Below, one piece after another: positions 1-64,000 of a stretch of DNA of 64,000 bases. A program made the position numbers and the translations under genes. The stretch comes from Treponema sp. (GTDB lineage Bacteria > Spirochaetota > Spirochaetia > Treponematales > Treponemataceae). Every line of letters starts with the position of its first letter. Positions within the stretch are counted from its first letter, which is position 1. The notes under the pieces were generated by a model, which saw only the letters and a list, made by a program, of their open reading frames with translations, was not told where the DNA came from and searched no databases. The stretch covers positions 62,001 through 126,000 of the forward strand of contig JAILLQ010000020.1 in NCBI GenBank assembly GCA_024693045.1. Direction: 5' to 3'.

Positions 1-1
1 T

Positions 2-436
2 CAGGAAGACATTATCCGGCACCTGGTTATGAGCGGAATACCGGTAATGAGCCACTTAGGCCTTACACCTCAATTCTACCAGGCTTTTGGCGGTCACAAG
101 ATGCAGGGAAAAAGCGAAGAAGCTGCAGAAAAAATAATCGAAGAAGCAAAAAAAGCTCAGGAACTTGGAGCCTGCTCTTTAGTTCTAGAATGTATTCCTG
201 CGACCCTTGCAGAAAAAATTACCAGAGCAGTTACTATTCCAACAATTGGAATAGGAGCAGGCGTAAATTGTGACGGACAGGTGCTTGTTCTGCAGGATAT
301 GCTTGGAATGAGTGGATTCAAAGCCCGTTTTGTTCGCCAGTACCTGAACGGTATGGAATTAATAAAGAATGCCCTTAACTCCTACGCAGAAGATGTTAGC
401 AGTGGAAACTTTCCAAAGGGTGATGAAATCAAATAA
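2..436 (+). CDS. panB: 3-methyl-2-oxobutanoate hydroxymethyltransferase, 3' part (5' end outside window)
   Basis: PanB catalyses the first committed step of pantothenate synthesis, hydroxymethyl transfer from methylene-THF to ketoisovalerate, in the cytosol. The reading frame is open from base 2, so the gene starts upstream of the window; the first ATG at 29 is internal because conserved residues precede it. Visible motifs are PVMSHLGLTPQ, the catalytic-glutamate segment LVLECIP, and IGIGAGVNCDGQVLVLQDM near the active site. It ends 34 bp before panC, the next enzyme of the pathway, so the two are almost certainly co-transcribed. Confidence 0.95.
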   Translation, partial: QEDIIRHLVMSGIPVMSHLGLTPQFYQAFGGHKMQGKSEEAAEKIIEEAKKAQELGACSLVLECIPATLAEKITRAVTIPTIGIGAGVNCDGQVLVLQDMLGMSGFKARFVRQYLNGMELIKNALNSYAEDVSSGNFPKGDEIK

Positions 437-470
437 ATAATATTCAAATAAATAATATATAGAGGAAAAT

Positions 471-1229
471 ATGAAAATCATAAATACACCTGAAGAATTC
501 AAAAAAATCAGAGATAGCCTCAATGGTAAAAAAATCGGCTTTGTTCCAACTATGGGAGGTCTTCACAATGGTCACCTTTCACTTGTAAATAAAGCTAAAT
601 CAGAAAATGAAATAACAGTTGTCAGTGTTTACCTCAACGAAACTCAGTTCAACGATAAAAACGACCTTGTAACTTATCCGGCAAATTTCAAAGACGATTC
701 AGCACTTTTGGAAAAAGCAGGAGTCGATTACCTTTTTGCACCTTCTTATGCAGTTATGTATCCTGATGATTACCGTTACATGGTGACAGAAAAAGATTTC
801 AGCAAAAAACTTTGCGGTGCAAAAAGACCTGGCCATTTTGATGGAGTTTTGACTGTTGTTATGAAACTTTTCAATATAGTAAGACCAACAAATGCCTATT
901 TTGGAGAAAAAGACTTTCAGCAGTTGACATTACTCAGAGGAATGGTTGAAGCCTTCTTTATGAATATAAACTTAATCGGCTGTCCTATCGTAAGAGAAGA
1001 AAATGGTCTTGCAATTTCAAGCCGCAACAGAAAACTGAGTTCAGCAGGTTTAGCAAAAGCTCCAGAATTTCACAAAATTATGAGCCAGGGAGGTTCAGAT
1101 AGTGAAATTGCAGCAAATCTTGAAAAAGCAGGCTTCAAAGTAGATTACGTATCAACCATAAATGGAAGACTTTATGCAGCAGTTTTCCTTGAAGACGTAA
1201 GATTAATAGACAACATTGACGTAAAATAA
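471..1229 (+). CDS. panC: pantoate--beta-alanine ligase
   Basis: PanC joins pantoate and beta-alanine using ATP to give pantothenate. The nucleotidyltransferase HxGH signature lies in PTMGGLHNGHLSL (about residues 26-38), the pantoate/ATP-binding GEKDFQQL at about 145-152, and the KMSKS-like loop SSRNRKLS at 183-190. At 252 residues it is shorter than the usual 280 or so, the loss being in the C-terminal lid domain. The stretch usually written NPxQF reads NETQF here. An AGAGGAAA ribosome site precedes the ATG. Second gene of a panB-panC-coaB-coaX-panD run. Confidence 0.95.
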   Translation: MKIINTPEEFKKIRDSLNGKKIGFVPTMGGLHNGHLSLVNKAKSENEITVVSVYLNETQFNDKNDLVTYPANFKDDSALLEKAGVDYLFAPSYAVMYPDDYRYMVTEKDFSKKLCGAKRPGHFDGVLTVVMKLFNIVRPTNAYFGEKDFQQLTLLRGMVEAFFMNINLIGCPIVREENGLAISSRNRKLSSAGLAKAPEFHKIMSQGGSDSEIAANLEKAGFKVDYVSTINGRLYAAVFLEDVRLIDNIDVK

Positions 1230-1239
1230 GGAGAAAACC

Positions 1240-1932
1240 TTGAATATTTTGATTACAGGCGGAGGAACAGAAGAAGCCATAGATAATGTCCGCTCAATTT
1301 GCAATTTCTCTACTGGCAGAACTTCAACTTTTCTTGCAGACTGGCTTTCAAAAAAGGGGCACACTGTTACAGCTCTCATGGCAGAAAGAGCCATAAAACC
1401 AGAAGTAAGTGAAAAATTGTCTGTAATCACATTCAAGAGTTTTCAAAATCTTTCTGATTCGCTTGAAAAACTATGCAGCCAAAACAAATGGCATTTGATA
1501 GTTCATGCCGCAGCCGTAAGCGATTTTTCTGTTGCCAGCATAGAAATGAATGGAAAAGTTTACAAGCCTGGTGATTTTACAAAAATTTCTTCCGACAGTG
1601 AACCTATCATCCGTTTAAAAAGGAATCCTAAAATCGTAGACAGCATAAAAAAATGGTGCGGAAAAGATGCAGAAAAAACAATTCTTGTTGCATTTAAACT
1701 TACAAGTCAGGCGAGCGAAGAAGAAAGAAAAATAGCTCTTGATAAGGTTTTCGATTCATCAGGAAGAGGAATTTTTTCCCCTGATTATGTTGTTTCAAAC
1801 GACCTGAGCGAAATTACAAAGGAATTGCACCCCTGCACTATCTGGGGGAAAGATAATAAAATTGCAGAAAAAACAAAAACTCTGGAAGAGCTAGCCTTCT
1901 TCCTTGAAAAAATGGCAGGGAAAAATCTATGA
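1240..1932 (+). CDS. coaB: phosphopantothenate--cysteine ligase, stand-alone CoaB
   Basis: CoaB condenses phosphopantothenate with cysteine in CoA synthesis. In most bacteria it is the C-terminal half of a fused CoaBC; here only the ligase domain is encoded (230 residues). Evidence: N-terminal nucleotide-binding ILITGGGTEEAIDNVRSI followed by STGR, HAAAVSDF at about residue 88, and a lysine-rich LKRNPKIVDSIKKW loop. The start is TTG at 1240 behind a strong AAGGAG; no ATG fits the conserved N-terminus. The decarboxylase half (CoaC) is not in the window. Its stop overlaps the coaX start (ATGA). Confidence 0.88.
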   Translation: MNILITGGGTEEAIDNVRSICNFSTGRTSTFLADWLSKKGHTVTALMAERAIKPEVSEKLSVITFKSFQNLSDSLEKLCSQNKWHLIVHAAAVSDFSVASIEMNGKVYKPGDFTKISSDSEPIIRLKRNPKIVDSIKKWCGKDAEKTILVAFKLTSQASEEERKIALDKVFDSSGRGIFSPDYVVSNDLSEITKELHPCTIWGKDNKIAEKTKTLEELAFFLEKMAGKNL

Positions 1933-2699
1933 TACTTACACTCGACGTAGGAAACACACAGATAACAGGCGGTCTTTTTGAAGACGATAAACTTGTACTA
2001 CAATTTAGAAGAACAACCGCTATCGGAAACAGTTCAGACGAAATTGGGCTTTTTTTGCGTTCTGTCATAAGAGAAAATGGTTTTCACTGGCAAAAAATAG
2101 AAAGAATAGGGATTTGCAGTGTAGTTCCTTCCATAAATTATTCTCTTTCCAGGGCTCTTACAAAATATTTTAATCAGGATGCACTTTTTATTCAGGCAGG
2201 AATTAAAACCGGATTAAAATTAAAATACCCGAATCCAAAAGAAATCGGAGCAGACCGAATTGCAGGAGCCATAGGGGCCGTTTCTCTTCATCCAAACACA
2301 AATCTAATTATAATCGACATGGGAACTGCAACAACCATAGACTGCGTAACTGAAAATAAAGAGTACCTGGGAGGAGCAATTCTAAGCGGTTTAAAAATTA
2401 GTGTAGAAGCTCTTGCAAACGGAACAGCAAAACTCCCTAGTGTAGAAATTGTTAGGCCAGATCACATTTGCGGAACCAGTACGGTTGAAGCAATTCAAAG
2501 TGGACTGTATTATGGAACAGCTGGTGCTCTAAAAGAATTTTCCTGGCTCTACCAGAAAAATATATTCAAAGGTCAGAAACCTTTCATTATCGGAACAGGT
2601 GGATTTTCCCGCATTTTTGAAGAGTACAATCTTTTCAATGAAATATGTCCGGAAATGGTACTTTTGGGCGTAAAAAAAGCTCTTGAACTGAATAAATAA
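1929..2699 (+). CDS. coaX: type III pantothenate kinase
   Basis: CoaX phosphorylates pantothenate, the first step from vitamin to CoA. It belongs to the ASKHA fold. The N-terminal phosphate loop LDVGNTQITGGLF, the central GADRIAGAIGA (residues about 100-110) and the second phosphate site IIDMGTATTIDCV are all present, and 256 residues is the normal length. The ATG lies inside the coaB stop as ATGA, a translational-coupling arrangement. Together with panB/C/D it gives one operon covering pantothenate synthesis and its activation. Confidence 0.95.
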   Translation: MILTLDVGNTQITGGLFEDDKLVLQFRRTTAIGNSSDEIGLFLRSVIRENGFHWQKIERIGICSVVPSINYSLSRALTKYFNQDALFIQAGIKTGLKLKYPNPKEIGADRIAGAIGAVSLHPNTNLIIIDMGTATTIDCVTENKEYLGGAILSGLKISVEALANGTAKLPSVEIVRPDHICGTSTVEAIQSGLYYGTAGALKEFSWLYQKNIFKGQKPFIIGTGGFSRIFEEYNLFNEICPEMVLLGVKKALELNK

Positions 2700-2716
2700 A
2701 GCAGACGAGGAATAAA

Positions 2717-3070
2717 ATGGATATTACAGTATTAAAAGCAAAACTTCATCGGGCAACAGTTACAGATGCAAATTTGAACTATGAAGGTTCCATCAGCATT
2801 GATACAGAACTATGTAAAAAAGCAGGAATGCACAACTGGGAAAAGGTAGACATTCTTAATGTGAACAACGGCGAACGTTTTTCTACATATATAATTCCTG
2901 GAAAAAAGGGCGAAATCTGTCTTAACGGAGCAGCTGCAAGAAAAGCTTGTCCCGGCGACAAGGTAATCATTGTAACATACACATGCATAGCAGAAGAAAA
3001 AGCTGACACCTGGCAGCCAAAAGTAGTTTTATTAAACGAAGATAATTCTGTAAAAGCTATAAAAGACTAG
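2717..3070 (+). CDS. panD: aspartate 1-decarboxylase
   Basis: PanD makes beta-alanine for PanC. It is a pyruvoyl enzyme that cleaves itself before a serine; the self-processing site is seen as NYEGSISID, with Gly-Ser at about residues 24-25. Tyr and Asn of the NGAAAR segment (residues 71-76) line the active site. The length of 117 residues is typical. A GACGAGG ribosome site lies 18 bp after coaX. Last gene of the operon; no clear terminator hairpin follows before the argJ leader. Confidence 0.95.
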   Translation: MDITVLKAKLHRATVTDANLNYEGSISIDTELCKKAGMHNWEKVDILNVNNGERFSTYIIPGKKGEICLNGAAARKACPGDKVIIVTYTCIAEEKADTWQPKVVLLNEDNSVKAIKD

Positions 3071-3080
3071 TTTCTTTCGA

Positions 3081-3109
3081 TTGCATACGCTTTTACACTT
3101 CATTATAAT
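3081..3109 (+). promoter_or_regulatory. candidate promoter of argJ
   Basis: TTGCAT, 17 bp, TATAAT. It would give argJ a leader of about 175 nt, in which AGAAGGTAGGATA occurs twice in near-identical form (about 3127 and 3280, the second being the argJ ribosome site). No further conserved regulatory element recognised in this stretch. Confidence 0.5.
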
Positions 3110-3292
3110 TTTTTCAAAAGTTCATAAAGAAGGTAGGATAAAAAATTGCCGTAAATTACGACTCTTTTTTATCTCAAAAGTTTTCGTTGGAAACTTGTTT
3201 TATAAACTGCTGCTTCTCATTTCATATCGGAGTAGCTTAAAAAGTCAATCGAAAGGTGATACTTTCTTCTTGACCTTTATAGAAGGTAGGAT

Positions 3293-4591
3293 ATGCAGTC
3301 TGAAATTAAATTTATTGAAGGCGGAGTTTGTGCCGCTCAAGGTTTTACAGCAAATGGAGTTCTTAGCCACATTAAGGCTAGCCGAAAAACAAATGACACC
3401 GCTCTGATTTATTCAGAAAAGCCATGTAGTGCAGCCGGTGTATTTACTCAAAACAGAGTAAAAGCAGAAAGTGTAAAATTAACAAAGAAAAATATAGCAA
3501 ACGGACGGATTCAGGCTGTTATTGCAAACTCAGGGAACGCTAACTGTTGTACTGGAGAAGAGGGAGCAAAAGTTGCCTATCGCATGGCTGAATTAGCTGG
3601 AAAAGTAACTGGTGTAAGTCCAGATGACGTTATTGTATGCTCAACAGGTGTAATCGGAGCCCAGCTTCCTGTAGAAAAAATCGAAGAACACATTGAAGAA
3701 CTAGCAAAAGGTTTAAGCAAGGAAGGTCATGTTGAAGCCAGACAGGCAATCATGACAACAGATACTCAGTACAAGGAATGTGCTGTAGAATTTACCCTCG
3801 ATGGAAAAAAGTGCCGTTTAGGTGCAATGTGCAAAGGCTCAGGAATGATTCACATCAATCTTGGAACAATGCTGGCTTTCACTACAAGTGATGTTGCTAT
3901 CAGTTCAAAAATGATTGAAAAAGCCCTTCGAGAATCAGTAAAAGGAACTTACAACTGTGTTTCTGTAGATGGCGATACTTCAACAAACGATACCTTAGTC
4001 TTACTTGCTAACGGAATGGCAGGAAACAAAGAAATCACAGAAGAAGGTCCTGATTTTGACACTTTCCTTGCAGCATTAAATAAAGTAAACAAGGTGATGG
4101 CAATGAAAATTGCCGCCGATGGAGAAGGTGCAAGCCGCTTAATAGAATGCAATGTAAAAGGTGCAAAAACCACAGAAATTGCCAGAGGTTTAGCTAAAGA
4201 AATAATCGGTTCAAACCTTGTAAAAGCTGCAATGTTCGGAAAAGATGCAAACTGGGGACGCATTCTCTGTGCGATGGGCTACAGCGGATACGAATTTACA
4301 CCGGAAAAAACCTGTGTTTATTTTTCAAGTAAAAATGGAGCAAAAAGATATTTTACCACTTTAGATGCAAGTGAAGTAGAAATCGCAGGCTGCGACAAAT
4401 GCGGAGGAAAAATAGAAGTTTTCCACATGGGAGTTCCATTAAACTTTGACGAAGAAAAAGCAAAGAAAATTCTTAGTGAAGAAGCAGTTGAAATTCTGGT
4501 TGAATGTGGCGATGGAGATGCAGAAGGAAGAGCATGGGGATGCGACCTAACCTATGATTATGTAAAAATCAATGGGGATTACAGAACCTAA
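3293..4591 (+). CDS. argJ: bifunctional glutamate N-acetyltransferase / amino-acid acetyltransferase
   Basis: ArgJ transfers the acetyl group of N-acetylornithine to glutamate, closing the cyclic arginine pathway. It is an Ntn-type enzyme that self-cleaves before a threonine. The site is GMIHINLGTMLAFTTSD (residues about 184-200) with Thr192 as nucleophile; most homologues have Ala before this Thr (NMATML), here Gly. IANSGNANCCTG and the terminal motif GRAWGCDLTYDYVKING are also typical. Its 432 residues are close to the usual 400-410. The gene stands alone, with argB and argD a few kilobases downstream. Confidence 0.95.
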   Translation: MQSEIKFIEGGVCAAQGFTANGVLSHIKASRKTNDTALIYSEKPCSAAGVFTQNRVKAESVKLTKKNIANGRIQAVIANSGNANCCTGEEGAKVAYRMAELAGKVTGVSPDDVIVCSTGVIGAQLPVEKIEEHIEELAKGLSKEGHVEARQAIMTTDTQYKECAVEFTLDGKKCRLGAMCKGSGMIHINLGTMLAFTTSDVAISSKMIEKALRESVKGTYNCVSVDGDTSTNDTLVLLANGMAGNKEITEEGPDFDTFLAALNKVNKVMAMKIAADGEGASRLIECNVKGAKTTEIARGLAKEIIGSNLVKAAMFGKDANWGRILCAMGYSGYEFTPEKTCVYFSSKNGAKRYFTTLDASEVEIAGCDKCGGKIEVFHMGVPLNFDEEKAKKILSEEAVEILVECGDGDAEGRAWGCDLTYDYVKINGDYRT

Positions 4592-4592
4592 A

Positions 4593-4628
4593 GAAAAAAA
4601 CTCGGGACTTAATCCCGAGTTTTTTTTA
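4593..4628. terminator. bidirectional intrinsic terminator between argJ and chemoreceptor gene
   Basis: Perfect 8-bp stem ACTCGGGA/TCCCGAGT with a CTTAA loop, A-tract on the left and eight T on the right, placed between two convergent genes. Confidence 0.9.
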
Positions 4629-4638
4629 GTTAAAAATG

Positions 4639-6807
4639 TTACTGAATTTTAAACTTGTTGATTTCAGTTGTTACATTTCCGATTGAATCTTGATTTTTCA
4701 TAGTCTCATCATTTACATCAGAAACTCGGTTTGTAATCTCACTGATTTCAGCAGAAATTTTATCCATGTTACCAGAAATTTCTTCTGAAACGCCTGCAAG
4801 TTTTTCCATTTCTTCCAGAACATCCTGACCGTCTGCATTCATTTCAACAACCCCATTTTTAACTTCTTGGGTCAGATTGTTGATGTCATGAATTACATTC
4901 AAAATCTGCTGACTTCCGGCAGTCTGTTCGTCCATAGCAGATTTTATTACAGCTTCCTGTTCAGAAACTTCCTGGGTATTACTAAAGATTTTTTCAAACT
5001 GATCTTTTATATCCCTTGAAGAAGCAGAAATATCTGTAATCAGATTTTTTAAACCGATGAGAGCATCCGAAATCTTTTTACCCTGAACATTTGAGTCTTC
5101 TGCGAGTTTTCGAATTTCTCCAGAAACAACAGCAAAGCCTTTACCAACTTCTCCGGCATGAGAAGCTTCAATAGCCGCGTTCATGGCAAGAAGGTTAGTC
5201 TGTTCGGCGATATTTGAAATAACATTTGAAGCTTCCATAAGACCGTCAGAATCTTCAAAGATGCGATCAGTAAGTTCAACAGTTTTTCTTACTACTTCCC
5301 GTCCCTTTTCTGCAGACTCTGTAAGATCTTTTACAGATAAAGCATTTTTATCCAGAATATCAGTTACAGAACGAATATTTGCGACCATTTCTTCAATTGC
5401 AGAAGACCCCTGAGAAACACTCTGAGCCTGATTGGAAATATTGTTACTTAGTTTTTCAATGTTTTCAGAAATTCTTTTTACCTTTCCAGAAGTAGAAGAT
5501 ACATCCTGTTTCTGCTCTCCAACCTGATTTTTAATAAGGATTACATTTTCGTCGATTTTTTGAACCGCATTTGTAGTTTCATTCATGTTATCCGAAAGAC
5601 TTGAAGCAACATTATCCATTATTGAAGATTCATTTTTTATGGAAGCAATCAGGGCAGAAATCTTTTCAAAGGTCTTATTAAAATAAATTGCAAGGTCAGA
5701 AAGTTCATCATTTCCAGTCTGAGGAAGTCTCTTGGTCAAATCCCCTTCACCTTCTGAAATATCCTTGAGAATTGAAACTGAAGACTTCAATGGATTTGTA
5801 ATCATTTTAGCAAGAACAAAGGCAACAAAAACACTGATAATTATAGAAGCCAATGCAACAATAACAATTACAGAAAGAACTACTCTATTTGCCTTGTTTA
5901 CATAAGAAAGTGGAGCGGCAACAATATAATCCAAATCTACATACTTATTGTTAGAAGGAACAGAAGAAAATTCATATTCTACTCCATTGAAAGAACTTAC
6001 AAAGAAAGCTCTGTCCCCGTGCTTGAATTCGTTCAATTTTTCAATTCCCAGAGTATCGATTTTTTTGAATTCTGTTTCAGGAGCAAGCTGGTTTAAAACC
6101 ATATTTCCCTTGCCATCAAGAATCATAAAGTAGAGTTCAGTTTTATTTTCTTTAAAGGCCTTCATTAAAGAATCAAGATAATCAAACTTAATATCGGTAG
6201 CTATAACGCCGCGTGGCTTTCCATTTGAGTCATTAAAATATTTAGAAGCAACAATAGTTCTTCCGCCCAGCCCTGTTACATACACATTAGAGATAAAAGT
6301 TTTACCACCGTTGTTCTTTGCATTTTTATACCAGGAACGGGTTCTTGCATCATATCCATTAGGTCGAGGTTCTACCGGATAACGAACATAGGCACCGGTA
6401 GATTCAAGAGAAACGGAAATACCTGTGATTTCAGGTTTTTCTTCTGTGAAGGTTTTTGCAAGTTCATAAACAGAGCGCTCATAAGGCCCGAAATCATCAG
6501 GATTAACCGGAATTTTTCCACTAGGATCACTTTTATTTACATAAGATGTAATACCGTCGTCCGGCCGTTGGATTAGTTCTATTTTTGCAAAAGCATTTGA
6601 AAAAGTATCAAAACTTTCAAAATAATTTTCTATGGCAACATCAACCTCAGAAATGATATTCAAAAAGGAGTTTTCAAAAGCTTCCTTATCGATTTTAATC
6701 ATTTTACTGTAAACAATTGCTCCAAAAATAAGCAAAAGAGTAACTGTCGTTGCAGTTACACTAAAAATAATCTTTGAAAATACTGTTATTCTTAAATTCT
6801 TCTTCAT
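4639..6807 (-). CDS. methyl-accepting chemotaxis protein, dCache type
   Basis: Transmembrane chemoreceptor signalling to CheA/CheW. The 722 residues run as follows: TM1 at about 11-31, a periplasmic region to about 305 with dCache-like features ([26 protein letters not shown]), TM2 at about 307-333, HAMP ([20 protein letters not shown]), and a long coiled coil. The conserved hairpin tip reads [20 protein letters not shown]; the usual AAHAGE is ASHAGE and the usual ADEIRKLAE is SGEIRKLAE. The ligand is unknown, though dCache domains often bind amino acids. Monocistronic; ends at a shared terminator. Confidence 0.93.
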
Positions 6808-6887
6808 TGCAGCTCTCCAGAAAAAAAAAATTAAAAAACACTCCTATTAAATATTTTATCACTCATATAGAAAATCGCAATTATTTT

Positions 6888-6993
6888 ATACGCGTTAGGC
6901 TATGAAAGACCTGCGAAGCAGTCCACCGCAGTGAAACGAGGAGGATGAGCGACTAGCGAAGTCTGTAACAGCCGGCAGCGCAGCTGAAACGCC
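6888..6993. repeat. GC-rich intergenic element
   Basis: About 105 bp of markedly higher GC than its AT-rich flanks, between two divergent genes. It contains GCGTTAGGCT, small hairpins such as CTGCGAAGCAG, and repeated GCGAAG words. The same GCGTTAGGCT...CGAAGC arrangement recurs inside the ncRNA candidate at 48,310-48,540. It may be a dispersed repeat; function unknown. Confidence 0.4.
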
Positions 6994-7000
6994 ATGTTTA

Positions 7001-7029
7001 TTGCCCAAGGTGAACAAATTTAGTATTGT
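7001..7029 (+). promoter_or_regulatory. candidate argB promoter
   Basis: TTGCCC, 17 bp, TATTGT, immediately after the GC-rich element and 24 bp before the argB ATG. Confidence 0.4.
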
Positions 7030-7052
7030 ATTTGAAAGGAATTTGAAACTTT

Positions 7053-7928
7053 ATGGATAACAAAGAAAATAATACATTGAGTGCAGAACAGTGGTCACAG
7101 GTTTTGGTTGAATCACTTCCATATTTTAAACAGTGGTGTGGAAAAATCGTTGTTGTAAAATACGGTGGAAATGCCATGCTGAATGAAGAATTAAAGCAGG
7201 CAGTTATGGAAGATATTGTTCTTTTAAATACCATAGGAATTAAAGTTGTTCTAGTTCACGGAGGTGGACCTGAAATCAACAATATGCTTGATAGAGTTGG
7301 AAAGGAATCAAAATTCGTTGACGGTCTTCGCTACACAGACGGAGAAACTATGGAAATTGTTCAGATGGTTTTGACCGGCAAACTGAACAAAGATATAGTT
7401 GGAATTTTACTGCAGAAAGGTGGTAAAGCAGTAGGTTTAAGCGGTGTTGATTCTGGCCTTTTGCGTGCAAAAAAAACTGACAAAGATTTAGGATTTGTTG
7501 GAGAAGTTACAGACGTAAACCCTGAAATTCTTATTTCTCTTTTGGATAAGGGGTTCATTCCTGTAGTTTCAACTGTTGCTCTTGGTGAACAGGGAGATTC
7601 TGCCCGATACAACATCAATGCAGATACAGCAGCGGCAAAAATCGCAGTTGCATTAAAAGCCGAAAAATTTGTTCAACTTACAAATGTTCCTGGAATCTTA
7701 AGAGACTTAAACGATTCTAATTCACTTATTAAAAGAATCGAAAAAACAGCTATCGGTAGCTTAAAAGCAACTGGAATTCTTTCTGGAGGAATGCTTCCAA
7801 AAATTGATTGCTGTCTTACAGCTCTTGAAGGTGGAGTTCCAAGAACCCATATCATCGACGGTCGTGTGCCTCACTCACTTTTAATTGAAATGTTCAGCGA
7901 TCGCGGTATTGGTACTATGATTTACTAA
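7053..7928 (+). CDS. argB: acetylglutamate kinase
   Basis: ArgB phosphorylates N-acetylglutamate. Amino-acid-kinase motifs: VVKYGGNAM with the catalytic lysine (about residue 31), [27 protein letters not shown], and NVPGILRD. The N-terminal segment [11 protein letters not shown] resembles the mobile helix that marks the arginine-inhibited hexameric class, so feedback control by arginine is likely (inference). It agrees with a cyclic pathway through ArgJ. Start chosen at 7053 because the helix follows it directly. Confidence 0.95.
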
Positions 7929-7995
7929 AAGCCTTCTACCCCTAGAATAATTTTTACCCGCAGAAATAATTACTTTCTGCGGGGAGCGAGGTTAT

Positions 7996-8787
7996 ATGCA
8001 GGATTTTGAACACTCTACTGTAATGGTAAATAATTCGGAATTTCATTACATGAAATTTGGAAGTGGTAAAAGAAATCTTATTATCATCCCCGGCTTATAC
8101 ATAAAAAATATACTGCTTAGTTCTGGTCTTGTCGCAGAAGCCTTTGAAGCCTTTACAGATACTTTTACAGTTTATGTTTACGAAAGAAGAAAACAAGTTC
8201 CTGATAATTACACCATTAAAAATTTAACTGACGACCTTGCAGATTGTATGAAGGCACTAGGAATCCAAAAAGCAGATATCTTTGGAGCTTCGCTTGGCGG
8301 TCTTATAGCACAGTCTTTGGCAATAAATTATCCCCAATTAGTTAATTCTGTAAACATCGCTTCTACCACTTATAAAACAAGTGCAGAAAACGAAGCTTTT
8401 GTAGATAAACTTATAGAATTAGCGCAAAAAGAAAATAAACTTGAATTAGTAAAGTTCTTTTCAGAAAAAGTCTATTCAAAAGCCTTTATTCTTTCACATG
8501 AATCAGTATTAACCAGCCTGTCTCAAACTATTACAGAAGAAGAAGTATGTCACTTCATAAGAATTGCAAAATGCATAAAAAATATTAATTTTGAAAAAGA
8601 TTTACCAAATATAAAATGCCCTGTTTTTACTTTTTCGGCAGAAGGCGACCAAATTTTTGGAGCTGAACCAGGAATAAAAATTGCCGAACTTACAAAGGGA
8701 ACTTCCTATGTTTACAAGGATTCAAGTCATGCTCTATACGACGAAGAAGCTGATTTTAGGGAAAGATTATTCAACTGCCTTAAGTAA
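7996..8787 (+). CDS. alpha/beta-hydrolase fold protein
   Basis: Predicted cytoplasmic hydrolase of unknown substrate. Nucleophile elbow GASLGG (about residues 95-100), acid residue in SAEGDQIF (about 215) and histidine in DSSHALYDE (about 246) form the expected Ser-Asp-His triad. IIIPGLYIKN supplies the oxyanion-hole region. It sits between argB and argD with its own GAGCGAGG ribosome site, but nothing in its sequence ties it to arginine synthesis. Could be an esterase or a YchJ/menH-like hydrolase. Confidence 0.75.
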   Translation: MQDFEHSTVMVNNSEFHYMKFGSGKRNLIIIPGLYIKNILLSSGLVAEAFEAFTDTFTVYVYERRKQVPDNYTIKNLTDDLADCMKALGIQKADIFGASLGGLIAQSLAINYPQLVNSVNIASTTYKTSAENEAFVDKLIELAQKENKLELVKFFSEKVYSKAFILSHESVLTSLSQTITEEEVCHFIRIAKCIKNINFEKDLPNIKCPVFTFSAEGDQIFGAEPGIKIAELTKGTSYVYKDSSHALYDEEADFRERLFNCLK

Positions 8788-8805
8788 ACATTTTCACAAA
8801 AACTA

Positions 8806-8834
8806 TTGAATCAAGACACGTATAACTTTAAAAT
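8806..8834 (+). promoter_or_regulatory. candidate argD promoter
   Basis: TTGAAT, 17 bp, TAAAAT; the inferred leader is about 45 nt and carries ACGAGGA before the ATG. Confidence 0.5.
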
Positions 8835-8888
8835 ATCCTCATTAAAAAAGTACGGTCAAAAAGACTGTATAAAAACACGAGGAATAAT

Positions 8889-10049
8889 ATGGGAAATCCA
8901 AAAGTTGTAAATAATTACGGAAGCTTTGACGTAACTTTTGTAAAAGGTCAGGGCGCAACTTTAACTGATGTAAACGGAAAAAAATACATCGATTTTCTTG
9001 CAGGTATTGCAGTAAATGTTTTGGGGCATAATTACAAACCATTAGTAAAAGCTGTATCAAAACAGGCTAAAAAGCAGATTCATGTATGTAATTATTTTAC
9101 AAGTGATATAGGTCTTTCTTACGCAAACAAACTTCTTAAAAAAACTGGTTATGAAGGTGTTTATTTCGGCAATTCTGGAGCAGAAGCTAATGAAGCCGCT
9201 ATAAAACTTGCCAGAAAATACGGTCAGCTCAATGGAGGAGCAAAAAGAAAGGTAATTGTTACTTTGGATAAATCATTCCACGGCCGAACTTTAGCAACTT
9301 TAAAAGCAACTGGCCAGGAAAAATTCCATATTGATGATTTTGCCCCTTATCCAGAAGGATTTAAAACTCTTGAAGCAAACAACTTTGATGCATTAAAAAA
9401 TGCTTTTGACGACACAACTGCTGCTCTTTTTATGGAACCTGTTGAATGTGAAGGCGGTGTAATTCCTCTTGATCCAGAATGGGCAAAGGCAGCAGCAAAA
9501 GCAGCTCGTGACGCAGGTGCTATTGTTATGTGTGACGAAGTTCAGACAGGTATGGGACGCTGCGGCTCTCTTATGGGCAATACAGCATTAGGAATTGACC
9601 CTGAAGTAGTAACTTTTGCAAAAGCTATAGCTGGTGGAGTTCCTATGGGAGCCTGTATTTTTAAAGGAAAGGGAAATGTATTTAAAGCCGGAGATCACCA
9701 GTCAACCTTTGCCGGAAACCCACTTGCATGTGCAGCGGCAGATGTTGTAATCGACACAATCACTAAAGAGGGATTCTTTGAAAGCGTAAATGAAAAAGGC
9801 GAATACATAAAAAATACAATTGCAGACTGGAAACTACCATTTGTAAAGGATATAAGAGGAAGAGGTCTTGTTATCGGTGTACAGGTAGACAGAAATCCTG
9901 TTGAAATAGAAAAAGCCTGCCTTGCCAAAGGACTTTTGTTCTCTACAGCTGGAAGTGATGTACTTAGATTCGTTCCACCTCTAAACATTTCTTACAAAGA
10001 AATAGATGCAGGTTTAGCTATCTTAAAAGAAGTTTTGCTTAATGCATAA
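8889..10049 (+). CDS. argD: acetylornithine aminotransferase
   Basis: PLP-dependent class III aminotransferase converting N-acetylglutamate semialdehyde to N-acetylornithine. Seen: GNSGAEANEAAIKLARKY (cofactor phosphate binding), HGRTLATLKATGQ, the Asp of CDEVQTGMGR, and the Schiff-base lysine in TFAKAIAGG (about residue 240), followed by HQSTFAGNPLACAAA. The 386 residues are normal for ArgD. Substrate is assigned from length and the argJ/argB neighbourhood; other ornithine-type aminotransferases are less likely. Confidence 0.93.
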   Translation: MGNPKVVNNYGSFDVTFVKGQGATLTDVNGKKYIDFLAGIAVNVLGHNYKPLVKAVSKQAKKQIHVCNYFTSDIGLSYANKLLKKTGYEGVYFGNSGAEANEAAIKLARKYGQLNGGAKRKVIVTLDKSFHGRTLATLKATGQEKFHIDDFAPYPEGFKTLEANNFDALKNAFDDTTAALFMEPVECEGGVIPLDPEWAKAAAKAARDAGAIVMCDEVQTGMGRCGSLMGNTALGIDPEVVTFAKAIAGGVPMGACIFKGKGNVFKAGDHQSTFAGNPLACAAADVVIDTITKEGFFESVNEKGEYIKNTIADWKLPFVKDIRGRGLVIGVQVDRNPVEIEKACLAKGLLFSTAGSDVLRFVPPLNISYKEIDAGLAILKEVLLNA

Positions 10050-10062
10050 AATATAAAGAGAC

Positions 10063-10098
10063 AAAAAAAATGCTGTCCTTAAGGGCAGCATTTTTTTT
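10063..10098. terminator. bidirectional intrinsic terminator between argD and purA
   Basis: AATGCTGTCC/GGGCAGCATT hairpin with a TTAA loop, flanked by an A-tract and eight T. Confidence 0.9.
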
Positions 10099-10112
10099 AT
10101 TAGAAAAGACTT

Positions 10113-11336
10113 TTATTTCCAGATTTTTTCACGATTGAAAGTCTGGTTTCTATCTGGTCCTACAGATACGATTCCAACTTTTGTTCCTGTGAAGTCTTCA
10201 ATAAAATCAACATATTCCTTTGCTTTTTTTGGAAGCTGACTGTATTTTTTAAGTTCTTTGATTGAAGATTTCCATCCCTGGAATTTCTTAAGAACAGGTT
10301 TAACCTTGTTCAAGGCAGGAATTGATGTAGGGAAATCTGTAACAATCTTTCCATCAATATCATAAGCAACACAAGCTTCAATTTCGTCCATTTCGTCATA
10401 AACATCGAGGTGAGTCAAAACCAATGAATCGATTGAGTTTACATGACAAGCATAACGAAGAGCAACCAAGTCAAGGTAACCGCAACGGCGGGCACGTCCG
10501 GTTGTTACACCGAATTCATTACCTGTTTTGCGAACGTAATCACAGAGTTCACCTTCTGAATCAGAATTGAATTCTGTTGGCATAGGACCATTTCCTACAC
10601 GAGTCTGATAAGCTTTGAATACACCGTATACCTTGTCCAATGCGCGAGGTCCAATTCCTGAACCCGAAGAAGCTCCATAAGAACCTGATGCACCAGAAGA
10701 TACATATGGATATGTACCAGAATCGATGTCAAGCATAGCCCCCTGAGCACCTTCAAAAAGAATATTTTCTTTGCGGATTTCCCACATTTTTGCAGCAATG
10801 TCGATTCTCATCTTCAAAAGCTGATCTTTGTATTTATTAAGGAAGTCCTGGTCTTCTTTATCAAGGTCATTCCATTTTTCATCCCAGTCAAGGTCAGCAA
10901 GACGAATACCATCTCTTTCAGCCTTCTGTGAGTAAGTAGTACCAATTCCACGACCAGTAGTTCCGATAGGACGCTTTCTTGCTGCATCACGATCTTTGTC
11001 CATCTGTCTGTAACCTGGCAATGTAAGATGAGCACGGTCAGAAATGAAAACACGACCTTCCCACTTTACTCCATTATCTGTAAGCATCTGCAATTCGTTA
11101 AAAAGAGCTTCTGGTTCAATAACCATACCAGAACCTAAAATAACAGATTTGTTTGGATAGAGAATTCCAGAAGGAACCTGATGCAATGCATACTTTTTGC
11201 CATCAACAACAATTGTGTGACCTGCATTTGCTCCGCCGGCAAAACGGCAAACATATTTAGCATCCTGTGCAAGATAGTCAACAATCTTGCCCTTACCTTC
11301 GTCACCCCACTGGGCTCCCATTACAACAACATTCAT
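10113..11336 (-). CDS. purA: adenylosuccinate synthetase
   Basis: First step from IMP to AMP (GTP plus aspartate). The start is the ATG at 11,336 because the family begins with VVVMGAQWGDEGKGK, which follows it directly; an upstream in-frame ATG at 11,399 would add a non-conserved tail. Other motifs: FAGGANAGHTIV, RPIGTTGRGIG, GAQGAMLDIDSGTYPYVSSG, and VTTGRARRCGYLD. At 407 residues it is slightly shorter than most (about 430). Convergent with argD and close to the divergent IMP dehydrogenase, so both branches from IMP are neighbours. Confidence 0.95.
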   Translation of the reverse strand: MNVVVMGAQWGDEGKGKIVDYLAQDAKYVCRFAGGANAGHTIVVDGKKYALHQVPSGILYPNKSVILGSGMVIEPEALFNELQMLTDNGVKWEGRVFISDRAHLTLPGYRQMDKDRDAARKRPIGTTGRGIGTTYSQKAERDGIRLADLDWDEKWNDLDKEDQDFLNKYKDQLLKMRIDIAAKMWEIRKENILFEGAQGAMLDIDSGTYPYVSSGASGSYGASSGSGIGPRALDKVYGVFKAYQTRVGNGPMPTEFNSDSEGELCDYVRKTGNEFGVTTGRARRCGYLDLVALRYACHVNSIDSLVLTHLDVYDEMDEIEACVAYDIDGKIVTDFPTSIPALNKVKPVLKKFQGWKSSIKELKKYSQLPKKAKEYVDFIEDFTGTKVGIVSVGPDRNQTFNREKIWK

Positions 11337-11496
11337 TTTTAGCCTCGATTCCAGAAAAAATAGGAATAAAAGATTTGATTTGTGCAAAAACGGCCGCAAA
11401 ACAGTGCGATTTTAGTTCTTGCCAAAAGATAGTACCATAAATAAAAAACTTGCTCAATTATGCAGAGCTAAAAGAATTCTATAAGCAAAAAGTACA

Positions 11497-11525
11497 TTGA
11501 AATTATCTATCTAATAATCTATAAT
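11497..11525 (+). promoter_or_regulatory. guaB promoter
   Basis: TTGAAA, 17 bp, TATAAT. Just downstream, ATCATT and AATGAT form an inverted repeat around 11,524-11,545 that might be an operator. Confidence 0.65.
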
Positions 11526-11568
11526 CATTCAATTATTATAATGATTTTTATTTAAGGAGACACATGAA

Positions 11569-13077
11569 ATGGCTTTCTTTTTTTCAGAACCATCACACAC
11601 ATTCGATGAATATCTGTTAGTTCCAGGATACACTGGACCAGATTGTATCCCTGCCAACGTATCTTTAAAAACTCCAATTGTACGTTACAACAAGAAAGCC
11701 GGAGAAAAATGTCCGCTTACAATGAATATTCCTTTGGTAAGTGCTGTAATGCAGGCAGTTTCAAATGACACTCTTGCTATTGCCCTTGCAAAAGAAGGTG
11801 GAATCAGTTTTATTTACGGTTCTCAGACAATAGAAAATCAGGCTGCTATGATTTCCAGAGTAAAATCATACAAAGCAGGATTTGTAACATCTGATACAAA
11901 TATTCGCCCAGACCAGACTCTTGAAGAACTAGTTGCAAAAATTGAAGCAACAGGTCATTCAACAGCTGCTGTAACAGACAACGGCGAAGCAAACGGAAAA
12001 CTTTTAGGAATTATCACAGAAAGAGATTTCCGTATTGATCACTGTCCAAAAGGCGCAAAAGTACAGGACTACATGACAGTACTTGGAGACCTTGTAAAAG
12101 CTGAAACTGGTGTTACCCTAGAAGAAGCAAACGACCTTATCTGGAAGCACAAAATCAACCAGCTTCCTGTTGTAGATAACAATGGAAATCTTCAGTATTT
12201 AGTATTCAGAAAAGATGCAGCTAGTCATGAAGAGCACCCAAATGAACTTCTTGACTCACAGAAAAGATATATCGTAGGTGCAGGAATTAACACTCGTGAC
12301 TACATGGAAAGAGTTCCTGCTCTTCTTGAAGCTGGTGTTGACGTAATGACACTGGACTCTTCAGAAGGATTTACAGAATGGCAGAGCCGTGCTCTTAAAG
12401 ACATCCACGCAAAATGGCCTAATGCAAAGGTCGGAGCAGGAAATGTTGTTGATGCAGAAGGCTTCCGATTCCTTGCAGAAGCAGGTGCTGATTTTGTAAA
12501 GATTGGTATTGGTGGAGGTTCTATCTGTATCACTCGAGAACAGAAGGGTATTGGCCGCGGTCAGGCAACTGCTACAATCGAAGTTGCACGCGCTAGAGAT
12601 GAATACTACAAAGAAACTGGAATCTATGTACCAATATGCTCTGATGGTGGTATCGTACATGACTATCATGTAACACTCGCCCTTGCTATGGGTGCAGACT
12701 TTGTTATGCTCGGCCGCTACTTTGCCCGTTTTGACGAAAGCCCTACAAACAAACTTATCGTAAACGGAAGTTATGTTAAAGAATACTGGGGCGAAGGTTC
12801 AAACCGTGCCCGCAACTGGCAGAGATACGACCTCGGTGGTGCTAAAAAGATGGCATTCGAAGAAGGAGTTGATTCTTATGTTCCATACGCAGGTTCTCTC
12901 CATGACAATGTAAACTTAACTACAAGCAAAGTTATTCACACAATGTGTAACTGTGGTGCAATTACAATCCCTGAACTACAGGAAAAAGCAAAAATTACTC
13001 TTGTAAGCCCTGCTTCAATCCGGGAAGGTGGAGCTCACGACGTTGTCGTAAAAAATACAAGTATTCATGCTGAATAA
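11569..13077 (+). CDS. guaB: IMP dehydrogenase
   Basis: Oxidises IMP to XMP, the committed step of GMP synthesis. A TIM barrel is interrupted by a CBS pair at about residues 100-230 ([20 protein letters not shown]). The catalytic loop reads [19 protein letters not shown] with Cys at about 323; the usual GPGSIC is GGGSIC. The flap region contains [11 protein letters not shown], unlike the common GSxxRY form, so it belongs to a divergent IMPDH subgroup. 502 residues; ribosome site AAGGAGA nine bases before the ATG. Confidence 0.9.
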
Positions 13078-13110
13078 AAAATAGAAGAAGTTATAACTTC
13101 TACACCAATG

Positions 13111-13144
13111 AAAAATCCGATTCGTATGAATCGGATTTTTTTTA
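13111..13144. terminator. bidirectional intrinsic terminator
   Basis: AAATCCGATTC/GAATCGGATTT hairpin with a GTAT loop and T-tract, between convergent guaB and the Gfo/Idh gene. Confidence 0.9.
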
Positions 13145-14179
13145 TAAAAACTTCTTTATTTCTTCTAAAACTTGAAGAGTATTTAAGCCTGTTTGCAAAG
13201 TAGAAGCTAAAGGCTCCTTTCCATCCAAGTAATCAACGGCATTTTTTACCATATTTGAAAAGTATCTGGTCTTCTTAGGAGCCTTAATTTTTGTATCAGG
13301 TAAAAGTGAGTAAAAACCTGTATATAATTTAGATTCTTTTCTTGTATAAAATTCAAATATACCGTTACCTATTTTAAAGCGACCTTCAGTTCCAATTACT
13401 TCAACTTCAAAACCAAAGAAACGGCTTCTTCCACTAAAAAACAGGTTTATATCATTACATGAATCGGAACGACAGTGAATATTTGCATTTCTAACGAGAG
13501 CTGGATTTTTCTTGTCATAATAAACTGAAGTAAGTTTTAAATCCCTTAAAACCGGCTCATTTGGAATCTCATTTCCTTCAAGAAGATACATTACAATATC
13601 AACTAGATGAGTACCATCGTGCAAAAGACTGTATTCTCCACTAGCTTCTTTTTCTGGATTATAAACATATAGACCAGAATCCAAACGGGCATTTATTGTC
13701 TGAATGTCACCTATTCTAGACATATAAGATTTTGCAATTTTGTAATCTTCTGAAAAACGACGTTCGTGATTTACAAGAATTGGAACCTTTCTCAATTCGG
13801 AAGCGAATTTTAACTCACCGCCTTCTTTCATATTCAGGGCAACAGGTTTTTCAAGAATTATCAGTTTTGGCTTAGAATTAACTGCCTCTAGTGCAACTTT
13901 TAAGTGCGAATCTTCATTAACAGAAATGACTAGAATATCAGGATTTACAGTAGCAAACAAATGGGCTGTTTCAGAGCTACAGGAAGGACAACCAACATAA
14001 GAAGCCCATTGATCCAGACGGGAACGATCAGTATCACAGCCGGCAATAAGGTGAATACGACGGTTATTCTGCAAAGCCATAGTGTGACTTGCCGGCTGCT
14101 CCCTTTTTTTATCAAAGCCGAGAGTAAAACCTATCCGTCCGGTTCCTATAATTGCCGCTGTATACTTTGTCTTAGACAT
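13142..14179 (-). CDS. Gfo/Idh/MocA family oxidoreductase
   Basis: NAD(P)-dependent sugar-type dehydrogenase, substrate unknown. The Rossmann start AAIIGTGRIGFTLGFD is at residues 8-23. The EKPVALN motif characteristic of the family is at about 109-115, and LLHDGTHLVDIVMYLLEG carries the family's catalytic histidine region at about 180. It lies 50 bp behind leuA on the same strand; a short GC hairpin between them (CGCCGC/GGCGGT) may partly terminate. No visible link to leucine synthesis. Confidence 0.85.
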   Translation of the reverse strand: MSKTKYTAAIIGTGRIGFTLGFDKKREQPASHTMALQNNRRIHLIAGCDTDRSRLDQWASYVGCPSCSSETAHLFATVNPDILVISVNEDSHLKVALEAVNSKPKLIILEKPVALNMKEGGELKFASELRKVPILVNHERRFSEDYKIAKSYMSRIGDIQTINARLDSGLYVYNPEKEASGEYSLLHDGTHLVDIVMYLLEGNEIPNEPVLRDLKLTSVYYDKKNPALVRNANIHCRSDSCNDINLFFSGRSRFFGFEVEVIGTEGRFKIGNGIFEFYTRKESKLYTGFYSLLPDTKIKAPKKTRYFSNMVKNAVDYLDGKEPLASTLQTGLNTLQVLEEIKKFL

Positions 14180-14229
14180 AAAAGCCCCCTATAAAACACC
14201 GCCTTAGCGGCGATTTTATTATCGGGATT

Positions 14230-15921
14230 TTATGCCTTATAGTTTACTGCACTAACGACAGCCGCAATACCTGCACGACCTACGCTACTGCTTTTTCCAA
14301 CACCCCAAGTCTGACTTCCGTCTTCCTTAGTAATCTGAACATAAGCAACCGCATAAGTATCACTACCAGTACCAACGCTGTGTTCGTGAAAACTTGTAAT
14401 ATTGAATCTTGGAACAGAAGTTTCCTTAAGAGCGTTTACAAAGGCGTCAAGAGGGCCGTTTCCATTAGCAGCTATAGCTATTTTCTGTCCCTGCCATTCT
14501 ATTGTCGCCATTGCAGCTACCTGTTCAGGAGCTTCACTGCCTCTTTCTCCTTCAATATGCTTTTCTGAAATTTCCAGAATGTTCAAAGGTGATTTTGTTT
14601 TCAACCATGTCTTTTCAAATACATCGAAGATTTCAGAAGGTTTAAGTTCTCTCTGAGCTTTGTCTGCTGCATCTTTAATAAGTCCACCGAATACTGGATG
14701 CATAGCCTTTGGTAAAGAAAGACCGTAATCCTGTTCCATTATAAAGGCAGCTCCACCCTTTCCACTCTGACTGTTGATTCGAATAATACCTTCGTACTGA
14801 CGACCGATATCATGAGGATCAAAGGTAAGGTAAGGAACATCCCAATATGCATTTTCTTCCATTTTAACGCGAGCTGCCATTCCCTTACGAATCGCATCCT
14901 GGTGACTACCACTAAAGGCAGTAAATACCAATTCTCCAGAATAAGGTGTTCTTGGATGGATTTCCATTCCTGTAAGACGAGTATAGGCTTCTGTAAGCAT
15001 AGGCATATTTGTAAAATCAAGTTCTGGATCTACACCCTGGGTATACATATTCATTCCCACTGTTACTATATCCAGATTACCTGTTCTTTCTCCGTTACCA
15101 AAAAGACAACCTTCTACTCGGTCAGCTCCAGCCAAAAGTCCAAGTTCGCACTGAGCTACCCCTTCTCCACGGTCATTATGATTATGCAGAGAAATAATTA
15201 CATTTTCGCGTTCAGAAATGTTCTGGCAAAAATATTCTATCTGGTCTGCAAACTGATTTGGCAGGGCACATTCAACTGTAGTAGGAAGATTCAAAATTAC
15301 CTTGTTATCAGCAGAGCAACCCCATTCTTTTTTTACAGCTTCACAAACTTCCAGAGCGTAATCAATTTCTGTTGTACTAAAACTTTCAGGTGAATATTCA
15401 AGCTGAATGTCTGTTCCCTGGCTCATTGAAAGACAATTCTTTACACAACGAATACCGTCAATAGCAATCTGCTTGATTTCATCCTTTGATTTATTAAATG
15501 TATATTTTCTTTGAGCAGGACTAGTTGAATTGTAAAGATGAAAAATTGCTTTTTTGCACCCTTTCAAGGATTCAAAAGTTCTTTTAATTAAATGTTCCCG
15601 AGCCTGACACAAAACCTGAAGGGTTACATCATCCGGAACATGATTTTCTTCAATCAGGCGGCGCATAAATTCAAACTCTGTATCACTTGCGCTAGGAAAA
15701 CCTACTTCTATTTGCTTAAAACCGATTTTTACAAGGAGATCAAAAAATTCAAGTTTCTGCTCAACTCCCATAGGATTGATAAGAGCCTGGTTTCCATCTC
15801 GTAAATCAACAGAACACCAGAGAGGAGCCTTTGTAATACTGTTATCAGGCCATGTTCGATTTTTAATCGGTACCGACTCAAAAGGACGATACTTTCCATT
15901 TGGATTCATAGAAACTTTCAT
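14230..15921 (-). CDS. leuA: 2-isopropylmalate synthase, long (fungal-type) form
   Basis: First committed step of leucine synthesis (acetyl-CoA plus 2-ketoisovalerate). DRE-TIM barrel with SVDLRDGNQALINPM, the HNHNDRGEGVA metal-binding motif and GCLFGNGERTGNLDIV. The C-terminal regulatory domain is at about residues 430-563. Length and the KAPLWCSVDLRDGN start place it in the LeuA type-2 group. Expression is very likely controlled by the leucine leader peptide and attenuator immediately upstream. Ribosome site GGAGG eight bases before the ATG. Confidence 0.95.
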   Translation of the reverse strand: MKVSMNPNGKYRPFESVPIKNRTWPDNSITKAPLWCSVDLRDGNQALINPMGVEQKLEFFDLLVKIGFKQIEVGFPSASDTEFEFMRRLIEENHVPDDVTLQVLCQAREHLIKRTFESLKGCKKAIFHLYNSTSPAQRKYTFNKSKDEIKQIAIDGIRCVKNCLSMSQGTDIQLEYSPESFSTTEIDYALEVCEAVKKEWGCSADNKVILNLPTTVECALPNQFADQIEYFCQNISERENVIISLHNHNDRGEGVAQCELGLLAGADRVEGCLFGNGERTGNLDIVTVGMNMYTQGVDPELDFTNMPMLTEAYTRLTGMEIHPRTPYSGELVFTAFSGSHQDAIRKGMAARVKMEENAYWDVPYLTFDPHDIGRQYEGIIRINSQSGKGGAAFIMEQDYGLSLPKAMHPVFGGLIKDAADKAQRELKPSEIFDVFEKTWLKTKSPLNILEISEKHIEGERGSEAPEQVAAMATIEWQGQKIAIAANGNGPLDAFVNALKETSVPRFNITSFHEHSVGTGSDTYAVAYVQITKEDGSQTWGVGKSSSVGRAGIAAVVSAVNYKA

Positions 15922-15967
15922 TTATAACCTCCATTTCTTAAGGGAACACCCTCTTGAAAGCGTTTTC

Positions 15968-16042
15968 AAAAAAAAAGACCCGCCGTTTTGGCAGGTCTGT
16001 AATTTACATCTTAATAGATTACACCACTACTTACCGAAACGG
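15968..16042 (-). promoter_or_regulatory. leucine attenuator (terminator and antiterminator)
   Basis: In the transcript, GACCTGCC/GGCGGGTC with an AAAA loop is followed by nine U (15,968-15,997). The upstream AGCCGTTT segment at about 16,035-16,043 can pair with the AAACGGC side of that hairpin, which gives the alternative antiterminator. Classical ribosome-stalling control is inferred from these parts plus the leader peptide. Confidence 0.8.
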
Positions 16043-16090
16043 CTATCGAGAAGAGTCAGTTAATAGTAGAAGTAGTAATGTTTTATTCAT
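16043..16090 (-). CDS. leuL: leu leader peptide
   Basis: Fifteen codons encoding MNKTLLLLLLTDSSR, with six consecutive leucine codons that include rare-type CTA. Its stop lies at the base of the antiterminator segment. Scarce charged tRNA-Leu would stall the ribosome here and let RNA polymerase read into leuA. No strong ribosome site is seen; translation probably starts close to the 5' end of the RNA. Confidence 0.85.
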   Translation of the reverse strand: MNKTLLLLLLTDSSR

Positions 16091-16096
16091 AATTTC

Positions 16097-16125
16097 AATA
16101 TATATTTTTTACATAAAATGGTCAA
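16097..16125 (-). promoter_or_regulatory. leuA operon promoter
   Basis: TTGACC, 17 bp, TATATT. The predicted start is within a few bases of the leader-peptide ATG. Confidence 0.75.
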
Positions 16126-16139
16126 TTACTCATTTCTGG

Positions 16140-17948
16140 TCATACCTTGAATCCGGTAATCATTTCAACCACGCTGTCAGCAGCACTTCGGTTTCTCTGA
16201 CTGGCAGAAACTGCTGTCTCTGCAGCGGATTTCATATCATTCATTTTTGAGCTTACTTCCATAGACGAAAGTGATGTTTCTTCTGAAATCTGCTTAAGAT
16301 CATCTATACCGCCAAAAAGTCTGGTACTTTCACCCCTCATCTGAGAAGAAGCCTTTTTGATATCATCCGTAATAATATTTAGGTTCTTTACATTGCCTAA
16401 AATATTATCTACAGCAGATTTTTCTTCTTCCATTCCATTTGAAACTTCTTTCATAAGAAAATCGATTCGACTTATCTGTTCACCGACAGCAAGGAAGCTT
16501 TGACTTGAAGCATTAGATGATTCCACAATTCCTTCAATAGAATTGGAAACCGCACCCAAAAGTTCTTTGATTTCTCTAGACTGTTTTGCAGAAGTTTCAG
16601 CCAAAGAACGAATTTCATCAGCTACTACGCCAAAGCCCTTTCCGAATTCTCCAGCGTGGGCAGCTTCGATAGCCGCATTCATAGCAAGAAGGTTTGTCTG
16701 GCTTGCAATTTTAGCAATAGACTGGTTTGCATGGTTTAAGTTTGCCGACTGTTCAGCAATTACTGAAACCTGTTCTCCAACCTTCTTCTGAGTCTCTCGT
16801 CCTAATTCACTTACCTTTATAAGGTTATCGAATTCTGATGACATATGAGCAACACTTGTATTCATGGACTGAATATTAGCAGATATCTGTTCTATAGCAG
16901 AAGAAGACTGTTGAATTGCAGACTGCTGATTATTGATTTGACTTTCAAGGCCATCAATTTCACTTTCAACACTGTCCATGGCTAAAGAAATGTCATTCAC
17001 CTTGTTATTTTGAGCATCTATCTTACTCCTGATACTAGACACACTGTTTTCTGCATTATTGATATGGCTTACACTGTCAGTCATTTTTTCGTAAAGTTGA
17101 TTACCACTTTCAGAAAGAACATCTGCTTCTTTCTGTAGATTTGCAACAAGTAAGGCAAGACTTTGAATTACCTTATTACAATTTGCCGCAAGATTTTTGA
17201 TTTCAAGCCCGCCTGTCTCTGGGATTCTTCTTGTAAGATCAGCTTTTCCGCTTGAAATATCTTCCATTGCATTTGAAACATTTTTCATTTCACCAAAAAG
17301 AATAGAAGTAAGAACAAAGACAATCAAACAGCCAGCAATAACAACAAAAAATCCGATCATACTAAGTTTCAGAATCTGAGTTCTCATAGTTTTTACAAGA
17401 AATTCTACTTCAAAGTCACAGCCTATCATACCAACAATCTGCCCCTTTGAATTTTTAATTCCCTTATAGGTACTTATTGTCCATCCCCAGCCTTCCTGCT
17501 GTTCAAGTTCTGCACTAATTGCATCCCCTGTTCTGTAGGTAATCAAAGGTGCTTCTCCCCAAGAAGAAACATCTTCTTCATCACCTAAAGCAGAAAAGTT
17601 TTCCTCATCATTAGGGTCACCACCATCTACTATGTATTTCCATGTATTTCCAAAGCGAGCCATGGTATATAAATAAGCTGCCCCAACTGATTCTCTTAAA
17701 TCATCCAGCTTAACTCTTAACTCTTCGTAATAAGGATCTGATTCATCCATTACAGAAAGAAAAGCTTCAAATTCATCACCATCAATTACAGAAGCTGCTT
17801 TTTCTACCACAGGCATACCCTGAGAACCTGCAAAGGACTCTGCCATATTCATAATGGTTCTGGAAGAAACAAAAGTAACAAAAAATAGAGCACACAAAAT
17901 AAATGCTCCAAAAGCAATAATAAAACGAGTTTTTAAAGACGAAAACAT
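16140..17948 (-). CDS. methyl-accepting chemotaxis protein
   Basis: Second chemoreceptor of the window (602 residues). TM1 is at about 10-30 and a periplasmic sensing region of about 160 residues follows, containing [12 protein letters not shown] and [10 protein letters not shown]; it looks like a single-Cache-type domain. TM2 is at about 195-217, then HAMP ([20 protein letters not shown]), a coiled coil and the canonical hairpin tip [20 protein letters not shown]. No CheR-docking pentapeptide is seen at the C-terminus (ends MITGFKV). Ends 14 bp before the leu promoter. Confidence 0.93.
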
Positions 17949-18047
17949 AAATACTCCAAACGCTAAACTCTTCCGATAGAATGAATTATACTCCCAAATT
18001 TATTTATTTCCACAAAAAAATTACAATTGCAGAATAAAAAAGTCATC

Positions 18048-18076
18048 TTGAAGAAGCTACTGAAAAGGAATAATAT
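18048..18076 (+). promoter_or_regulatory. candidate asnS promoter
   Basis: TTGAAG, 17 bp, TAATAT; the asnS ribosome site AAGGAGG follows about 25 nt later. Confidence 0.5.
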
Positions 18077-18115
18077 AGAAAATCATTTGCATATTTTTAA
18101 GGAGGATAACCTAAA

Positions 18116-19576
18116 ATGGTTCCAACATTAATTAAAGATTTACTTTCTACAAAAGCAGAAGGACAAAAAGTTACTGTCTGCGGTTGGGTTCGCACAGTTC
18201 GCGACTCAAAAAACTTAGTTTTCATTCAGGTAAATGACGGAAGCTGCTTTGCAAATATCCAGCTCACATTTGACCGAAACGCTCCATCAAATAATGCAAA
18301 TGTAAATAATATAGAAGAAGAACTCAAAAAACTGAATACAGGCGCTTCTATCAGGGCAGAAGGAATTCTTATCGAAAGTCCTGCTTCTGGTCAGGCTGTT
18401 GAAGTAACCCTCGAAAACCTCAAAATGCTGGGAGCCTGCAATCCAGACGAATATCCATTGCAGAAAAACAAGATGAGCATGGAATACTTAAGAACAAATG
18501 CTCACCTTAGAGCCCGCACTAACACTTTTGGTGCAGTATACAGAATGAGAAACCAGATGGCTTTTGCCGTTCATTCATTCTTCCAGGAAAGAGGTTTCCA
18601 GTACATAAACGCACCTGAAATTACCTGTTCTGACTGTGAAGGAGCTGGCGAAATGTTCCAGGTTACCACACTCAGCATGGAAAAAATTGCAGAAATGGGT
18701 GTAAAAGCCGGTGCAGGCGGAATGAAAATTGAAGATGCCCACAAAATCGTTGACTATTCAAAAGATTTCTTCGGTAAAAAAGCAAGTCTTACAGTTTCAG
18801 GCCAGCTTGAAGCAGAAACTCTTGCAACAGCTTTGAGCAGAGTTTACACTTTTGGACCTACTTTCCGAGCTGAAAATTCTAACACTCCACGCCACCTTGC
18901 AGAGTTCTGGATGATTGAACCAGAAATGGCCTTCTTTGACCTTGATGATGATATGGACATTCAGGAAGACTTTGTTAAATACCTTTTGAACTGGGCTTTG
19001 ACAAAATGCCGTTCAGACCTGGAATTCTTTGACAAGAGAATACAGCCTGGTCTTATCGAAGCTTTGACAAAAGTTGCAAACGCTAAGTTCGTCCGCATTC
19101 CTTACACAGACGCCATCAAACAGCTTGAAGAAGCTGCTGAAAAAGGTGCTAAATTTGAATTCAAACCTTACTGGGGCTGCGATATTGCAACAGAACACGA
19201 ACGCTACCTCACAGAAAAAATCTACGGCTGCCCTGTAATGGTTTACAACTATCCTAAAGAAATCAAATCTTTCTATATGAAACAGAACGATGACGGAAAA
19301 ACTGTAAAGGCTGTAGATGTATTAGTTCCTGGAATCGGTGAACTTATCGGTGGTTCTGAACGCGAAGAAGATTACGATAAACTCTGCGCCGAAATCGAAA
19401 GACGAGGAATGGACAAATCTATCTACGACTGGTATCTGGATTTAAGAAAATTCGGTACAGTTCCTCACTCAGGATTCGGTCTGGGCTTTGAACGCCTCCT
19501 CCGCTACGTAACAGGAATGGAAAATATCCGAGATGTTATTCCTTACCCACGCGCACCAAAACTTGCAGATTTCTAA
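18116..19576 (+). CDS. asnS: asparaginyl-tRNA synthetase
   Basis: Class IIb synthetase charging tRNA-Asn. The N-terminal OB fold (VTVCGWVRTVRDSKN, residues 18-32) binds the anticodon. Class II motif 2 is seen as FRAENSNTPRHLAEFWMIEP and motif 3 as GFGLGFERLLRY near the C-terminus, with GIGELIGGSEREEDYD before it. The length of 486 residues and motif details fit AsnRS better than AspRS. Followed 16 bp later by the BrkB-like gene. Confidence 0.95.
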   Translation: MVPTLIKDLLSTKAEGQKVTVCGWVRTVRDSKNLVFIQVNDGSCFANIQLTFDRNAPSNNANVNNIEEELKKLNTGASIRAEGILIESPASGQAVEVTLENLKMLGACNPDEYPLQKNKMSMEYLRTNAHLRARTNTFGAVYRMRNQMAFAVHSFFQERGFQYINAPEITCSDCEGAGEMFQVTTLSMEKIAEMGVKAGAGGMKIEDAHKIVDYSKDFFGKKASLTVSGQLEAETLATALSRVYTFGPTFRAENSNTPRHLAEFWMIEPEMAFFDLDDDMDIQEDFVKYLLNWALTKCRSDLEFFDKRIQPGLIEALTKVANAKFVRIPYTDAIKQLEEAAEKGAKFEFKPYWGCDIATEHERYLTEKIYGCPVMVYNYPKEIKSFYMKQNDDGKTVKAVDVLVPGIGELIGGSEREEDYDKLCAEIERRGMDKSIYDWYLDLRKFGTVPHSGFGLGFERLLRYVTGMENIRDVIPYPRAPKLADF

Positions 19577-19592
19577 TATTTAAAAAGGACTT

Positions 19593-20882
19593 ATGGCAAA
19601 CAGAATAAAGTCATCTTTTTCTAAGATTCCACAACTTATATTCCTCACCATAAGTTTTTTCTTTCAGAATAACCTGGATGCATGTGCTTCGGCGTGTGCA
19701 TTCAGTTTTATATTTTCTTTTATTCCAATTCTAGTTTTAGTTCTTACAATCTTTGTACGATTTTTACACATAAGCCCAGAAACCCTTTCCGATTTAAATC
19801 TGGTTTTATCGGAAGTATCTCCTTATGTTGATGTAAATAAAATTATAAACTCCCTTCCGGATAGTTTTGTCCTTACCTGGGGAAATCTTTTTCTCTTTAT
19901 CTTTGTAATCTGGATGGCTAGAAAATTATTTCTTTCTATATTAAAGGGCCTTCTGCAAATTTTTAACTCTGTTGCACCAAGCAGACCTGTTATCAATCAA
20001 CTTTTTACATTTTTGGGCGAGTTAATAATAGTTATACTCTGTGCCCTAACCTTTTTTGCAAGCTTTATCACAAAACAGATTTTAACTATGCCAGTTCTTT
20101 CTGTTATTTCAGAAAAAATGCCTCTTCTCTTCAGTTCTTTTTCAAGCAGACTTGTAAACTGGACATTATTTGCAATACTTTTTATTTCTTCGACAATCGC
20201 ATACAGGTTTGGTTCCGGGTCAAAACCAAGATTAAGAAGCTGTATTCTCTGCTCCCTATTTACTACTGTAATTTTTAATCTAGTAATCTACCTTATATCA
20301 AGTTATATGAACAGGGCAAATTACAATACACTTTATGGAATGCTCGGAAAAATAGTAATTCTTCTATTTGAAGTTTATATTTTCTTCTTTCTCTTTATGT
20401 TATTTGCCCAACTGCTTTATTCAATTCAGTTTTTTGACACTTTGATTCTAGGAGAACTATACACTCTTCCTGAATGGGAATCAGGTATAGTCGCGTCAAT
20501 TAAACACAAGCTCTTTAACACACCACACTCCCTGATGACAAAAGAAAATACCTTTTCTGTTGCAGCCGGCAAAACTATTTTTAACGAAAAGGAAAGTGTA
20601 GATTGTGTTTACTATATTCTATTTGGTTCTGTCTGCGAAAGTCGTGGCGAACTAAAAACCCTTCACTACAAGGGAAGTTTTTTCGGTGAATTTGAATTTA
20701 TGCTGAACATGAACCGGTTAGGAGCCGCCGTAGCACTAACAGACTGTCAGCTTATAAAAATAAAGAAAGAAGACTTTGCTAATTTGATAGAAACGAATCC
20801 AGAAGCTACTTCAAAAGCAATGTCTACCCTTTCATCCTACAGTGCCAAATTTTATGGACGAAATAGCAGTATTTTGCTATAG
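19593..20882 (+). CDS. YihY/BrkB-family membrane protein with C-terminal cyclic-nucleotide-binding-like domain
   Basis: About six transmembrane helices in residues 30-280 match the YihY/BrkB (formerly RNase BN) family, whose molecular role is not settled. Residues about 320-405 look like a cNMP-binding beta-roll: [14 protein letters not shown] followed by [10 protein letters not shown], which matches the GxxFGE phosphate-binding cassette, and [15 protein letters not shown]. The arginine that usually completes the cassette is not obvious, so nucleotide binding is uncertain. The fusion suggests a ligand-gated membrane function (inference). Lies between asnS and pyrG, probably co-transcribed with both. 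Confidence 0.75.
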
Positions 20883-20920
20883 TTTTCAGATATATTGTTT
20901 TCATTTTTAAGGAATTTGTG

Positions 20921-22525
20921 ATGACAAAGTACATTTTTGTAACAGGTGGAGTTGTTTCAGGCTTAGGAAAAGGAATTGCCGCAGCCTCTATTGGTCTTAT
21001 TTTAAAAAACTTGGGTCTTAGCGTTGTAAACCAGAAATTTGACCCATATTTAAATATTGACCCCGGTACAATGAACCCTATCCAGCACGGAGAAGTTTTT
21101 GTAACAGATGACGGAGCAGAAACAGACCTTGATCTTGGTCATTATGAACGCTTTACAGACACATCTTTGTCTCAATCTTCTAATACAACAGCTGGCCGTG
21201 TTTACCTCACAGTTCTTAATATGGAAAGAGAAGGTAAATTCCACGGAGGAACAGTTCAGGTTATTCCTAATATAACTGAAGAAATCAAACGCCGCATGCT
21301 TCTTTCAACAAAAGAAACAAAAGCTGATGTTATCATTACAGAAATAGGTGGAACAATCGGTGATATCGAATCACTTCCTTTCGTAGAAGCAATCCGACAG
21401 ATTAAGTACGAAGTGGGCGAAGAAAACTGCTGTTATATCCATCTTACTTTAGTTCCTTACATTGAAACCGCACATGAATTAAAAACTAAACCAACCCAGC
21501 ACAGTGTTAAAGAGTTACAGGAATTAGGTATCAAGCCTAACATTATCATGCTCAGAACAGAACACCCGATTGATGAGGCAACAAGAGAACGTCTTGCCTC
21601 TTTCTGTAACGTAGATGCTCATCATATTATCCAGAACTTAAATGCCCGTTCTATTTACGAAGTTCCATTGCAGCTTGAAAAAGAAGGAATTGGAAAGGCT
21701 GTTTGTGAAGCATTGGGAATAAAAAAAGGTCCTGCAGACTTAACAGAATGGTCAAGAGTTGTAGACCGCTTTAATAATCCAACACAGACAGTAAAAATTG
21801 CCCTTGTAGGAAAATATGTAGCCCTTCACGATGCCTACCTTTCAGTTGTAGAATCCCTTATCCATGGAGGAATAGAAAACCTTGCTTCTATCGATATAGA
21901 CTGGGTTTCTTCAGAAGAATTAACTGATGACGCTACCACTGAAGCAAGATTAAAGGATGCAGATGCAGTTATCGTTCCAGGTGGTTTCGGTGACCGCGGT
22001 ATCGAAGGTATGATTTCTACAGCAAAATACTGCAGAACTCATAAAGTTCCATATTTTGGTATTTGCCTGGGTATGCAGATTGTTTGTATTGAATACGCAA
22101 GAAATGTTTTAGGCTTTGAAGATGCAAACTCAACTGAAATGGACAAAAAAACTAGTCACCCGGTAATAGATTTGATGCCAGATCAGAACGGCAAAATTCT
22201 AGGAGGAACACTCCGACTTGGTAAGTTCGAATGTACTGTGACTCCAGGAACAAAAACAGAAGAAGCATATGGCTCTACTACGGTATGGGAAAGACATAGA
22301 CACCGCTATGAATTCAACAACACTTACCGAGAAGATTACAAAAATGCAGGCTTAATTATAGCAGGTGTAAATCCAGAAAGGGATCTTGTTGAAATCGTAG
22401 AAGTACCAGACCACCCTTGGATGGTAGGAGTTCAGTTCCATCCAGAATTTAAGAGCCGACCTAACAAAGCTGGACCTCTTTTCAGAGAATTTGTAAAAGC
22501 AGCTTGTGAAGCAAAGAAAAAATAG
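20921..22525 (+). CDS. pyrG: CTP synthase
   Basis: Glutamine-dependent amination of UTP to CTP. The N-terminal amidoligase domain opens with [20 protein letters not shown] and the [15 protein letters not shown] loop; [16 protein letters not shown] is also present. The class I glutaminase domain has FGICLGMQ with catalytic Cys (about residue 382) and the His/Glu pair in [15 protein letters not shown] at 20,921 was preferred to the GTG one codon upstream because AAGGA is correctly spaced. 534 residues, normal. Confidence 0.96.
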
Positions 22526-22560
22526 ACAAAAAAAAGGGTGAGAGGTTATAATAATAATCA

Positions 22561-25500
22561 ATGAAAGAAATAAAGCAAAAGGATATAGTTCTTAAATTCA
22601 TAGAGCAGACTCCCGAAAAGATTTGTTACCTTTCAGTGAAGGAATCAATCATTCAGGAAGTTATCAACAAAATCAAAGATGACTTTGTTATAATTGACCT
22701 GAGTGAAGACTTCTCTCCTTTCAAACCCTTTTTAAATATACTTTCAGAATACAAACCTGACGACGAACTTGTCAGACAAAATGCTTATTCTATCCAGGCT
22801 GAAACATTTACATCATTTTTTGCAACAGGTACAGCAGTAGAAAGATACGATTTACCTATTGATAATGAAACAGTCTATGAAGTAAACAGATTTATTAAAA
22901 CAATCATTATTCTTATTAAAAAACTCAATAAGAAAAATTTCTTCTTCTTAAACTCGCAAAATATGTACGGAGACTCTATCGAGCTGCTAAAAAAGCTTGA
23001 AAAAGAAGATTTTGAAGGAAAACTTGTTTTTTCTTTCCACGCCTCTATAAAAAACACTCCTAAAGCCGTTTTGGATTTTCTAGAAGAATACAACACTAGA
23101 AAGAACTTTCTCTTTCTAAAAGAAGATATAACTCACAAAGAAGGATATCTCCCCTATTCTATAGAAGAAGAGGAAGAACACTTTAACGGAAGTGCAGATT
23201 TTGAAGAAAAACTCTTTTCTAACTTTAAACTGACATTTAATATTCTTCATAACAATAGAATTTTCATGTCCCTGGAGCAGTTAAAACTTCTAATCCGATG
23301 GGTGAACCAAAACTTAACAAACTTTAATTTCTCTGCATATCAAAACAGAATTCTTTCCTTCGAATTAGCTATGGACTGCATTGCCTGTGGAATGAGTGAC
23401 GAATCCATACTCTTTTTAAATGATATAATAGAATCAACAGCCAACGATGACCTTACCACCGCCGCATATTTCTATTTAGCGTCGATTTTTTATCACAAGA
23501 AATCTGGAGAATTCGCAAAAAAATATGCTCTTCAGGCTAGAGAAAGATTGGAAAACAAAAAAGATTCTGCCTATTACGCTCTTCTTACAATGCTGGAATT
23601 CCAGTTCGTAAAAAGATCAGATGGCGAAATCGCTAAACGAAAATACATGGATGCTTTGGAAGAACTTGATTCACACGGCTTCATGAATAACTACATTGCA
23701 ACAGGTCTGTCAATTCCATGGCAGCTTATAAATGATCCCGATTCGCGCCCATTCATTGAACAAAATATCGAAAACTGCATGGATATAGCTAAAAAAACTG
23801 ATAATCAGCACCTGTATTCAACTGCCTGCCACTGGAAAGGCATCATTCATTCTCACTACGGTGAATCAGAAGAAGCGATGAAGTGGTACAGCGAAACAAA
23901 CCGCATCAGAACAGAAATCGGTGAATTAGGTCCTATGATAAATATTCGAAACGGACTTTCATACGAATCTCTCTGCAGGGCAAATTATAAAGATGCCTAT
24001 AACTTAGTAAATGAGATTATTAAAAATCTCTACCATGTGAATGATTATTCAAGAGTTATAGATGTTCTTAAAAATATCAGTTATGCTCTATTTTTCTCTC
24101 ATCATTTTGAACAGGCATACGACTGTTTTGTAATTCTTTTACACTTTTTGCACATTTTCAATCTTGAAGAGCAGACAAACAATTCATTTTTACCTTCAAC
24201 CACAGATATCCTTACATTTAAAACAATAATTGACATATATCGTGGTGATATCATTCACGCTCAGTTAAATTATTCGCAGATTGAACAGAATTATATAAAT
24301 ATCACTATGGAAGATAAACCTCTTGTAGCTTTCATCAGAGCCCTTCTATACGCAGAGGATGGACAGTACAAAGAGGCAGAAGAGTCAATCTGTAAAAGCA
24401 TAGACCAATTCCTGGCTATAAAAAGTGCACAAGCCCACAAGGTATGCTTTATTTGTTATGAATTTGCAATCAATATGAAAAAGCTTGGGCAGAACTATCT
24501 GTCTGAAAAATACCTTCAGTGGGGTTTTGATTTAGCAAAAGAAAAAAAATTCGATTATTACACAAAGAAAAAAGAAAAGATAACTCTTGAAGATTACCTT
24601 GATGGAATCGAAGACTTCGAAGAACTTAAAATTGATTTAACTTTTATGTCAGAAAAGGCTGAAAAAGAGCTTCTTTTAAATCAGCTGCATAAAAGAATTC
24701 ACGACTACCAATTCTTAAATAAGGTAAAAACAAATACGGTAAAAGCCAGCAACATAAAAAAATACATAGACAACTCAATGCAGTATATATTTGAATATAC
24801 CCTTGCAGATGACGTCTATATGTTTGAAAAAAAAGACGAGAAGATTTATACAATGGCTTCATTACACAGAACAGAGCCAAAAAAATTAAAAGCATCACAA
24901 ATAAGTAAACTTTTCTCAATTTCAAAAGAAAGGGAACTTTCTCAATTTATTTATAAAGCAGCATATAATTTATATTTCGGTAATATTTCTCAGTACGGTT
25001 TTAATTATGCATTTGTAATCATTCCGTCAGAACAGTCCAAATTAATGGCCGAAAATATTACAACTCTGAACATTGCTTTAAATTCAATACAATCTCAAAT
25101 AACAATTTATAAACAGGATGAAAACCTTATTTTCCTTTCTACAACGGATACCCTTTCACTGCTCAACAACAGACATGCCCTGCAGCAATATATTCTCTGC
25201 GAAGGGGATAAAGTTCGCCGTTACATCCAGAGGAAAAATATACATCTTCAGGTCGCTATTGCCTTCCTTGATTTGGACAACTTTAAATTCTATAACGACA
25301 CTTTCGGTCATAACTCGGGAGATATGCTTATAACTTGTTTTGCCCGTCTTTTAAAAGAAACTTGCCGACAAATTGATTTTATTGCCCGTTTCGGTGGAGA
25401 TGAATTCGTTATTGTAATGGTAGATACAAACGAAAGCGAAGCAAAAAGAGTTTACGAACGCCTGAACGAAAAATTACAGAAATCAGACTACTTTATAGCA

Positions 25501-25743
25501 GATTTAAAACAACTTTTAGGAGTAAATACTCTTGAGATTCCTAAAAAAAGACTCTTAGGCTTTAGTATGGGCGTAAGCACAAACTTTGATATCGACGAAG
25601 AATTCAATTTGAATAAAGTTCTCGAAAATGCAGATAAAGCTCTCTATTATTCTAAAGAGAACTGCAAAGGTTCCTGCTCTATATGGAACGAAATTCGTGA
25701 CAAAATAAAAAAGGGCACAAAAAGCCGTACTTTTAATCAATAG
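22561..25743 (+). CDS. large TPR-like sensor protein with GGDEF diguanylate cyclase domain
   Basis: Predicted to make cyclic di-GMP. Residues about 1-220 lack a recognised fold. About 230-700 are helical repeats of TPR type (for example YSTACHWKGIIHSHYGESEE). About 700-880 may be GAF-like. The C-terminal GGDEF domain has FLDLDNFKFYNDTFGHNSGD and the intact active loop ARFGGDEFV at about 942-950. The inhibitory I-site RQID sits exactly five residues before GGDEF, so product feedback is expected. No transmembrane segment. The TPR/helical front resembles the architecture of signal-transduction ATPase-like scaffolds without a clear ATPase. Confidence 0.88.
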   Translation: MKEIKQKDIVLKFIEQTPEKICYLSVKESIIQEVINKIKDDFVIIDLSEDFSPFKPFLNILSEYKPDDELVRQNAYSIQAETFTSFFATGTAVERYDLPIDNETVYEVNRFIKTIIILIKKLNKKNFFFLNSQNMYGDSIELLKKLEKEDFEGKLVFSFHASIKNTPKAVLDFLEEYNTRKNFLFLKEDITHKEGYLPYSIEEEEEHFNGSADFEEKLFSNFKLTFNILHNNRIFMSLEQLKLLIRWVNQNLTNFNFSAYQNRILSFELAMDCIACGMSDESILFLNDIIESTANDDLTTAAYFYLASIFYHKKSGEFAKKYALQARERLENKKDSAYYALLTMLEFQFVKRSDGEIAKRKYMDALEELDSHGFMNNYIATGLSIPWQLINDPDSRPFIEQNIENCMDIAKKTDNQHLYSTACHWKGIIHSHYGESEEAMKWYSETNRIRTEIGELGPMINIRNGLSYESLCRANYKDAYNLVNEIIKNLYHVNDYSRVIDVLKNISYALFFSHHFEQAYDCFVILLHFLHIFNLEEQTNNSFLPSTTDILTFKTIIDIYRGDIIHAQLNYSQIEQNYINITMEDKPLVAFIRALLYAEDGQYKEAEESICKSIDQFLAIKSAQAHKVCFICYEFAINMKKLGQNYLSEKYLQWGFDLAKEKKFDYYTKKKEKITLEDYLDGIEDFEELKIDLTFMSEKAEKELLLNQLHKRIHDYQFLNKVKTNTVKASNIKKYIDNSMQYIFEYTLADDVYMFEKKDEKIYTMASLHRTEPKKLKASQISKLFSISKERELSQFIYKAAYNLYFGNISQYGFNYAFVIIPSEQSKLMAENITTLNIALNSIQSQITIYKQDENLIFLSTTDTLSLLNNRHALQQYILCEGDKVRRYIQRKNIHLQVAIAFLDLDNFKFYNDTFGHNSGDMLITCFARLLKETCRQIDFIARFGGDEFVIVMVDTNESEAKRVYERLNEKLQKSDYFIADLKQLLGVNTLEIPKKRLLGFSMGVSTNFDIDEEFNLNKVLENADKALYYSKENCKGSCSIWNEIRDKIKKGTKSRTFNQ

Positions 25744-25818
25744 TCATATTTACAAATCAGTTCACAGAAATCACAAAAACTGCTATTATTATCCATATTT
25801 TATTAAACAGGATGATTT

Positions 25819-27699
25819 ATGGCACGGTCAAAAATTGTTGTTTTAGATTTCGGAAGTCAGTATGCACATCTGATTGCAAAAAGATTTCGTATGCTAGGCT
25901 TTTATTCGGAGATTGCCCTTCCTTCAACAGATTTAAGCGTATTTGAAAACGCAAAAGGAATTGTTTTTTCCGGAGGACCAAGTTCAGTTTACGAAGAAAA
26001 CATCCCGGATTTTAACGAAGAAATTTTATCACTGGATCTTCCTATTTTAGGTCTATGCTATGGACATCAGTTAATTTCAAAATGCTATGGTGGAAAAGTA
26101 GGTAAAGCAAAAGTCGGTGAATTTGGTTTTGCAGAATTAAATCTAAATCCTGCCGTAAACTCTCCTCTCTTTGAAGGAATAGAAGCAAAACAACAGGTAT
26201 GGATGAGCCATCAGGATGGAGTTCTCGAAATTCCAGAAGGGTTTGAAATCGTTGGTTCAACAAAAGACTGTCCTGCAGCTGCCCTTCAAAATCTATCAAA
26301 AAAAAGATTCAGTTTACAGTGTCACTGTGAGGTAAAAGATACTCCATGTGGTAATCAGATTTTCGAAAATTTTGCGAAATATTGCAAAATGGAAAAAAAC
26401 TGGGATCAGGACACAGTTCTTAATGTAATTCTTGAAGGAATTAAAAAAGACGCAGATGGAAGAAATGTTCTGCTTTTCCTCAGTGGTGGTGTTGACTCAA
26501 CTATTACATTTGCTCTTTTAAACAAGGCTCTTGGACAGGATAGAGTATTAGGTCTTCACATAGACAACGGTTTTATGAGAAAGAACGAAAGTGCAAATGT
26601 AGCTGCTGCCTATAAAAAATTCGGCTTTAATAATTTCATAGTAGAAGATGCTTCAGAGTCCTTTCTAAAGGCTATAAGCGGACTCACTGACCCTCAGAAA
26701 AAGCGTATGGCTGTAGGCGAAAACTTTATTACAGTAAGAAATGAAGTAGTTGCAAAACAGCACTTAGACGAAAACCAGTGGCTTCTTGCACAGGGAACTT
26801 TGTATCCGGATATTATCGAATCAGGTGGAACTAAAAACTCAAAAACAATTAAAACTCATCATAACCGAGTAGCAGGTATTCAAGAACTTATCGCAAAAGG
26901 CCTTATTATCGAACCAATCAGAGACCTTTACAAAGACGAAGTTCGCGCAATTGGCAAAAAGCTGGGCCTTTCTGATGAACTTGTAATGAGACACCCTTTC
27001 CCAGGTCCAGGTCTTTCAATAAATGTTCTTTGCAATGACGGAAAAAGCTGGACAAGCAAAGATGATGAAGAATTAGAAGCTGCGCAAAAGGAACTTGAAA
27101 GCGTAAAACTTGACCAGTTCTGCGAAAACTGTACTAAAGATTTAAAAAGAAGTGTTTTACCTGTTCGTTCTGTAGGAGTTCAAGGGGATTTTAGAACCTA
27201 TAGATTCCCTGCTCTTTTGACATTCAGCAACGACGAAAAAGGTTTCTATCACTTGCCAAAAATCCGCGAAAAGGTAGAAGCTGCATCAAGTTCAATTACA
27301 AACAGTGCAAAATACCTGAACCGCACGGTAATTAAACTTTACCAGAATCCTAAGGTAAAAGATGAAGATTTAAAACTTCAGGAAGGTTATTGTGACAAAA
27401 ACCGTCTTGACCAGCTTCGGGAAGTAGACAATATCGTTCTTACCGAACTTCATAAATCAGGCTGGTACAACCAGATTTTCCAGCATCTTACAATCGATCT
27501 TCCTTATGCAAGCAGAAAAGATCACGCAAGTTTTGTTTTACGCCCTGTTTGTTCAGAAGATGTAATGACAGCACGATTTGCCTGGATTGATCAGGAAGTT
27601 ATGACTTCAATTCTAGAAAAGATTGCAGAACTAGACTTTGTAGATGCTGTCTACTTTGACGCAACAAATAAACCACCTGCAACATTCGGTTGGGAATAA
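25819..27699 (+). CDS. guaA: GMP synthase (glutamine-hydrolysing), long form
   Basis: Converts XMP to GMP. The class I glutaminase has nucleophile Cys in LGLCYGHQ (about residue 80). The His/Glu site reads SLQCHCEV rather than the usual QFHPEV, but both catalytic residues remain. The ATP pyrophosphatase loop is LFLSGGVDST (about 217-226). PFPGPGLSINVL and the C-terminal DAVYFDATNKPPATFGWE follow. At 626 residues it has an enlarged dimerisation domain compared with the 510-525 of most bacteria, a variant known in several bacteria and eukaryotes. Confidence 0.94.
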   Translation: MARSKIVVLDFGSQYAHLIAKRFRMLGFYSEIALPSTDLSVFENAKGIVFSGGPSSVYEENIPDFNEEILSLDLPILGLCYGHQLISKCYGGKVGKAKVGEFGFAELNLNPAVNSPLFEGIEAKQQVWMSHQDGVLEIPEGFEIVGSTKDCPAAALQNLSKKRFSLQCHCEVKDTPCGNQIFENFAKYCKMEKNWDQDTVLNVILEGIKKDADGRNVLLFLSGGVDSTITFALLNKALGQDRVLGLHIDNGFMRKNESANVAAAYKKFGFNNFIVEDASESFLKAISGLTDPQKKRMAVGENFITVRNEVVAKQHLDENQWLLAQGTLYPDIIESGGTKNSKTIKTHHNRVAGIQELIAKGLIIEPIRDLYKDEVRAIGKKLGLSDELVMRHPFPGPGLSINVLCNDGKSWTSKDDEELEAAQKELESVKLDQFCENCTKDLKRSVLPVRSVGVQGDFRTYRFPALLTFSNDEKGFYHLPKIREKVEAASSSITNSAKYLNRTVIKLYQNPKVKDEDLKLQEGYCDKNRLDQLREVDNIVLTELHKSGWYNQIFQHLTIDLPYASRKDHASFVLRPVCSEDVMTARFAWIDQEVMTSILEKIAELDFVDAVYFDATNKPPATFGWE

Positions 27700-27708
27700 T
27701 GTGTAAAT

Positions 27709-27743
27709 AAAAAAAGTCTAAGATTTTTTCTTAGACTTTTTTT
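27709..27743. terminator. bidirectional intrinsic terminator after guaA
   Basis: AAAAAGTCTAAGA/TCTTAGACTTTTT hairpin between convergent genes. Confidence 0.9.
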
Positions 27744-27755
27744 ATTAACTTATAC

Positions 27756-28658
27756 TTATAAGCAAGCATATGTTCTCATAGAAGCTAAGGCAAAAAGTAT
27801 CCTTTCCATCAGATAAAAACTTTCCTGAGTAAGGGATTGCAAATTGTCTGCTTTAGTATGAAATAACTTCCAGGTTACAGGAATCATATTATCAAGTTGA
27901 CTCTTGTCAAAATATTCGGGTATTTCGTGATTCGTAACATAGTTTTCAAGGACAGGAATTCTAACAAGATCAAACATATATCTACTAGCTTCATCGTATG
28001 GAAGAAAAGTAATAGCCACGGCAGGTATTCCACAGGCAATAAAACCTGCATTATCGCTATAGGAAACAGGAAGACTTACGAAATTTCCACCACTTGTACT
28101 TCTTAGCAGATTTTCGGTTCGCTCTTTTAAATCTATAAATCGTCTTTTAAAATCAGAATTAATCTTTTTTGGAAGATAAGTTCGACTCATAACAGGAACA
28201 GTTCCCCTTCCTACGCAATCAAAAACAAAAACATCGTCATCTGTAATTCCAAGTCTTTTAAAAACAGAAGCAAGCCCAAAAGCCCCCTGATCAGAAACGG
28301 ACTTTCCTCCGTTTGAACTACTTCCAATTTCTTCTCCATCAGTAAAAATCAATCTTACATTGTGAACCATTCCAGAAAAAGAAAGATTAATTGCCCAATC
28401 CATAAGTGCAAAAACAGAAGAACTATTGTCATTTGCTCCAGGACTTCCTTCAAAACGGTCATAATGAGCAATAACAGTTTTAATTTTAAAGGCAGGATTG
28501 TAGGAATCTTTTGAAAATTTTACATAGATGTGCTCGTGCCCATCAATAGGAAGCACAACAGCTTTTACACCGCGTTTTTCAAGATAGGAAACTATAAAAT
28601 CTCTGCGGTTACAATTATCAGCACAAAACTCCCTATAGTCTTCTCCGATTAAAATCAT
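27756..28658 (-). CDS. M28-family zinc aminopeptidase-like protein
   Basis: Predicted cytoplasmic metallopeptidase. Di-zinc site residues are visible: His/Asp in VIAHYDRF (about residue 65), the bridging Asp in GANDNSSSVF (about 76), Glu pair in FTDGEEIGSS (about 107) and the late Asp/His region SYSDNAGFIACGIPA. No signal peptide. 300 residues is short for M28, with no PA insert. Actual substrate unknown. Confidence 0.82.
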   Translation of the reverse strand: MILIGEDYREFCADNCNRRDFIVSYLEKRGVKAVVLPIDGHEHIYVKFSKDSYNPAFKIKTVIAHYDRFEGSPGANDNSSSVFALMDWAINLSFSGMVHNVRLIFTDGEEIGSSSNGGKSVSDQGAFGLASVFKRLGITDDDVFVFDCVGRGTVPVMSRTYLPKKINSDFKRRFIDLKERTENLLRSTSGGNFVSLPVSYSDNAGFIACGIPAVAITFLPYDEASRYMFDLVRIPVLENYVTNHEIPEYFDKSQLDNMIPVTWKLFHTKADNLQSLTQESFYLMERILFALASMRTYACL

Positions 28659-28738
28659 GATTTTATTATAAAAGAATTCTCACTTATTTTCCATAAAGTT
28701 GTCGAAAGAAATATTTTTTTTGTATATAATCTCATTTC

Positions 28739-29017
28739 ATGAAAAGAATTTATATTGGAAATTTAAGTTTTGAAACCAACGAAGAAAAACTGAAGGAAAC
28801 ATTTTCTGCTTTTGGAGAAGTTTTTTCTGTTTCTATTATAATGGACAAATTTACTAACCGCTCAAAAGGTTTTGGCTTTGTAGAAATGCCTGATGACGAC
28901 GCTTCTTTTGCAGCAATCCGGGAATTGAACGGAAAAGAAGTTGATGGCAGAAAAGTTCGGGTAAGCATAGCAGAAGACAAACCTGTCCGCCGTACAGAAA
29001 AATCAAAAAATCGTTAA
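28739..29017 (+). CDS. small RNA-recognition-motif (RRM) protein
   Basis: Single RRM of the bacterial Rbp type. RNP2 is IYIGNLSF (residues 4-11) and RNP1 is KGFGFVEM (40-47), followed by a basic tail. It probably binds single-stranded RNA. TATAAT ends only eight bases before the ATG, so the mRNA has almost no leader. Its stop is directly adjacent to the stop of the convergent GH3 gene with no terminator between. Confidence 0.92.
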   Translation: MKRIYIGNLSFETNEEKLKETFSAFGEVFSVSIIMDKFTNRSKGFGFVEMPDDDASFAAIRELNGKEVDGRKVRVSIAEDKPVRRTEKSKNR

Positions 29018-30181
29018 TTACTTATAGCCCTTCAATTTTAAAATTCTGACAAGACTTTCATCAACTCTTTTTTCAGATATTCTACCGCTTTCTACAGCTT
29101 CAAGAAGGGCTTTATAGGCTTCAACAAAATCATAGGGCATTAGAAGAAAATCGTTTCCAGCCTCAAATGCTAGAATAGCAGCTTCGCCAGAGCCGTAATT
29201 CTTTACGATAGCTCCCATTGATAAGGCATCTGTTAAAATAATTCCTTCGTAGCCCATTTCATTTCGCAATTTTTGAGTAACGACTTCCTTTGAAAGAGAT
29301 GATGGCAATGAAGATTTACCCAAAGCTGACAAGGTAACATGTGCAAGCATAATGGAATCTGCTTTTTCAAGATTTTCTTTAAAGGGAATAAGTTCACATC
29401 TATCAAGTTCTTTCCAATCTTTTTTTACAATTACGTAATCAGCATGGGTGTCATCTTTTGTATCTCCATGGCCTGGAAAATGCTTTAAGCAACCTTTTAG
29501 CCCCTTGTTATGCAAGCCTTCAAGAAAAGCCCCCACCATTTTAGAGACAAGGACAGGATCAGATCCAAATGCCCTGTCACCAATAACTATATTCTGAGGA
29601 TTAGTATTAACATCCGCAACTGGAGCAAAATCCAGGGTAATTCCATATTCAGAAAGGTAAGAAGCTATATATTCACCTGTTACTCTAGCATTTTCAGTCT
29701 CACCAGTATTACCAACATCCAGCATAGGCCCAACATTTTTAAGGCCAAATCTTTTATTTCTAGCCAGGCGAACGACTCTTCCACCTTCTTCGTCTACAGA
29801 AAATACAAGAGGAATTTTTGAACTACTGTTTAATTCCTTAACATATTTTTTCAACTGACGGGGATTTTTTATGTTTTTGGCAAAAAATATAATTCCACCA
29901 ACAGGGTATTTTGTCAAAGTTTCCTGCATTTGAGAATTCAGAACATAATGAGGCTTTTTATTTCGGTTAAATGTCTCTTCTAAACTGATATTTAAATCTA
30001 ACTGATCTGGTTGAATTAAAAATAACTGCCCCACCTTTTCTTCCAGAGTCATAGAATGCAAAATTTCTTGAATACTTCCTGTTTCTGTTACTTCTTTTTC
30101 GATTTTTAAAGACTGACAGGAAAAAAGCAGAAAAATGCAAAAGGATGCAGCAAAAATGTTTATTACTTTATTAACTTTCAC
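29018..30181 (-). CDS. glycoside hydrolase family 3, NagZ-like lipoprotein
   Basis: Beta-N-acetylhexosaminidase-type enzyme. The signal peptide ends in LLFSC (Cys22), a lipobox, so it should be an envelope-anchored lipoprotein rather than a cytoplasmic NagZ. The NagZ signature KHFPGHGDT (residues 233-241, with the Asp/His acid-base loop) and nucleophile Asp in ILTDALSMGAI (about 318) are intact. Likely role: trimming peptidoglycan-derived or environmental GlcNAc glycosides. 387 residues, single catalytic domain. Confidence 0.9.
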   Translation of the reverse strand: MKVNKVINIFAASFCIFLLFSCQSLKIEKEVTETGSIQEILHSMTLEEKVGQLFLIQPDQLDLNISLEETFNRNKKPHYVLNSQMQETLTKYPVGGIIFFAKNIKNPRQLKKYVKELNSSSKIPLVFSVDEEGGRVVRLARNKRFGLKNVGPMLDVGNTGETENARVTGEYIASYLSEYGITLDFAPVADVNTNPQNIVIGDRAFGSDPVLVSKMVGAFLEGLHNKGLKGCLKHFPGHGDTKDDTHADYVIVKKDWKELDRCELIPFKENLEKADSIMLAHVTLSALGKSSLPSSLSKEVVTQKLRNEMGYEGIILTDALSMGAIVKNYGSGEAAILAFEAGNDFLLMPYDFVEAYKALLEAVESGRISEKRVDESLVRILKLKGYK

Positions 30182-30280
30182 TTTTCATCTCCAATTAATA
30201 TTGAAGAAATTATAGCAGATTATTTAGTATTTTTGTATAGAATCTTTTTGACAGATTTTTAAGTTTTGTCATTCGCCTTA

Positions 30281-30309
30281 TTGAAAAAAATGCTCTTAAT
30301 AAGTAGAAT
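30281..30309 (+). promoter_or_regulatory. candidate glyA promoter
   Basis: TTGAAA, 17 bp, TAGAAT; ACGAGGA ribosome site about 25 nt downstream. Confidence 0.55.
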
Positions 30310-30342
30310 TGAGGAACTTTATAACATAAAACGAGGAAATTT

Positions 30343-31842
30343 ATGTCAACTCCATTAGAAGATTATTTGGCATCTTGCGGTGGAAAACCAAATGCCGCAA
30401 TGACAGCTTATGTAGCAAACCTTCAGCAGGTAGCTGCAGTGGGACCTGATATCGCAGCTTCTATCGTAAATGAAATTGAAAACCAGCGCAGTCACTTGAA
30501 GCTTGTTGCATCAGAAAACTATTGTTCATTAAACGTACAGGCAGCTATGGGAAACCTCCTTACAGATAAATATGCAGAAGGTTATCCAGAACACCGTTAC
30601 TATGGCGGATGTGTAAATATTGACGCTGTTGAAAATACAGCTGCTCATGAAGCAGAAGCCCTTTTTGGAGCTGATTATGCATACGTTCAGCCACACTCTG
30701 GTGCAGATACAAACCTTGTAGCATACTGGGCTATTCTTTCTGCTAAAGTTGAAATGCCAACTCTCGAAGAACTTGGCGTAAAGAGCTTAAATGACCTTAC
30801 AGCAGAACAGTTTGATATGCTTAGAAAACGTTTCGGCAACCAGAAACTTATGGGGCTTGATTATTCTTGTGGTGGCCACCTTACACATGGTTATAAAATG
30901 AATGTTTCTGCCCGTATGTTTGAAAGTCATCCATACGGAGTTGACCGTGAAACAGGACTCCTTGATTATGATGCAATTGAAAAGCAGGCAATGGAAGTAA
31001 AACCTCTTATCCTTCTTACAGGATTTTCTGCTTACCCAAGAAAGATTAATTTCAAGCGCTTCCGAGAAATTGCTGATAAATGTGGAGCTGTATTAATGGT
31101 TGATATGGCTCACTTTGCCGGACTTGTTGCCGGAAAAGTATTTACTGGGGATTTTGATCCAGTAAAATGGGCTGATATCGTAACTACAACAACACATAAA
31201 ACTCTTCGCGGACCTCGCGGCGCTATGATTCTTTGTAAAAAAGAATTTGAAGACTTCGTAAACAAAGGCTGTCCAATGGTTCTTGGTGGTCCTCTTGGTC
31301 ACGTAATGGCTGCAAAAGCAATTGCATTCAAAGAAGCTAGAACAGAAGCTTATCAGCAGTATGCTCAGAATGTTGTAAAAAATGCAAAAGCTCTCGCTGA
31401 AGCTTGTCTTGCTCATGGTATGCCACTTCAGACTGGCGGAACAGATAATCACCTTATGCTCGTAGATGTAACCGGTTACGGACTTACAGGTAAGCAGGCT
31501 GAAGCTGCATTGTTCAAATGCGGTGTAACAGCAAACGCTAATGCTCTTCCATATGATAAAAATGGTGCATGGTGGACAAGTGGTATCCGTATCGGTACTC
31601 CAGGTCTTACAACTTTAGGAATGAACGAAGACGACATGAAAGAAGTTGCTGACATAATCGACTTTGTATTGAAGGGAACAAAACCTGGACTTACAAAAGA
31701 AGGTAAACCAGCAAAAGGAAAAATCGACATCAGCGATGATACTGTAAACGCTGCAAGAGAAAGAGTAAACAAACTCTTAAAAGCACACGTTCTTTATCCT
31801 GAACTTGACTTAGACTTCCTTAAAAAAGAATTCGTAAAATAA
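30343..31842 (+). CDS. glyA: serine hydroxymethyltransferase, long form
   Basis: PLP enzyme interconverting serine and glycine and feeding one-carbon units to the folate pool, needed by PanB and purine synthesis encoded nearby. Key segments: LVASENYCS, KYAEGYPEHRYYGGC, the Schiff-base lysine in TTTTHKTLRGPRG (about residue 286), and GVTANANALPYD. At 499 residues it carries insertions compared with the common 417-residue GlyA, as in Treponema and Chlamydia relatives. Strong terminator follows. Confidence 0.95.
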   Translation: MSTPLEDYLASCGGKPNAAMTAYVANLQQVAAVGPDIAASIVNEIENQRSHLKLVASENYCSLNVQAAMGNLLTDKYAEGYPEHRYYGGCVNIDAVENTAAHEAEALFGADYAYVQPHSGADTNLVAYWAILSAKVEMPTLEELGVKSLNDLTAEQFDMLRKRFGNQKLMGLDYSCGGHLTHGYKMNVSARMFESHPYGVDRETGLLDYDAIEKQAMEVKPLILLTGFSAYPRKINFKRFREIADKCGAVLMVDMAHFAGLVAGKVFTGDFDPVKWADIVTTTTHKTLRGPRGAMILCKKEFEDFVNKGCPMVLGGPLGHVMAAKAIAFKEARTEAYQQYAQNVVKNAKALAEACLAHGMPLQTGGTDNHLMLVDVTGYGLTGKQAEAALFKCGVTANANALPYDKNGAWWTSGIRIGTPGLTTLGMNEDDMKEVADIIDFVLKGTKPGLTKEGKPAKGKIDISDDTVNAARERVNKLLKAHVLYPELDLDFLKKEFVK

Positions 31843-31848
31843 TTTACT

Positions 31849-31878
31849 AAAGCACTCCAATTAGGAGTGCTTTTTTTT
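31849..31878 (+). terminator. glyA terminator
   Basis: AAAGCACTCC/GGAGTGCTTT hairpin followed by nine T that run straight into the first tRNA-derived repeat. Confidence 0.9.
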
Positions 31879-32241
31879 TGCCGGGAACCAGACTTGAACT
31901 TTGTCTCATAGATAATCCGTTAAAAAAAACTCCGCTCAGGAGTTTTTTAGGATTTACCTACCACGCAAGTTCAAATTTGCAATTTTTTTATTTTACATAC
32001 AACTTTTTCTCTCGGAAAAAAAAGACACTTCAAACGAAGTGTCTTTTTTTTGCCGGGAACCAGACTTGAACTTTGTCCCATAGAAAATCCGTTAAAAAAA
32101 ACTCCGCCCAGGAGTTTTTTAGGATTTACCTACCATGCCAGTTCAAATTAGCAATCTTGTTTTATCCCTCAAACACTTCTAATAAATAAAAAAGCACTCC
32201 AATTAGGAGTGCATTTCTATGCCGGGAACCAGACTTGAACT
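31849..32241. repeat. three tandem units: terminator hairpin plus tRNA-Leu 3'-end fragment
   Basis: TGCCGGGAACCAGACTTGAA and two more bases (22 bp) occur at 31,879, 32,051 and 32,220. Each is directly preceded by a hairpin: AAAGCACTCC type at units 1 and 3, GACACTT/AAGTGTC at unit 2. Between units 1 and 2 and between 2 and 3 the about 100-bp filler (another hairpin ACTCC/GGAGT, then GGATTTACCTACCA) is itself clearly homologous. On the minus strand the 22-mer is T-arm plus acceptor of a tRNA. Could be successive integration scars or decayed tandem tRNA genes. Confidence 0.75.
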
Positions 32242-32271
32242 GGCACGGCTTATACAGCCGAGGGATTTTAA
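32220..32271 (-). pseudogene. 3' half of tRNA-Leu(TAA): left attachment site (attL) of prophage
   Basis: Read on the minus strand: anticodon loop CTTAAAA (anticodon TAA), 3' anticodon stem TCCCT, variable arm CGGCTGTATAAGCCG, T-arm GCCAG-TTCAAGT-CTGGT, acceptor TCCCGGC and discriminator A, no encoded CCA. Upstream of the loop the sequence is unrelated to a tRNA 5' half. This is the classic signature of integration at the anticodon loop, with the displaced 3' half left at the host junction. The intact tRNA should be at the other end, beyond the window. Confidence 0.85.
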
Positions 32272-32449
32272 GCACTATACATACATATACATCTAAATAG
32301 ATTGAAAAATATCTAAACTTATCTAAAACCAATTATTATTTATAATTGTATTTTTGTCAAACACTAACTAAACCTATTAAAGCGTAAAGTGTTTTTTTAA
32401 GACTTTTTTAGTTAAAGTACCCCAAAAAAGTACCCCTGAGACAGATTTA
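32272..32449. other. phage-side attachment arm region
   Basis: No gene. Holds short direct repeats: ATCTAAA three times (about 32,290-32,328) and GTACCCC twice (about 32,417-32,437), the kind of arrangement used as integrase arm-binding sites. Assignment is inference. Confidence 0.4.
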
Positions 32450-32764
32450 TCAATTTTTTAGCATATTATAAATATAGATAGAAGCCCCTACTCCGGCCGC
32501 CGCACCGACAGAAAAGGAAACGATCCCGACTTTTACATTACTTTTGAATCGGTTGCTTTCTGATGTCTTCAATGATTTTTCTGCTTCTTTGAGTTGTTTC
32601 TGTAAGATCTCCAGTTGTTCTTCTTGCGTTCTGGATGAGAGTTCTAGTTCCGTAAGTTGCTTTTCGGTAACTGTATATACCTGAGATATTGCCGGCTGCA
32701 AAGCCAATCCCAAAAGCAAGAAACAAAGCACGATTTTTTTTAAGAAATGAACGGATTTTTTCAT
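32450..32764 (-). CDS. small exported coiled-coil protein, spanin-like
   Basis: 104 residues: an N-terminal signal/anchor (about 8-27), a charged coiled coil (about 33-70, rich in Glu/Gln/Lys) and a C-terminal membrane segment (about 78-98, GIVSFSVGAAAGVGASIYIY). It is the last gene of the late operon, where lysis genes usually sit, and its N-terminus overlaps another membrane-anchored frame four bases upstream. Layout recalls Rz/Rz1 spanins, but no lipobox is present, so the role is inferred. Confidence 0.6.
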   Translation of the reverse strand: MKKSVHFLKKIVLCFLLLGLALQPAISQVYTVTEKQLTELELSSRTQEEQLEILQKQLKEAEKSLKTSESNRFKSNVKVGIVSFSVGAAAGVGASIYIYNMLKN

Positions 32765-32768
32765 TCAT
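32538..32768 (-). CDS. alternative overlapping reading frame, one membrane segment
   Basis: Starts at the ATG four bases before the 104-residue frame (ATGAATGA) behind the same AGGAGG, five bases away and so ideally spaced. 76 residues with a hydrophobic segment ALFLAFGIGFAAGNISG (about 14-30) and a basic, polar tail. Both frames give membrane proteins, which is unusual for a random overlap. Either a real embedded gene or a fortunate shadow. Confidence 0.35.
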   Translation of the reverse strand: MNEKIRSFLKKNRALFLAFGIGFAAGNISGIYSYRKATYGTRTLIQNARRTTGDLTETTQRSRKIIEDIRKQPIQK

Positions 32769-32821
32769 CGGTTCCTCCTGAATTATGATAAATAGTGTTC
32801 ATTTCTTATAGTCATGATTGT

Positions 32822-32855
32822 GAAAAAAGGCTCCCGACATAACGAGAGCCTTAAA
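32822..32855 (-). terminator. intrinsic terminator after tail fibre gene
   Basis: GGCTCTCG/CGGGAGCC hairpin and U-tract in the minus-strand RNA, separating the fibre gene from the spanin-like pair. Confidence 0.8.
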
Positions 32856-32910
32856 TGGCATATTGAACTTAAATTCATTGATGATGAAACAAATCTGCCG
32901 CTTATATAAA

Positions 32911-33960
32911 TTAAATATATAGCGTCATGCTGGATGAAAAAGTCTTTACTTGTCTATTATTGCCCCCAGCACCACAAGAAACTTGTTCATTGGAAGATAC
33001 AGAAACGGCTCTTGTTGTCCCGTCTGGAAATGCAATGTTTACTGTTCCGCTCCAACTTGCTACAGAAGCCCCATACCAGCCTAGATGATCGTTAGATTGC
33101 GTGCGGTTGGAGTCTGTATAAGTTACTGAATCGTTTGTAGTAATTGACCAACTAGTTAGAGTTGCATCGAATACAAATACGTCCACAGTACTCGCTGAAC
33201 TTTCTATTGCAATAAAACCGTTTTGCCACACAGTCGAACTAACGGATACCACTACCGCTATAGTTGCAGTGATATCTTTTTTAAACCATGCATAAAATGT
33301 ACGGTCTGTATTTGTAGATAATGTAGAAGAAAGAGAATAAATTGAAGGTGCAGAAGAAGTTGTTCCCCCTGTTGGAGAAGTAAGGCTCCAGCCGTAAAAT
33401 GAATAACCCGATAAAACGGGATTGCTACACGAATAAGTTCCCTTTTCTTTGAACGCTCCAGAAAGCCCTGCCTCCTGATGATTCCATCCGCTTGGATTTA
33501 TATCCGCTGTTGTTGTAACTGCATATTTATTATAAGAACTGCCTCTGAAACTGTTCCCAGAATATACAACTGTTTTAGAAAAAGAAGTAACATTACTTCC
33601 GTTGTCAGTAGAAAGATTAACAGGATTTCCCGTTTCAGTGTCCTTATATGAACCGCTGTTATCCCGCCGGACAAACATATATGCCCCGGACTGTATTATT
33701 TTATACGTCCATGTATGCTGTGCATACGGCTGTCTGTTTGTCGCAATCTGGTAATCACCCCGTTTTATATGAAATACTGAAGAGTAATAAACATAATCGT
33801 TATAAAACATAAGCTCAGACTCATATGCAGTCTGTGCAAGCCATGCGAGAAGCGAAGACGAAAGCCTTAAAGCTATCCCTCCGTAACGAGGCCGTGTATT
33901 TGATTCATAAGGAAGTTCATAATCTGTATTTTTATAACGAAAATATATTTTAGATGCCAT
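32911..33960 (-). CDS. tail fibre / receptor-binding candidate
   Basis: 349 residues, Ser/Thr/Tyr-rich and beta-prone, directly downstream of the central tail protein. Residues about 195-235 (GYSFYGWSLT...FYAWFKK) resemble a Listeria-Bacteroides (InlB B-type) repeat, a module seen in adhesive surface proteins. Position and composition suggest a distal tail protein that contacts the host; specific receptor unknown. Confidence 0.6.
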   Translation of the reverse strand: MASKIYFRYKNTDYELPYESNTRPRYGGIALRLSSSLLAWLAQTAYESELMFYNDYVYYSSVFHIKRGDYQIATNRQPYAQHTWTYKIIQSGAYMFVRRDNSGSYKDTETGNPVNLSTDNGSNVTSFSKTVVYSGNSFRGSSYNKYAVTTTADINPSGWNHQEAGLSGAFKEKGTYSCSNPVLSGYSFYGWSLTSPTGGTTSSAPSIYSLSSTLSTNTDRTFYAWFKKDITATIAVVVSVSSTVWQNGFIAIESSASTVDVFVFDATLTSWSITTNDSVTYTDSNRTQSNDHLGWYGASVASWSGTVNIAFPDGTTRAVSVSSNEQVSCGAGGNNRQVKTFSSSMTLYI

Positions 33961-33971
33961 ACAATACCCGT

Positions 33972-36900
33972 TTAGTAATAGAAAATTTCGCCATTCACAG
34001 ACCCGCTGGATTTATAAGGAATTACCAAAGTAGAAGATGCTGTCACATTGGAAGCAGAAACAGAACCAATATTTGCAGAATCTGCGGATATTGAAGTACC
34101 GGAAATTACGCCTGTATTGCCATTAAAGGAAATTTCTTTTGTTCCTTTAATTTTCATAGATTTTGCAGGAATATTTGTATCCGTGCTTTCTGGGTTTATA
34201 GTAATAAAAGCATTTGCATCACTTGCTCCGTATGCCTTTACCATAAACACACCGCTTATAACACTTTTTAAGGAAGTAAGGATAAAGTTTGCAATTTTTG
34301 CAATAATACCGTTTGTTCTGTCATAATGAAAGAAAGTGTCTGAATCTGCCGGATTTTGTATATTTGCAGAATTTCCGATATTGAATTCTCCTGTTTCCAA
34401 GTTCCAGAAATTAGTATCATCGGCGGCAACCGCATTACTTGCAATTTTTCCAAATTTTGCACAGATTGCAGCAAGATCTCTAACTGCCATTTTATCAGCT
34501 GTAATTGTGCCGGCATGGATTTTATCTGCTGTAACACAATCATCTGCAAGTTTATTGTTTGTAATTATTTTTTCTGCCAGATCGGAAGCACTGGTCGGCT
34601 GTGCAATTACAGTTTTAGGATTGGACCATTCACTTACAGATAATGTTCTTTCCCTTACTCGATAATAATATACAGTATCCCTTGGATTAGGAGCGCTAAC
34701 AGTTATTTCTCCGTCTAAAGCAGTATCATTCTGTCCTTCAAGAGGCAAAATTTGAACAAACTGATTAAGTGAAGTTAAAGCATATTCGTTTTCTGCGCCT
34801 TTCCATAAATCTACATCGCTTTTTATGTCACCTGCACCATCATATGGTTTATACCAGGACTGTTTATCTTTACTAATTTGAATTTCATAGCCAGCGAAAC
34901 CATATACATCAGGATGAGAAAAATACAGAATCGCATTTCTTCCGTTTGCTTTTGCTTCGCAACTTGGAACGGAAGGGAGCCATGAAAGATAATTATTTAA
35001 GTCGTAAGTTATAGAAGTTGAACTTTTTGCATTTCCTGATTCATTGGAAACAGTTACTGTAAATTTCCAATCATCAGAATCAAAATCTGAAAGTTCAGGA
35101 TATTCGTTGTTGCTTCGGTCAAAATAATACGTAAAAATTCTTGATTCCAAGCCTTGTTGAATTATAATCCCGTTTTTACTAACAGAATAAACAGGACTTC
35201 CGTATACATCTGAATTGTCATAATCCCATTTAACAGTAATATAATCTTTCTCTGCGACAGCTTTTATGTTTATCGGTCGAGGCGGTACCCATGTTTTATA
35301 TGACGCAGTATTAATATTTACTGTTGTATATTCACTTTCTAAACCGTAGATATTAATGCATTTTGCACGAACTAAATAACCGGCAAGCGTTGCTTCCTCT
35401 GGATAACCGTCAAGAGAACGATTAAAAGTATAAAATCTTTGGTTCTGACCCCTCTGAATTTCTGCCCATGTTGTACCGCCGTCTTTAGAAAGTTCATATA
35501 CAACACTTGCAATGTTATTTTTAATATCGCCTGTCGTTATTTCAACAGAAAGGGAAATACCATTTTGTTCTGCAATAGCAGAAACCGCAGGAGGAACGTC
35601 AGGAGCGTCGGAAGAGGTTCCGGTGCTGAGTTCTTCTTTAAGTGCCTGCAAGTCTGCCATTGTAATAGACTGCGATAAAACTTTCTTCTGCTGAGCTGCA
35701 GAACGTGTAAAGTTTGGAATATATACAGGCAAATCTTCAGATTCTGTATATATTTCTTCGTTGTAATCCTTAAGTGTAAGCGTTACTCCATTATCTGTCG
35801 GCTGAATTGCTGTAATGATAAAATCACTTGTTACAGAATCAAAGCTGCCGTTGCTTATATATCCGTAAGAAAGTGTATCATGCACGTGCGGAACCGTTGA
35901 AGCAGAAACAGATATAGGATTTGTGAAAGTAATTTCTGTTATGCGTCCTTCTGTTGATGCAGTAAATTCAAGGGCAAGCGGCCTGCAATAATAAGGATCT
36001 ATGCATTGAATAATTGCACCGTACCCGTTATATCCGTCCGGATAATCTTCAAAATACTCAATTGGAGAATAAAGCTTTGCGCCTGTTATTAAAGAGCTGT
36101 CGTTACTGTAAATTAATTCTTTAATTTCTGCATCTCCAAGCCCGTTGCGCAAGGAAGGATGTTGAACTTTGATTTTACTTAAAAGAGTGTAATATATACC
36201 TTCTTTTCCAACTTCGGCCGTGTAGATTTGAGGGCGGAGATTTGCTTCTTTTAAAAGCCGCATTCCAAAAGCCCAGAGCTGATAATAATTTGTAATTCCG
36301 GCGACGCTCTTTTCTTCAATTACAGAATCTTCCGTTAATTCTAAGGCGGCTGGCTTTATAAGTTCTGTGTCCTCCTGGAATTTCTTGTCTTTATTGATAA
36401 AAGTAAATCTATATGCGTCTGTTCTGCGCTTAAGAGTCTTTTTGTAGCTAAAATTTATGATATTCTGTGGATTCAAAACAGCTATTGCATTCTGTTTCTC
36501 GCAGTCTACGGCTACAGAAAGTTTGCCGTAAATATTTTTATATAAAGAACCGTATCCAAGCGCACATAAAGAATCAAGAACAGAGCTTTTATCCGTACCT
36601 TCAATCAGAACTTTGTTTACTCTCCAGTTCTTTTCTTCACAAATTTCGTACCATGCGCCGAATGCGGCAAGGTCTATTTCTGTATCGTCCATTGCAGAAT
36701 GTGCATGCTGATCAAAAGTAAGAACTTCAAGAACCCATGCGGCAACGTTGTCCGTAATGTCTTTTTCATTGGTCCATGCCGAACCGTCCCAGACTCTGGC
36801 AAGAGCCCGGCTTTCTACCTGAATCGTTTTAAGCTTATCTTCGTTTTCTTCAGTTGCCTCAATATGAAAATATAAAAGCGTCTGATTCTGTCTTAATTTT

Positions 36901-38384
36901 TCATTGATTATTGTTTCCGGCTGAAAATGTCCCAATTCCTTTGACTGTTCAACATCATAAGATAGAGACTGAATGTAATCTACATAAATATCTTTAGAAC
37001 TTGCACCAGACGGCGTTGTATCAGGCGAATAAACCCTAACTGCAACTGGATAATCTGAATCAATTACATCATCATAATTAAAAGCGGCATGAGCTTCATA
37101 GCGGAAGTCAGAAGCAAGCTGTCCTTCAACAACATTGTATATGGAATCTGCACCGCTTCCCTGGGCAGAAACAGTTTCATCATATGCTTCGACTTCTTCG
37201 TCAATACATATTTCAATAAAGATAGTCCTTAAAAGCCAGCCACGTTTATAATGAACGTAATACTCGCCCGTTAAATACATGTTCGGACTATCCCAATCAA
37301 GCTCTTCGCCGCTCCAATGTTGCCAGTCAGATTTATGCTGTATTGCGGATTTTCCATCCATTGCTAAACATGTGTAGCCAATAACTTCTTTATGATGAAT
37401 AACCGTCCTGTCATGATGTATAACTTTATTAAAAAAGACATTGTTCCAGGTTGCTTGCCCTTCATTTCCTTCAGCTTTTAGTTTGTAATAGTCTGTAGAG
37501 TATGCAATGTTTACACGGCGTTTCTGACTGGACGCTTTTCCATTGCTTGCATAATTTATAAGACCGTTAAAACGAATTCCTATGTTTGCACCATAAGAAT
37601 ATTTTTCAAGTTCAAAAATATTATCTGAAGGAGTATCAGAAATTTTCTGCTTTGGCGCCTGCTCAATTCTTGATGACCAGTCTGGATAATGAAGATTCTT
37701 GCCATTCTGCATTACAACTACATAAGAACGATCTGTATCAAATAAAGAAGTTTTCTTAAAATGATGTCTTCCATTTGTTATCTTGTTGTTTCCGCCAATA
37801 CTACAGACAAGTACATCATCAATATATATGTTCTCAATGTACTGTAAGCCGTAACCGTTTGAAACAATAAGATTGTAAATCTGTGTTTCTCCTCGGTTTC
37901 CTACAATTGAAGTGTAGCCTTTTTTTCCGTTGTCTCCGCCGGCTAATACGTAAGGTGAAAAAAGATTGTGTCCTATAGGGAAAGGAATAGTCTTACCTTT
38001 TGCAGATTCATTAGAAGCGCCTTTTATAAAAGGGCGGCTTTTCATTTCTTCTGTGTCATATGTCAACGAAAGCTGATAAAGGATATAATCCTTTAATGAT
38101 ATACTGTTAGAAGATGTTGCATCCTGATGCGAATGATCTCGGTCTGAACTGCCAGAACCAGTGCCATGAGAACCAGTGCCATGACCCGTACCATGCGGCA
38201 CCGTTCGGATTAATATAATATCTCCGTCTTTGATTACGTATTCAGAATCTTTCTGCTCACCGTTAACAATTATACATTTATCGGTTAATTCAGCTTCTGA
38301 AAAATTATCCTTTAAGCTGCTGTTTATCTGAACTTCTTTTTCCGTGTACGCATCTGAAAAATCTTTATAAAACCGAACTGTCAT
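33972..38384 (-). CDS. central tail tip / host-specificity (J-like) protein
   Basis: 1,470 residues, the longest phage gene. Residues 1-75 look like a ubiquitin-like fold followed by a Gly/His/Ser linker (HGTGHGTGSHGTGS). The middle contains phage tail-tip domains; about 880-1270 holds fibronectin type III-like repeats (CINIYGLESEYTTVN, YYRVRERTLSVSEWSNP). The end carries the DKIHAGTITADKMAVRDL segment typical of J-like proteins. Order NlpC-J-fibre matches lambdoid tail-tip modules. Confidence 0.82.
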   Translation of the reverse strand: MTVRFYKDFSDAYTEKEVQINSSLKDNFSEAELTDKCIIVNGEQKDSEYVIKDGDIILIRTVPHGTGHGTGSHGTGSGSSDRDHSHQDATSSNSISLKDYILYQLSLTYDTEEMKSRPFIKGASNESAKGKTIPFPIGHNLFSPYVLAGGDNGKKGYTSIVGNRGETQIYNLIVSNGYGLQYIENIYIDDVLVCSIGGNNKITNGRHHFKKTSLFDTDRSYVVVMQNGKNLHYPDWSSRIEQAPKQKISDTPSDNIFELEKYSYGANIGIRFNGLINYASNGKASSQKRRVNIAYSTDYYKLKAEGNEGQATWNNVFFNKVIHHDRTVIHHKEVIGYTCLAMDGKSAIQHKSDWQHWSGEELDWDSPNMYLTGEYYVHYKRGWLLRTIFIEICIDEEVEAYDETVSAQGSGADSIYNVVEGQLASDFRYEAHAAFNYDDVIDSDYPVAVRVYSPDTTPSGASSKDIYVDYIQSLSYDVEQSKELGHFQPETIINEKLRQNQTLLYFHIEATEENEDKLKTIQVESRALARVWDGSAWTNEKDITDNVAAWVLEVLTFDQHAHSAMDDTEIDLAAFGAWYEICEEKNWRVNKVLIEGTDKSSVLDSLCALGYGSLYKNIYGKLSVAVDCEKQNAIAVLNPQNIINFSYKKTLKRRTDAYRFTFINKDKKFQEDTELIKPAALELTEDSVIEEKSVAGITNYYQLWAFGMRLLKEANLRPQIYTAEVGKEGIYYTLLSKIKVQHPSLRNGLGDAEIKELIYSNDSSLITGAKLYSPIEYFEDYPDGYNGYGAIIQCIDPYYCRPLALEFTASTEGRITEITFTNPISVSASTVPHVHDTLSYGYISNGSFDSVTSDFIITAIQPTDNGVTLTLKDYNEEIYTESEDLPVYIPNFTRSAAQQKKVLSQSITMADLQALKEELSTGTSSDAPDVPPAVSAIAEQNGISLSVEITTGDIKNNIASVVYELSKDGGTTWAEIQRGQNQRFYTFNRSLDGYPEEATLAGYLVRAKCINIYGLESEYTTVNINTASYKTWVPPRPINIKAVAEKDYITVKWDYDNSDVYGSPVYSVSKNGIIIQQGLESRIFTYYFDRSNNEYPELSDFDSDDWKFTVTVSNESGNAKSSTSITYDLNNYLSWLPSVPSCEAKANGRNAILYFSHPDVYGFAGYEIQISKDKQSWYKPYDGAGDIKSDVDLWKGAENEYALTSLNQFVQILPLEGQNDTALDGEITVSAPNPRDTVYYYRVRERTLSVSEWSNPKTVIAQPTSASDLAEKIITNNKLADDCVTADKIHAGTITADKMAVRDLAAICAKFGKIASNAVAADDTNFWNLETGEFNIGNSANIQNPADSDTFFHYDRTNGIIAKIANFILTSLKSVISGVFMVKAYGASDANAFITINPESTDTNIPAKSMKIKGTKEISFNGNTGVISGTSISADSANIGSVSASNVTASSTLVIPYKSSGSVNGEIFYY

Positions 38385-38721
38385 TTTTTTCTATCCTCAT
38401 TGCCATATAGTTATTTTTGCGTTCTACATCCAAGGCGCAGCTTACACGAACGCCGTAACGGGTCATGTGAATTACAGTATCTTTGGCAAGATAGAAAACT
38501 ATGTGAAAATGCCCTTTCTCAAAAAAAGTGGCAATGTCTCCAGCTTCTGGAGTTTCAATTTTTGCAGCATTAACACGGGTTTCTCCCGGCTTCAATATGT
38601 CGTTCAAAGGGGTTTCGTTCCGGCGGGAACATTCAAGAACTAGCCCATAACAGTCCATACCGTCCATTGACCGCCCGTTTGTTTTGTATGGAACCGTTAA
38701 AAGATCTTCGTAGTAAATCAA
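38365..38721 (-). CDS. NlpC/P60-type tail-tip peptidase
   Basis: 118 residues. Cys in GMDCYGLVLECSRR (about residue 24) and His in GHFHIVFYLA (about 71) with a following VIHMT match the NlpC/P60 Cys-His arrangement. Lambda K-like proteins of this kind locally cleave peptidoglycan during DNA entry. Overlaps the next gene by 20 bp and the preceding one by 4 bp, so translation is coupled. Confidence 0.8.
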   Translation of the reverse strand: MIYYEDLLTVPYKTNGRSMDGMDCYGLVLECSRRNETPLNDILKPGETRVNAAKIETPEAGDIATFFEKGHFHIVFYLAKDTVIHMTRYGVRVSCALDVERKNNYMAMRIEKNDSSVL

Positions 38722-39167
38722 TAATTGCCCTTATTATTTTCAGAGTTAAATGTTGCACCTGGAAATGTCATACTTAAGCGGTCGTCTTCATCAAAAGTAA
38801 ATTGAATTTGATTGCCAGAACAACTTACTTCTCCGTAATGATGTTTAAAAGTGTTCAACGGAGTAACAATCCCGTCTTCATAAAGAACGCCCGTTACATC
38901 AAGGTAAACATCATAATTTTTCAGTACGATTTCTGTAACAGAATCTTCAAGGGAAATATTAAGTTTTCCGCCACCGTCAAAACCGTGGTCGTCCTGATTC
39001 GGCGAATACTGAAATGCACTTGCCTTGTAAACAATATTTTCAAAAGTGCAGTCTTTTACATCGTTGATAAAATAAAGGTCAGTACCATTTTTGTCATAAA
39101 GGTGAACCAGATAGGGAAGGCTGTAGCCACCCTCTCTTTGTGCAAGTTTTTCAAAATTTGCGTTCAT
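38718..39167 (-). CDS. tail assembly protein, DUF1833-like
   Basis: 149 residues of alternating beta strands between the distal-tail-like gene and the NlpC/P60 gene, the usual place of lambda L-like/DUF1833 proteins. NISLEDSVTEIVLKNY resembles that family. Starts with ATGA overlap onto its upstream neighbour. Confidence 0.6.
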   Translation of the reverse strand: MNANFEKLAQREGGYSLPYLVHLYDKNGTDLYFINDVKDCTFENIVYKASAFQYSPNQDDHGFDGGGKLNISLEDSVTEIVLKNYDVYLDVTGVLYEDGIVTPLNTFKHHYGEVSCSGNQIQFTFDEDDRLSMTFPGATFNSENNKGNY

Positions 39168-39520
39168 ACTTCCTCACATGATATACGAATTGTTTTTGTT
39201 TTTTGTCCGCTTGCAGATGGCGTTGATGTCATTCTGTATTCGGTTAAAGTTCCTTTGTTTGTTAAATCCGGGAAATAAAAATTTTTTACACCGGATAAAA
39301 GCTTATCTTTATACCATGCCCAAAAATACGCATATTCACATGTCTGTGAGCAATCGTCCTTTAATGCAATGGAAAAAGTAAATTTTTGCTTGCTTTCAGA
39401 ATTTTTCAGAAAGCGGCGCTTTGTACCGCTTTCAAAAGTAATTTCTGTATAATTATCCGTCGTTCCTGTCTGCAAGTCGTATGCGTCGGAATTAACATTA
39501 TTCGGCCATGTTACGCTCAT
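39164..39520 (-). CDS. minor tail protein
   Basis: 118 residues beginning MSVTWPNNVNSDAYDLQTG, with a beta-rich core and an aromatic segment YFWAWYKDKLLSG. Lies directly after the tape measure, where lambda M-like / distal tail proteins lie. No catalytic motif. Family assigned by position. Confidence 0.55.
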   Translation of the reverse strand: MSVTWPNNVNSDAYDLQTGTTDNYTEITFESGTKRRFLKNSESKQKFTFSIALKDDCSQTCEYAYFWAWYKDKLLSGVKNFYFPDLTNKGTLTEYRMTSTPSASGQKTKTIRISCEEV

Positions 39521-39532
39521 TGTATACCTCTT

Positions 39533-42004
39533 CTATGATAGTCGAGTTCCGTTTAAGTTATGAACTGCAAATTTCAATTCCCGTGAAAAGCTGCCGTCAA
39601 GTAATCCTTCTGACACAGATTTTTTCACAAGAATATTAATCTGCTTGCCGTCAAAAGACGGCTCTATCTGTGCATATTCTCCCAGCTCATTTGTTATGTT
39701 GATTGGAATATTAAGATTTCCGCCGGACTGAGTATTTGAAGAATTTGCCATGTTCCACAAAGCTTTCTGCTGCTTCTGCGTCAAAATCATTTCGCCGCTG
39801 TTTACATTTGCCTGCACACGGTCGCCCGTGTAGCTTGTTCCCGGAACAATACCACCTGTTTCAAAACTAGGACGCTGAGGTCTGTTTGCAAGCATTGTAG
39901 CAAGCTGCACCGTTGCGGCTGCACCGGCAATTCCGGCATTAATAAAGTTTAGAGGCGGAGGAGCAGAAGCGAGAGCCGTAATTACTGCCATGGCAGCCTG
40001 TGCTTGTCCCATTGCAAGTTCCATTGTCCACTTAGCAAGGTTCATTTCATATTCTTTTTGAGCGGTTTCTCTATCAAGTTCCTGTTTTTTGAGCACATAT
40101 TCTTCATAGCTGCATGCGCCGGATTCGTACAGTTTTTCAAGAATATCCTGTTTTTCTTCGGCTTCGCTTTTTATGCTTTCAAGCTCACGTTCTGCAATAG
40201 AAGTAACAGCAGAATTGACAACACTAAGGGCGTTTACAATTACATTTCCAACATTTTGAGCACTTTCTAAAGTTTTCTGAAAATCCAGAGAATCTATTGA
40301 TTCCTGGCACTGATTGATAGCCTCGCTTACTTTTGCCGGATCCAAGCCGAGCGACTGAACTAAATCTGTATTTTTCTGCAAATCTTGCAGCTCAACAAGA
40401 GAATCTTTTAATTCTGACAGCTGGTCCTTTACTTCTTTTACAGAAAACTGCTTAACGAGTTTCTTAAATTGTTCATCGTTGGCAGACTGGGCTGTTATTT
40501 CAGAAAGTTTGTCTGATTCCTTTTTGAGTGCAACAAGCCTTTTTTGAATAATACCTGTTGACTCTATATCAAGTCCGTTCGCATCTGTTACAAGTTTTAT
40601 GTAAGACTGTAAATATGCATTATAAATCTGCTGCTGTTCTTCAAGGGCAGAAACTTCTTCTCCTGCCTGTCGTTTTGCTTCGCAGCTTCGTCTTATCTGT
40701 GCTATTTCTGCTTCACGGGCCTTGTAGTTTTCGTCAATGTATTTTTGCTCGGCGGAATTAGCTTTAGCAATTTCCTGCTCTTCTTTTAAGGCTTCTGTAA
40801 GTTGCTTTTCAAGGTTTTCTTTTTTTCCCAATAAATCCGAGTGCTTTTTCTCAAGTTCAATAAGTTCTTTTTTACCGTCAATTGATTCGGAACTAATTAC
40901 TGCCAAATCCCCTTGTAAAGATTTTTCCTCTTCTATAGCCAAGGTTAGATTATTTTTTTCTTTACGAAGTTTTTTATACTCGTTTGTTTCTTCTTCAGTG
41001 CGCTTTTTTCCTTTTTCCTTTAATTCGTTATATCTCTCTGTAACTTCAACAAGACGTTTTTCTTCATCAGCAAGACTGACAATTTGCTCTGTTGTCTTAC
41101 CACCTGCCGATTCTAAAGCTTTTATTTTTTCTTCCAGCGCTGAACTTTCTTTCTTAATTTCTTCCAACTGATTTTTTATACTATCAGAAGGTTTTATATC
41201 AGAGGTCTTATTCTCAATCCCCATGAGCTTATTAACTCCGCCGGCAAAATCAGTAACTTTTTCTACGATACCTGTAAAAAAACGCAATACCGGCGCAGAG
41301 GCTTTAGCAAAGCCCATGCCAAGCTGTTCTTTAAGGTCACCCCATACATTTTTAAACTGTTGGCCAGCACCTACGGCTTTAGCGGATTCTGCTGCCATAC
41401 CTTTATACTGCTTTGCAACCAGTTCAATAGCTTTTCCGCTCTTTAATTCTTCCTGAGTAAGATCTTTGATTCCACTAACCTGCCGCCCAAGAGTTCCTGC
41501 TGTTCCGTTGAGTGTAGAATTCAGTGCATTTACGGCGGAATTCATGTCCATTGCACCGGATGCAGAAAGGTCAAGCGCTGCGCTCATAATGTCCTGAATT
41601 TCTGTCTGTGTTCTTCCGGCAGCAGCAAGGCGGCTCATCATTGGAAGAAGTTCTTCGTCTCCGATAGTTCCGACTTTCTGCAACTGCCCCGCAAATTCTT
41701 TTAACTGCGATACATTTGATTTATTAAGGTACGGATTATTTTTAGCAGCAGCTTCTAACAGCTTTTCGGCTTTAATCTGATTAAGGGCAGAAGCATTTAA
41801 GTCTTTTATTACGGAAACGGCGGCGCTTATTGATTGAGAAACGAAACCTATGGCTTGACCTATTGGCGTGATTGACCTAGCCATTTTTGTAATAGGATTA
41901 TTTTTAACTTGAGCTGCTATTTTGTTCATTTGCTTTTCAAAGACTGCGAATCCTGATACATCCGTTTTACTTTGAAGTTTTATATTTATTTTTTTTTCGC
42001 TCAT
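39533..42004 (-). CDS. tail tape measure protein
   Basis: 823 residues. N-terminal helical region with TAMP-like repeats to about 230, long charged coiled coil (about 270-450 and 480-640), and a hydrophobic stretch at about 655-705 (AQAAMAVITALASAPPP, then NAGIAGAAATVQLATML) typical of tape measures. It then shows the PSFETGGIVPGTSYTGDRV segment seen in many siphoviral tape measures. Length sets tail length, roughly 120 nm by the usual 1.5 angstrom per residue. TATA-containing TRACTAT motif lies 28 bp upstream. Fragments of its N-terminus recur at 42,520-42,811. Confidence 0.88.
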   Translation of the reverse strand: MSEKKINIKLQSKTDVSGFAVFEKQMNKIAAQVKNNPITKMARSITPIGQAIGFVSQSISAAVSVIKDLNASALNQIKAEKLLEAAAKNNPYLNKSNVSQLKEFAGQLQKVGTIGDEELLPMMSRLAAAGRTQTEIQDIMSAALDLSASGAMDMNSAVNALNSTLNGTAGTLGRQVSGIKDLTQEELKSGKAIELVAKQYKGMAAESAKAVGAGQQFKNVWGDLKEQLGMGFAKASAPVLRFFTGIVEKVTDFAGGVNKLMGIENKTSDIKPSDSIKNQLEEIKKESSALEEKIKALESAGGKTTEQIVSLADEEKRLVEVTERYNELKEKGKKRTEEETNEYKKLRKEKNNLTLAIEEEKSLQGDLAVISSESIDGKKELIELEKKHSDLLGKKENLEKQLTEALKEEQEIAKANSAEQKYIDENYKAREAEIAQIRRSCEAKRQAGEEVSALEEQQQIYNAYLQSYIKLVTDANGLDIESTGIIQKRLVALKKESDKLSEITAQSANDEQFKKLVKQFSVKEVKDQLSELKDSLVELQDLQKNTDLVQSLGLDPAKVSEAINQCQESIDSLDFQKTLESAQNVGNVIVNALSVVNSAVTSIAERELESIKSEAEEKQDILEKLYESGACSYEEYVLKKQELDRETAQKEYEMNLAKWTMELAMGQAQAAMAVITALASAPPPLNFINAGIAGAAATVQLATMLANRPQRPSFETGGIVPGTSYTGDRVQANVNSGEMILTQKQQKALWNMANSSNTQSGGNLNIPINITNELGEYAQIEPSFDGKQINILVKKSVSEGLLDGSFSRELKFAVHNLNGTRLS

Positions 42005-42062
42005 TTTTTTTTCTTTCCTTTTTTATATAGTATAGTTATAATTTGATTTTAAGGAGGAGATT

Positions 42063-42374
42063 ATGATTCATACTATTTTAGTTATTGCTGTTATAATTTA
42101 TTTTTATATTTCCCATAAGCAAAATAAAAAAAACGAACAGAATAAAATTACTCGCTCCGAATGGGAAGAAAGTTCCAAAATAAAGATTGAGTATCCTGAA
42201 AACAAATTGACATATGAAGAATGGGAGTCGTTAGAAGATTATAACGAACCTTTAAAATTAACATCATCAGAATGGGCAGAACAAATCTTAAAAGAAAAAC
42301 TTACTAAAGAAGAATACCTTGATGATGTAGATTCTGAAATTGCCTGTTGCTGTACTTCCTTTATGTGCGATTAA
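42063..42374 (+). CDS. small single-span membrane protein with acidic tail
   Basis: 103 residues, opposite in strand to the tail genes. One N-terminal hydrophobic helix (about 4-20), then a hydrophilic region with two similar motifs, ITRSEWEESSK and LTSSEWAEQIL, and LTYEEWESLED, so a threefold S/YEW repeat. Ends in a Cys-rich ACCCTSFMCD. Perfect AAGGAGG ribosome site. First of four consecutive plus-strand membrane micropeptide genes. Function unknown. Confidence 0.65.
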   Translation: MIHTILVIAVIIYFYISHKQNKKNEQNKITRSEWEESSKIKIEYPENKLTYEEWESLEDYNEPLKLTSSEWAEQILKEKLTKEEYLDDVDSEIACCCTSFMCD

Positions 42375-42412
42375 TATAATTTCCTTAAAATCTAACCAGA
42401 GAGGTAATAAGT

Positions 42413-42529
42413 ATGTTCGAAGTAATTTTATTTATTATCACTGCTATATTTTTTACTAAACTCATTAAACATTTCCTCGACAATACAAAAGAATCTGATG
42501 AAGACATTCCATATTTTCTTGATGAATAA
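42413..42529 (+). CDS. membrane micropeptide, 38 residues
   Basis: Begins MFEVILFIITAIFF (membrane span) and ends EDIPYFLDE. Ribosome site GAGAGGTAA. The C-terminal PYFLDE is shared with the peptide at 42,657, so the two are paralogues. The 3' end overlaps a relic of the tape-measure gene on the other strand. Confidence 0.5.
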   Translation: MFEVILFIITAIFFTKLIKHFLDNTKESDEDIPYFLDE

Positions 42530-42609
42530 GTGTCTTTCATTGTATTTATTCCTTTTTCTGCATCGTCCGAATTTGCTTTTATTTTTATGTTTATGTTTTT
42601 GTTTGACAT
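42520..42609 (-). pseudogene. relic of a tape-measure N-terminus
   Basis: Good ribosome site (GAGGTG) and ATG at 42,609, then MSNKNINIKIKANSDD..., which parallels the MSEKKINIKLQSKTD start of the real tape measure at 42,004. After about 30 residues (…NTMKDTYSS) the match ends in the micropeptide gene. A TGACTAT motif precedes it, as it does other late genes. Confidence 0.55.
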
Positions 42610-42656
42610 ATAATTTCACCTCATTTATAATGTCCATAGTCAAAAGGAGGTGTGCT

Positions 42657-42764
42657 ATGTTTATAACAATACTCAGTATTATTATAGTATTCCTCATTGC
42701 CCGCTACATTTGGAACCATATCGATTTATTTGATGATAAAGAGCCTTATTTTTTAGATGAATAG
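42657..42764 (+). CDS. membrane micropeptide, 35 residues
   Basis: MFITILSIIIVFLIARYIW forms one membrane helix; acidic tail DLFDDKEPYFLDE. AAAGGAGG ribosome site. Paralogue of the 42,413 peptide. Lies between two copies of a 29-bp tape-measure fragment (42,520-42,548 and 42,783-42,811). Confidence 0.55.
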   Translation: MFITILSIIIVFLIARYIWNHIDLFDDKEPYFLDE

Positions 42765-42765
42765 A

Positions 42766-42811
42766 CTTAGCCATTTTTGTAAGATGAATAAGTGTCTTTC
42801 ATTGTATTTAT
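42766..42811 (-). pseudogene. second, shorter tape-measure relic
   Basis: The 29 bp at 42,783-42,811 repeat 42,520-42,548 exactly (encoding NTMKDTYSS). The adjoining 19 bp match 18 of 19 bases of the tape-measure gene near 41,874-41,892 (ACAAAAATGGCTA). A scar of recombination among tape-measure 5' ends. Confidence 0.5.
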
Positions 42812-42849
42812 AGACCTTTTATAATATAGTCAAACAAGAAGGGTTCAAA

Positions 42850-43008
42850 ATGGGATTTTTAGAAGCAGTACTTATATTAATTTCAATTCCAATTTTATGG
42901 AAATGGGTAAAAAAAGAATCAGAAAAAAAAGATTCGGAAGTTATAAATTCTGAAACACATAAAGATTCTCTTGCCGATGATGTAATTATTCTCTGTACAG
43001 ATGATTAA
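42850..43008 (+). CDS. membrane micropeptide, 52 residues
   Basis: N-terminal span MGFLEAVLILISIPILWKW followed by a charged tail ending in LADDVIILCTDD. Weak ribosome site GAAGGG. Fourth of the plus-strand series; its stop overlaps the stop of the convergent Gp15 gene by four bases. Confidence 0.5.
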   Translation: MGFLEAVLILISIPILWKWVKKESEKKDSEVINSETHKDSLADDVIILCTDD

Positions 43009-43577
43009 TAAGAACTCTTTTTTCCTTTAGCCAGCATTTCAAATTCTTCAAGTTGTTTCTGTTCTTCTTCTGTAAGAGGCGGTTCAATATACCACATTCG
43101 TTTTAAGCGGTTCATTGACGCTTTATATTCTGCGCTGTCATTTTTCCCCGGCTTATAACTTCTTATCTGTATTATGTCGTTTAATTTTGTATCTTTTAAG
43201 CCTTCCAGAAGTGCGGTAAATTTATACCAATGCAAGGACTGCCCGTCTAAAAGGTCCATGCCGTAATAATGCCGGAATGCCGCATATATGTATGGACCGT
43301 CTTTTTCGTAATCCAATAAAATTGTACTGTCTGGGCCTACTTCTTCTTTTTGTGGGAGTTCCCTTTCTGGAAACGCAAATGCTATAAGTGCATTCAATCC
43401 GTTCTGTCTGTTGTACGGAACTTTTTCTGCATACATAAAATCATAATCTTCAAGGCTGTGCTTTTCTTTTAGCATTCTTGAAAAAGTTATGAAAAACTGA
43501 AAATCTGTATTAATTAAATAAACCTTGCCGGACACTTCTACAGTATTCGGCAAGGTCTTTTTTGAAAGGTCAAACAT
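43005..43577 (-). CDS. phage Gp15-family tail protein
   Basis: 190 residues; sits between major tail protein and tape measure, the position of tail-assembly chaperones. The run FLIN/INTDFQFFITFSRML, RQNGLNALIAFAFP and AAFRHYYGMDLLD...LHWYKFTALLEGL matches the Gp15 family (PF06854) as I recall it. No frameshifted G/GT pair is seen, so this may be the only chaperone. Confidence 0.75.
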   Translation of the reverse strand: MFDLSKKTLPNTVEVSGKVYLINTDFQFFITFSRMLKEKHSLEDYDFMYAEKVPYNRQNGLNALIAFAFPERELPQKEEVGPDSTILLDYEKDGPYIYAAFRHYYGMDLLDGQSLHWYKFTALLEGLKDTKLNDIIQIRSYKPGKNDSAEYKASMNRLKRMWYIEPPLTEEEQKQLEEFEMLAKGKKSSY

Positions 43578-44104
43578 TAATCACCCAAAGAATCAAAATC
43601 GCCTTCTGTAAAAGTTGGCGCACCATTTACGCCTAATGTTACATAACCGTTTTTAATTGTTCCGTTAATGTTTGCAGTTGCGGACAGTGTAGCCCCGGAA
43701 GTATTCCATGAGTTCAAAACAAGAGTTGCACTTGCTTTTTCTGCATAGTAATACTTTGTTTCTGAGCCTTCTTCTGTTACGCTCTTTGAATTAAAGATAT
43801 GCACAATCAGAAGGTCTTTCTGTGCGTCTGCACCAAGGGCTTTCTTCTGATACAATTTGTACATCATATCAAAATCAGGATTTCCCTTGTAAGTTGTAAT
43901 TGCAAGCTCTGCACTTGGCTTGTAATCCATAAGTTCAGTTGTCGGATGTTCGTCCGCAATGTAGTCACGTTCTTCTGTTACCGGATTCATGCTGATTTCA
44001 AAATCAGTTGCCTTTTCAATGCGAACCCAAGAAGGAGCCTGCTCTGTTCCATTGTTTACATAAACGCCGACTTTGTGCTTTTTAACAAGTTCTGTGTCTG
44101 CCAT
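43577..44104 (-). CDS. major tail tube protein
   Basis: 175 residues: MADTELVKKHKVGVYVN start, immunoglobulin-like beta domain, and a C-terminal GAPTFTEGDFDSLGD. Size and its position between the tail terminator and Gp15 gene identify it. Its stop overlaps the next start by one base. Confidence 0.75.
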   Translation of the reverse strand: MADTELVKKHKVGVYVNNGTEQAPSWVRIEKATDFEISMNPVTEERDYIADEHPTTELMDYKPSAELAITTYKGNPDFDMMYKLYQKKALGADAQKDLLIVHIFNSKSVTEEGSETKYYYAEKASATLVLNSWNTSGATLSATANINGTIKNGYVTLGVNGAPTFTEGDFDSLGD

Positions 44105-44118
44105 TTTATATACTCCGT

Positions 44119-44532
44119 TTATTTAATTTCTTCTCTGATAGTCAGTTCAATATCAAGCCCGCTTGCCTGGTGTTCTACCGTTCCACAGTCATAAAAATAT
44201 TTGATTTCTCCTGGTATTATGTCCGAAACGGAAGCGCCTAAAGAAAAATCAGATATCAAAAGGCGCTGCATGTTTACGGCCGTTTCTTCCATTGTTCTGA
44301 CACATTCAGAATGCTTTTTGCCCCGGAACATCATACTGATTGTAAAGCGTGTTTCTGCCTTAAATGAGCCGTCAATATAAGTTTCTATAATTTCCGTTTT
44401 TTCAGGAATAATCACACAAAGATTGTTTTTCTCATAACGTGACAAATCAATGCTTCCTATAAGCACATCTGATTCAGTGAAAATTTCAAAGTTTTCACAG
44501 ATTAAGTTTTTAAGGTTCTCTGCGCAATCCAT
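44119..44532 (-). CDS. tail terminator / neck protein
   Basis: 137 residues, alpha/beta, ending YFYDCGTVEHQASGLDIELTIREEIK-like region (residues 110-137). Position between the gp10-like protein and major tail protein is that of tail-completion proteins. Family not certain. Confidence 0.55.
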   Translation of the reverse strand: MDCAENLKNLICENFEIFTESDVLIGSIDLSRYEKNNLCVIIPEKTEIIETYIDGSFKAETRFTISMMFRGKKHSECVRTMEETAVNMQRLLISDFSLGASVSDIIPGEIKYFYDCGTVEHQASGLDIELTIREEIK

Positions 44533-44535
44533 TAT

Positions 44536-44988
44536 TTACCCCCAGTATTTAGCCAGTGTTTTATCTACCATTTTTTGAAGTTCTGAATCAAAATTAGCAG
44601 TTTCAAGAATGTTTTCTGTCTGTTCTATAAAGCCTTTCGGTTTTATATTCCAATTTGCCGTCCTTGCAGTTGAGCCGGAATATCCATAGTTCTGGATAAA
44701 TGCCTTTGGAAATATCCGGCTTCCGCCTACGCCCTTTGGGTAAATGTTTGCTTCTGAGCCGTCTTTTTTTACTCGGAATGCATAGGCTTTTTGCAGCTCT
44801 CTTGTGGATCTGTCTTTATGCTCTATACTGTCTTTAATTTTCTGCCGGACAGTTTTTACACCCTGCCGGGCTATTATTCCTAATGCCTGTTTTTGGATGC
44901 TTGTAAAGCTCTTTGCCGTTCCGGCAAGTGCCTTCTGTACAGCTTCGACTTCTGCATCTACTACAATCCAGTTATTTTGTTTTGCCAT
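44536..44988 (-). CDS. HK97 gp10-like head-tail joining protein
   Basis: 150 residues, basic, with AGTAKSFTSIQKQALGIIAR followed by TVRQKIKDSI and a C-terminal NFDSELQKMVDKTLAKY. This helix-rich layout fits gp10/minor-capsid-like proteins. No ribosome site is seen; ATAACTATATC ends three bases before ATG, one of the leaderless-looking starts. Confidence 0.6.
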   Translation of the reverse strand: MAKQNNWIVVDAEVEAVQKALAGTAKSFTSIQKQALGIIARQGVKTVRQKIKDSIEHKDRSTRELQKAYAFRVKKDGSEANIYPKGVGGSRIFPKAFIQNYGYSGSTARTANWNIKPKGFIEQTENILETANFDSELQKMVDKTLAKYWG

Positions 44989-44994
44989 GCTGAT

Positions 44995-45001
44995 ATAGTT
45001 A
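44995..45001 (-). promoter_or_regulatory. TRACTAT motif
   Basis: TAACTAT seven bases before the start of the gp10-like gene and directly after a terminator. One of 13 copies in this prophage, all but two or three placed shortly before minus-strand genes. Confidence 0.45.
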
Positions 45002-45011
45002 TAATTGTTTG

Positions 45012-45042
45012 ATAAAAACCCCGCATTTTTTTGCGGGGCTTA
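45012..45042 (-). terminator. intrinsic terminator between connector and gp10-like genes
   Basis: GCCCCGC/GCGGGGT hairpin with U-tract in minus-strand RNA. Transcription of the tail genes must read through or restart, fitting a new start at the TRACTAT motif next to it. Confidence 0.85.
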
Positions 45043-45047
45043 ATTCA

Positions 45048-45587
45048 CTAAAAACCGCCGTTCAAGGGAAGTTTATAGCAGCTTATTTCTTCAAGGAATC
45101 TGTCTGCCTTAAAGTTATTAAACGTGCGGCCGCCATTGTCTGCAAAACTTGTAGAACTTACGGCAAGGTTTCCGCCAGCACTTTCCCACATAAGAGTGGC
45201 AAGGCGTAAAGCGGTATCCTTTATTTTCTGCGGGACCGTTTCATGTCCGGCTCTGTAAGTAACTTTATAAACGCTGTCAGAATAGAAAACTCCTTTTCCA
45301 AGATTGTATTCAAGGTAGTTTTTGTCCCTTACCCTAAAAATACCTGTGTCTACAGCGTTCCCATTTACTTCCACGCTTATAAGTTCAATTAACGGGAAAG
45401 CTGCAAGTTCAAAGAGTTTTCCGTCGTCGCCGTAACGTTCTGCAGTGTATTCAGAACTTTCAGGATCATAGCCTAAATAATTCTGAATTGCTTCGGTAGC
45501 GGCATCACAATAATGCTGAACTAGTTCTTCATTTTCCGGGAACTTTCCGACATAATCTTCAAGTTCCTCTTTTGTAATGTATGACAT
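45048..45587 (-). CDS. head-tail connector protein
   Basis: Start set at 45,587 (MSYITKEELEDYVG), since the upstream extension would lie wholly inside the preceding gene. The 179 residues begin with a helical part that matches phage gp6-like connectors (EELVQHYCDAATEAIQNYLGY). A beta segment follows (VYKVTYRAGH) and then VPQKIKDTALRLATLMWESAG. Follows the capsid as expected. Confidence 0.7.
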   Translation of the reverse strand: MSYITKEELEDYVGKFPENEELVQHYCDAATEAIQNYLGYDPESSEYTAERYGDDGKLFELAAFPLIELISVEVNGNAVDTGIFRVRDKNYLEYNLGKGVFYSDSVYKVTYRAGHETVPQKIKDTALRLATLMWESAGGNLAVSSTSFADNGGRTFNNFKADRFLEEISCYKLPLNGGF

Positions 45588-45591
45588 GGTT

Positions 45592-45825
45592 TTATTCCTT
45601 TTTCTTTGCAACTTCTGCAAGGTTTGCATTAATGAATGCAGTTGCAAGATGTTCCGGCACTTCTACAACATCGCCCGGATTAAATGCACCATAAGAACCC
45701 CGCAAGAGTTCTTTTACAAGAATCTTTTTTGTTTTCTGTCCTGTTGTGTTTGCTGAAACCGCCGCATCTGTTTCTGTAGTCTGAACTACGTTTTCTGTTT
45801 TTGGTGTGTTTGCTGTTCGTCCCAT
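45592..45825 (-). CDS. small capsid-adjacent protein
   Basis: 77 residues: a Thr/Ala-rich linker, then ILVKELLRGSYGAFNPGDVV, EVPEHLATAFINANLAE. The GDVVEVP...A..LI..G.A pattern is common in small proteins next to HK97-like capsids. Role unknown. Confidence 0.65.
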   Translation of the reverse strand: MGRTANTPKTENVVQTTETDAAVSANTTGQKTKKILVKELLRGSYGAFNPGDVVEVPEHLATAFINANLAEVAKKKE

Positions 45826-45867
45826 GTTTTACTCCTATTTTGTTGATTTATACAAATAGTCATGAAG

Positions 45868-45902
45868 AATAAAAGCCCCGAACTATAAAAAGTCCGGGGC
45901 AA
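45868..45902 (-). terminator. intrinsic terminator after capsid gene
   Basis: GCCCCGGACT/AGTTCGGGGC hairpin plus U-tract; a TGACTAT motif (45,856-45,862) follows at once. Limits transcription beyond the highly expressed capsid gene. Confidence 0.85.
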
Positions 45903-45940
45903 TACTTTTTTATTTTATTGTTTTGAATTAGAAGACTTAA

Positions 45941-47110
45941 TTAAGAAGCCTTAATCTTAAGGCGTGCAAATGCCGCAGGAAGTGTTGGCTGTCCGTCTGC
46001 AAGTGTATGACCAAGGAATCCTACCTGATTTGTTCCAGCATACTTTTCATTCAGAACCGTAATGTCGATTCCTTTCCAGTATGCAAACCAGTAATGGCTA
46101 AGGTCGCCAAGAACGGCAACATAAGAACCGCCTGTCTTTGCGCTTGGTGCATGTTCTGCTTCAATTACAGGAAGACCGAGCAATGTTGCCGGTTCTCCGT
46201 CCTTAATGGCCGGCTGCCACAAATAGCGGTTTTCGCCGTCCTTAAGTTTCATGATGTCCTTAAGAATGTCTGTATGAAGAACCCATACTGCCTTATTGCG
46301 GTACTGTGGGCGCAGAGACATTTTCATATTGATAAGGTCATCGGCGGAAATCTGTCCGGCTGTTGCAGTTTCAACGTCACGGCTTGTAGGAATACCGTTG
46401 TCGCTTGCAGTAAATACGCCGAGTGGCTGATTTGTTCCAGTTCCTACTGTGATACCCTTTTCAAATGCTTCACGCAATTTGTAAGAGAGTTTTTCCCTTG
46501 TAAGGGAATCAATAGGAAGTGCAGAAGTTGCAAGCAGTTTCTTTGTCAAAAGAATCTGTTTTACAAGATCTGTTGGAGCAAGCTGACGCTTTCTAAATTC
46601 CCAAGAAGTGTCTGAACCGATTTCAGAACCTGGAATTTCATTTGTCCAAGAAGCGTCCGAAGCGTCCTCTTTTTCATAAGGAACGCCAAGGCTTCCGGCT
46701 GCTGTTACAGGAATCTTGCGAACTTTGTTGTAAAGAACAGCATCTTTTTCAACTTCCTTGATAAGTTCCTCAAGATATTCTTCCGGCGCAAGTGCTGCAC
46801 CGCCACCACCAACAGACATGTAAACTTCGCCCGAACGTTTTTCTGCAGTGAAAAAGTCCTTGCGCTGTTCACCGTCTGCATGTTCTGCCTGAGAATCAGA
46901 ACGTGCTGCAGGAACTTCTTCTGTAAAGCCTTTCAATGCCTGTTCCCTTTTTTCTGCTTCAATTTCTGAAGCAAGTTTTCTGACCTGAGCTTCCTTTTCT
47001 GCATAGGCTTTTGTTTCTTCGTCTGTGAATGAACGACTTTCTGCTTTTGCCTTTTCGTTCATTTCCTTCATTTCGGCAATGATTTTTGCCCTTTCTTCAA
47101 TCTTATTCAT
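45941..47110 (-). CDS. HK97-family major capsid protein
   Basis: 389 residues. The first about 70 residues are the charged coiled-coil delta domain (AKAESRSFTDEETKAYAEKE) removed by the protease. The HK97 fold follows (LAPEEYLEELIKEVEKDAVL, VPYEKEDASDASW, LGLPVIEAEHAPSA and the final AFARLKIKAS). Directly downstream of the prohead protease gene. Confidence 0.92.
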   Translation of the reverse strand: MNKIEERAKIIAEMKEMNEKAKAESRSFTDEETKAYAEKEAQVRKLASEIEAEKREQALKGFTEEVPAARSDSQAEHADGEQRKDFFTAEKRSGEVYMSVGGGGAALAPEEYLEELIKEVEKDAVLYNKVRKIPVTAAGSLGVPYEKEDASDASWTNEIPGSEIGSDTSWEFRKRQLAPTDLVKQILLTKKLLATSALPIDSLTREKLSYKLREAFEKGITVGTGTNQPLGVFTASDNGIPTSRDVETATAGQISADDLINMKMSLRPQYRNKAVWVLHTDILKDIMKLKDGENRYLWQPAIKDGEPATLLGLPVIEAEHAPSAKTGGSYVAVLGDLSHYWFAYWKGIDITVLNEKYAGTNQVGFLGHTLADGQPTLPAAFARLKIKAS

Positions 47111-47124
47111 AGATTACTCCATTT

Positions 47125-47799
47125 TTAGATAAGGTGTTCAAGTTCAAGAAGCTTCAAGCTTCTTTCCCTTTCCTCAATAGTCAAAAGCGCCTTTCTTTTT
47201 TCTTCCCTTGCAGCTTCTTCTTTTGCCCTTGCGCTCTCCAGCTCCTTCTTGGCTCTGTCCAGTGCCATAGAAGAACGGGCATTAATTGAAGTTTCTTCGT
47301 ATGCAGGGAAAGTTACTGCACTGACTTCATAAATCCGGCTGATGTCGGTAATTGTTCTTTTTGGTTTGTCTGTGTCGATTCCGTCCCATTTATCACCACG
47401 TACACAGAACATAAAGCTCATTCCACTTACATCTTCACGCTTTACGGCAGAATAAAGATTTTTCGCTTCTGAATTGTTTTCCGTATCAAGATTTACACGG
47501 ATATGCATTCCGTCATCTTTGACTTCCATCTGCATAGTTGAGTTTTTATTGTTGTTTCTGCTTCTGGCAAGAGGCGTCATATCTGTGTTGTGATTAATAA
47601 GGAAGCGCACGTCTTTAAGATCGCATTTGTCGAGGGCGTGCCGTGAAATGACTTCTGTGTAATATCTCATATCTGTTTCACGTTCAAAAACAATCGGTAC
47701 ACCTTCAAGATAAGAACCGTTCTCTTCGTTTTTCAAAGCCCTAAGCTCAAAATCAAAACTTCTCAATTCGTCTGTATCGTTTTTAAAACTTGGTGTCAT
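47125..47799 (-). CDS. HK97-family prohead protease
   Basis: 224 residues. The catalytic His lies in VRFLINHNTDMTPLARS (about residue 70) and the Ser in REDVSGMSFMF (about 125-128). IYEVSAVTFPAYEETSINAR is the family's conserved end of the protease fold; a charged coiled coil follows. Start 33 bp after a TGACTAT motif. Confidence 0.92.
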   Translation of the reverse strand: MTPSFKNDTDELRSFDFELRALKNEENGSYLEGVPIVFERETDMRYYTEVISRHALDKCDLKDVRFLINHNTDMTPLARSRNNNKNSTMQMEVKDDGMHIRVNLDTENNSEAKNLYSAVKREDVSGMSFMFCVRGDKWDGIDTDKPKRTITDISRIYEVSAVTFPAYEETSINARSSMALDRAKKELESARAKEEAAREEKRKALLTIEERERSLKLLELEHLI

Positions 47800-47929
47800 A
47801 ATCCAAAATCTCCATTTTGCATTTTTAAGAGATAGTCAAAAAGATTTTGTAGAAGCCAATTTTTAAGATTTTTACAGTAATGACTTTATTATTGTGAACT
47901 TAAAAATCTATTCAACCGAAAAAAAGATT

Positions 47930-48277
47930 ATGAATACAACTTACGGCATAATCTGGAAAATATTAAACACTCTTGACCTAGCCTTAGATTTAGAATGCGT
48001 TCCGCCCGAAGAATTAAGCGCAAAAAAGTTCAAAATTACAGAAAACCGCTTTCAAAATTATCTTCTAATGCTTCAAAATGCAGGATACGTTGACGGTGTA
48101 GAATGTTCAGAATATATTGACGGTTCAATAAATTTTGACATTTCAAATATTAAAATCACGCTTGAAGGCATTCAATTTTTAATTGAAAACTCAATGATGA
48201 ATAAAATTGCAGTTGCAGCAAAAGAAATCGGTTTGAATGTCGCTGAAGCAGGAATTACGGCTTTTCTAAAACCTTGA
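47930..48277 (+). CDS. YjcQ-like winged-helix protein
   Basis: 115 residues from ATG 47,930 (a GTG twelve codons upstream is also open). ITENRFQNYLLMLQNAGYV...ITLEGIQFLIENSMM resembles the YjcQ family of prophage winged-helix proteins. It lies on the strand opposite to the capsid genes and may be a regulator or moron gene. The C-terminal KEIGLNVAEAGITAFLK could be an amphipathic helix. Confidence 0.65.
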   Translation: MNTTYGIIWKILNTLDLALDLECVPPEELSAKKFKITENRFQNYLLMLQNAGYVDGVECSEYIDGSINFDISNIKITLEGIQFLIENSMMNKIAVAAKEIGLNVAEAGITAFLKP

Positions 48278-48308
48278 CAAAGACACTTAATGAACAGATA
48301 ATACTGTT

Positions 48309-48539
48309 AGCTCACAGTTTCGCTGTGTAGTGAACCAGAAGTAGAAACGTTTCGGACGTTTGCGTTAGGCTTTTCGAAGCATTGTTCGCGTCTACTTCGC
48401 CTTTTGTAAGGAGTTCGATCCATAAAAAGACAGCTACTGATTCCATGGCCTTAGCAGTCATGAACCCCATGAGAAGTAAGCCCTAAGCAATTAGGCAGCA
48501 GTATGGCAAGGTTGTGCAAAAACGCACAACCTTTTTTTT
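48309..48539 (+). ncRNA. structured ncRNA candidate 1
   Basis: TTGACA, 17 bp, GATAAT at 48,274-48,302 is followed by about 230 nt with many hairpins: CACAG/CTGTG with TTTCG loop, GAAGTAGA/TCTACTTC enclosing AACGT/ACGTT, CCTAA/TTAGG. A strong terminator AAGGTTGTGC/GCACAACCTT with T8 ends it. No reasonable reading frame. Shares GTCATG ... AGTAAGCCC with candidate 3. No match to a riboswitch class I know. Confidence 0.65.
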
Positions 48540-48616
48540 AGTATTTTCCTTTTGCCATTTTAAAAGCTTTAATGAAAAGTTCTTGACATTTTTTCCTCCT
48601 ATATTAAACTATAGTT

Positions 48617-48777
48617 ACTCTCGGTTGACCCACGTGGCCAGTCGAGGCGAAGGTCCAGTGTCATGTTTTTCATGCCTGGCGCAGCCTAAATCAGCAATGA
48701 TATGGTTAGAGTGCCGTAATGAGCTCCCGAAAGGGTTGGTGTTCGCCCCCACACGAAAGTAGTGGGGATTTTTATTT
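48617..48777 (+). ncRNA. structured ncRNA candidate 2
   Basis: Promoter-like TTGACA, 16 bp, TAAACT (48,583-48,610), about 150 nt of GC-richer sequence with the hairpin CCAG-tgt-CATG/CATG-c-CTGG, ending in CCCCAC/GTGGGG with a U-tract. The terminator's T-run overlaps the stop codon of the nuclease-domain relic on the other strand, exactly as in candidate 3. No reading frame of note. Confidence 0.65.
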
Positions 48778-48921
48778 TAAAAGTTCTACAGAATAAAATG
48801 TATCTTCATTCTGTTTTGTATTCATAATAGTTATATACGCCATCCCTTGTTTCCCATTTTTAAATTTAAAATTGCTTTTGTATTTTTTAAAGTAAACGTC
48901 TTTTCGCCCATAAAAATCTTC
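48772..48921 (-). pseudogene. relic of a nuclease-domain C-terminus
   Basis: Fifty codons without a start, EDFYGRKDVYFKKYKSNF... to YSVELLK and stop, clearly paralogous to the last 50 residues of the gene at 49,121 (DYYGRKDIKSFRKYEATF... YSLELKK). It is an orphan 3' end with its own convergent ncRNA, so it looks like a displaced alternative C-terminal module. Confidence 0.65.
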
Positions 48922-49000
48922 TTCTTGTTAAGGTTTTTACAGTAATCTTTGCAGTTTCGCTTTATTTGACAAATTAAAGAGACTAATATATTATTCGTTT

Positions 49001-49128
49001 ATACGCATAGCCATGATAAGACTATGCACTGCCTAAACCGGAAACGGCAAGGAAACCCTAATAAGAGTTCGTGAACTTCGTGTGTCATGCGAAGGGTAAG
49101 CCCATATCGAAAGATATGGGTTATTTTT
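49001..49128 (+). ncRNA. structured ncRNA candidate 3
   Basis: Consensus promoter TTGACA, 17 bp, TATTAT (48,966-48,994). The RNA has GCATAG/CTATGC and GCC/GGC stems, GTCATGCGAAGGGTAAGCCC, and a terminator CCCATATC-GAAA-GATATGGG with T-run. It ends on the stop codon of the convergent nuclease domain. About 125 nt. Function unknown; antitoxin or phage regulatory RNA are possibilities. Confidence 0.7.
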
Positions 49129-49605
49129 TTAGCTCTAGTGAATAAAACGAATTTCCATTTTGAACCGTTTCTTTTATAGTAATGTAAACATTGCACGTTG
49201 TTCTGTTTTTTGTCTTAAATGTTGCTTCATACTTCCTAAAACTTTTTATATCTTTTCTTCCGTAATAATCTGGCTCTGATTTTACAAACACAGATTTTTT
49301 ATATAGTAAATTTATCTTCTTGACTGCTTCAAAATGTTGCTTTGCTGTAAAACCGTTTTTAGTAGACATATAAACAGCTTTTCCACTTATTAGCTTTTCA
49401 ATTCCTCCTTTTGTCAGTTTTGCAGATTCTCCTGTATTCTTGTTTGTATATGTTCCAGTTTTCTTTTTGAGTTCCTTTTGAGCCGTTTTTCTAAAATCTC
49501 TTATACTTCCACCCTTAGAAACAAACCTTCCATTTTCATCCCTAGGATGTTCTTCTTCATCCCAGCGGAGTTCTATTCCTCTTCGTCCGATGTATCTTTT
49601 TTTTT
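49121..49605 (-). CDS. polymorphic nuclease/LPD-like domain in -1 frame relative to portal
   Basis: About 160 residues open from the A9 tract inside the portal gene to 49,121. No ATG, GTG or TTG occurs until codon 79 (MSTKNG, 49,369), yet upstream residues are clearly conserved in style (WDEEEHPRDENGRFVSKGG, a motif common before phage-encoded LPD/PBECR-type domains). The C-terminus FTAKQHFEAVKKINLLYKK ... VYITIKETVQNGNSFYSLEL resembles Barnase-EndoU-like phage nuclease domains. So it is either a portal fusion made by -1 frameshifting or one split by a homopolymer indel. Confidence 0.6.
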
Positions 49606-50820
49606 ACCGTCTGAATCGTCGTCTTTGGAATTGTCGCCAAGAGCCTTGTAGTTTTCAAGCATCATGTGTTTGTCTGCATACGGTTCATTTACCTTTGGAA
49701 GATTTTCCATATCCATAATTTGATTGAGCGTATAAATTCCGCTCTGCAATCCTTTGACGTAGCTATCCATTCTGGACTTATAATCAGCACGGAGCATCGT
49801 ATCTGTATCAAACTCTACATAATGAGTTTCCTGAAGTTCATACGGTAAAAGACGGTCCAGGTATTCCTGAATTCTAACAATCCAAGGCGTTAAAGTGTGC
49901 TGCAAGAAGTTTGTATTTGCCTGTTCCATGTTCGTAAACTTTGACGCTTCGCTTCCAAGCATAAAGAGCGGTACTCGGAAAATCTTTGCAATTTCCTTTT
50001 CAGAAAAAGCACGGTTTTCCACAAGCTGACTGTCTGAATTTCCGTTTATATTAATCGGCTGAGCTGTAAGGCCTTTAGAAAGAATGAGCGGTTTATTTGC
50101 GTTTTCTTTGCCACCATAAGCAGAAAGAAGCTGTTCCGTGAGTTTCTGGCTGTCTTCCTTATTCCAGTTCTTGTTTTCAACCGGAACATTTACCATAAGT
50201 TTAGAATGAATTCCGCCGTCAAAATAATTCTGCGTATATTCTTCAAGCTGCAAGCCCGTTTTTGCAGAGTGCGTTGAATATTCCATTGGAGACAAGCCCC
50301 GCAATTTATTGTATTTAATTGCAGGAATATGCAGGACCGCACTTGAATTATATTTATAGGTGCGGCCGTCTACCGTATATTTATAGTACACGTCTTTTTC
50401 GTTATCCATGCAGATTTCAACACACTGCGGATCAAGAGGATACAAAGCCCGTACCGTATAATCAGGATTTCTTTCTACAAAAACAAAAGCATTCCCCTTT
50501 AACAGAAGATGAAGCATAATCTGCTGAATAAAAGAATACTTTGTATCATAAAAATTAGGGTTCCTATGAAGGACTTTTGCAAGAGAAAGATTGTCTGCCC
50601 GTTCCCGTCCGTTTTTGCCTTTTTTGTATACATTAATGCTAAGACATGCGACTGCATCCGCAATAATATTTACGCAAGCATTTACGGTTGAATTTGCCAG
50701 CATTTCGCCTACGCTCATTTTTGGCGAATAATAAAATACAGTGCTGTTTGTATACGCAGAAAGCGGCAGGTATTTTGTATCGTTTTTAATTTTTCTAATT
50801 TCAAGTCCTAACAGTTTCAT
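49573..50820 (-). CDS. HK97-family portal protein
   Basis: 415 residues: MSVGEMLANSTVNACVNIIAD, LLLKGNAFVFVERN, the KYNKLRGLSPMEYS loop and FGI/SEKEIAKIFRVPLFMLG are characteristic. The C-terminal tail is very acidic with a KKK encoded by A9, where a -1 shift would enter the nuclease-like frame. Normal portals are 380-430 residues, so the zero-frame product is complete by itself. Confidence 0.92.
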   Translation of the reverse strand: MKLLGLEIRKIKNDTKYLPLSAYTNSTVFYYSPKMSVGEMLANSTVNACVNIIADAVACLSINVYKKGKNGRERADNLSLAKVLHRNPNFYDTKYSFIQQIMLHLLLKGNAFVFVERNPDYTVRALYPLDPQCVEICMDNEKDVYYKYTVDGRTYKYNSSAVLHIPAIKYNKLRGLSPMEYSTHSAKTGLQLEEYTQNYFDGGIHSKLMVNVPVENKNWNKEDSQKLTEQLLSAYGGKENANKPLILSKGLTAQPININGNSDSQLVENRAFSEKEIAKIFRVPLFMLGSEASKFTNMEQANTNFLQHTLTPWIVRIQEYLDRLLPYELQETHYVEFDTDTMLRADYKSRMDSYVKGLQSGIYTLNQIMDMENLPKVNEPYADKHMMLENYKALGDNSKDDDSDGKKKDTSDEEE

Positions 50821-50824
50821 TTAG

Positions 50825-51262
50825 TTACCCTTTTAAACCCCATTTTATAATTCTTGCGTCTACAGGCTTTCCCTTGTTTACGTTGATAGAATTAATCAGC
50901 GGATTAAAGACAATCTTTCCGTCTTTTACGACAACCCAGTGCCCCGCAAGATTCCCATATTTGTATTTTACGGGTGTACAGTCTTTAAGTTCTTCTAATT
51001 CTTTTTCAGCCGTCAAGGTTTTCTTGACAACTGATACGGTCCGTCCCGTAAGCCACTTAATGAATTTGTCTGCATCAAGAACAGTACAGTCTGAATCAAG
51101 AATCTTTTCATTTACTGCACGGTTTACGATTTTTATATATTCAAGTTCGTTTTCCGGGTCTATTCCGGCGCAGAATATGTAGCACATTGCAAGACAAGCA
51201 TTTTCACCAATTTGGAAGCAGTTTTTTGCAAGCTCTTTTGCTGTTGTCTGTGGAAATTTCAT
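50825..51262 (-). CDS. DUF261-like protein, possible papain-like fold
   Basis: 145 residues. NACLAMCYIFCAGIDPENE near the N-terminus and GHWVVVKDGKIVFNPL near the C-terminus give a Cys...His...Asn pattern of papain/C39-like peptidases; similar sequences are known to me as DUF261 from spirochaete plasmids and phages. In a phage it could be a lysin or head-processing enzyme. No signal peptide. Catalysis is inference. Confidence 0.55.
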   Translation of the reverse strand: MKFPQTTAKELAKNCFQIGENACLAMCYIFCAGIDPENELEYIKIVNRAVNEKILDSDCTVLDADKFIKWLTGRTVSVVKKTLTAEKELEELKDCTPVKYKYGNLAGHWVVVKDGKIVFNPLINSINVNKGKPVDARIIKWGLKG

Positions 51263-51263
51263 C

Positions 51264-51755
51264 TTAAACCTCTTTTGAATAAAGTTTGCGAATCTCTACG
51301 AGTTTAGTGATTACAAAAGCCATTTCATCCTTGATAACCTTTCTAAACTCATCCGTCTGATACTCTTTCTTTATAGTTAAAGAGTTAACAAGATTTATTA
51401 CCCGGTTCTGCTTGATTCCTATATAAATATCATCCGTGGAAATGTGATTGTATGTTATCCATGTTAAAATCTCGTCGTAAATGCGTTCTAAAATATATTT
51501 ACTGCGCCATGTGTCATAGCCTTCTGGGTGCGGAAGCCTTGCTTCCATTCCGTCCAAATACAGCTTTACCCAGTCGGATTGCTGCCGAATAATTTTTCTT
51601 TCAAGTTCTTCACTTCCAAATTTTAAACCTTTTATACGTACCCGGAAAAATCCATTTTTTGCCATAATTGAAAACCACATAACTAAAATCATTATGAATA
51701 ACATCACAAAGACTGAGTTACTGCCATTAAGCACAGATGAAATTGCGTCCCACAT
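51264..51755 (-). CDS. membrane-anchored phage protein, function unknown
   Basis: 163 residues: one N-terminal transmembrane helix (about 15-32, SVFVMLFIMILVMWFSIMA) and a helical cytoplasmic domain with GYDTWRSKYILERIYDEILTW. It lies just before the DUF261-like gene with two bases between them. In this position a holin/lysis accessory or a superinfection-exclusion protein is possible. Confidence 0.6.
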   Translation of the reverse strand: MWDAISSVLNGSNSVFVMLFIMILVMWFSIMAKNGFFRVRIKGLKFGSEELERKIIRQQSDWVKLYLDGMEARLPHPEGYDTWRSKYILERIYDEILTWITYNHISTDDIYIGIKQNRVINLVNSLTIKKEYQTDEFRKVIKDEMAFVITKLVEIRKLYSKEV

Positions 51756-51773
51756 TTTTTTTCCTTTTTTATT

Positions 51774-52138
51774 TTAATAGTCAGAAATTTCTATTAAGAC
51801 TTTTGGCTTCCCTTTTTCAAATTCGTTATGTACTTCAATCTGCCGTATAATCTGCCAGCAGTCGTCTTTTAAGATTTCTATTTCCTGCAGAAGGTCTAAA
51901 ATAGAACTTACCTGGTTGTCGCTGTCCCGTCTTACATTGTCGCCATGAGTAAACGACATGCAAATCTTTACAGGTTTATCAATAGGATCTAACGGCCGCT
52001 CTTTGTGCGTTTTTAGAATGTAATAGGCTTCCTGTTCCCATGATTGATATTGAATGCTTGGTATGTTTTTCCCGTTTTTAAAAACTGCCTTGAATTCTTT
52101 TTACTTGGAGTTTCTAAAGGAATTATGAATCTATACAT
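51774..52138 (-). pseudogene. RusA-like Holliday junction resolvase with -1 frameshift
   Basis: Frame 1 from ATG 52,138 gives MYRFIIPLETPSKKNSRQFL; after KTGK the RusA similarity continues in the -1 frame as IPSIQYQSWEQEAYYILK. It ends with the diagnostic metal site RRDSDNQVSSILDLLQE...LKDD and VLIEISDY. Total length fits RusA (about 120). The switch point is GGGAAAAAC (about 52,066-52,074), a classical slippery heptamer G GGA AAA, so programmed shifting, mutation or sequencing error are all open. TGACTAT lies seven bases before the ATG. Confidence 0.7.
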
Positions 52139-52144
52139 AAAGGA

Positions 52145-52151
52145 ATAGTCA
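52145..52151 (-). promoter_or_regulatory. TRACTAT motif
   Basis: TGACTAT seven bases before the rusA-like ATG; no ribosome site between. Lies directly after the cassette A terminator. Confidence 0.45.
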
Positions 52152-52189
52152 TAAAAAAAGGGCGCATGCTTTTATACATACGCCCTTTA
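52152..52189 (-). terminator. cassette A terminator
   Basis: AAAGGGCG-TATG ... CATG-CGCCCTTT with U-tract. Its sequence is repeated almost exactly as the cassette B terminator (53,304-53,340), including the TATGTRTAAAAGCAT loop. Confidence 0.9.
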
Positions 52190-52204
52190 ATAAAACACTT
52201 ACAA

Positions 52205-52294
52205 TTATTTTAGAATTAAAAATGCAACAAACAGAATCAGAGCAAGGATTCTAAAAATACTTGAAATTATATTTATTTGATTTTTCGTTATCAT
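52205..52294 (-). CDS. cassette A peptide 2, 29-residue membrane micropeptide
   Basis: MITKNQINIISSIFRILALI then LFVAFLILK: basic start, one long hydrophobic helix. GAGG ribosome site in the shared leader GAGGTTTTGTCAAATGA. No RHH gene follows in this cassette; the terminator comes next. Toxin-like by size and composition. Confidence 0.6.
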   Translation of the reverse strand: MITKNQINIISSIFRILALILFVAFLILK

Positions 52295-52358
52295 TTGACA
52301 AAACCTCTTTCAAATAATAGACTATAAAAGCAAGCAAGGTTGCCAGCCTTACTTGCTT
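52295..52358 (+). promoter_or_regulatory. cassette A antisense promoter and inter-peptide hairpin
   Basis: Plus strand: TTGACA (its first base abuts the A2 start codon), 17 bp, TAGACT (52,318-52,323). The hairpin AAGCAAG..AAGG/CCTT..CTTGCTT (about 52,327-52,359) follows at the predicted start. Transcription would run over peptide A1 in antisense. Confidence 0.5.
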
Positions 52359-52375
52359 TTGTTTTCCTTCTGATT

Positions 52376-52489
52376 CTATTTAAGAATCAGAGCCAACAAA
52401 GCGACTAAGAACAAGCCGAAGTTGATAATTAGATTTACAAGGTCTATCCAACTCGGCTTTTCTTTTTGGCTTTCATTTTGCTTTGCCAT
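52376..52489 (-). CDS. cassette A peptide 1, 37-residue membrane micropeptide
   Basis: Charged start MAKQNESQKEKPSWIDLV, then a hydrophobic helix NLIINFGLFLVALLALILK to the end. AGGAGG ribosome site. First gene after the operator-bearing promoter. Confidence 0.6.
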   Translation of the reverse strand: MAKQNESQKEKPSWIDLVNLIINFGLFLVALLALILK

Positions 52490-52511
52490 TCATTACCTCC
52501 TGACATATATA

Positions 52512-52540
52512 ATAATAGTACATTATATATGTACTGTCAA
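52512..52540 (-). promoter_or_regulatory. cassette A promoter with operator palindrome
   Basis: TTGACA (52,540-52,535), 17 bp, TATTAT (52,517-52,512). The spacer is filled exactly by the inverted repeat GTACAT-TATAT-ATGTAC (52,518-52,534). An XRE regulator gene is divergent 43 bp away, so repression by it is likely. Confidence 0.75.
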
Positions 52541-52547
52541 CTATTTG

Positions 52548-52576
52548 TTTACTTTTTATTCAATCTATTTTATAAT
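52548..52576 (+). promoter_or_regulatory. promoter of XRE regulator gene
   Basis: TTTACT, 17 bp, TATAAT; ATG follows only six bases after the -10 box, so the mRNA would be essentially leaderless. Adjacent to the cassette A operator. Confidence 0.6.
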
Positions 52577-52582
52577 CATTGT

Positions 52583-52798
52583 ATGGAAATGAAAGAAACG
52601 ATTCTTGCCTTATGCAAAAAGAGAAACACTAACTATTCAGAAATTGCTAGAAAAATCGGAACTACAAAACAGAACATCTGCAATAAGTTTGCCAGAAATA
52701 AATTTTACCTAGATGATATTGAAAAGATTGCAGAAGCTCTTGACTGTACTTTAGAAATAAAGTTTATTGACAATCAGACAGGGGAAAATCTTTTATGA
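52583..52798 (+). CDS. small XRE-family helix-turn-helix regulator
   Basis: 71 residues, nearly all HTH: TILALCKKRNTNYSEIARKIG, then TTKQNICNKFARNKFYLDD, EKIAEALDCTLEIKF. Start at 52,583 because the conserved fold begins right there and no ribosome site supports the longer frame. Likely represses cassette A through the palindrome between them. Overlaps the following membrane-protein gene by ATGA. Confidence 0.85.
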   Translation: MEMKETILALCKKRNTNYSEIARKIGTTKQNICNKFARNKFYLDDIEKIAEALDCTLEIKFIDNQTGENLL

Positions 52799-53238
52799 CA
52801 GATTCAGAAAAACTAAGTTTATATGACATGCACAAAGAAAACGCAGAAAAATATGAAGCTGAAAGACTTTATCAGCAGCATAATTTTGATACCTGGCTTT
52901 TAAAACTTTGTGCCGGAAGTTTTGCAGTATCGTTTGCATTTATAGAAAAATTAATTGATTTTTCTATTGCCACAAATAAGTGTTTTGTAATTCTTTCCTG
53001 GACATTGTTTGCTTTCTGTCTTTTGCTTGAAATTTACGGTTATCTGAATACAGAAAAACTCTGCTCAAATGCCTTTTATGCAGAATGGGAAAAATATAAA
53101 AATGAGACAGAAAACGCACAGATTCTAATTAAAACAGATTTTAGAAGTAAAATTTCAAAGTATTTGAATAAAATTTCTTTTTTTACTTTCATGACGGGAA
53201 TTGTATGTCTTATTATATTTGTTTCAATCAATCTTTAG
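52795..53238 (+). CDS. membrane protein paired with XRE regulator
   Basis: 147 residues. A charged helix (1-35), two adjacent membrane spans at about 38-58 and 64-84 (LKLCAGSFAVSFAFIEKLID; CFVILSWTLFAFCLLLEIYG), a soluble helical stretch, and a third span at 125-145 (FFTFMTGIVCLIIFVSI). A paralogue lies at 56,291. The layout recalls SLATT-type predicted membrane effectors; a superinfection-exclusion role is speculative. Confidence 0.65.
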   Translation: MTDSEKLSLYDMHKENAEKYEAERLYQQHNFDTWLLKLCAGSFAVSFAFIEKLIDFSIATNKCFVILSWTLFAFCLLLEIYGYLNTEKLCSNAFYAEWEKYKNETENAQILIKTDFRSKISKYLNKISFFTFMTGIVCLIIFVSINL

Positions 53239-53303
53239 AAGACAGATCCGGTACAATCCCTAATCCTACCCCGATTCCTCGCCCTGTACCTCCGAAAAAA
53301 AAC

Positions 53304-53340
53304 TAAAAAGGCGTATGCTTTTACACATACGCCCTTTAAA
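53304..53340 (-). terminator. cassette B terminator
   Basis: AAAGGGCGTATG ... CATACGCC with U-tract; near copy of the cassette A terminator. Confidence 0.88.
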
Positions 53341-53341
53341 A

Positions 53342-53539
53342 CTATTTTTTAGATAAAGCCCAATCCAAGACATAACGGCTAACTGATTTACCTTCCGCCT
53401 TTGCCTGTTCCTTTAACAGTTTTATTTCTTCTTCAGTTCCGCTTATCGTAGTACTGAAAAAGATTTTAAGCCGTCCTGTGGGTTTTCTGCCTGAACCTTC
53501 ACGAGATCCACCTCTTTTATGTTCGCTATTTATTGCCAT
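53342..53539 (-). CDS. cassette B ribbon-helix-helix protein
   Basis: 65 residues from ATG 53,539. The Gly/Arg/Lys-rich head HKRGGSREGSGRKPTG is followed by a strand (KIFFSTTISG), helix EEEIKLLKEQAKAEG and helix SVSRYVLDWALSK: an RHH (Arc/CopG-type) fold. Likely binds DNA as a dimer, perhaps the cassette promoter. Overlaps peptide B2 by 14 bp, so translation is coupled. The head GSREGSGRKP is shared in style with the RHH proteins of cassettes C, D and E. Confidence 0.75.
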   Translation of the reverse strand: MAINSEHKRGGSREGSGRKPTGRLKIFFSTTISGTEEEIKLLKEQAKAEGKSVSRYVLDWALSKK

Positions 53540-53630
53540 TATTTGCACCCTTTTTAAGAATCAAAATTAATACTCTGCAAATTACCACTACAGCCCAAGT
53601 ACATACCAAAGCAATTTTTATACCTATCAT
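53526..53630 (-). CDS. cassette B peptide 2, 34-residue membrane micropeptide
   Basis: MIGIKIALVCTWAVVVICR then VLILILKKGANNGNK: single hydrophobic helix with basic end. GGAG ribosome site in leader TAGGAGTTGTCAAATGA. The end overlaps the RHH start. Confidence 0.65.
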   Translation of the reverse strand: MIGIKIALVCTWAVVVICRVLILILKKGANNGNK

Positions 53631-53695
53631 TTGACAACTCCTATAAAAAAATTTATTATCAAAGAGTAACTGTTGGAGCAGTTACTCTTTTTTTT
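53631..53695 (+). promoter_or_regulatory. cassette B antisense promoter and hairpin with T8
   Basis: TTGACA abutting the B2 start codon, 17 bp, TATTAT (53,654-53,659), then AGAGTAACTG/CAGTTACTCT hairpin followed by eight T on this strand. An antisense RNA starting here would either stop after about 30 nt or read on across B1. Confidence 0.55.
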
Positions 53696-53708
53696 GCTTT
53701 TAGTTATT

Positions 53709-53804
53709 TTACTTGATTAAAAGCAGAATCAAGGTCAAGATGAAACTTGCGATAGTGGCAACGTCAGCGATTATCGCAAGTATTTTTATTAACTTTTCTT
53801 TCAC
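53709..53804 (-). CDS. cassette B peptide 1, 31-residue membrane micropeptide (GTG start)
   Basis: Starts GTG at 53,804 behind AAGAGGT. KEKLIKILAIIADVATIASF then ILTLILLLIK: basic start and a continuous hydrophobic helix with basic end, very like known type I toxins. Missed by length filters. Confidence 0.65.
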   Translation of the reverse strand: MKEKLIKILAIIADVATIASFILTLILLLIK

Positions 53805-53848
53805 TTTTTCACCTCTTTATATTAAGTCTTTCTCTCTCTGATGTTCTA

Positions 53849-53877
53849 ATAATAGCGTATTCTTTTTATACTGTCAA
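53849..53877 (-). promoter_or_regulatory. cassette B promoter
   Basis: TTGACA, 17 bp, TATTAT, with a short GTAT...ATAC repeat in the spacer; leader begins GAACATCAGAGAG like those of cassettes D and E. Confidence 0.75.
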
Positions 53878-53904
53878 CTACTTATTTCAAAGCTTTTTAG
53901 AATA

Positions 53905-55578
53905 TTAAAAAATAGCATCTTCTATACTGAAATTTCCCTGTTCTGCTTCATCTGCAAGCGCAATTTCAAGGCGATTATTTGCCATTATTGAAGTAATAAC
54001 ACCGTCTATTCGTTTTGTTGTACGGTTTGTGTCCGGCTTTATCGGCTTAATGTTCCCGTTTGCGTCCGGCTTTACTGTTGCGCAGCTCACCATCCACGCC
54101 ATAACAGGGTTATTATCAATCAATTTTCCGTCTGCAATAAGCTGTTCCCAAGATTTAGAAGGCTCACTCATTCCCGTTATGCTCTGCGAAAAATCAACGC
54201 ATACGAAAACATCGCTTAAATCTTGTATTAAATGCGCTGCAAGATTTCGGTCATATGCAATTTCCTGAACGTTATAAATTTGCGCATCATCAATAATTTT
54301 TTTGAACATAAAGGAATAATCAACCGTTTCGCCCGGTGTTGCAAAAACATAGCCTTCTTTTATCCAGCGCCGGAAAAGATAACTGTCTCCACGCATTTTG
54401 TTTTCAATTTGCGCTTCAGGAATAAAAAAATAATGCTTTGCATAGCGTTTTCCGTTTTCAAGTGCAAAATACCAGGTAAAAGCTGTTATATCAAGACGTT
54501 TCGAAAGGTCGATACCGCCCCAACAGCGCAAGCCCCGCAAAGTGTCTTCGTTAAAACGGCGGTTGCATTTCTGCCATTGACTTTGCTTTATCCAAACGTC
54601 GGCAACATTGAGCCATTCATTCAAGTTTTTAGTACGGAAAGAAGCTTCATCTGTTGATTTCTGCAAGGCGTTTGTGTATTTCATCCGCAAATCGTCAATT
54701 TCTACAGAGACATTTAAATTCGGATTTGCTTTGTACCAGTTCTGCTCGTTCTTCCAGTCGTCTTTTTTATCAAGCTCGTAAATCATGCAGAAATACTGCT
54801 CGTTTTCATAACCCCTTGCACGCTCCAGAATCTTTGAACAGCGTTCGTATTCTTCAAAACAAGGCACGTTTCTGTCGTTTCCGGCTGTTGTAATTATGAA
54901 TAAAAGCGGCTGTGTTCGTGCAGACATACCTGTTTCAATGACGTTCAAAAGCTCGTCTGTTTTATGAGCGTGGTATTCGTCGATAATGGCGCATGAAGGG
55001 TTCAAACCGTCCAGCGTGTGAGCGTCAGAAGAAAGGGCTTTCATATTTCCGTCGCCGCATTTTAAGGAATGAGCGTAATTCTGAATGTAGCGCCTTAATG
55101 TTTTTGAATAACGGACCGTATTTTTTGCATCGTCAAAACAGCGAGCCGCCTGGTCTCTTGTTGTTCCTGCCGTTATGGCTTCCGCTCCAGGTTCGGTAAT
55201 CAGATCATAGAGCGCAACGCCTGAAGAAAGAAAAGTTTTTCCATTTTTTCGTGCAATCTGAATGTAAGCTCGACGAAAACGACGGAGCCCGTTATCAACT
55301 CTGCGCCAGCCGTAAATACTTGCGATTATAAACTGCTGCCAAGGTTCCGGCATAAAGTTAGTTCCGGCAAGTTTCCCTTTTGTATGTGTCAATTGAGTAA
55401 AAAAAAGAATTGCCTTCTGCGCCTTTTCATGGTCAAAGTAATAAGGAAAATCGCCTTTTTCTGCCTGTTTTATGTCGTCAATATGCCGCTGAATAGCGAG
55501 CTTTACTTTCTTGCAAGCCGGTATTTTGTGAGTAGATATGTCTGAAATGTATTCCTGATAAGTAAAATTAAAGGGCAT
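53905..55578 (-). CDS. terL: terminase large subunit
   Basis: 557 residues, HK97-type packaging motor. Walker A variant ARKNGKTF (about 109-116), Walker B CAIIDEYH (about 196-203), coupling motif FIITTAGND (about 228-236). The RNase-H-like nuclease has Asp in GGIDLSKR (about 358), IAYDRNLA and KRIDGVIT near the end. No ribosome site: TGACTATACTAAGACA precedes the ATG. Unusually, small-subunit gene terS is 1.8 kb away, separated by cassettes C and D. Confidence 0.93.
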   Translation of the reverse strand: MPFNFTYQEYISDISTHKIPACKKVKLAIQRHIDDIKQAEKGDFPYYFDHEKAQKAILFFTQLTHTKGKLAGTNFMPEPWQQFIIASIYGWRRVDNGLRRFRRAYIQIARKNGKTFLSSGVALYDLITEPGAEAITAGTTRDQAARCFDDAKNTVRYSKTLRRYIQNYAHSLKCGDGNMKALSSDAHTLDGLNPSCAIIDEYHAHKTDELLNVIETGMSARTQPLLFIITTAGNDRNVPCFEEYERCSKILERARGYENEQYFCMIYELDKKDDWKNEQNWYKANPNLNVSVEIDDLRMKYTNALQKSTDEASFRTKNLNEWLNVADVWIKQSQWQKCNRRFNEDTLRGLRCWGGIDLSKRLDITAFTWYFALENGKRYAKHYFFIPEAQIENKMRGDSYLFRRWIKEGYVFATPGETVDYSFMFKKIIDDAQIYNVQEIAYDRNLAAHLIQDLSDVFVCVDFSQSITGMSEPSKSWEQLIADGKLIDNNPVMAWMVSCATVKPDANGNIKPIKPDTNRTTKRIDGVITSIMANNRLEIALADEAEQGNFSIEDAIF

Positions 55579-55587
55579 TGTCTTAGT

Positions 55588-55594
55588 ATAGTCA
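55588..55594 (-). promoter_or_regulatory. TRACTAT motif before terL
   Basis: TGACTATACT ends about seven bases before the terL ATG with no Shine-Dalgarno sequence between. Confidence 0.45.
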
Positions 55595-55617
55595 TTTTTA
55601 TGTTTTGTATTAAACTA

Positions 55618-55648
55618 TTGACAAGTAACAATTAAAATGCTCTATTAT
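55618..55648 (+). promoter_or_regulatory. cassette C promoter
   Basis: TTGACA and TATTATATT; spacing is 17 to TCTATT or 19 to TATTAT. The leader has a GGTTC-GTT-GAACC hairpin similar in place to GGTGC-GTT-GCACC of cassette E. Confidence 0.65.
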
Positions 55649-55702
55649 ATTCAGGTGGTTCGTTGAACCGCATAGAGAAAATCTTGTTAAAAGGAGTAAG
55701 GT

Positions 55703-55807
55703 ATGAAGAAATGAATAAAAAAATACCTGCTAAAAGTACTCACAATACTGATAGCAGGCTTTGTGCAAATCCTTGTAGCTGTTATCATTAAACTGATAAC
55801 CGGCTAA
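55703..55807 (+). pseudogene. cassette C peptide 1, interrupted by an in-frame TGA
   Basis: ATG AAG AAA TGA, then an open hydrophobic frame KKYLLKVLTILIAGFVQILV ... LITG to 55,807. AAGGAG is correctly placed for the ATG at 55,703. A TGG in place of TGA would give a typical 34-residue membrane peptide. An A7 tract nearby could also restore the frame from the ATG at 55,711 by losing one A. Probably a disabled toxin. Confidence 0.55.
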
Positions 55808-55813
55808 CGGGGA

Positions 55814-55884
55814 ACAAGGGCGGCGGATTAAGGTCTTCCGCTCTTGTGTATTCGTATCTTACTTCTTAGGGGGCTATATGTCAA
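55814..55884 (-). promoter_or_regulatory. cassette C antisense promoter and inter-peptide hairpin
   Basis: Minus strand: TTGACA laid over the C2 start (ATGTCAA), 17 bp, TAAGAT (55,861-55,856). The 10-bp stem ACAAGGGCGG/CCGCTCTTGT (55,814-55,847, one G-U pair) begins at the predicted start. Leader is homologous to cassette E with compensatory stem changes. Confidence 0.6.
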
Positions 55885-55994
55885 CTGAAAACGAAAAAGA
55901 ACCTTTGTGGGTTAAAATCATTCTTGCAATTGTGCAGGGAATTATAAGTGCTATTGTTCTTTTTGTTTGTCTTAAAATCTTCGGAGCTATCTAA
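55878..55994 (+). CDS. cassette C peptide 2, 38-residue membrane micropeptide
   Basis: MSTENEKEPLWVKIILAIV then a hydrophobic helix to FVCLKIFGAI. TTAGGGGGC ribosome site, shared with cassette E. Stop directly abuts the RHH ATG (TAAATG). Confidence 0.7.
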   Translation: MSTENEKEPLWVKIILAIVQGIISAIVLFVCLKIFGAI

Positions 55995-56204
55995 ATGGAC
56001 GAAATAAAAGAAACATCTGAAAAACCTAAATATGTAGGGTACGGCTATCACGGCGGAGGAAGAAAGAAAGGCAGCGGAACTGGACGCAAATACAAAACCT
56101 TTTCTTTTTCTTGTTCTCCAGAAGAATACGAACAGATTAGAGCAAAGATTGAAGAAAGCGGATTAAAACCATCGCACTTCTTTGTGAAAAAGTCTCTCGA
56201 ATAG
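55995..56204 (+). CDS. cassette C ribbon-helix-helix protein
   Basis: 69 residues: variable head (1-28) with GGGRKKGSGTGRK, then the RHH core KTFSFSCSPEEYEQIRAK, EESGLKPSHFFVKK. The core is encoded by 103 bp (56,088-56,190) identical to those in cassette D. Likely dimeric DNA-binding regulator. Confidence 0.8.
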   Translation: MDEIKETSEKPKYVGYGYHGGGRKKGSGTGRKYKTFSFSCSPEEYEQIRAKIEESGLKPSHFFVKKSLE

Positions 56205-56207
56205 TTT

Positions 56208-56242
56208 TAGCGGACTGTCATTTTTGGCAGTCCGCTTTTTTG
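56208..56242 (+). terminator. cassette C terminator
   Basis: GCGGACTG/CAGTCCGC hairpin followed by six T. Confidence 0.9.
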
Positions 56243-56290
56243 GCGGCTTAGGAGGCACAGGTTCCCCCTTATCTCTTTTTTCTTCATCAT

Positions 56291-56749
56291 CTAAGTTAGA
56301 TTTAGAAATACAAAAATTATCAGACATATTATTCCTGCAGAAAACAATAAAATATTAAGAGCGATTAAAAGGCTATCAATAAACTCAAAATGCCCCTTTA
56401 TAATCTCTTTGTTTGTTTTGTTAACCTCATTCTCGTACGCTATCCAGTTATTCTTTATTGTTTTCATTCTGTCAGATGCACTTAATAGAAAATCCACAAG
56501 ACTGAATATCAAACAAAGAGCAAAACATATCCACGAAAATTCAAGAATCTTAATATTTTTAGCATTTTGTAGATCTACAAACTTATCTATAAAAACGAAT
56601 GATAAACCAAAACTTCCCGCAGAAAGTTTTAATAACCAGTTCCAAAATCGTGACATTAATTCGAAATAGTTTTTGTATCTTTTTTCGGAATCTTTTAATG
56701 TTGCTTTGTAATACCAGCAATTATATTTGTACTGTTCTTGCTTTGTCAT
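56291..56749 (-). CDS. membrane protein, paralogue of 52,795-53,238
   Basis: 152 residues from ATG 56,749 (AGGAGGAATT ribosome site; an upstream ATG is not supported). Aligns with its paralogue over the membrane part: WLLKLSAGSFGLSFVFIDKF, SWICFALCLIFSLVDFLLSA, and FSAGIICLIIFVFLNLT at the end. Here it is not next to an XRE gene but lies between cassettes C and D. Confidence 0.65.
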   Translation of the reverse strand: MTKQEQYKYNCWYYKATLKDSEKRYKNYFELMSRFWNWLLKLSAGSFGLSFVFIDKFVDLQNAKNIKILEFSWICFALCLIFSLVDFLLSASDRMKTIKNNWIAYENEVNKTNKEIIKGHFEFIDSLLIALNILLFSAGIICLIIFVFLNLT

Positions 56750-56805
56750 AATTCCTCCTATACAGTTTAAATAGTCAACAATGTTTTTATCTTGTCTAAA
56801 AACTA

Positions 56806-56834
56806 TTGACAATTAATAATAAATCTATTATTAT
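56806..56834 (+). promoter_or_regulatory. cassette D promoter with inverted repeat
   Basis: TTGACA, 17 bp, TATTAT. TAATAATA-AATC-TATTATTA (56,814-56,833) is a perfect inverted repeat over spacer and -10, a plausible RHH operator. Confidence 0.7.
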
Positions 56835-56871
56835 TAAAACATCAAGAGCAGAAATGCAAGGAGGTGATAAA

Positions 56872-56961
56872 ATGGAAAATCCAAAAATAACAGATTGGAT
56901 AATTGCAATCGCTACGCTGATAACCGCAATTGCAACTCTACTAAGTATAATACTTAGATAG
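56872..56961 (+). CDS. cassette D peptide 1, 29-residue membrane micropeptide
   Basis: MENPKITDWIIAIATLITAI then ATLLSIILR. Strong AAGGAGGTGA ribosome site. Resembles small holin-like or Fst/TxpA-type toxins in size and polarity. Confidence 0.7.
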   Translation: MENPKITDWIIAIATLITAIATLLSIILR

Positions 56962-56975
56962 TCCAATCCAATCCG

Positions 56976-57034
56976 CTAGGCTCTCGGAGAGAGTGCCTAG
57001 CCACTATATTAATTCATTTTATAGAGGTGGTCAA
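56976..57034 (-). promoter_or_regulatory. cassette D antisense promoter and inter-peptide hairpin
   Basis: Minus strand: TTGACC ending at the D2 ATG, 17 bp, TAATAT (57,011-57,006). The hairpin CTAGGC-T-CTC/GAG-T-GCCTAG (56,976-57,000) starts at the predicted first base. Confidence 0.6.
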
Positions 57035-57112
57035 ATGAAAAGAACTTTAATTTATACTGCTGTTTTCGTTGTTGTATTAGTCGCATTTTTTGTTGTTAGA
57101 GGAGTTTTATAA
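57035..57112 (+). CDS. cassette D peptide 2, 25-residue membrane micropeptide
   Basis: MKRTLIYTAVFVVVLVAFFV then VRGVL: minimal single-span peptide. GAGGTGGTCAAATGA leader shared with A2, B2 and F2. Stop abuts the RHH start. Confidence 0.65.
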   Translation: MKRTLIYTAVFVVVLVAFFVVRGVL

Positions 57113-57340
57113 ATGGCAGGAACAAAAAAGCAAGAAGGAAAAGAATACTCTTCAAACTGGGGCGGACTTCGAGAAGGCAGTAACGCTGGTAAAGGTCGCC
57201 CTAAAGGCAGCGGAACAGGTAAAAAATACAAAACCTTTTCTTTTTCTTGTTCTCCAGAAGAATACGAACAGATTAGAGCAAAGATTGAAGAAAGCGGATT
57301 AAAACCATCGCACTTCTTTGTGAAAATGTGTTTAGGATAA
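57113..57340 (+). CDS. cassette D ribbon-helix-helix protein
   Basis: 75 residues: head with WGGLREGSNAGKGRPKGSG, then an RHH core identical at DNA level to cassette C for 103 bp (57,224-57,326) before the tails diverge (MCLG versus KSLE). Head sequences differ, so the two genes recombined in the core. Confidence 0.8.
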   Translation: MAGTKKQEGKEYSSNWGGLREGSNAGKGRPKGSGTGKKYKTFSFSCSPEEYEQIRAKIEESGLKPSHFFVKMCLG

Positions 57341-57341
57341 T

Positions 57342-57376
57342 TTTTAAGGCGGTTACTATTTGTAGCCGCCTTCCTT
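57342..57376 (+). terminator. cassette D terminator
   Basis: AAGGCGGTTAC/GTAGCCGCCTT hairpin; T-rich tail touches the terS stop codon on the other strand. Confidence 0.8.
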
Positions 57377-57853
57377 TTATCCATTTCCACGAAGCGACTT
57401 AATGAAATTGTCTCCTTCATCTTCTTTCTTTGGTTCAATCTTGATTTTTGCCCTTTCCATTGGTGTAACGCCGAATTTGTGCATAGTACGATTAAACCGC
57501 TCCATATTTTTTGAATACTCGGCTATTAAATCCACATCTTTAAACTTATTCAGTTTAGAAAGATACTCTGCTACGCTTCCGTAATTGTCCAAAACAGAGA
57601 AAAGACAGTCCTGCGCAAATCCATAATGCAAAAATGCGTCTGTAAGTTCTGGCAAATCAACAATAGAAATTAATCCCTTGTCTAAAAGTGGCGGAACAAC
57701 TTCCTCCCATTTTTCCGCAGCTTTTTGAGACAATACAGTTGGAATTGAAAGTTCCTGTAAACTGTCAATTTTTACGCCTCTGTTGGCATGTCTGTCCTTT
57801 CTGAAAGTTCCGTCTTTTATATGATCTTCTGTACTTTTAATTGGTCTTCCCAT
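57377..57853 (-). CDS. terS: terminase small subunit, P27 family
   Basis: 158 residues from ATG 57,853, chosen because MGRPIKSTEDHIKDGTFRKD matches the family's GRP...GT.RK.RH start. ISIVDLPELTDAFLHYGFAQ and the C-terminal KFGVTPMERAKI follow. TGACTATACATAC precedes the ATG without a ribosome site. Separated from terL by cassettes C and D. Confidence 0.85.
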   Translation of the reverse strand: MGRPIKSTEDHIKDGTFRKDRHANRGVKIDSLQELSIPTVLSQKAAEKWEEVVPPLLDKGLISIVDLPELTDAFLHYGFAQDCLFSVLDNYGSVAEYLSKLNKFKDVDLIAEYSKNMERFNRTMHKFGVTPMERAKIKIEPKKEDEGDNFIKSLRGNG

Positions 57854-57859
57854 GTATGT

Positions 57860-57866
57860 ATAGTCA
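57860..57866 (-). promoter_or_regulatory. TRACTAT motif before terS
   Basis: TGACTATACA seven bases before the terS ATG; no Shine-Dalgarno sequence. Confidence 0.45.
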
Positions 57867-57972
57867 TAATTTGCTGCCCTTGCCACCGATAGCGTTTTTT
57901 TTGGCAATGCGTGCGAAAAAGGGCGGGTGTTGGTGAAAGACTTTTCTACCTGAGTTTTTCAACCGGGGGGGG

Positions 57973-58332
57973 CTATTCGCTCTTATGGAAATTGTTGTTT
58001 TCTTTCAAAGTTTTTCTTGAGTGACAAGACCAGCACATTGGCTGCAAATTGTTTTCATCATAGAATAATTCAATGTTTCCTCTGTGCGGTATGATATGAT
58101 CCGCAATCTTTGCCGGCTTTCCACATATAAAACATGTAGGATAACGCCTTAAAAAATCTTTGCTTATCTTTCGCCAGCGTGCAGATTCATACAGATTATG
58201 CCATGCACTTGATTTTCCCCTGTATGTAAAGACTTTACGAGTCCCTTCTAAATTTCTATGAAGATAACAGTATTCTTTGCCTTCCTGGCATGTACGGCCG
58301 CATCCGGGCTTTTTACAGATTTTTGTTTTCAT
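57973..58332 (-). CDS. HNH endonuclease
   Basis: 119 residues. Zinc-binding CFICGKPAKIADHIIPHRGN and LQPMCWSCHSRKT form a complete HNH motif; an extra Cys/His cluster (CKKPGCGRTC, YCYLH) is at the N-terminus. HNH proteins beside terminase genes assist packaging of cos phages. TAACTATATC precedes the ATG (58,332), again without a ribosome site. Confidence 0.9.
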   Translation of the reverse strand: MKTKICKKPGCGRTCQEGKEYCYLHRNLEGTRKVFTYRGKSSAWHNLYESARWRKISKDFLRRYPTCFICGKPAKIADHIIPHRGNIELFYDENNLQPMCWSCHSRKTLKENNNFHKSE

Positions 58333-58338
58333 ATTGAT

Positions 58339-58345
58339 ATAGTTA
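58339..58345 (-). promoter_or_regulatory. TRACTAT motif before HNH gene
   Basis: TAACTATATC ends three bases before the ATG and directly follows the cassette E terminator. Confidence 0.45.
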
Positions 58346-58346
58346 A

Positions 58347-58379
58347 ACAAAAAAGCCCCGATGTTACTCGGAGCTTTTG
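58347..58379 (-). terminator. cassette E terminator
   Basis: AGCTCCGA/TCGGGGCT hairpin with U-tract in minus RNA. Confidence 0.85.
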
Positions 58380-58382
58380 AAG

Positions 58383-58562
58383 TTATAAGGGTTGAGCTAG
58401 AACCCAGTCCAAAACTAGTCTAGAAACAGTTTTGCCGTTTTTTTCTGCAAGCTGTTTCAAATACTCGATTTCTTCTGGTTTCCCGGATATGCTCATTGTC
58501 TTAAAAATTGTCTTCCTTCCTTGTGCAGGATTCTTGTTTTTTGAGCCCTTAGGTCTGCTCAT
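58383..58562 (-). CDS. cassette E ribbon-helix-helix protein
   Basis: 59 residues from ATG 58,562, overlapping the E2 stop as ATGA. Head SRPKGSKNKNPAQGRK; RHH core TIFKTMSISGKPEEIEYLKQ, then NGKTVSRLVLDWVLAQ. Closest in the window to the cassette B protein (SRxVLDWxL). Confidence 0.75.
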   Translation of the reverse strand: MSRPKGSKNKNPAQGRKTIFKTMSISGKPEEIEYLKQLAEKNGKTVSRLVLDWVLAQPL

Positions 58563-58669
58563 TTTACCCATCCTAAACGCAACATAATAACGACAATTAA
58601 ACCGATAATTAAACCTTCGATTGTTGCCTTTAATGTAAGAAGAAGGAACTCTTTGATTTTGGTTGACAT
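58559..58669 (-). CDS. cassette E peptide 2, 36-residue membrane micropeptide
   Basis: MSTKIKEFLLLTLKATIEGL, then IIGLIVVIMLRLGWVK. CTAGGGGGC ribosome site homologous to cassette C. Stop overlaps the RHH start. Confidence 0.7.
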   Translation of the reverse strand: MSTKIKEFLLLTLKATIEGLIIGLIVVIMLRLGWVK

Positions 58670-58732
58670 ATTCGCCCCCTAGGGAATATACTACGAATAC
58701 AAGGTGAGGCAGTCGCTACAACAACCTCACCT
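58663..58732 (+). promoter_or_regulatory. cassette E antisense promoter and inter-peptide hairpin
   Basis: Plus strand: TTGACA over the E2 start codon, 18 bp, TATACT (58,687-58,692). Hairpin AGGTGAGG/CCTCACCT (58,702-58,732) follows. Same frame of conserved bases as cassette C with a different but still paired stem. Confidence 0.6.
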
Positions 58733-58739
58733 GTTCCCG

Positions 58740-58850
58740 CTAGATGTATCTGTTAATTATTATTAATAGAACACCTATTAGGATTTCAACGACGGCTCTG
58801 TAAAGTTCTGCAACAACTTTTTTCAGAGCCTTTTTTGTCGTCTCTTTCAT
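58740..58850 (-). CDS. cassette E peptide 1, 36-residue membrane micropeptide
   Basis: Strongly basic first half MKETTKKALKKVVAELYR, then AVVEILIGVLLIIINRYI. AAGGGAG ribosome site. First gene of the cassette. Confidence 0.65.
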   Translation of the reverse strand: MKETTKKALKKVVAELYRAVVEILIGVLLIIINRYI

Positions 58851-58904
58851 AGAATATCTCCCTTTAATTAAGATTCTCACCGGTGCAACGCACCTGATGC
58901 TTAT

Positions 58905-58933
58905 AATATATCAGATTATTATAATATTGTCAA
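58905..58933 (-). promoter_or_regulatory. cassette E promoter
   Basis: TTGACA, 17 bp, TATATT; ATATTATAA occurs as a direct repeat across the spacer and -10. Leader contains GGTGC-GTT-GCACC. Confidence 0.7.
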
Positions 58934-58949
58934 CAACTATTATATAATA

Positions 58950-58986
58950 GTAAAAAAAAGAGTTATTCAGAAAAACTGAATAACTC
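58950..58986 (-). terminator. cassette F terminator
   Basis: GAGTTATTCAG/CTGAATAACTC hairpin with T5 loop and eight U; isolates cassette F from cassette E. Confidence 0.92.
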
Positions 58987-58999
58987 AATATCAGGAGGT

Positions 59000-59089
59000 T
59001 TAATTTTTTAGTGATTTTCTTTCCAGAAGTTTATGCACTGCATAACAAAACGGCCCGCCCCATGCAGGATGTTCTTTATTCTCTGCCAT
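59000..59089 (-). CDS. cassette F third gene, 29 residues
   Basis: MAENKEHPAWGGPFCYAVHK then LLERKSLKN. Overlaps the end of F2 (AATAATGGC) just as B3 overlaps B2, so it holds the RHH position, but only a head-like segment (AWGG) is left. Possibly a decayed RHH gene. Confidence 0.4.
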   Translation of the reverse strand: MAENKEHPAWGGPFCYAVHKLLERKSLKN

Positions 59090-59267
59090 TATTCTTTACC
59101 GCCCTTATGATAACAAGAACAAGCGTAAAAACAAGACAAAAAAGAGTGATCGCTCTAAGAACGATATTAATTGCCCTTCCTGTAATAATATCAATAACAA
59201 AACCCGCAGCATTAAGAAGAACAGCAATAGCATAACAAGCTATAAGAAGTTTATCTGTTTTATTCAT
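59076..59267 (-). CDS. cassette F peptide 2, 63-residue two-span membrane protein
   Basis: Two hydrophobic helices at about 7-27 (LLIACYAIAVLLNAAGFVID) and 36-57 (VLRAITLFCLVFTLVLVII), basic end RAVKNNGRE. ACGAGGTGTCAAATGA leader as in A2, B2 and D2. Larger than other peptide 2s. Confidence 0.65.
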   Translation of the reverse strand: MNKTDKLLIACYAIAVLLNAAGFVIDIITGRAINIVLRAITLFCLVFTLVLVIIRAVKNNGRE

Positions 59268-59321
59268 TTGACACCTCGTAAAATATAATTTATATTTTAC
59301 GTGGGTGTTGCACCACCCACG
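59268..59321 (+). promoter_or_regulatory. cassette F antisense promoter and inter-peptide hairpin
   Basis: Plus strand: TTGACA adjoining the F2 start codon, 17 bp, TATATT (59,291-59,296). The 8-bp hairpin CGTGGGTG/CACCCACG (59,300-59,321) lies at the predicted start. The RNA would cross F1 and end at the plus-strand terminator near 59,507, about 200 nt. Confidence 0.6.
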
Positions 59322-59342
59322 GGCTCTTTGCCAGTCAGCAAT

Positions 59343-59423
59343 TTACTTTCTGATTGCAAGAACCAGACCGATGATACTTGCAACTAAGCCAAGTATCGAA
59401 ACAATTAAACTAACAAGTTCCAA
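59343..59423 (-). CDS. cassette F peptide 1, 26-residue holin-like toxin candidate (TTG start)
   Basis: TTG at 59,423 six bases after AGGAGG. MELVSLIVSILGLVASIIGL then VLAIRK: almost wholly hydrophobic with a basic end, close in style to small holin-like type I toxins. Its ribosome site lies in one arm of a long inverted repeat. Confidence 0.65.
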   Translation of the reverse strand: MELVSLIVSILGLVASIIGLVLAIRK

Positions 59424-59430
59424 CTTGTAC

Positions 59431-59507
59431 CTCCTGATAATCTATAGAGTTATCTTGTTTATGCCAATACTAAAATAAGATATCACTATAGATTATCAGG
59501 AGTTTTT
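59431..59507. promoter_or_regulatory. long inverted repeat: plus-strand terminator, minus-strand RBS hairpin, promoter
   Basis: Perfect 17-bp arms (CTCCTGATAATCTATAG at 59,431-59,447 and its complement at 59,486-59,502), extending imperfectly to about 30 bp. On the plus strand it is followed by six T and can end the antisense RNA. On the minus strand the arm contains the GGAG of the F1 ribosome site, so read-through mRNA would hide it. TTGGCA, 17 bp, TAGATT (59,467-59,439) inside the repeat could start an mRNA without the hairpin. Confidence 0.65.
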
Positions 59508-59580
59508 TATTACTTTAATGCAGATATTTGCCTAACTGTTCAAATAAACAATGTACTTTTCCTTTAATTTCTATAATATT

Positions 59581-59802
59581 TTATTTATGCTTAAAATTAT
59601 TCCAGCCGCCTATATACTGTCCTGTTATCAGATTTTTCTTCTGAATGAGCTGATGGCAGTTGAAGTCCTGTTCCAGCCTGAACGTCCTGCCGACTATGCT
59701 CCAATAATCACGATAAAGTGAACTAAATACAGGTAGTCGTGACATGGCTTCATAACGGGCTTTATTCTGTTTTTCGTGCTCGAATAATAACAGTTGTTCC
59801 AT
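59581..59802 (-). CDS. small early phage protein
   Basis: 73 residues, MEQLLLFEHEKQNKARYEAM, mixed polarity, no known fold. AAGGAG ribosome site. Last gene of the early operon before cassette F. Function unknown. Confidence 0.6.
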   Translation of the reverse strand: MEQLLLFEHEKQNKARYEAMSRLPVFSSLYRDYWSIVGRTFRLEQDFNCHQLIQKKNLITGQYIGGWNNFKHK

Positions 59803-59812
59803 GTTTTACTCC

Positions 59813-59977
59813 TTACTCAGCAAGTAAACATATTTCATTTTCTACATCATCGCCTGTTACTTTGTCGCAATAACCTGTAATGTTGTAACTGTGTATATCA
59901 TTATCACTTGTAGCAACTCTGATAACTGCTTCATCATCAAGCCCTTTAAGAACTTCTAATAATTCTTTTTTAATCAT
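59813..59977 (-). CDS. small acidic early phage protein
   Basis: 54 residues, MIKKELLEVLKGLDDEAVIR..., acidic, overlapping the preceding gene's end by eight bases. The pattern LL..L..LDDEA.V.V is common in small phage proteins of unknown role. Confidence 0.55.
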   Translation of the reverse strand: MIKKELLEVLKGLDDEAVIRVATSDNDIHSYNITGYCDKVTGDDVENEICLLAE

Positions 59978-60350
59978 TTTCTTTTATCTCCTTACAATCA
60001 ATTTCTTTCCAAGCGATAACATCTTTATCCTTTAAACAATAAGTGCCTTCATAAGTCGCAAAATACCATTCATATACACATCGCTTGCGGATTTTCCCTG
60101 CACAGCGTCTTTTTCCTACGGCAATATTATCCGCAAGTTTTGAATGTATCATTATGTATTCATTTTCTTTCGGTAAATCTCCGTCTGCTACCTTATGCCA
60201 TTGAATACCGTTTTCAGTTGCTCCAAGTTTATAGCCACTTATAAAGATTGATTCTTCACGAAGGTATATATCTTGCTTTGTTGGTTTATCAACAAGTTTA
60301 TGTGTATGATTTTCAATACAATCTTTTGCTTTTGCTTCTAAATCTGTCAT
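59970..60350 (-). CDS. DUF551-like early phage protein
   Basis: 126 residues. The C-terminal half has IQWHKVADGDLPKENEYIMI and KDKDVIAWKEI, the W-x-x-V...D-x-LP...V-x-x-W pattern of the DUF551 group. N-terminal half helical. AAGGAG ribosome site. Role unknown. Confidence 0.6.
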   Translation of the reverse strand: MTDLEAKAKDCIENHTHKLVDKPTKQDIYLREESIFISGYKLGATENGIQWHKVADGDLPKENEYIMIHSKLADNIAVGKRRCAGKIRKRCVYEWYFATYEGTYCLKDKDVIAWKEIDCKEIKEND

Positions 60351-60359
60351 AACTACTCC

Positions 60360-60701
60360 TTAAATTGTGGGATTTTCATACCAAAAAAGAACTGCTTTCG
60401 GTAAATGTTCCTTTTCATACCCTTTGCTTTTTTCTACAAATAGTTTTACATCATCATTCATAAAAGATTTTTTATAAAATCCTAAACAATAGTGTTTGTG
60501 ATATTTCTGAATCCTCTCAATCCATTCTTCAACATAAAAAGTAATCTGTTTGCTTTCATCACAATTTGGCAAGTCATTAGGATTTTTTCTCATATCGTGT
60601 ATTTGAATACCGTTTTCTGTTGGTATTACTTCATCTTTAATAACCTGCCCTGTTTCTGTAACTGTGTACTTTGATGTATCAATGCGTGGAAATTCTGTCA
60701 T
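60360..60701 (-). CDS. early phage protein, partly similar to its neighbour
   Basis: 113 residues; TENGIQIHDMRKNPNDLP...FYVEEW...VLFWYENP repeats the layout of the DUF551-like neighbour (ENGIQWHKV...DLP...VIAWKE), so the two are probably distant paralogues. Function unknown. Confidence 0.55.
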   Translation of the reverse strand: MTEFPRIDTSKYTVTETGQVIKDEVIPTENGIQIHDMRKNPNDLPNCDESKQITFYVEEWIERIQKYHKHYCLGFYKKSFMNDDVKLFVEKSKGYEKEHLPKAVLFWYENPTI

Positions 60702-60712
60702 ACTTATTTCTC

Positions 60713-60865
60713 CTATTCTTCAAATCTTTTTGCCAAAACTTTTAATGCTTCGTTTACCATCAATTCGATCGGTTCGCTGTATTCGTCGTTGTTTCGTTCT
60801 GCAATTATTTTTATGATGAATAAATACTGCTCAACCTTTTCAATGTCTGCCAGTTCAAGTTTCAT
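60713..60865 (-). CDS. small helical early phage protein
   Basis: 50 residues, MKLELADIEKVEQYLFIIKI..., ATGA overlap with the upstream DUF4406-like gene. Entirely helical by composition. Function unknown. Confidence 0.6.
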   Translation of the reverse strand: MKLELADIEKVEQYLFIIKIIAERNNDEYSEPIELMVNEALKVLAKRFEE

Positions 60866-61164
60866 TTTGCACCCCCAAGAATTTCCATACCTAAAGCCTT
60901 TGCTATGTCATACTCAAGGCGTGCACCTTTTGACATTCTCCATGTTTTAAGAAGATAAATTGCATCGCAGTCGCATAAAGCTTTTATGTCTTTTTTCATA
61001 AACTGCGCCCAGGTAAAATCTTTTTCTTTGCCTTTGGCGTCATACTTTACCGGATTATAAACATTGTATCCGCTCAGCCGGAGCTTTAATTCTGCCCTTT
61101 CAAACTGCTTGCGGTAAATAAATGCCGGAAGCCCTGTCACCTTTCCACTGATATAAACTTTCAT
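60862..61164 (-). CDS. DUF4406-like (nucleoside deoxyribosyltransferase-fold) protein
   Basis: 100 residues: MKVYISGKVTGLP start, NPVKYD, then MKKDIKALCDCDAIYLLK and W...GARLEYDIAKALGMEI. This is the DUF4406 pattern, related to nucleoside 2-deoxyribosyltransferases; often found in phages and thought to act on nucleotides. Confidence 0.8.
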   Translation of the reverse strand: MKVYISGKVTGLPAFIYRKQFERAELKLRLSGYNVYNPVKYDAKGKEKDFTWAQFMKKDIKALCDCDAIYLLKTWRMSKGARLEYDIAKALGMEILGGAK

Positions 61165-61180
61165 TTTTCCTCCTTGCGAC

Positions 61181-61738
61181 TTAAAACATCAGAAGCTGAC
61201 CTTCCCGAATGTCCTCGTCAAAATCTTCTTGTTTTTCTTCCTGGTTGCCGTCCATTATTTTATTGAGCTTTACCCCTCGCCTTTTTACTTCCGCTACAGG
61301 TTTGTCGTTCAACTCCTTGCAGACAGCCATATAAAAATCATTTTCGCCCTCGCTGTATAAGGCATGAATTACACCGTCATGTGCGGCAGCAATAAAATTT
61401 TTAATTACGTAGAACTCTCCCTTTTCCCTAAAAAAACTCTTGTATCTGCGGAGCACATATTCCGCCGCAATGTCGGCTTTATACTGCACTTCGTCATAAT
61501 CCAAGAAAAAGCGTTTTGTTTTCATTTCCTTTCGTACTGCCCTTTTGCATAGCAGTGTAAAAAGAAGCCACAACTGCCCGAACGCAGATTCATTGTTATT
61601 CATCAAAAACGAATACTGAAAGGACAGACATTTTTCGTTGTCCGTTCCGTTTATGTCACCTTTTGGCAAATCCTTAAGCTGTTCCGCTTTTGACTGAAAA
61701 GGCAAAAAATAATTGTATTCGTCCGCAGTTCCCCGCAT
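61181..61738 (-). CDS. early phage protein of unknown function
   Basis: 185 residues, strongly charged; central helices with KTKRFFLDYDEVQYKADIAA and an acidic C-terminus EEKQEDFDEDIREGQLLMF. AGAGGGGAAC ribosome site. No recognised motif; lies among replication genes. Confidence 0.6.
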   Translation of the reverse strand: MRGTADEYNYFLPFQSKAEQLKDLPKGDINGTDNEKCLSFQYSFLMNNNESAFGQLWLLFTLLCKRAVRKEMKTKRFFLDYDEVQYKADIAAEYVLRRYKSFFREKGEFYVIKNFIAAAHDGVIHALYSEGENDFYMAVCKELNDKPVAEVKRRGVKLNKIMDGNQEEKQEDFDEDIREGQLLMF

Positions 61739-61781
61739 GTTCCCCTCTCTTTTTGCGTGTAGTTCCTTGCCCCGGAAACAT

Positions 61782-62267
61782 TTAGAAAAACTCTTCCCAA
61801 TTCTCCAGCGTCATATCCTTAGGTTTTACAGTTCTGTCATCCCTTACCAGAGCCCTGTGGCCGTTTTTGTATACCCAGCGGTAGCCACAGAAAACAACCA
61901 TCTGCTGTTCTGTAAGTTCGGATAGCGTCATAACCTTGTTTCTGCCCTGTGCATCCTTGCACTTTTCGCATTCGTATTTTTTTTCATACAGGAAATACAC
62001 TTTGTCAGTATTTCCGTATCTCCATGCCTGCTTGTACATAACACATGAAAGCGGTTTAAGTTCCCTCTGGAAATCAAGGCTCTTTTCTCTTGGCAGAGTC
62101 TTGTTTGCCCTTCTTATTCGCTCATAGCAAAACGGACAGTATGAATAAACGCTGCCTTCAGACAGTTCTTTTCTTGAAATTTCCCGTTCCCCAAGAAGGT
62201 AGCTTTCCGTGGTGTTCTGTGCATAGTGTTTTATGACATCCGCAGCAGATACTATTTTTTCGCTCAT
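61782..62267 (-). CDS. zinc-ribbon early phage protein
   Basis: 161 residues from ATG 62,267, which overlaps the previous stop as ATGA. CPFCYERI (about 38-45) and CEKC (about 93-96) can form one zinc site. The C-terminal MTLENWEEFF is conserved in style. May bind DNA; exact role unknown. Confidence 0.65.
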   Translation of the reverse strand: MSEKIVSAADVIKHYAQNTTESYLLGEREISRKELSEGSVYSYCPFCYERIRRANKTLPREKSLDFQRELKPLSCVMYKQAWRYGNTDKVYFLYEKKYECEKCKDAQGRNKVMTLSELTEQQMVVFCGYRWVYKNGHRALVRDDRTVKPKDMTLENWEEFF

Positions 62268-63118
62268 GAATACATAGCCTCCCACTCTTCATCCGAAAAC
62301 GTTTTATCAGGCTTTTTGCGTTCCGGCTGAGAGGATTTTATGCCCCGCAACAAAAAACTCGAACGGTCAAAATTAGCCGGAAGACAATTAACAAAAGTTT
62401 TGCTTTTCACAAAGATTTCAAAGCCCATTTTCTGCGAGACATAGCAGTCAGGATCCTTCAAAACCTTTACGTAGTTCTTACACGCTTCAAGAACGTCGGA
62501 AGAATGACGCTGGCTTTTACGAAGGTCAGACAATGCACGGTAAAAAGAGCTGCACTCGAACTGAAACACGTCTTTTTCACATGGAAGTTCTGCGTTCTTG
62601 AATATTTCAAAGACCTGTTTTGCATAATTGTGCTGAGATTCTGAAAAATTAGGATTAAAAGGCGGTGAAGCCGGAGCCGGCGGAGCGGATTCTTGCAGCT
62701 GTTCTTTTTCCCCTTCTTCGTCTCCTTCTTTTTCTATTTCTTCTTCTACTTCTATTTCTTCTTCGTTAAAACAAATATTTTTTTGATTTAACAAATTATT
62801 TTTTGATAAATCAAAATCGGTTGAATCATTAGAAACCGTGGATTCAGTTTTTGTAACAGATTTTTCAGAAGTTTTATCCGCTGATTTTTTAGAACCGGCA
62901 GAGCTTCTTTTTTCTGAAATATCTATTGATTTATCAATGCTTGCTTTTACAGAAGTAAAAAACAGTTTTTCTACAGGAGACAGATTTTTAAGTTCAAGGT
63001 TTTCAATACCGTAGCAGTTAATTATGTACATAAGCCGGCCATAAACTTCCATGTCGCCGTTAGCAAACTCTTTTGCTGCTATATGATAATTTTCAAACAT
63101 TGTGTATTTCTGATTCAT
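62264..63118 (-). CDS. phage replication protein candidate
   Basis: 284 residues. N-terminal about 1-80 (TMFENYHIAAKEFANGDMEV..YIINCYG...LFFTSVKASIDKS) resembles the start of phage replication/DnaD-like organiser proteins (DUF6291 type). A long low-complexity Ser/Thr/Glu linker (about 80-145) and a helical C-terminal domain follow. Position after the ssDNA-binding gene supports a replication-initiation role. Confidence 0.6.
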   Translation of the reverse strand: MNQKYTMFENYHIAAKEFANGDMEVYGRLMYIINCYGIENLELKNLSPVEKLFFTSVKASIDKSIDISEKRSSAGSKKSADKTSEKSVTKTESTVSNDSTDFDLSKNNLLNQKNICFNEEEIEVEEEIEKEGDEEGEKEQLQESAPPAPASPPFNPNFSESQHNYAKQVFEIFKNAELPCEKDVFQFECSSFYRALSDLRKSQRHSSDVLEACKNYVKVLKDPDCYVSQKMGFEIFVKSKTFVNCLPANFDRSSFLLRGIKSSQPERKKPDKTFSDEEWEAMYS

Positions 63119-63192
63119 ACAAACTCCACATTATGCCGTCTGTCCGGCTGTCAAACGTCTTTCCGTTTTGCCAAAGGAGTTACATATAAGAA

Positions 63193-63690
63193 TCAGAAGG
63201 GTATGTCTTCTGGAAATTCTTCGCTGTTATTTACTTTTTTCGCAGTTCCGTTAAAGGCGTTTGTTGCTGCCTGTACGCTTGCCGGTAATGGTGCGGAAGG
63301 TTCCGGGGCTTTAGGGAATATTCCCTTGTAACCCGTTTTCTTTGTTACAACCTTACAGATTCCTGTATGTCCACGCCATGAAGCATAATTAAAATCACCC
63401 CGCCCGATTCCGAAACAGTCAAAGAAAGAAGTCATCTGTTTGTTCCACTTGTCAATGTCTTCTTGCGTAACGAGTGAATTATCGTTTTTGTATGTTCCAA
63501 GTTTTGGAATGTCGAAAAAATCCATTATCCTTGGATTGTATCCGGGTTTTCCCTTCGCCTGTACTTCAACTTCTACATAAATGTTGCCGTTCTGTGTTGT
63601 GTGTTCCTGAGCATGCTGAATAATAAATTCATATTCCCCGTCTGCCAAAACAAGATTCTGCATAGGTTTATATCCGAATCCAAAAGCCAT
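63193..63690 (-). CDS. DUF669-like single-strand-binding protein candidate
   Basis: 165 residues: MAFGFGYKPMQNLVLADGEY, a beta-rich OB-like body, SFFDCFGIGRGDFN, GHTGICKVVTKKTGY, then a disordered Ala/Pro tail ending EEFPEDIPF. The acidic DIPF tip is the protein-docking tail of SSB. DUF669 genes usually sit next to recT/bet, as here. Good AGGAGG-type site (CGGAGGTAA). Confidence 0.75.
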   Translation of the reverse strand: MAFGFGYKPMQNLVLADGEYEFIIQHAQEHTTQNGNIYVEVEVQAKGKPGYNPRIMDFFDIPKLGTYKNDNSLVTQEDIDKWNKQMTSFFDCFGIGRGDFNYASWRGHTGICKVVTKKTGYKGIFPKAPEPSAPLPASVQAATNAFNGTAKKVNNSEEFPEDIPF

Positions 63691-63692
63691 AT

Positions 63693-64000
63693 TTAATTAC
63701 CTCCGTTTGTTCGTTCGTTTACAACGCTTTTAACTTCTTCAAGGGTTTTCGTAACGCCTATTTCCTTTATGCGCTGCTTATACGATTCAATTTCTTCTTC
63801 CGTAAAAACAGGTGTTCCGGTAGAAGTAAACGAATTCTTAAGAATGTAGCCAATTTCTGTAAGCTTCGGATTTGAGTCTTCTGCCAGCTTAAGGTTTTCT
63901 TTATAATCCGGCGTTTCTTCATCTGTATATGGAATTCCGCCCAAATCTTCTGGGAAACACTTCCTGAACGCCTGTGCTTCTGCAACCTTTTTGATCATGG
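63693..64000 (-). CDS. RecT/Bet-type single-strand annealing protein, C-terminal part
   Basis: Frame runs off the window edge; the methionine at 63,998 is probably internal. KKVAEAQAFRKCFPEDLGGIPYTDEE is the conserved Bet/RecT C-terminal region (here residues about 3-28, quoted in parts: AEAQAFRKCFPEDLGG). Phage homologous recombination by annealing; works with the SSB-like protein next to it. Confidence 0.8.
   Translation of the reverse strand, partial: MIKKVAEAQAFRKCFPEDLGGIPYTDEETPDYKENLKLAEDSNPKLTEIGYILKNSFTSTGTPVFTEEEIESYKQRIKEIGVTKTLEEVKSVVNERTNGGN

Follow-up and report, generated by a model that had tools for sequence, protein, structure and literature searches.

Structured RNAs facing LPD3 and PBECR3 domains in Treponema prophages: a possible polymorphic-toxin cassette with RNA in the immunity slot

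Introduction

What kind of partner belongs to a nuclease-like prophage domain whose stop codon lies within the terminator of an RNA gene transcribed from the opposite strand? The question is raised by a prophage locus in the window, that is, the whole stretch of 64,000 nucleotides from a Treponema sp. contig (JAILLQ010000020.1, positions 62,001 to 126,000) that was analysed here. A first-pass annotation of this DNA had described a duplicated unit, with a minus-strand frame ending at 49,121 and again at 48,772 and a plus-strand RNA terminating on each stop codon, and had likened it to polymorphic toxins and their orphan C-terminal modules, an RNA taking the place of the immunity gene. The named relatives used for comparison were obtained by protein search and are rumen and gut Treponema, including the type strain of T. 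porcinum; several of the sequences are MAG contigs and possibly chimeric.

Organization of the RNA array

The window carries a prophage head operon on the minus strand, consisting of terminase, portal gene (49573-50820; Pfam Phage_portal, E 6e-87), toxin domain and head protease (47125-47799), and the plus strand from the toxin end to the protease holds a YjcQ-family gene (47894-48277) and four RNA modules, all downstream of the portal gene. RNA C (48966-49130) has a promoter at 48966-48994 (TTGACA-17-TATTAT), would start at about 49001 and ends in a hairpin (49099-49122) followed by a T-run, overlapping the stop codon of an LPD3 domain. RNA B (48583-48777) would start at about 48616 from a promoter at 48583-48610 (TTGACA-16-TAAACT), and its terminator (hairpin about 48746-48767, T-run to about 48773) lies on the stop codon of an orphan LPD3 C-terminal fragment (minus strand, 48772-48927) that reads QEEDFYGRKDV at one end and FYSVELLK before the stop. 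The arrangement is present at both 49,121 and 48,772, as first described, and the two frames are homologous to each other. The array is longer than the two copies then recognized, however, with further plus-strand modules at about 48,309-48,415 and 48,408-48,540. The first of these, RNA A1 (48274-48415), is of the PBECR3 type, has a promoter at 48274-48302 with a start at about 48309, and retains only a few codons of its toxin; the second, A2 (48408-48540), has no promoter of its own, a terminator at 48508-48533 and a lost toxin. Altogether, three of the four modules (A1, B and C) have their own sigma-70-like promoter, A2, B and C each have a clear terminator, and A1 has a hairpin with a short T-run, while the partners are one apparently intact LPD3 domain, one LPD3 fragment and two lost toxins. 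The promoters named here and below are consensus matches.

Relatives of RNA C were found in G055 (100% identity) and G108 (85%), and relatives of RNA B in L120 (87%) and L060 (73%), all adjoining LPD3. Stretches matching A2 occur in L114 (86%) and L126 (82%), where the RNA faces an LPD3 domain, and A1 is 79% identical to the RNA facing a PBECR3 end in L057. No Rfam family passed the threshold in the window or in the LPD3 RNAs tried, ARAGORN found no tRNA, and no conserved ORF was found within the RNAs. At locus L169, an extra upstream RNA has its own promoter and a core resembling the window class, and its matching toxin is absent.

The YjcQ-family gene might be taken for a conventional immunity gene, with the RNAs unrelated to the toxin, given that it adjoins the array on the same strand and recurs in L129, L171/L060 and L126. 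The remaining LPD3 loci searched, among them L120, L167-L170 and L172, yielded no YjcQ gene, whereas the RNAs are far more regular and lack a conserved ORF. Immunity through a protein is therefore barely credible here, and YjcQ, being present in some LPD3 loci only, was set aside as an immunity protein.

The toxin frame as a portal extension

The first-pass annotation regarded only the second copy as lacking a start. That copy is indeed an orphan fragment, but the first is equally without a start codon. The toxin frame of the first copy (minus strand, 49121-49603) comprises the leader KKRYIGRRGIELRWDEEEHPRDENGRFVSKG and the LPD3 domain (about 49142-49507), ends in FYSLELKK, and opens immediately behind a stop that falls at an A9 run (minus strand, 49597-49605; T9 on the plus strand) within the final codons of the portal gene. 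It is in the -1 frame relative to the portal gene, whose 3' end contains this slippery run and overlaps the leader frame. Because a frame without a start opens after a stop at such a run, its sequence suggests that it is probably an extension of the portal protein, made through programmed -1 frameshifting or transcript slippage on a minority of subunits. The same run and geometry occur in L057, L168, L170, L171 and L114. A portal search of viral contigs yielded no more than three relatives, none of which showed an LPD3/RNA unit downstream.

Predicted RNase activity of LPD3

The C-terminus that had been called a nuclease on first pass belongs to Pfam LPD3 (PF18798), passing the curated cut-off with 69.7 bits against 27 (E 3e-19); the RNase activity itself is only predicted. 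A structure model built from 26 homologues reached a mean pLDDT of 90, and its closest structural neighbours are the CDI toxins 7m5f (Z 6.2, rmsd 3.9 over 96) and 6cp9 (Z 5.9, rmsd 3.5 over 95), followed by BrnT 3u97 (Z 5.2, rmsd 3.3 over 74), although matches of this strength (Z about 6) are modest. The invariant residues of LPD3 include N75-G76-F77 and H82, and T134 is nearly invariant. In the study of polyvalent proteins (PMC5512222), the BECR active site is described as a histidine in the N-terminal helix and a serine or threonine near the C-terminus. The residues H82 and T134 fit this pattern, and the model is compatible with the helix and following sheet of four to five strands expected of a BECR-fold RNase. 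LPD3 is accordingly predicted from the model to be a BECR-fold RNase, an activity that is inferred and has not been shown, there being no activity data. With one query, LPD3 was not found in plasmids.

Toxin exchange and remnants in a sister prophage

The prophage of G055/L057 has a portal and leader nearly identical to those of the window, yet its toxin end is PBECR3 (E 3.6e-9), and the stop codon of this PBECR3 sits in the terminator of its own facing RNA. A PBECR3 relative in G164 is likewise faced by an RNA, which shares the core motif. Behind PBECR3, G055 retains the LPD3 tail of the window as a remnant beside RNA C, identical at 130 of 130 bases, and after RNA C come a second LPD3 remnant and then RNA A1. 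Two traits of polymorphic toxins are met by these loci, namely a constant part (portal and leader) with an exchangeable end (LPD3 in the window, PBECR3 in G055) and orphan modules downstream (the LPD3 fragment with RNA B, A1 and A2 in the window; the remnants with RNA C in G055). A protein-coding immunity gene is not among them, the RNAs having no conserved ORF and YjcQ occurring in some loci only. The exchange of toxin ends lends support to the earlier likening of the locus to orphan modules with an RNA in the immunity slot, and since the toxins decay while the RNAs persist, the pattern is the one expected for immunity factors.

The RNA could also be a working part of the nuclease, such as a guide, cofactor, substrate or packaged decoy, or else an anti-defence RNA that is delivered or expressed together with the nuclease, and not an antidote at all. 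Host RNAs, for instance CRISPR RNAs, are proposed in PMC5512222 as possible targets of PBECR domains, and the cognate RNA classes vary, as targets might. RNAs kept after toxin loss nevertheless fit an antidote better, and a separate promoter directed against the late operon points to expression at times other than the late phase, so that a working part is considered quite improbable.

Facing promoters across LPD3 loci

The association was counted over 55 LPD3 domains, drawn from viral contigs as well as Treponema relatives, with 408 other ORF ends from the same loci and 275 shuffles as controls. A promoter matching at least 10 of 12 positions faces the domain end in 40 LPD3 cases (73%), compared with 18 of the other ORF ends (4%) and six shuffles. 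A promoter together with a terminator was found at 28 of the 55 LPD3 ends versus 3 of the 408 other ends (Fisher 2e-26) and none of the shuffles, so the arrangement noticed in the window exceeds chance. The LPD3 domains are related, and the p-value is only a guide because the counts are not independent; moreover, several patterns reported here were both found and tested on overlapping sequence sets. Facing promoters also occur at LPD3 domains embedded within long ORFs (L119, L123 and L132), and the RNA gene in these cases lies antisense inside the ORF; at L181, the LPD3 locus of the cultured strain T. porcinum ATCC BAA-908, a facing promoter is likewise present. The refuting condition named in the first-pass annotation, homologous nucleases without neighbouring RNAs, applies to a minority only: about a quarter of LPD3 domains, for example L008 and L012, lack a facing promoter of at least 10/12. 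As far as putative promoters and terminators can tell, LPD3 domains in general have an RNA partner, and PBECR domains do so too. Co-divergence of RNA and toxin was not significant overall (Mantel p 0.10); nonetheless, CTD1/RNA C and L167 are each other's nearest neighbours, as are CTD2/RNA B and L120.

Conserved structure of the facing RNAs

Fourteen LPD3-facing RNAs have in common a three-way junction whose short linker is mostly GUNNC. Standard pairs fill 98% of its pair cells; after 3' strands are exchanged among the sequences, the share is 67% on average and 81% at most. Two-sided changes occur at 12 of 14 pairs. This test leans towards structure because the stems were anchored by hand. 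A looser three-way-junction descriptor matched 22% of shuffled sequences and was dropped in favour of the pair counts on hand-anchored stems. In the RNA class of the window, 26 of 36 predicted pairs show two-sided changes. In class II, identity falls from 94% in the RNA to 81% in the LPD3 gene and 37% in the upstream flank, and an antisense reading frame would be disrupted by the loop indels of 2-3 nt. It is not evident that the RNA classes belong to one family.

PBECR3 and the skipping-rope RNA

In Treponema, a skipping-rope RNA (RF02924) comes after stand-alone PBECR3 genes, encoded on the same strand and preceded by a promoter at the PBECR3 stop. Among 14 skipping-rope copies in 118 genomes, nine lie directly after a PBECR3 ORF, which is damaged in one case, and another two after a PBECR3 tail remnant. 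This order was recorded at L246-L258, L262 (NZ_AP025289 26162-26630) and L264 (KX077891 42735-43201); pTS1, a plasmid of T. saccharophilum, carries the pair, and so does Streptococcus phage phiJH1301-1. The skipping-rope RNA is absent from the window and has no match to the RNAs there.

These pairs bear on the main rival explanation, a type I-like control in which the RNA pairs with the 3' part of the toxin-bearing late mRNA and causes its decay or blocks its expression in the lysogen. The late mRNA spans the whole array, and the facing RNAs are all antisense to the operon transcript, each with an overlap at a toxin 3' end; convergent type I pairs overlapping at their 3' ends are also known on prophages, such as yonT/SR6 in the available part of PMC5848175. 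Antisense pairing would require no conserved folds with two-sided changes, however, and would not account for orphan RNAs that outlast their toxin. The LPD3 layout would permit pairing, but the same-strand layout of stand-alone PBECR3 and skipping-rope RNA makes antisense action on that toxin mRNA impossible. Antisense control is, on these grounds, regarded as unlikely.

Some further loci were noted in passing. At L221, an RNA resembling the LPD3-facing ones (CCGTCCAATAAAACTGCG...) adjoins a PBECR3/skipping-rope pair, with no LPD3 seen there. The Streptococcus satellite phage Javan99 (L263; MK448664 6514-9145) has a skipping-rope-like RNA after a 136-aa ORF without a Pfam match, and Enterocloster phages (L265; OP172754 44973-48001) show a skipping-rope-like match of 29 nt at 93%, with no adjoining annotated PBECR gene. 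At L061, the same cargo spot is occupied by a sequence on the opposite strand, immediately upstream of the RNA, that resembles the C-terminus of a HicB-type antitoxin, an impression gained by eye only.

Polyvalent proteins of Helicobacter

In Helicobacter polyvalent ORFs (L163-L166, L267 and L270), extended -10 motifs (TGTGGTATAAT-like) number 27 on the antisense and 3 on the sense strand. An antisense extended -10 located 66-139 nt past the domain was found for 15 of 17 nuclease domains (LPD3/PBECR) versus none of 10 other domains (p 8e-6). Four proteins of this count were the discovery set, and three later additions give 4/6 versus 0/6. In Helicobacteraceae PBECR3 loci, the motif is present in 12 of 29, compared with 3.5% of random antisense windows and none on the sense strand; it is missing in the other 17, and also at the PBECR3 of KHP30 and the C-terminal PBECR3 of an H. 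pullorum prophage. Two H. pylori RNAs antisense to HP1116, HPnc5970 and HPnc6000, are listed in a review (PMC8322730), jhp1044 is given as a PBECR polyvalent protein in PMC5512222, and one record in the present analysis is annotated as HP1116/jhp1044-like.

That the RNAs merely tune transcription, their promoters and terminators insulating late operons or cargo genes without any role in trans, would agree with promoters opposing the late operon and terminators placed right at the toxin ends. It would not explain the conserved folds, an RNA conserved more than the adjoining gene, the specificity for nuclease over other domains, or a skipping-rope partner on the same strand, and its chance of being correct seems very slight.

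Proposed mechanism

The reading preferred here, and held to be somewhat probable, is a polymorphic-toxin cassette of temperate phages, in which a virion-borne RNase toxin is held in check by a cognate structured RNA acting in trans. What can be read directly from sequence is the cassette swap and its remnants, the promoters and terminators, the covariation, the statistical RNA-LPD3/PBECR link and the frameshift geometry. Slippage at the A9 run would place a BECR-fold RNase domain (LPD3, or PBECR3 in the sister phage) on a minority of portal proteins, its RNase activity being inferred, and a toxin on the portal C-terminus should travel in the virion into the next host, a delivery that is likewise an inference. 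The lysogen would make the cognate RNA from its own promoter on the opposite strand, ending on the last codons of the toxin, although expression of these RNAs in Treponema is presumed without expression data. In trans, the RNA might then neutralize the toxin, with binding of the RNase as the likeliest route; such binding is a best guess drawn from the conserved folds, from orphan RNAs that persist and from one layout that excludes antisense action, and neither toxicity nor binding data exist. A new toxin-RNA cassette would recombine at the leader, after which the old toxin decays and the old RNA stays, possibly keeping immunity against sibling phages. With each toxin tail, live or decayed, faced by an RNA, phages may shield their hosts from their own toxins by means of RNA.

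A wider proposal, to which slightly less than even chances are given, is that phage BECR-type nuclease domains (LPD3 and PBECR1-3) form one broad toxin class with RNA immunity factors. Each domain, even where a polyvalent protein has several, would have its own structured RNA gene, often antisense inside the toxin ORF, and such RNAs, including the skipping-rope RNA and the antisense RNAs of H. pylori HP1116 (whose start positions in HP1116 were not compared), would be antidotes collected by lysogens during toxin swaps. RNA immunity of this kind, if true, offers a function for the uncharacterized skipping-rope RNA and for the H. pylori RNAs antisense to HP1116 (PMC8322730), explains how a virion can carry several RNase domains without harm to the phage's own host, and yields a simple, testable rule, namely that each LPD3 or PBECR domain should end at a facing RNA.

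Comparison with known systems

Among the literature matches listed, none links LPD3, PBECR or skipping-rope RNA to an RNA-toxin pair. The same domain families, head-module context, portal fusions and jhp1044 mosaics are found in the polyvalent PBECR/LPD3 proteins (PMC5512222), whose description, in the parts available, does not mention RNA partners and leaves LPD3 without a function. The skipping-rope RNA is likewise a small RNA, placed directly after stand-alone PBECR3 genes, but on the same strand. The yonT/SR6 pair, as far as the accessible text of PMC5848175 goes, likewise has an opposite-strand RNA overlapping the toxin 3' end; it involves a small toxin gene and antisense pairing, whereas the window has conserved folds, a large nuclease domain and orphan RNAs.

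Type III systems (ToxIN, CptIN and TenpIN) also combine an RNase toxin with a small structured RNA. Their RNA is a repeat array located upstream in the same operon and processed by the toxin (PMC5086642), and their toxins are of the ToxN, CptN and TenpN families, whereas the window has LPD3 or PBECR3 domains and single-copy RNAs facing the toxin 3' end. Since toxin family, orientation and repeats differ, the system is not type III by membership, though it would work like one. The nearest functional relative among the literature compared is AbiF-RCd22 of Clostridioides difficile (PMC12373285), an experimentally shown pair whose RNA, encoded upstream on the same strand, shares a transcript with abiF; its toxin belongs to the Abi_2 family, and there is no virion link or cassette swap. 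The MuF polymorphic toxins of temperate phages (PMC5576092) resemble the window in carrying variable toxin ends on head-module proteins adjoining the portal gene. Their proposed immunity is a small downstream ORF, whereas in the window it would be an RNA, and the carrier would be the portal itself through frameshifting. In the cited literature, polymorphic toxins come with protein immunity and RNA antitoxins are known from a few stand-alone systems; the proposed cassette, if real, would join the two.
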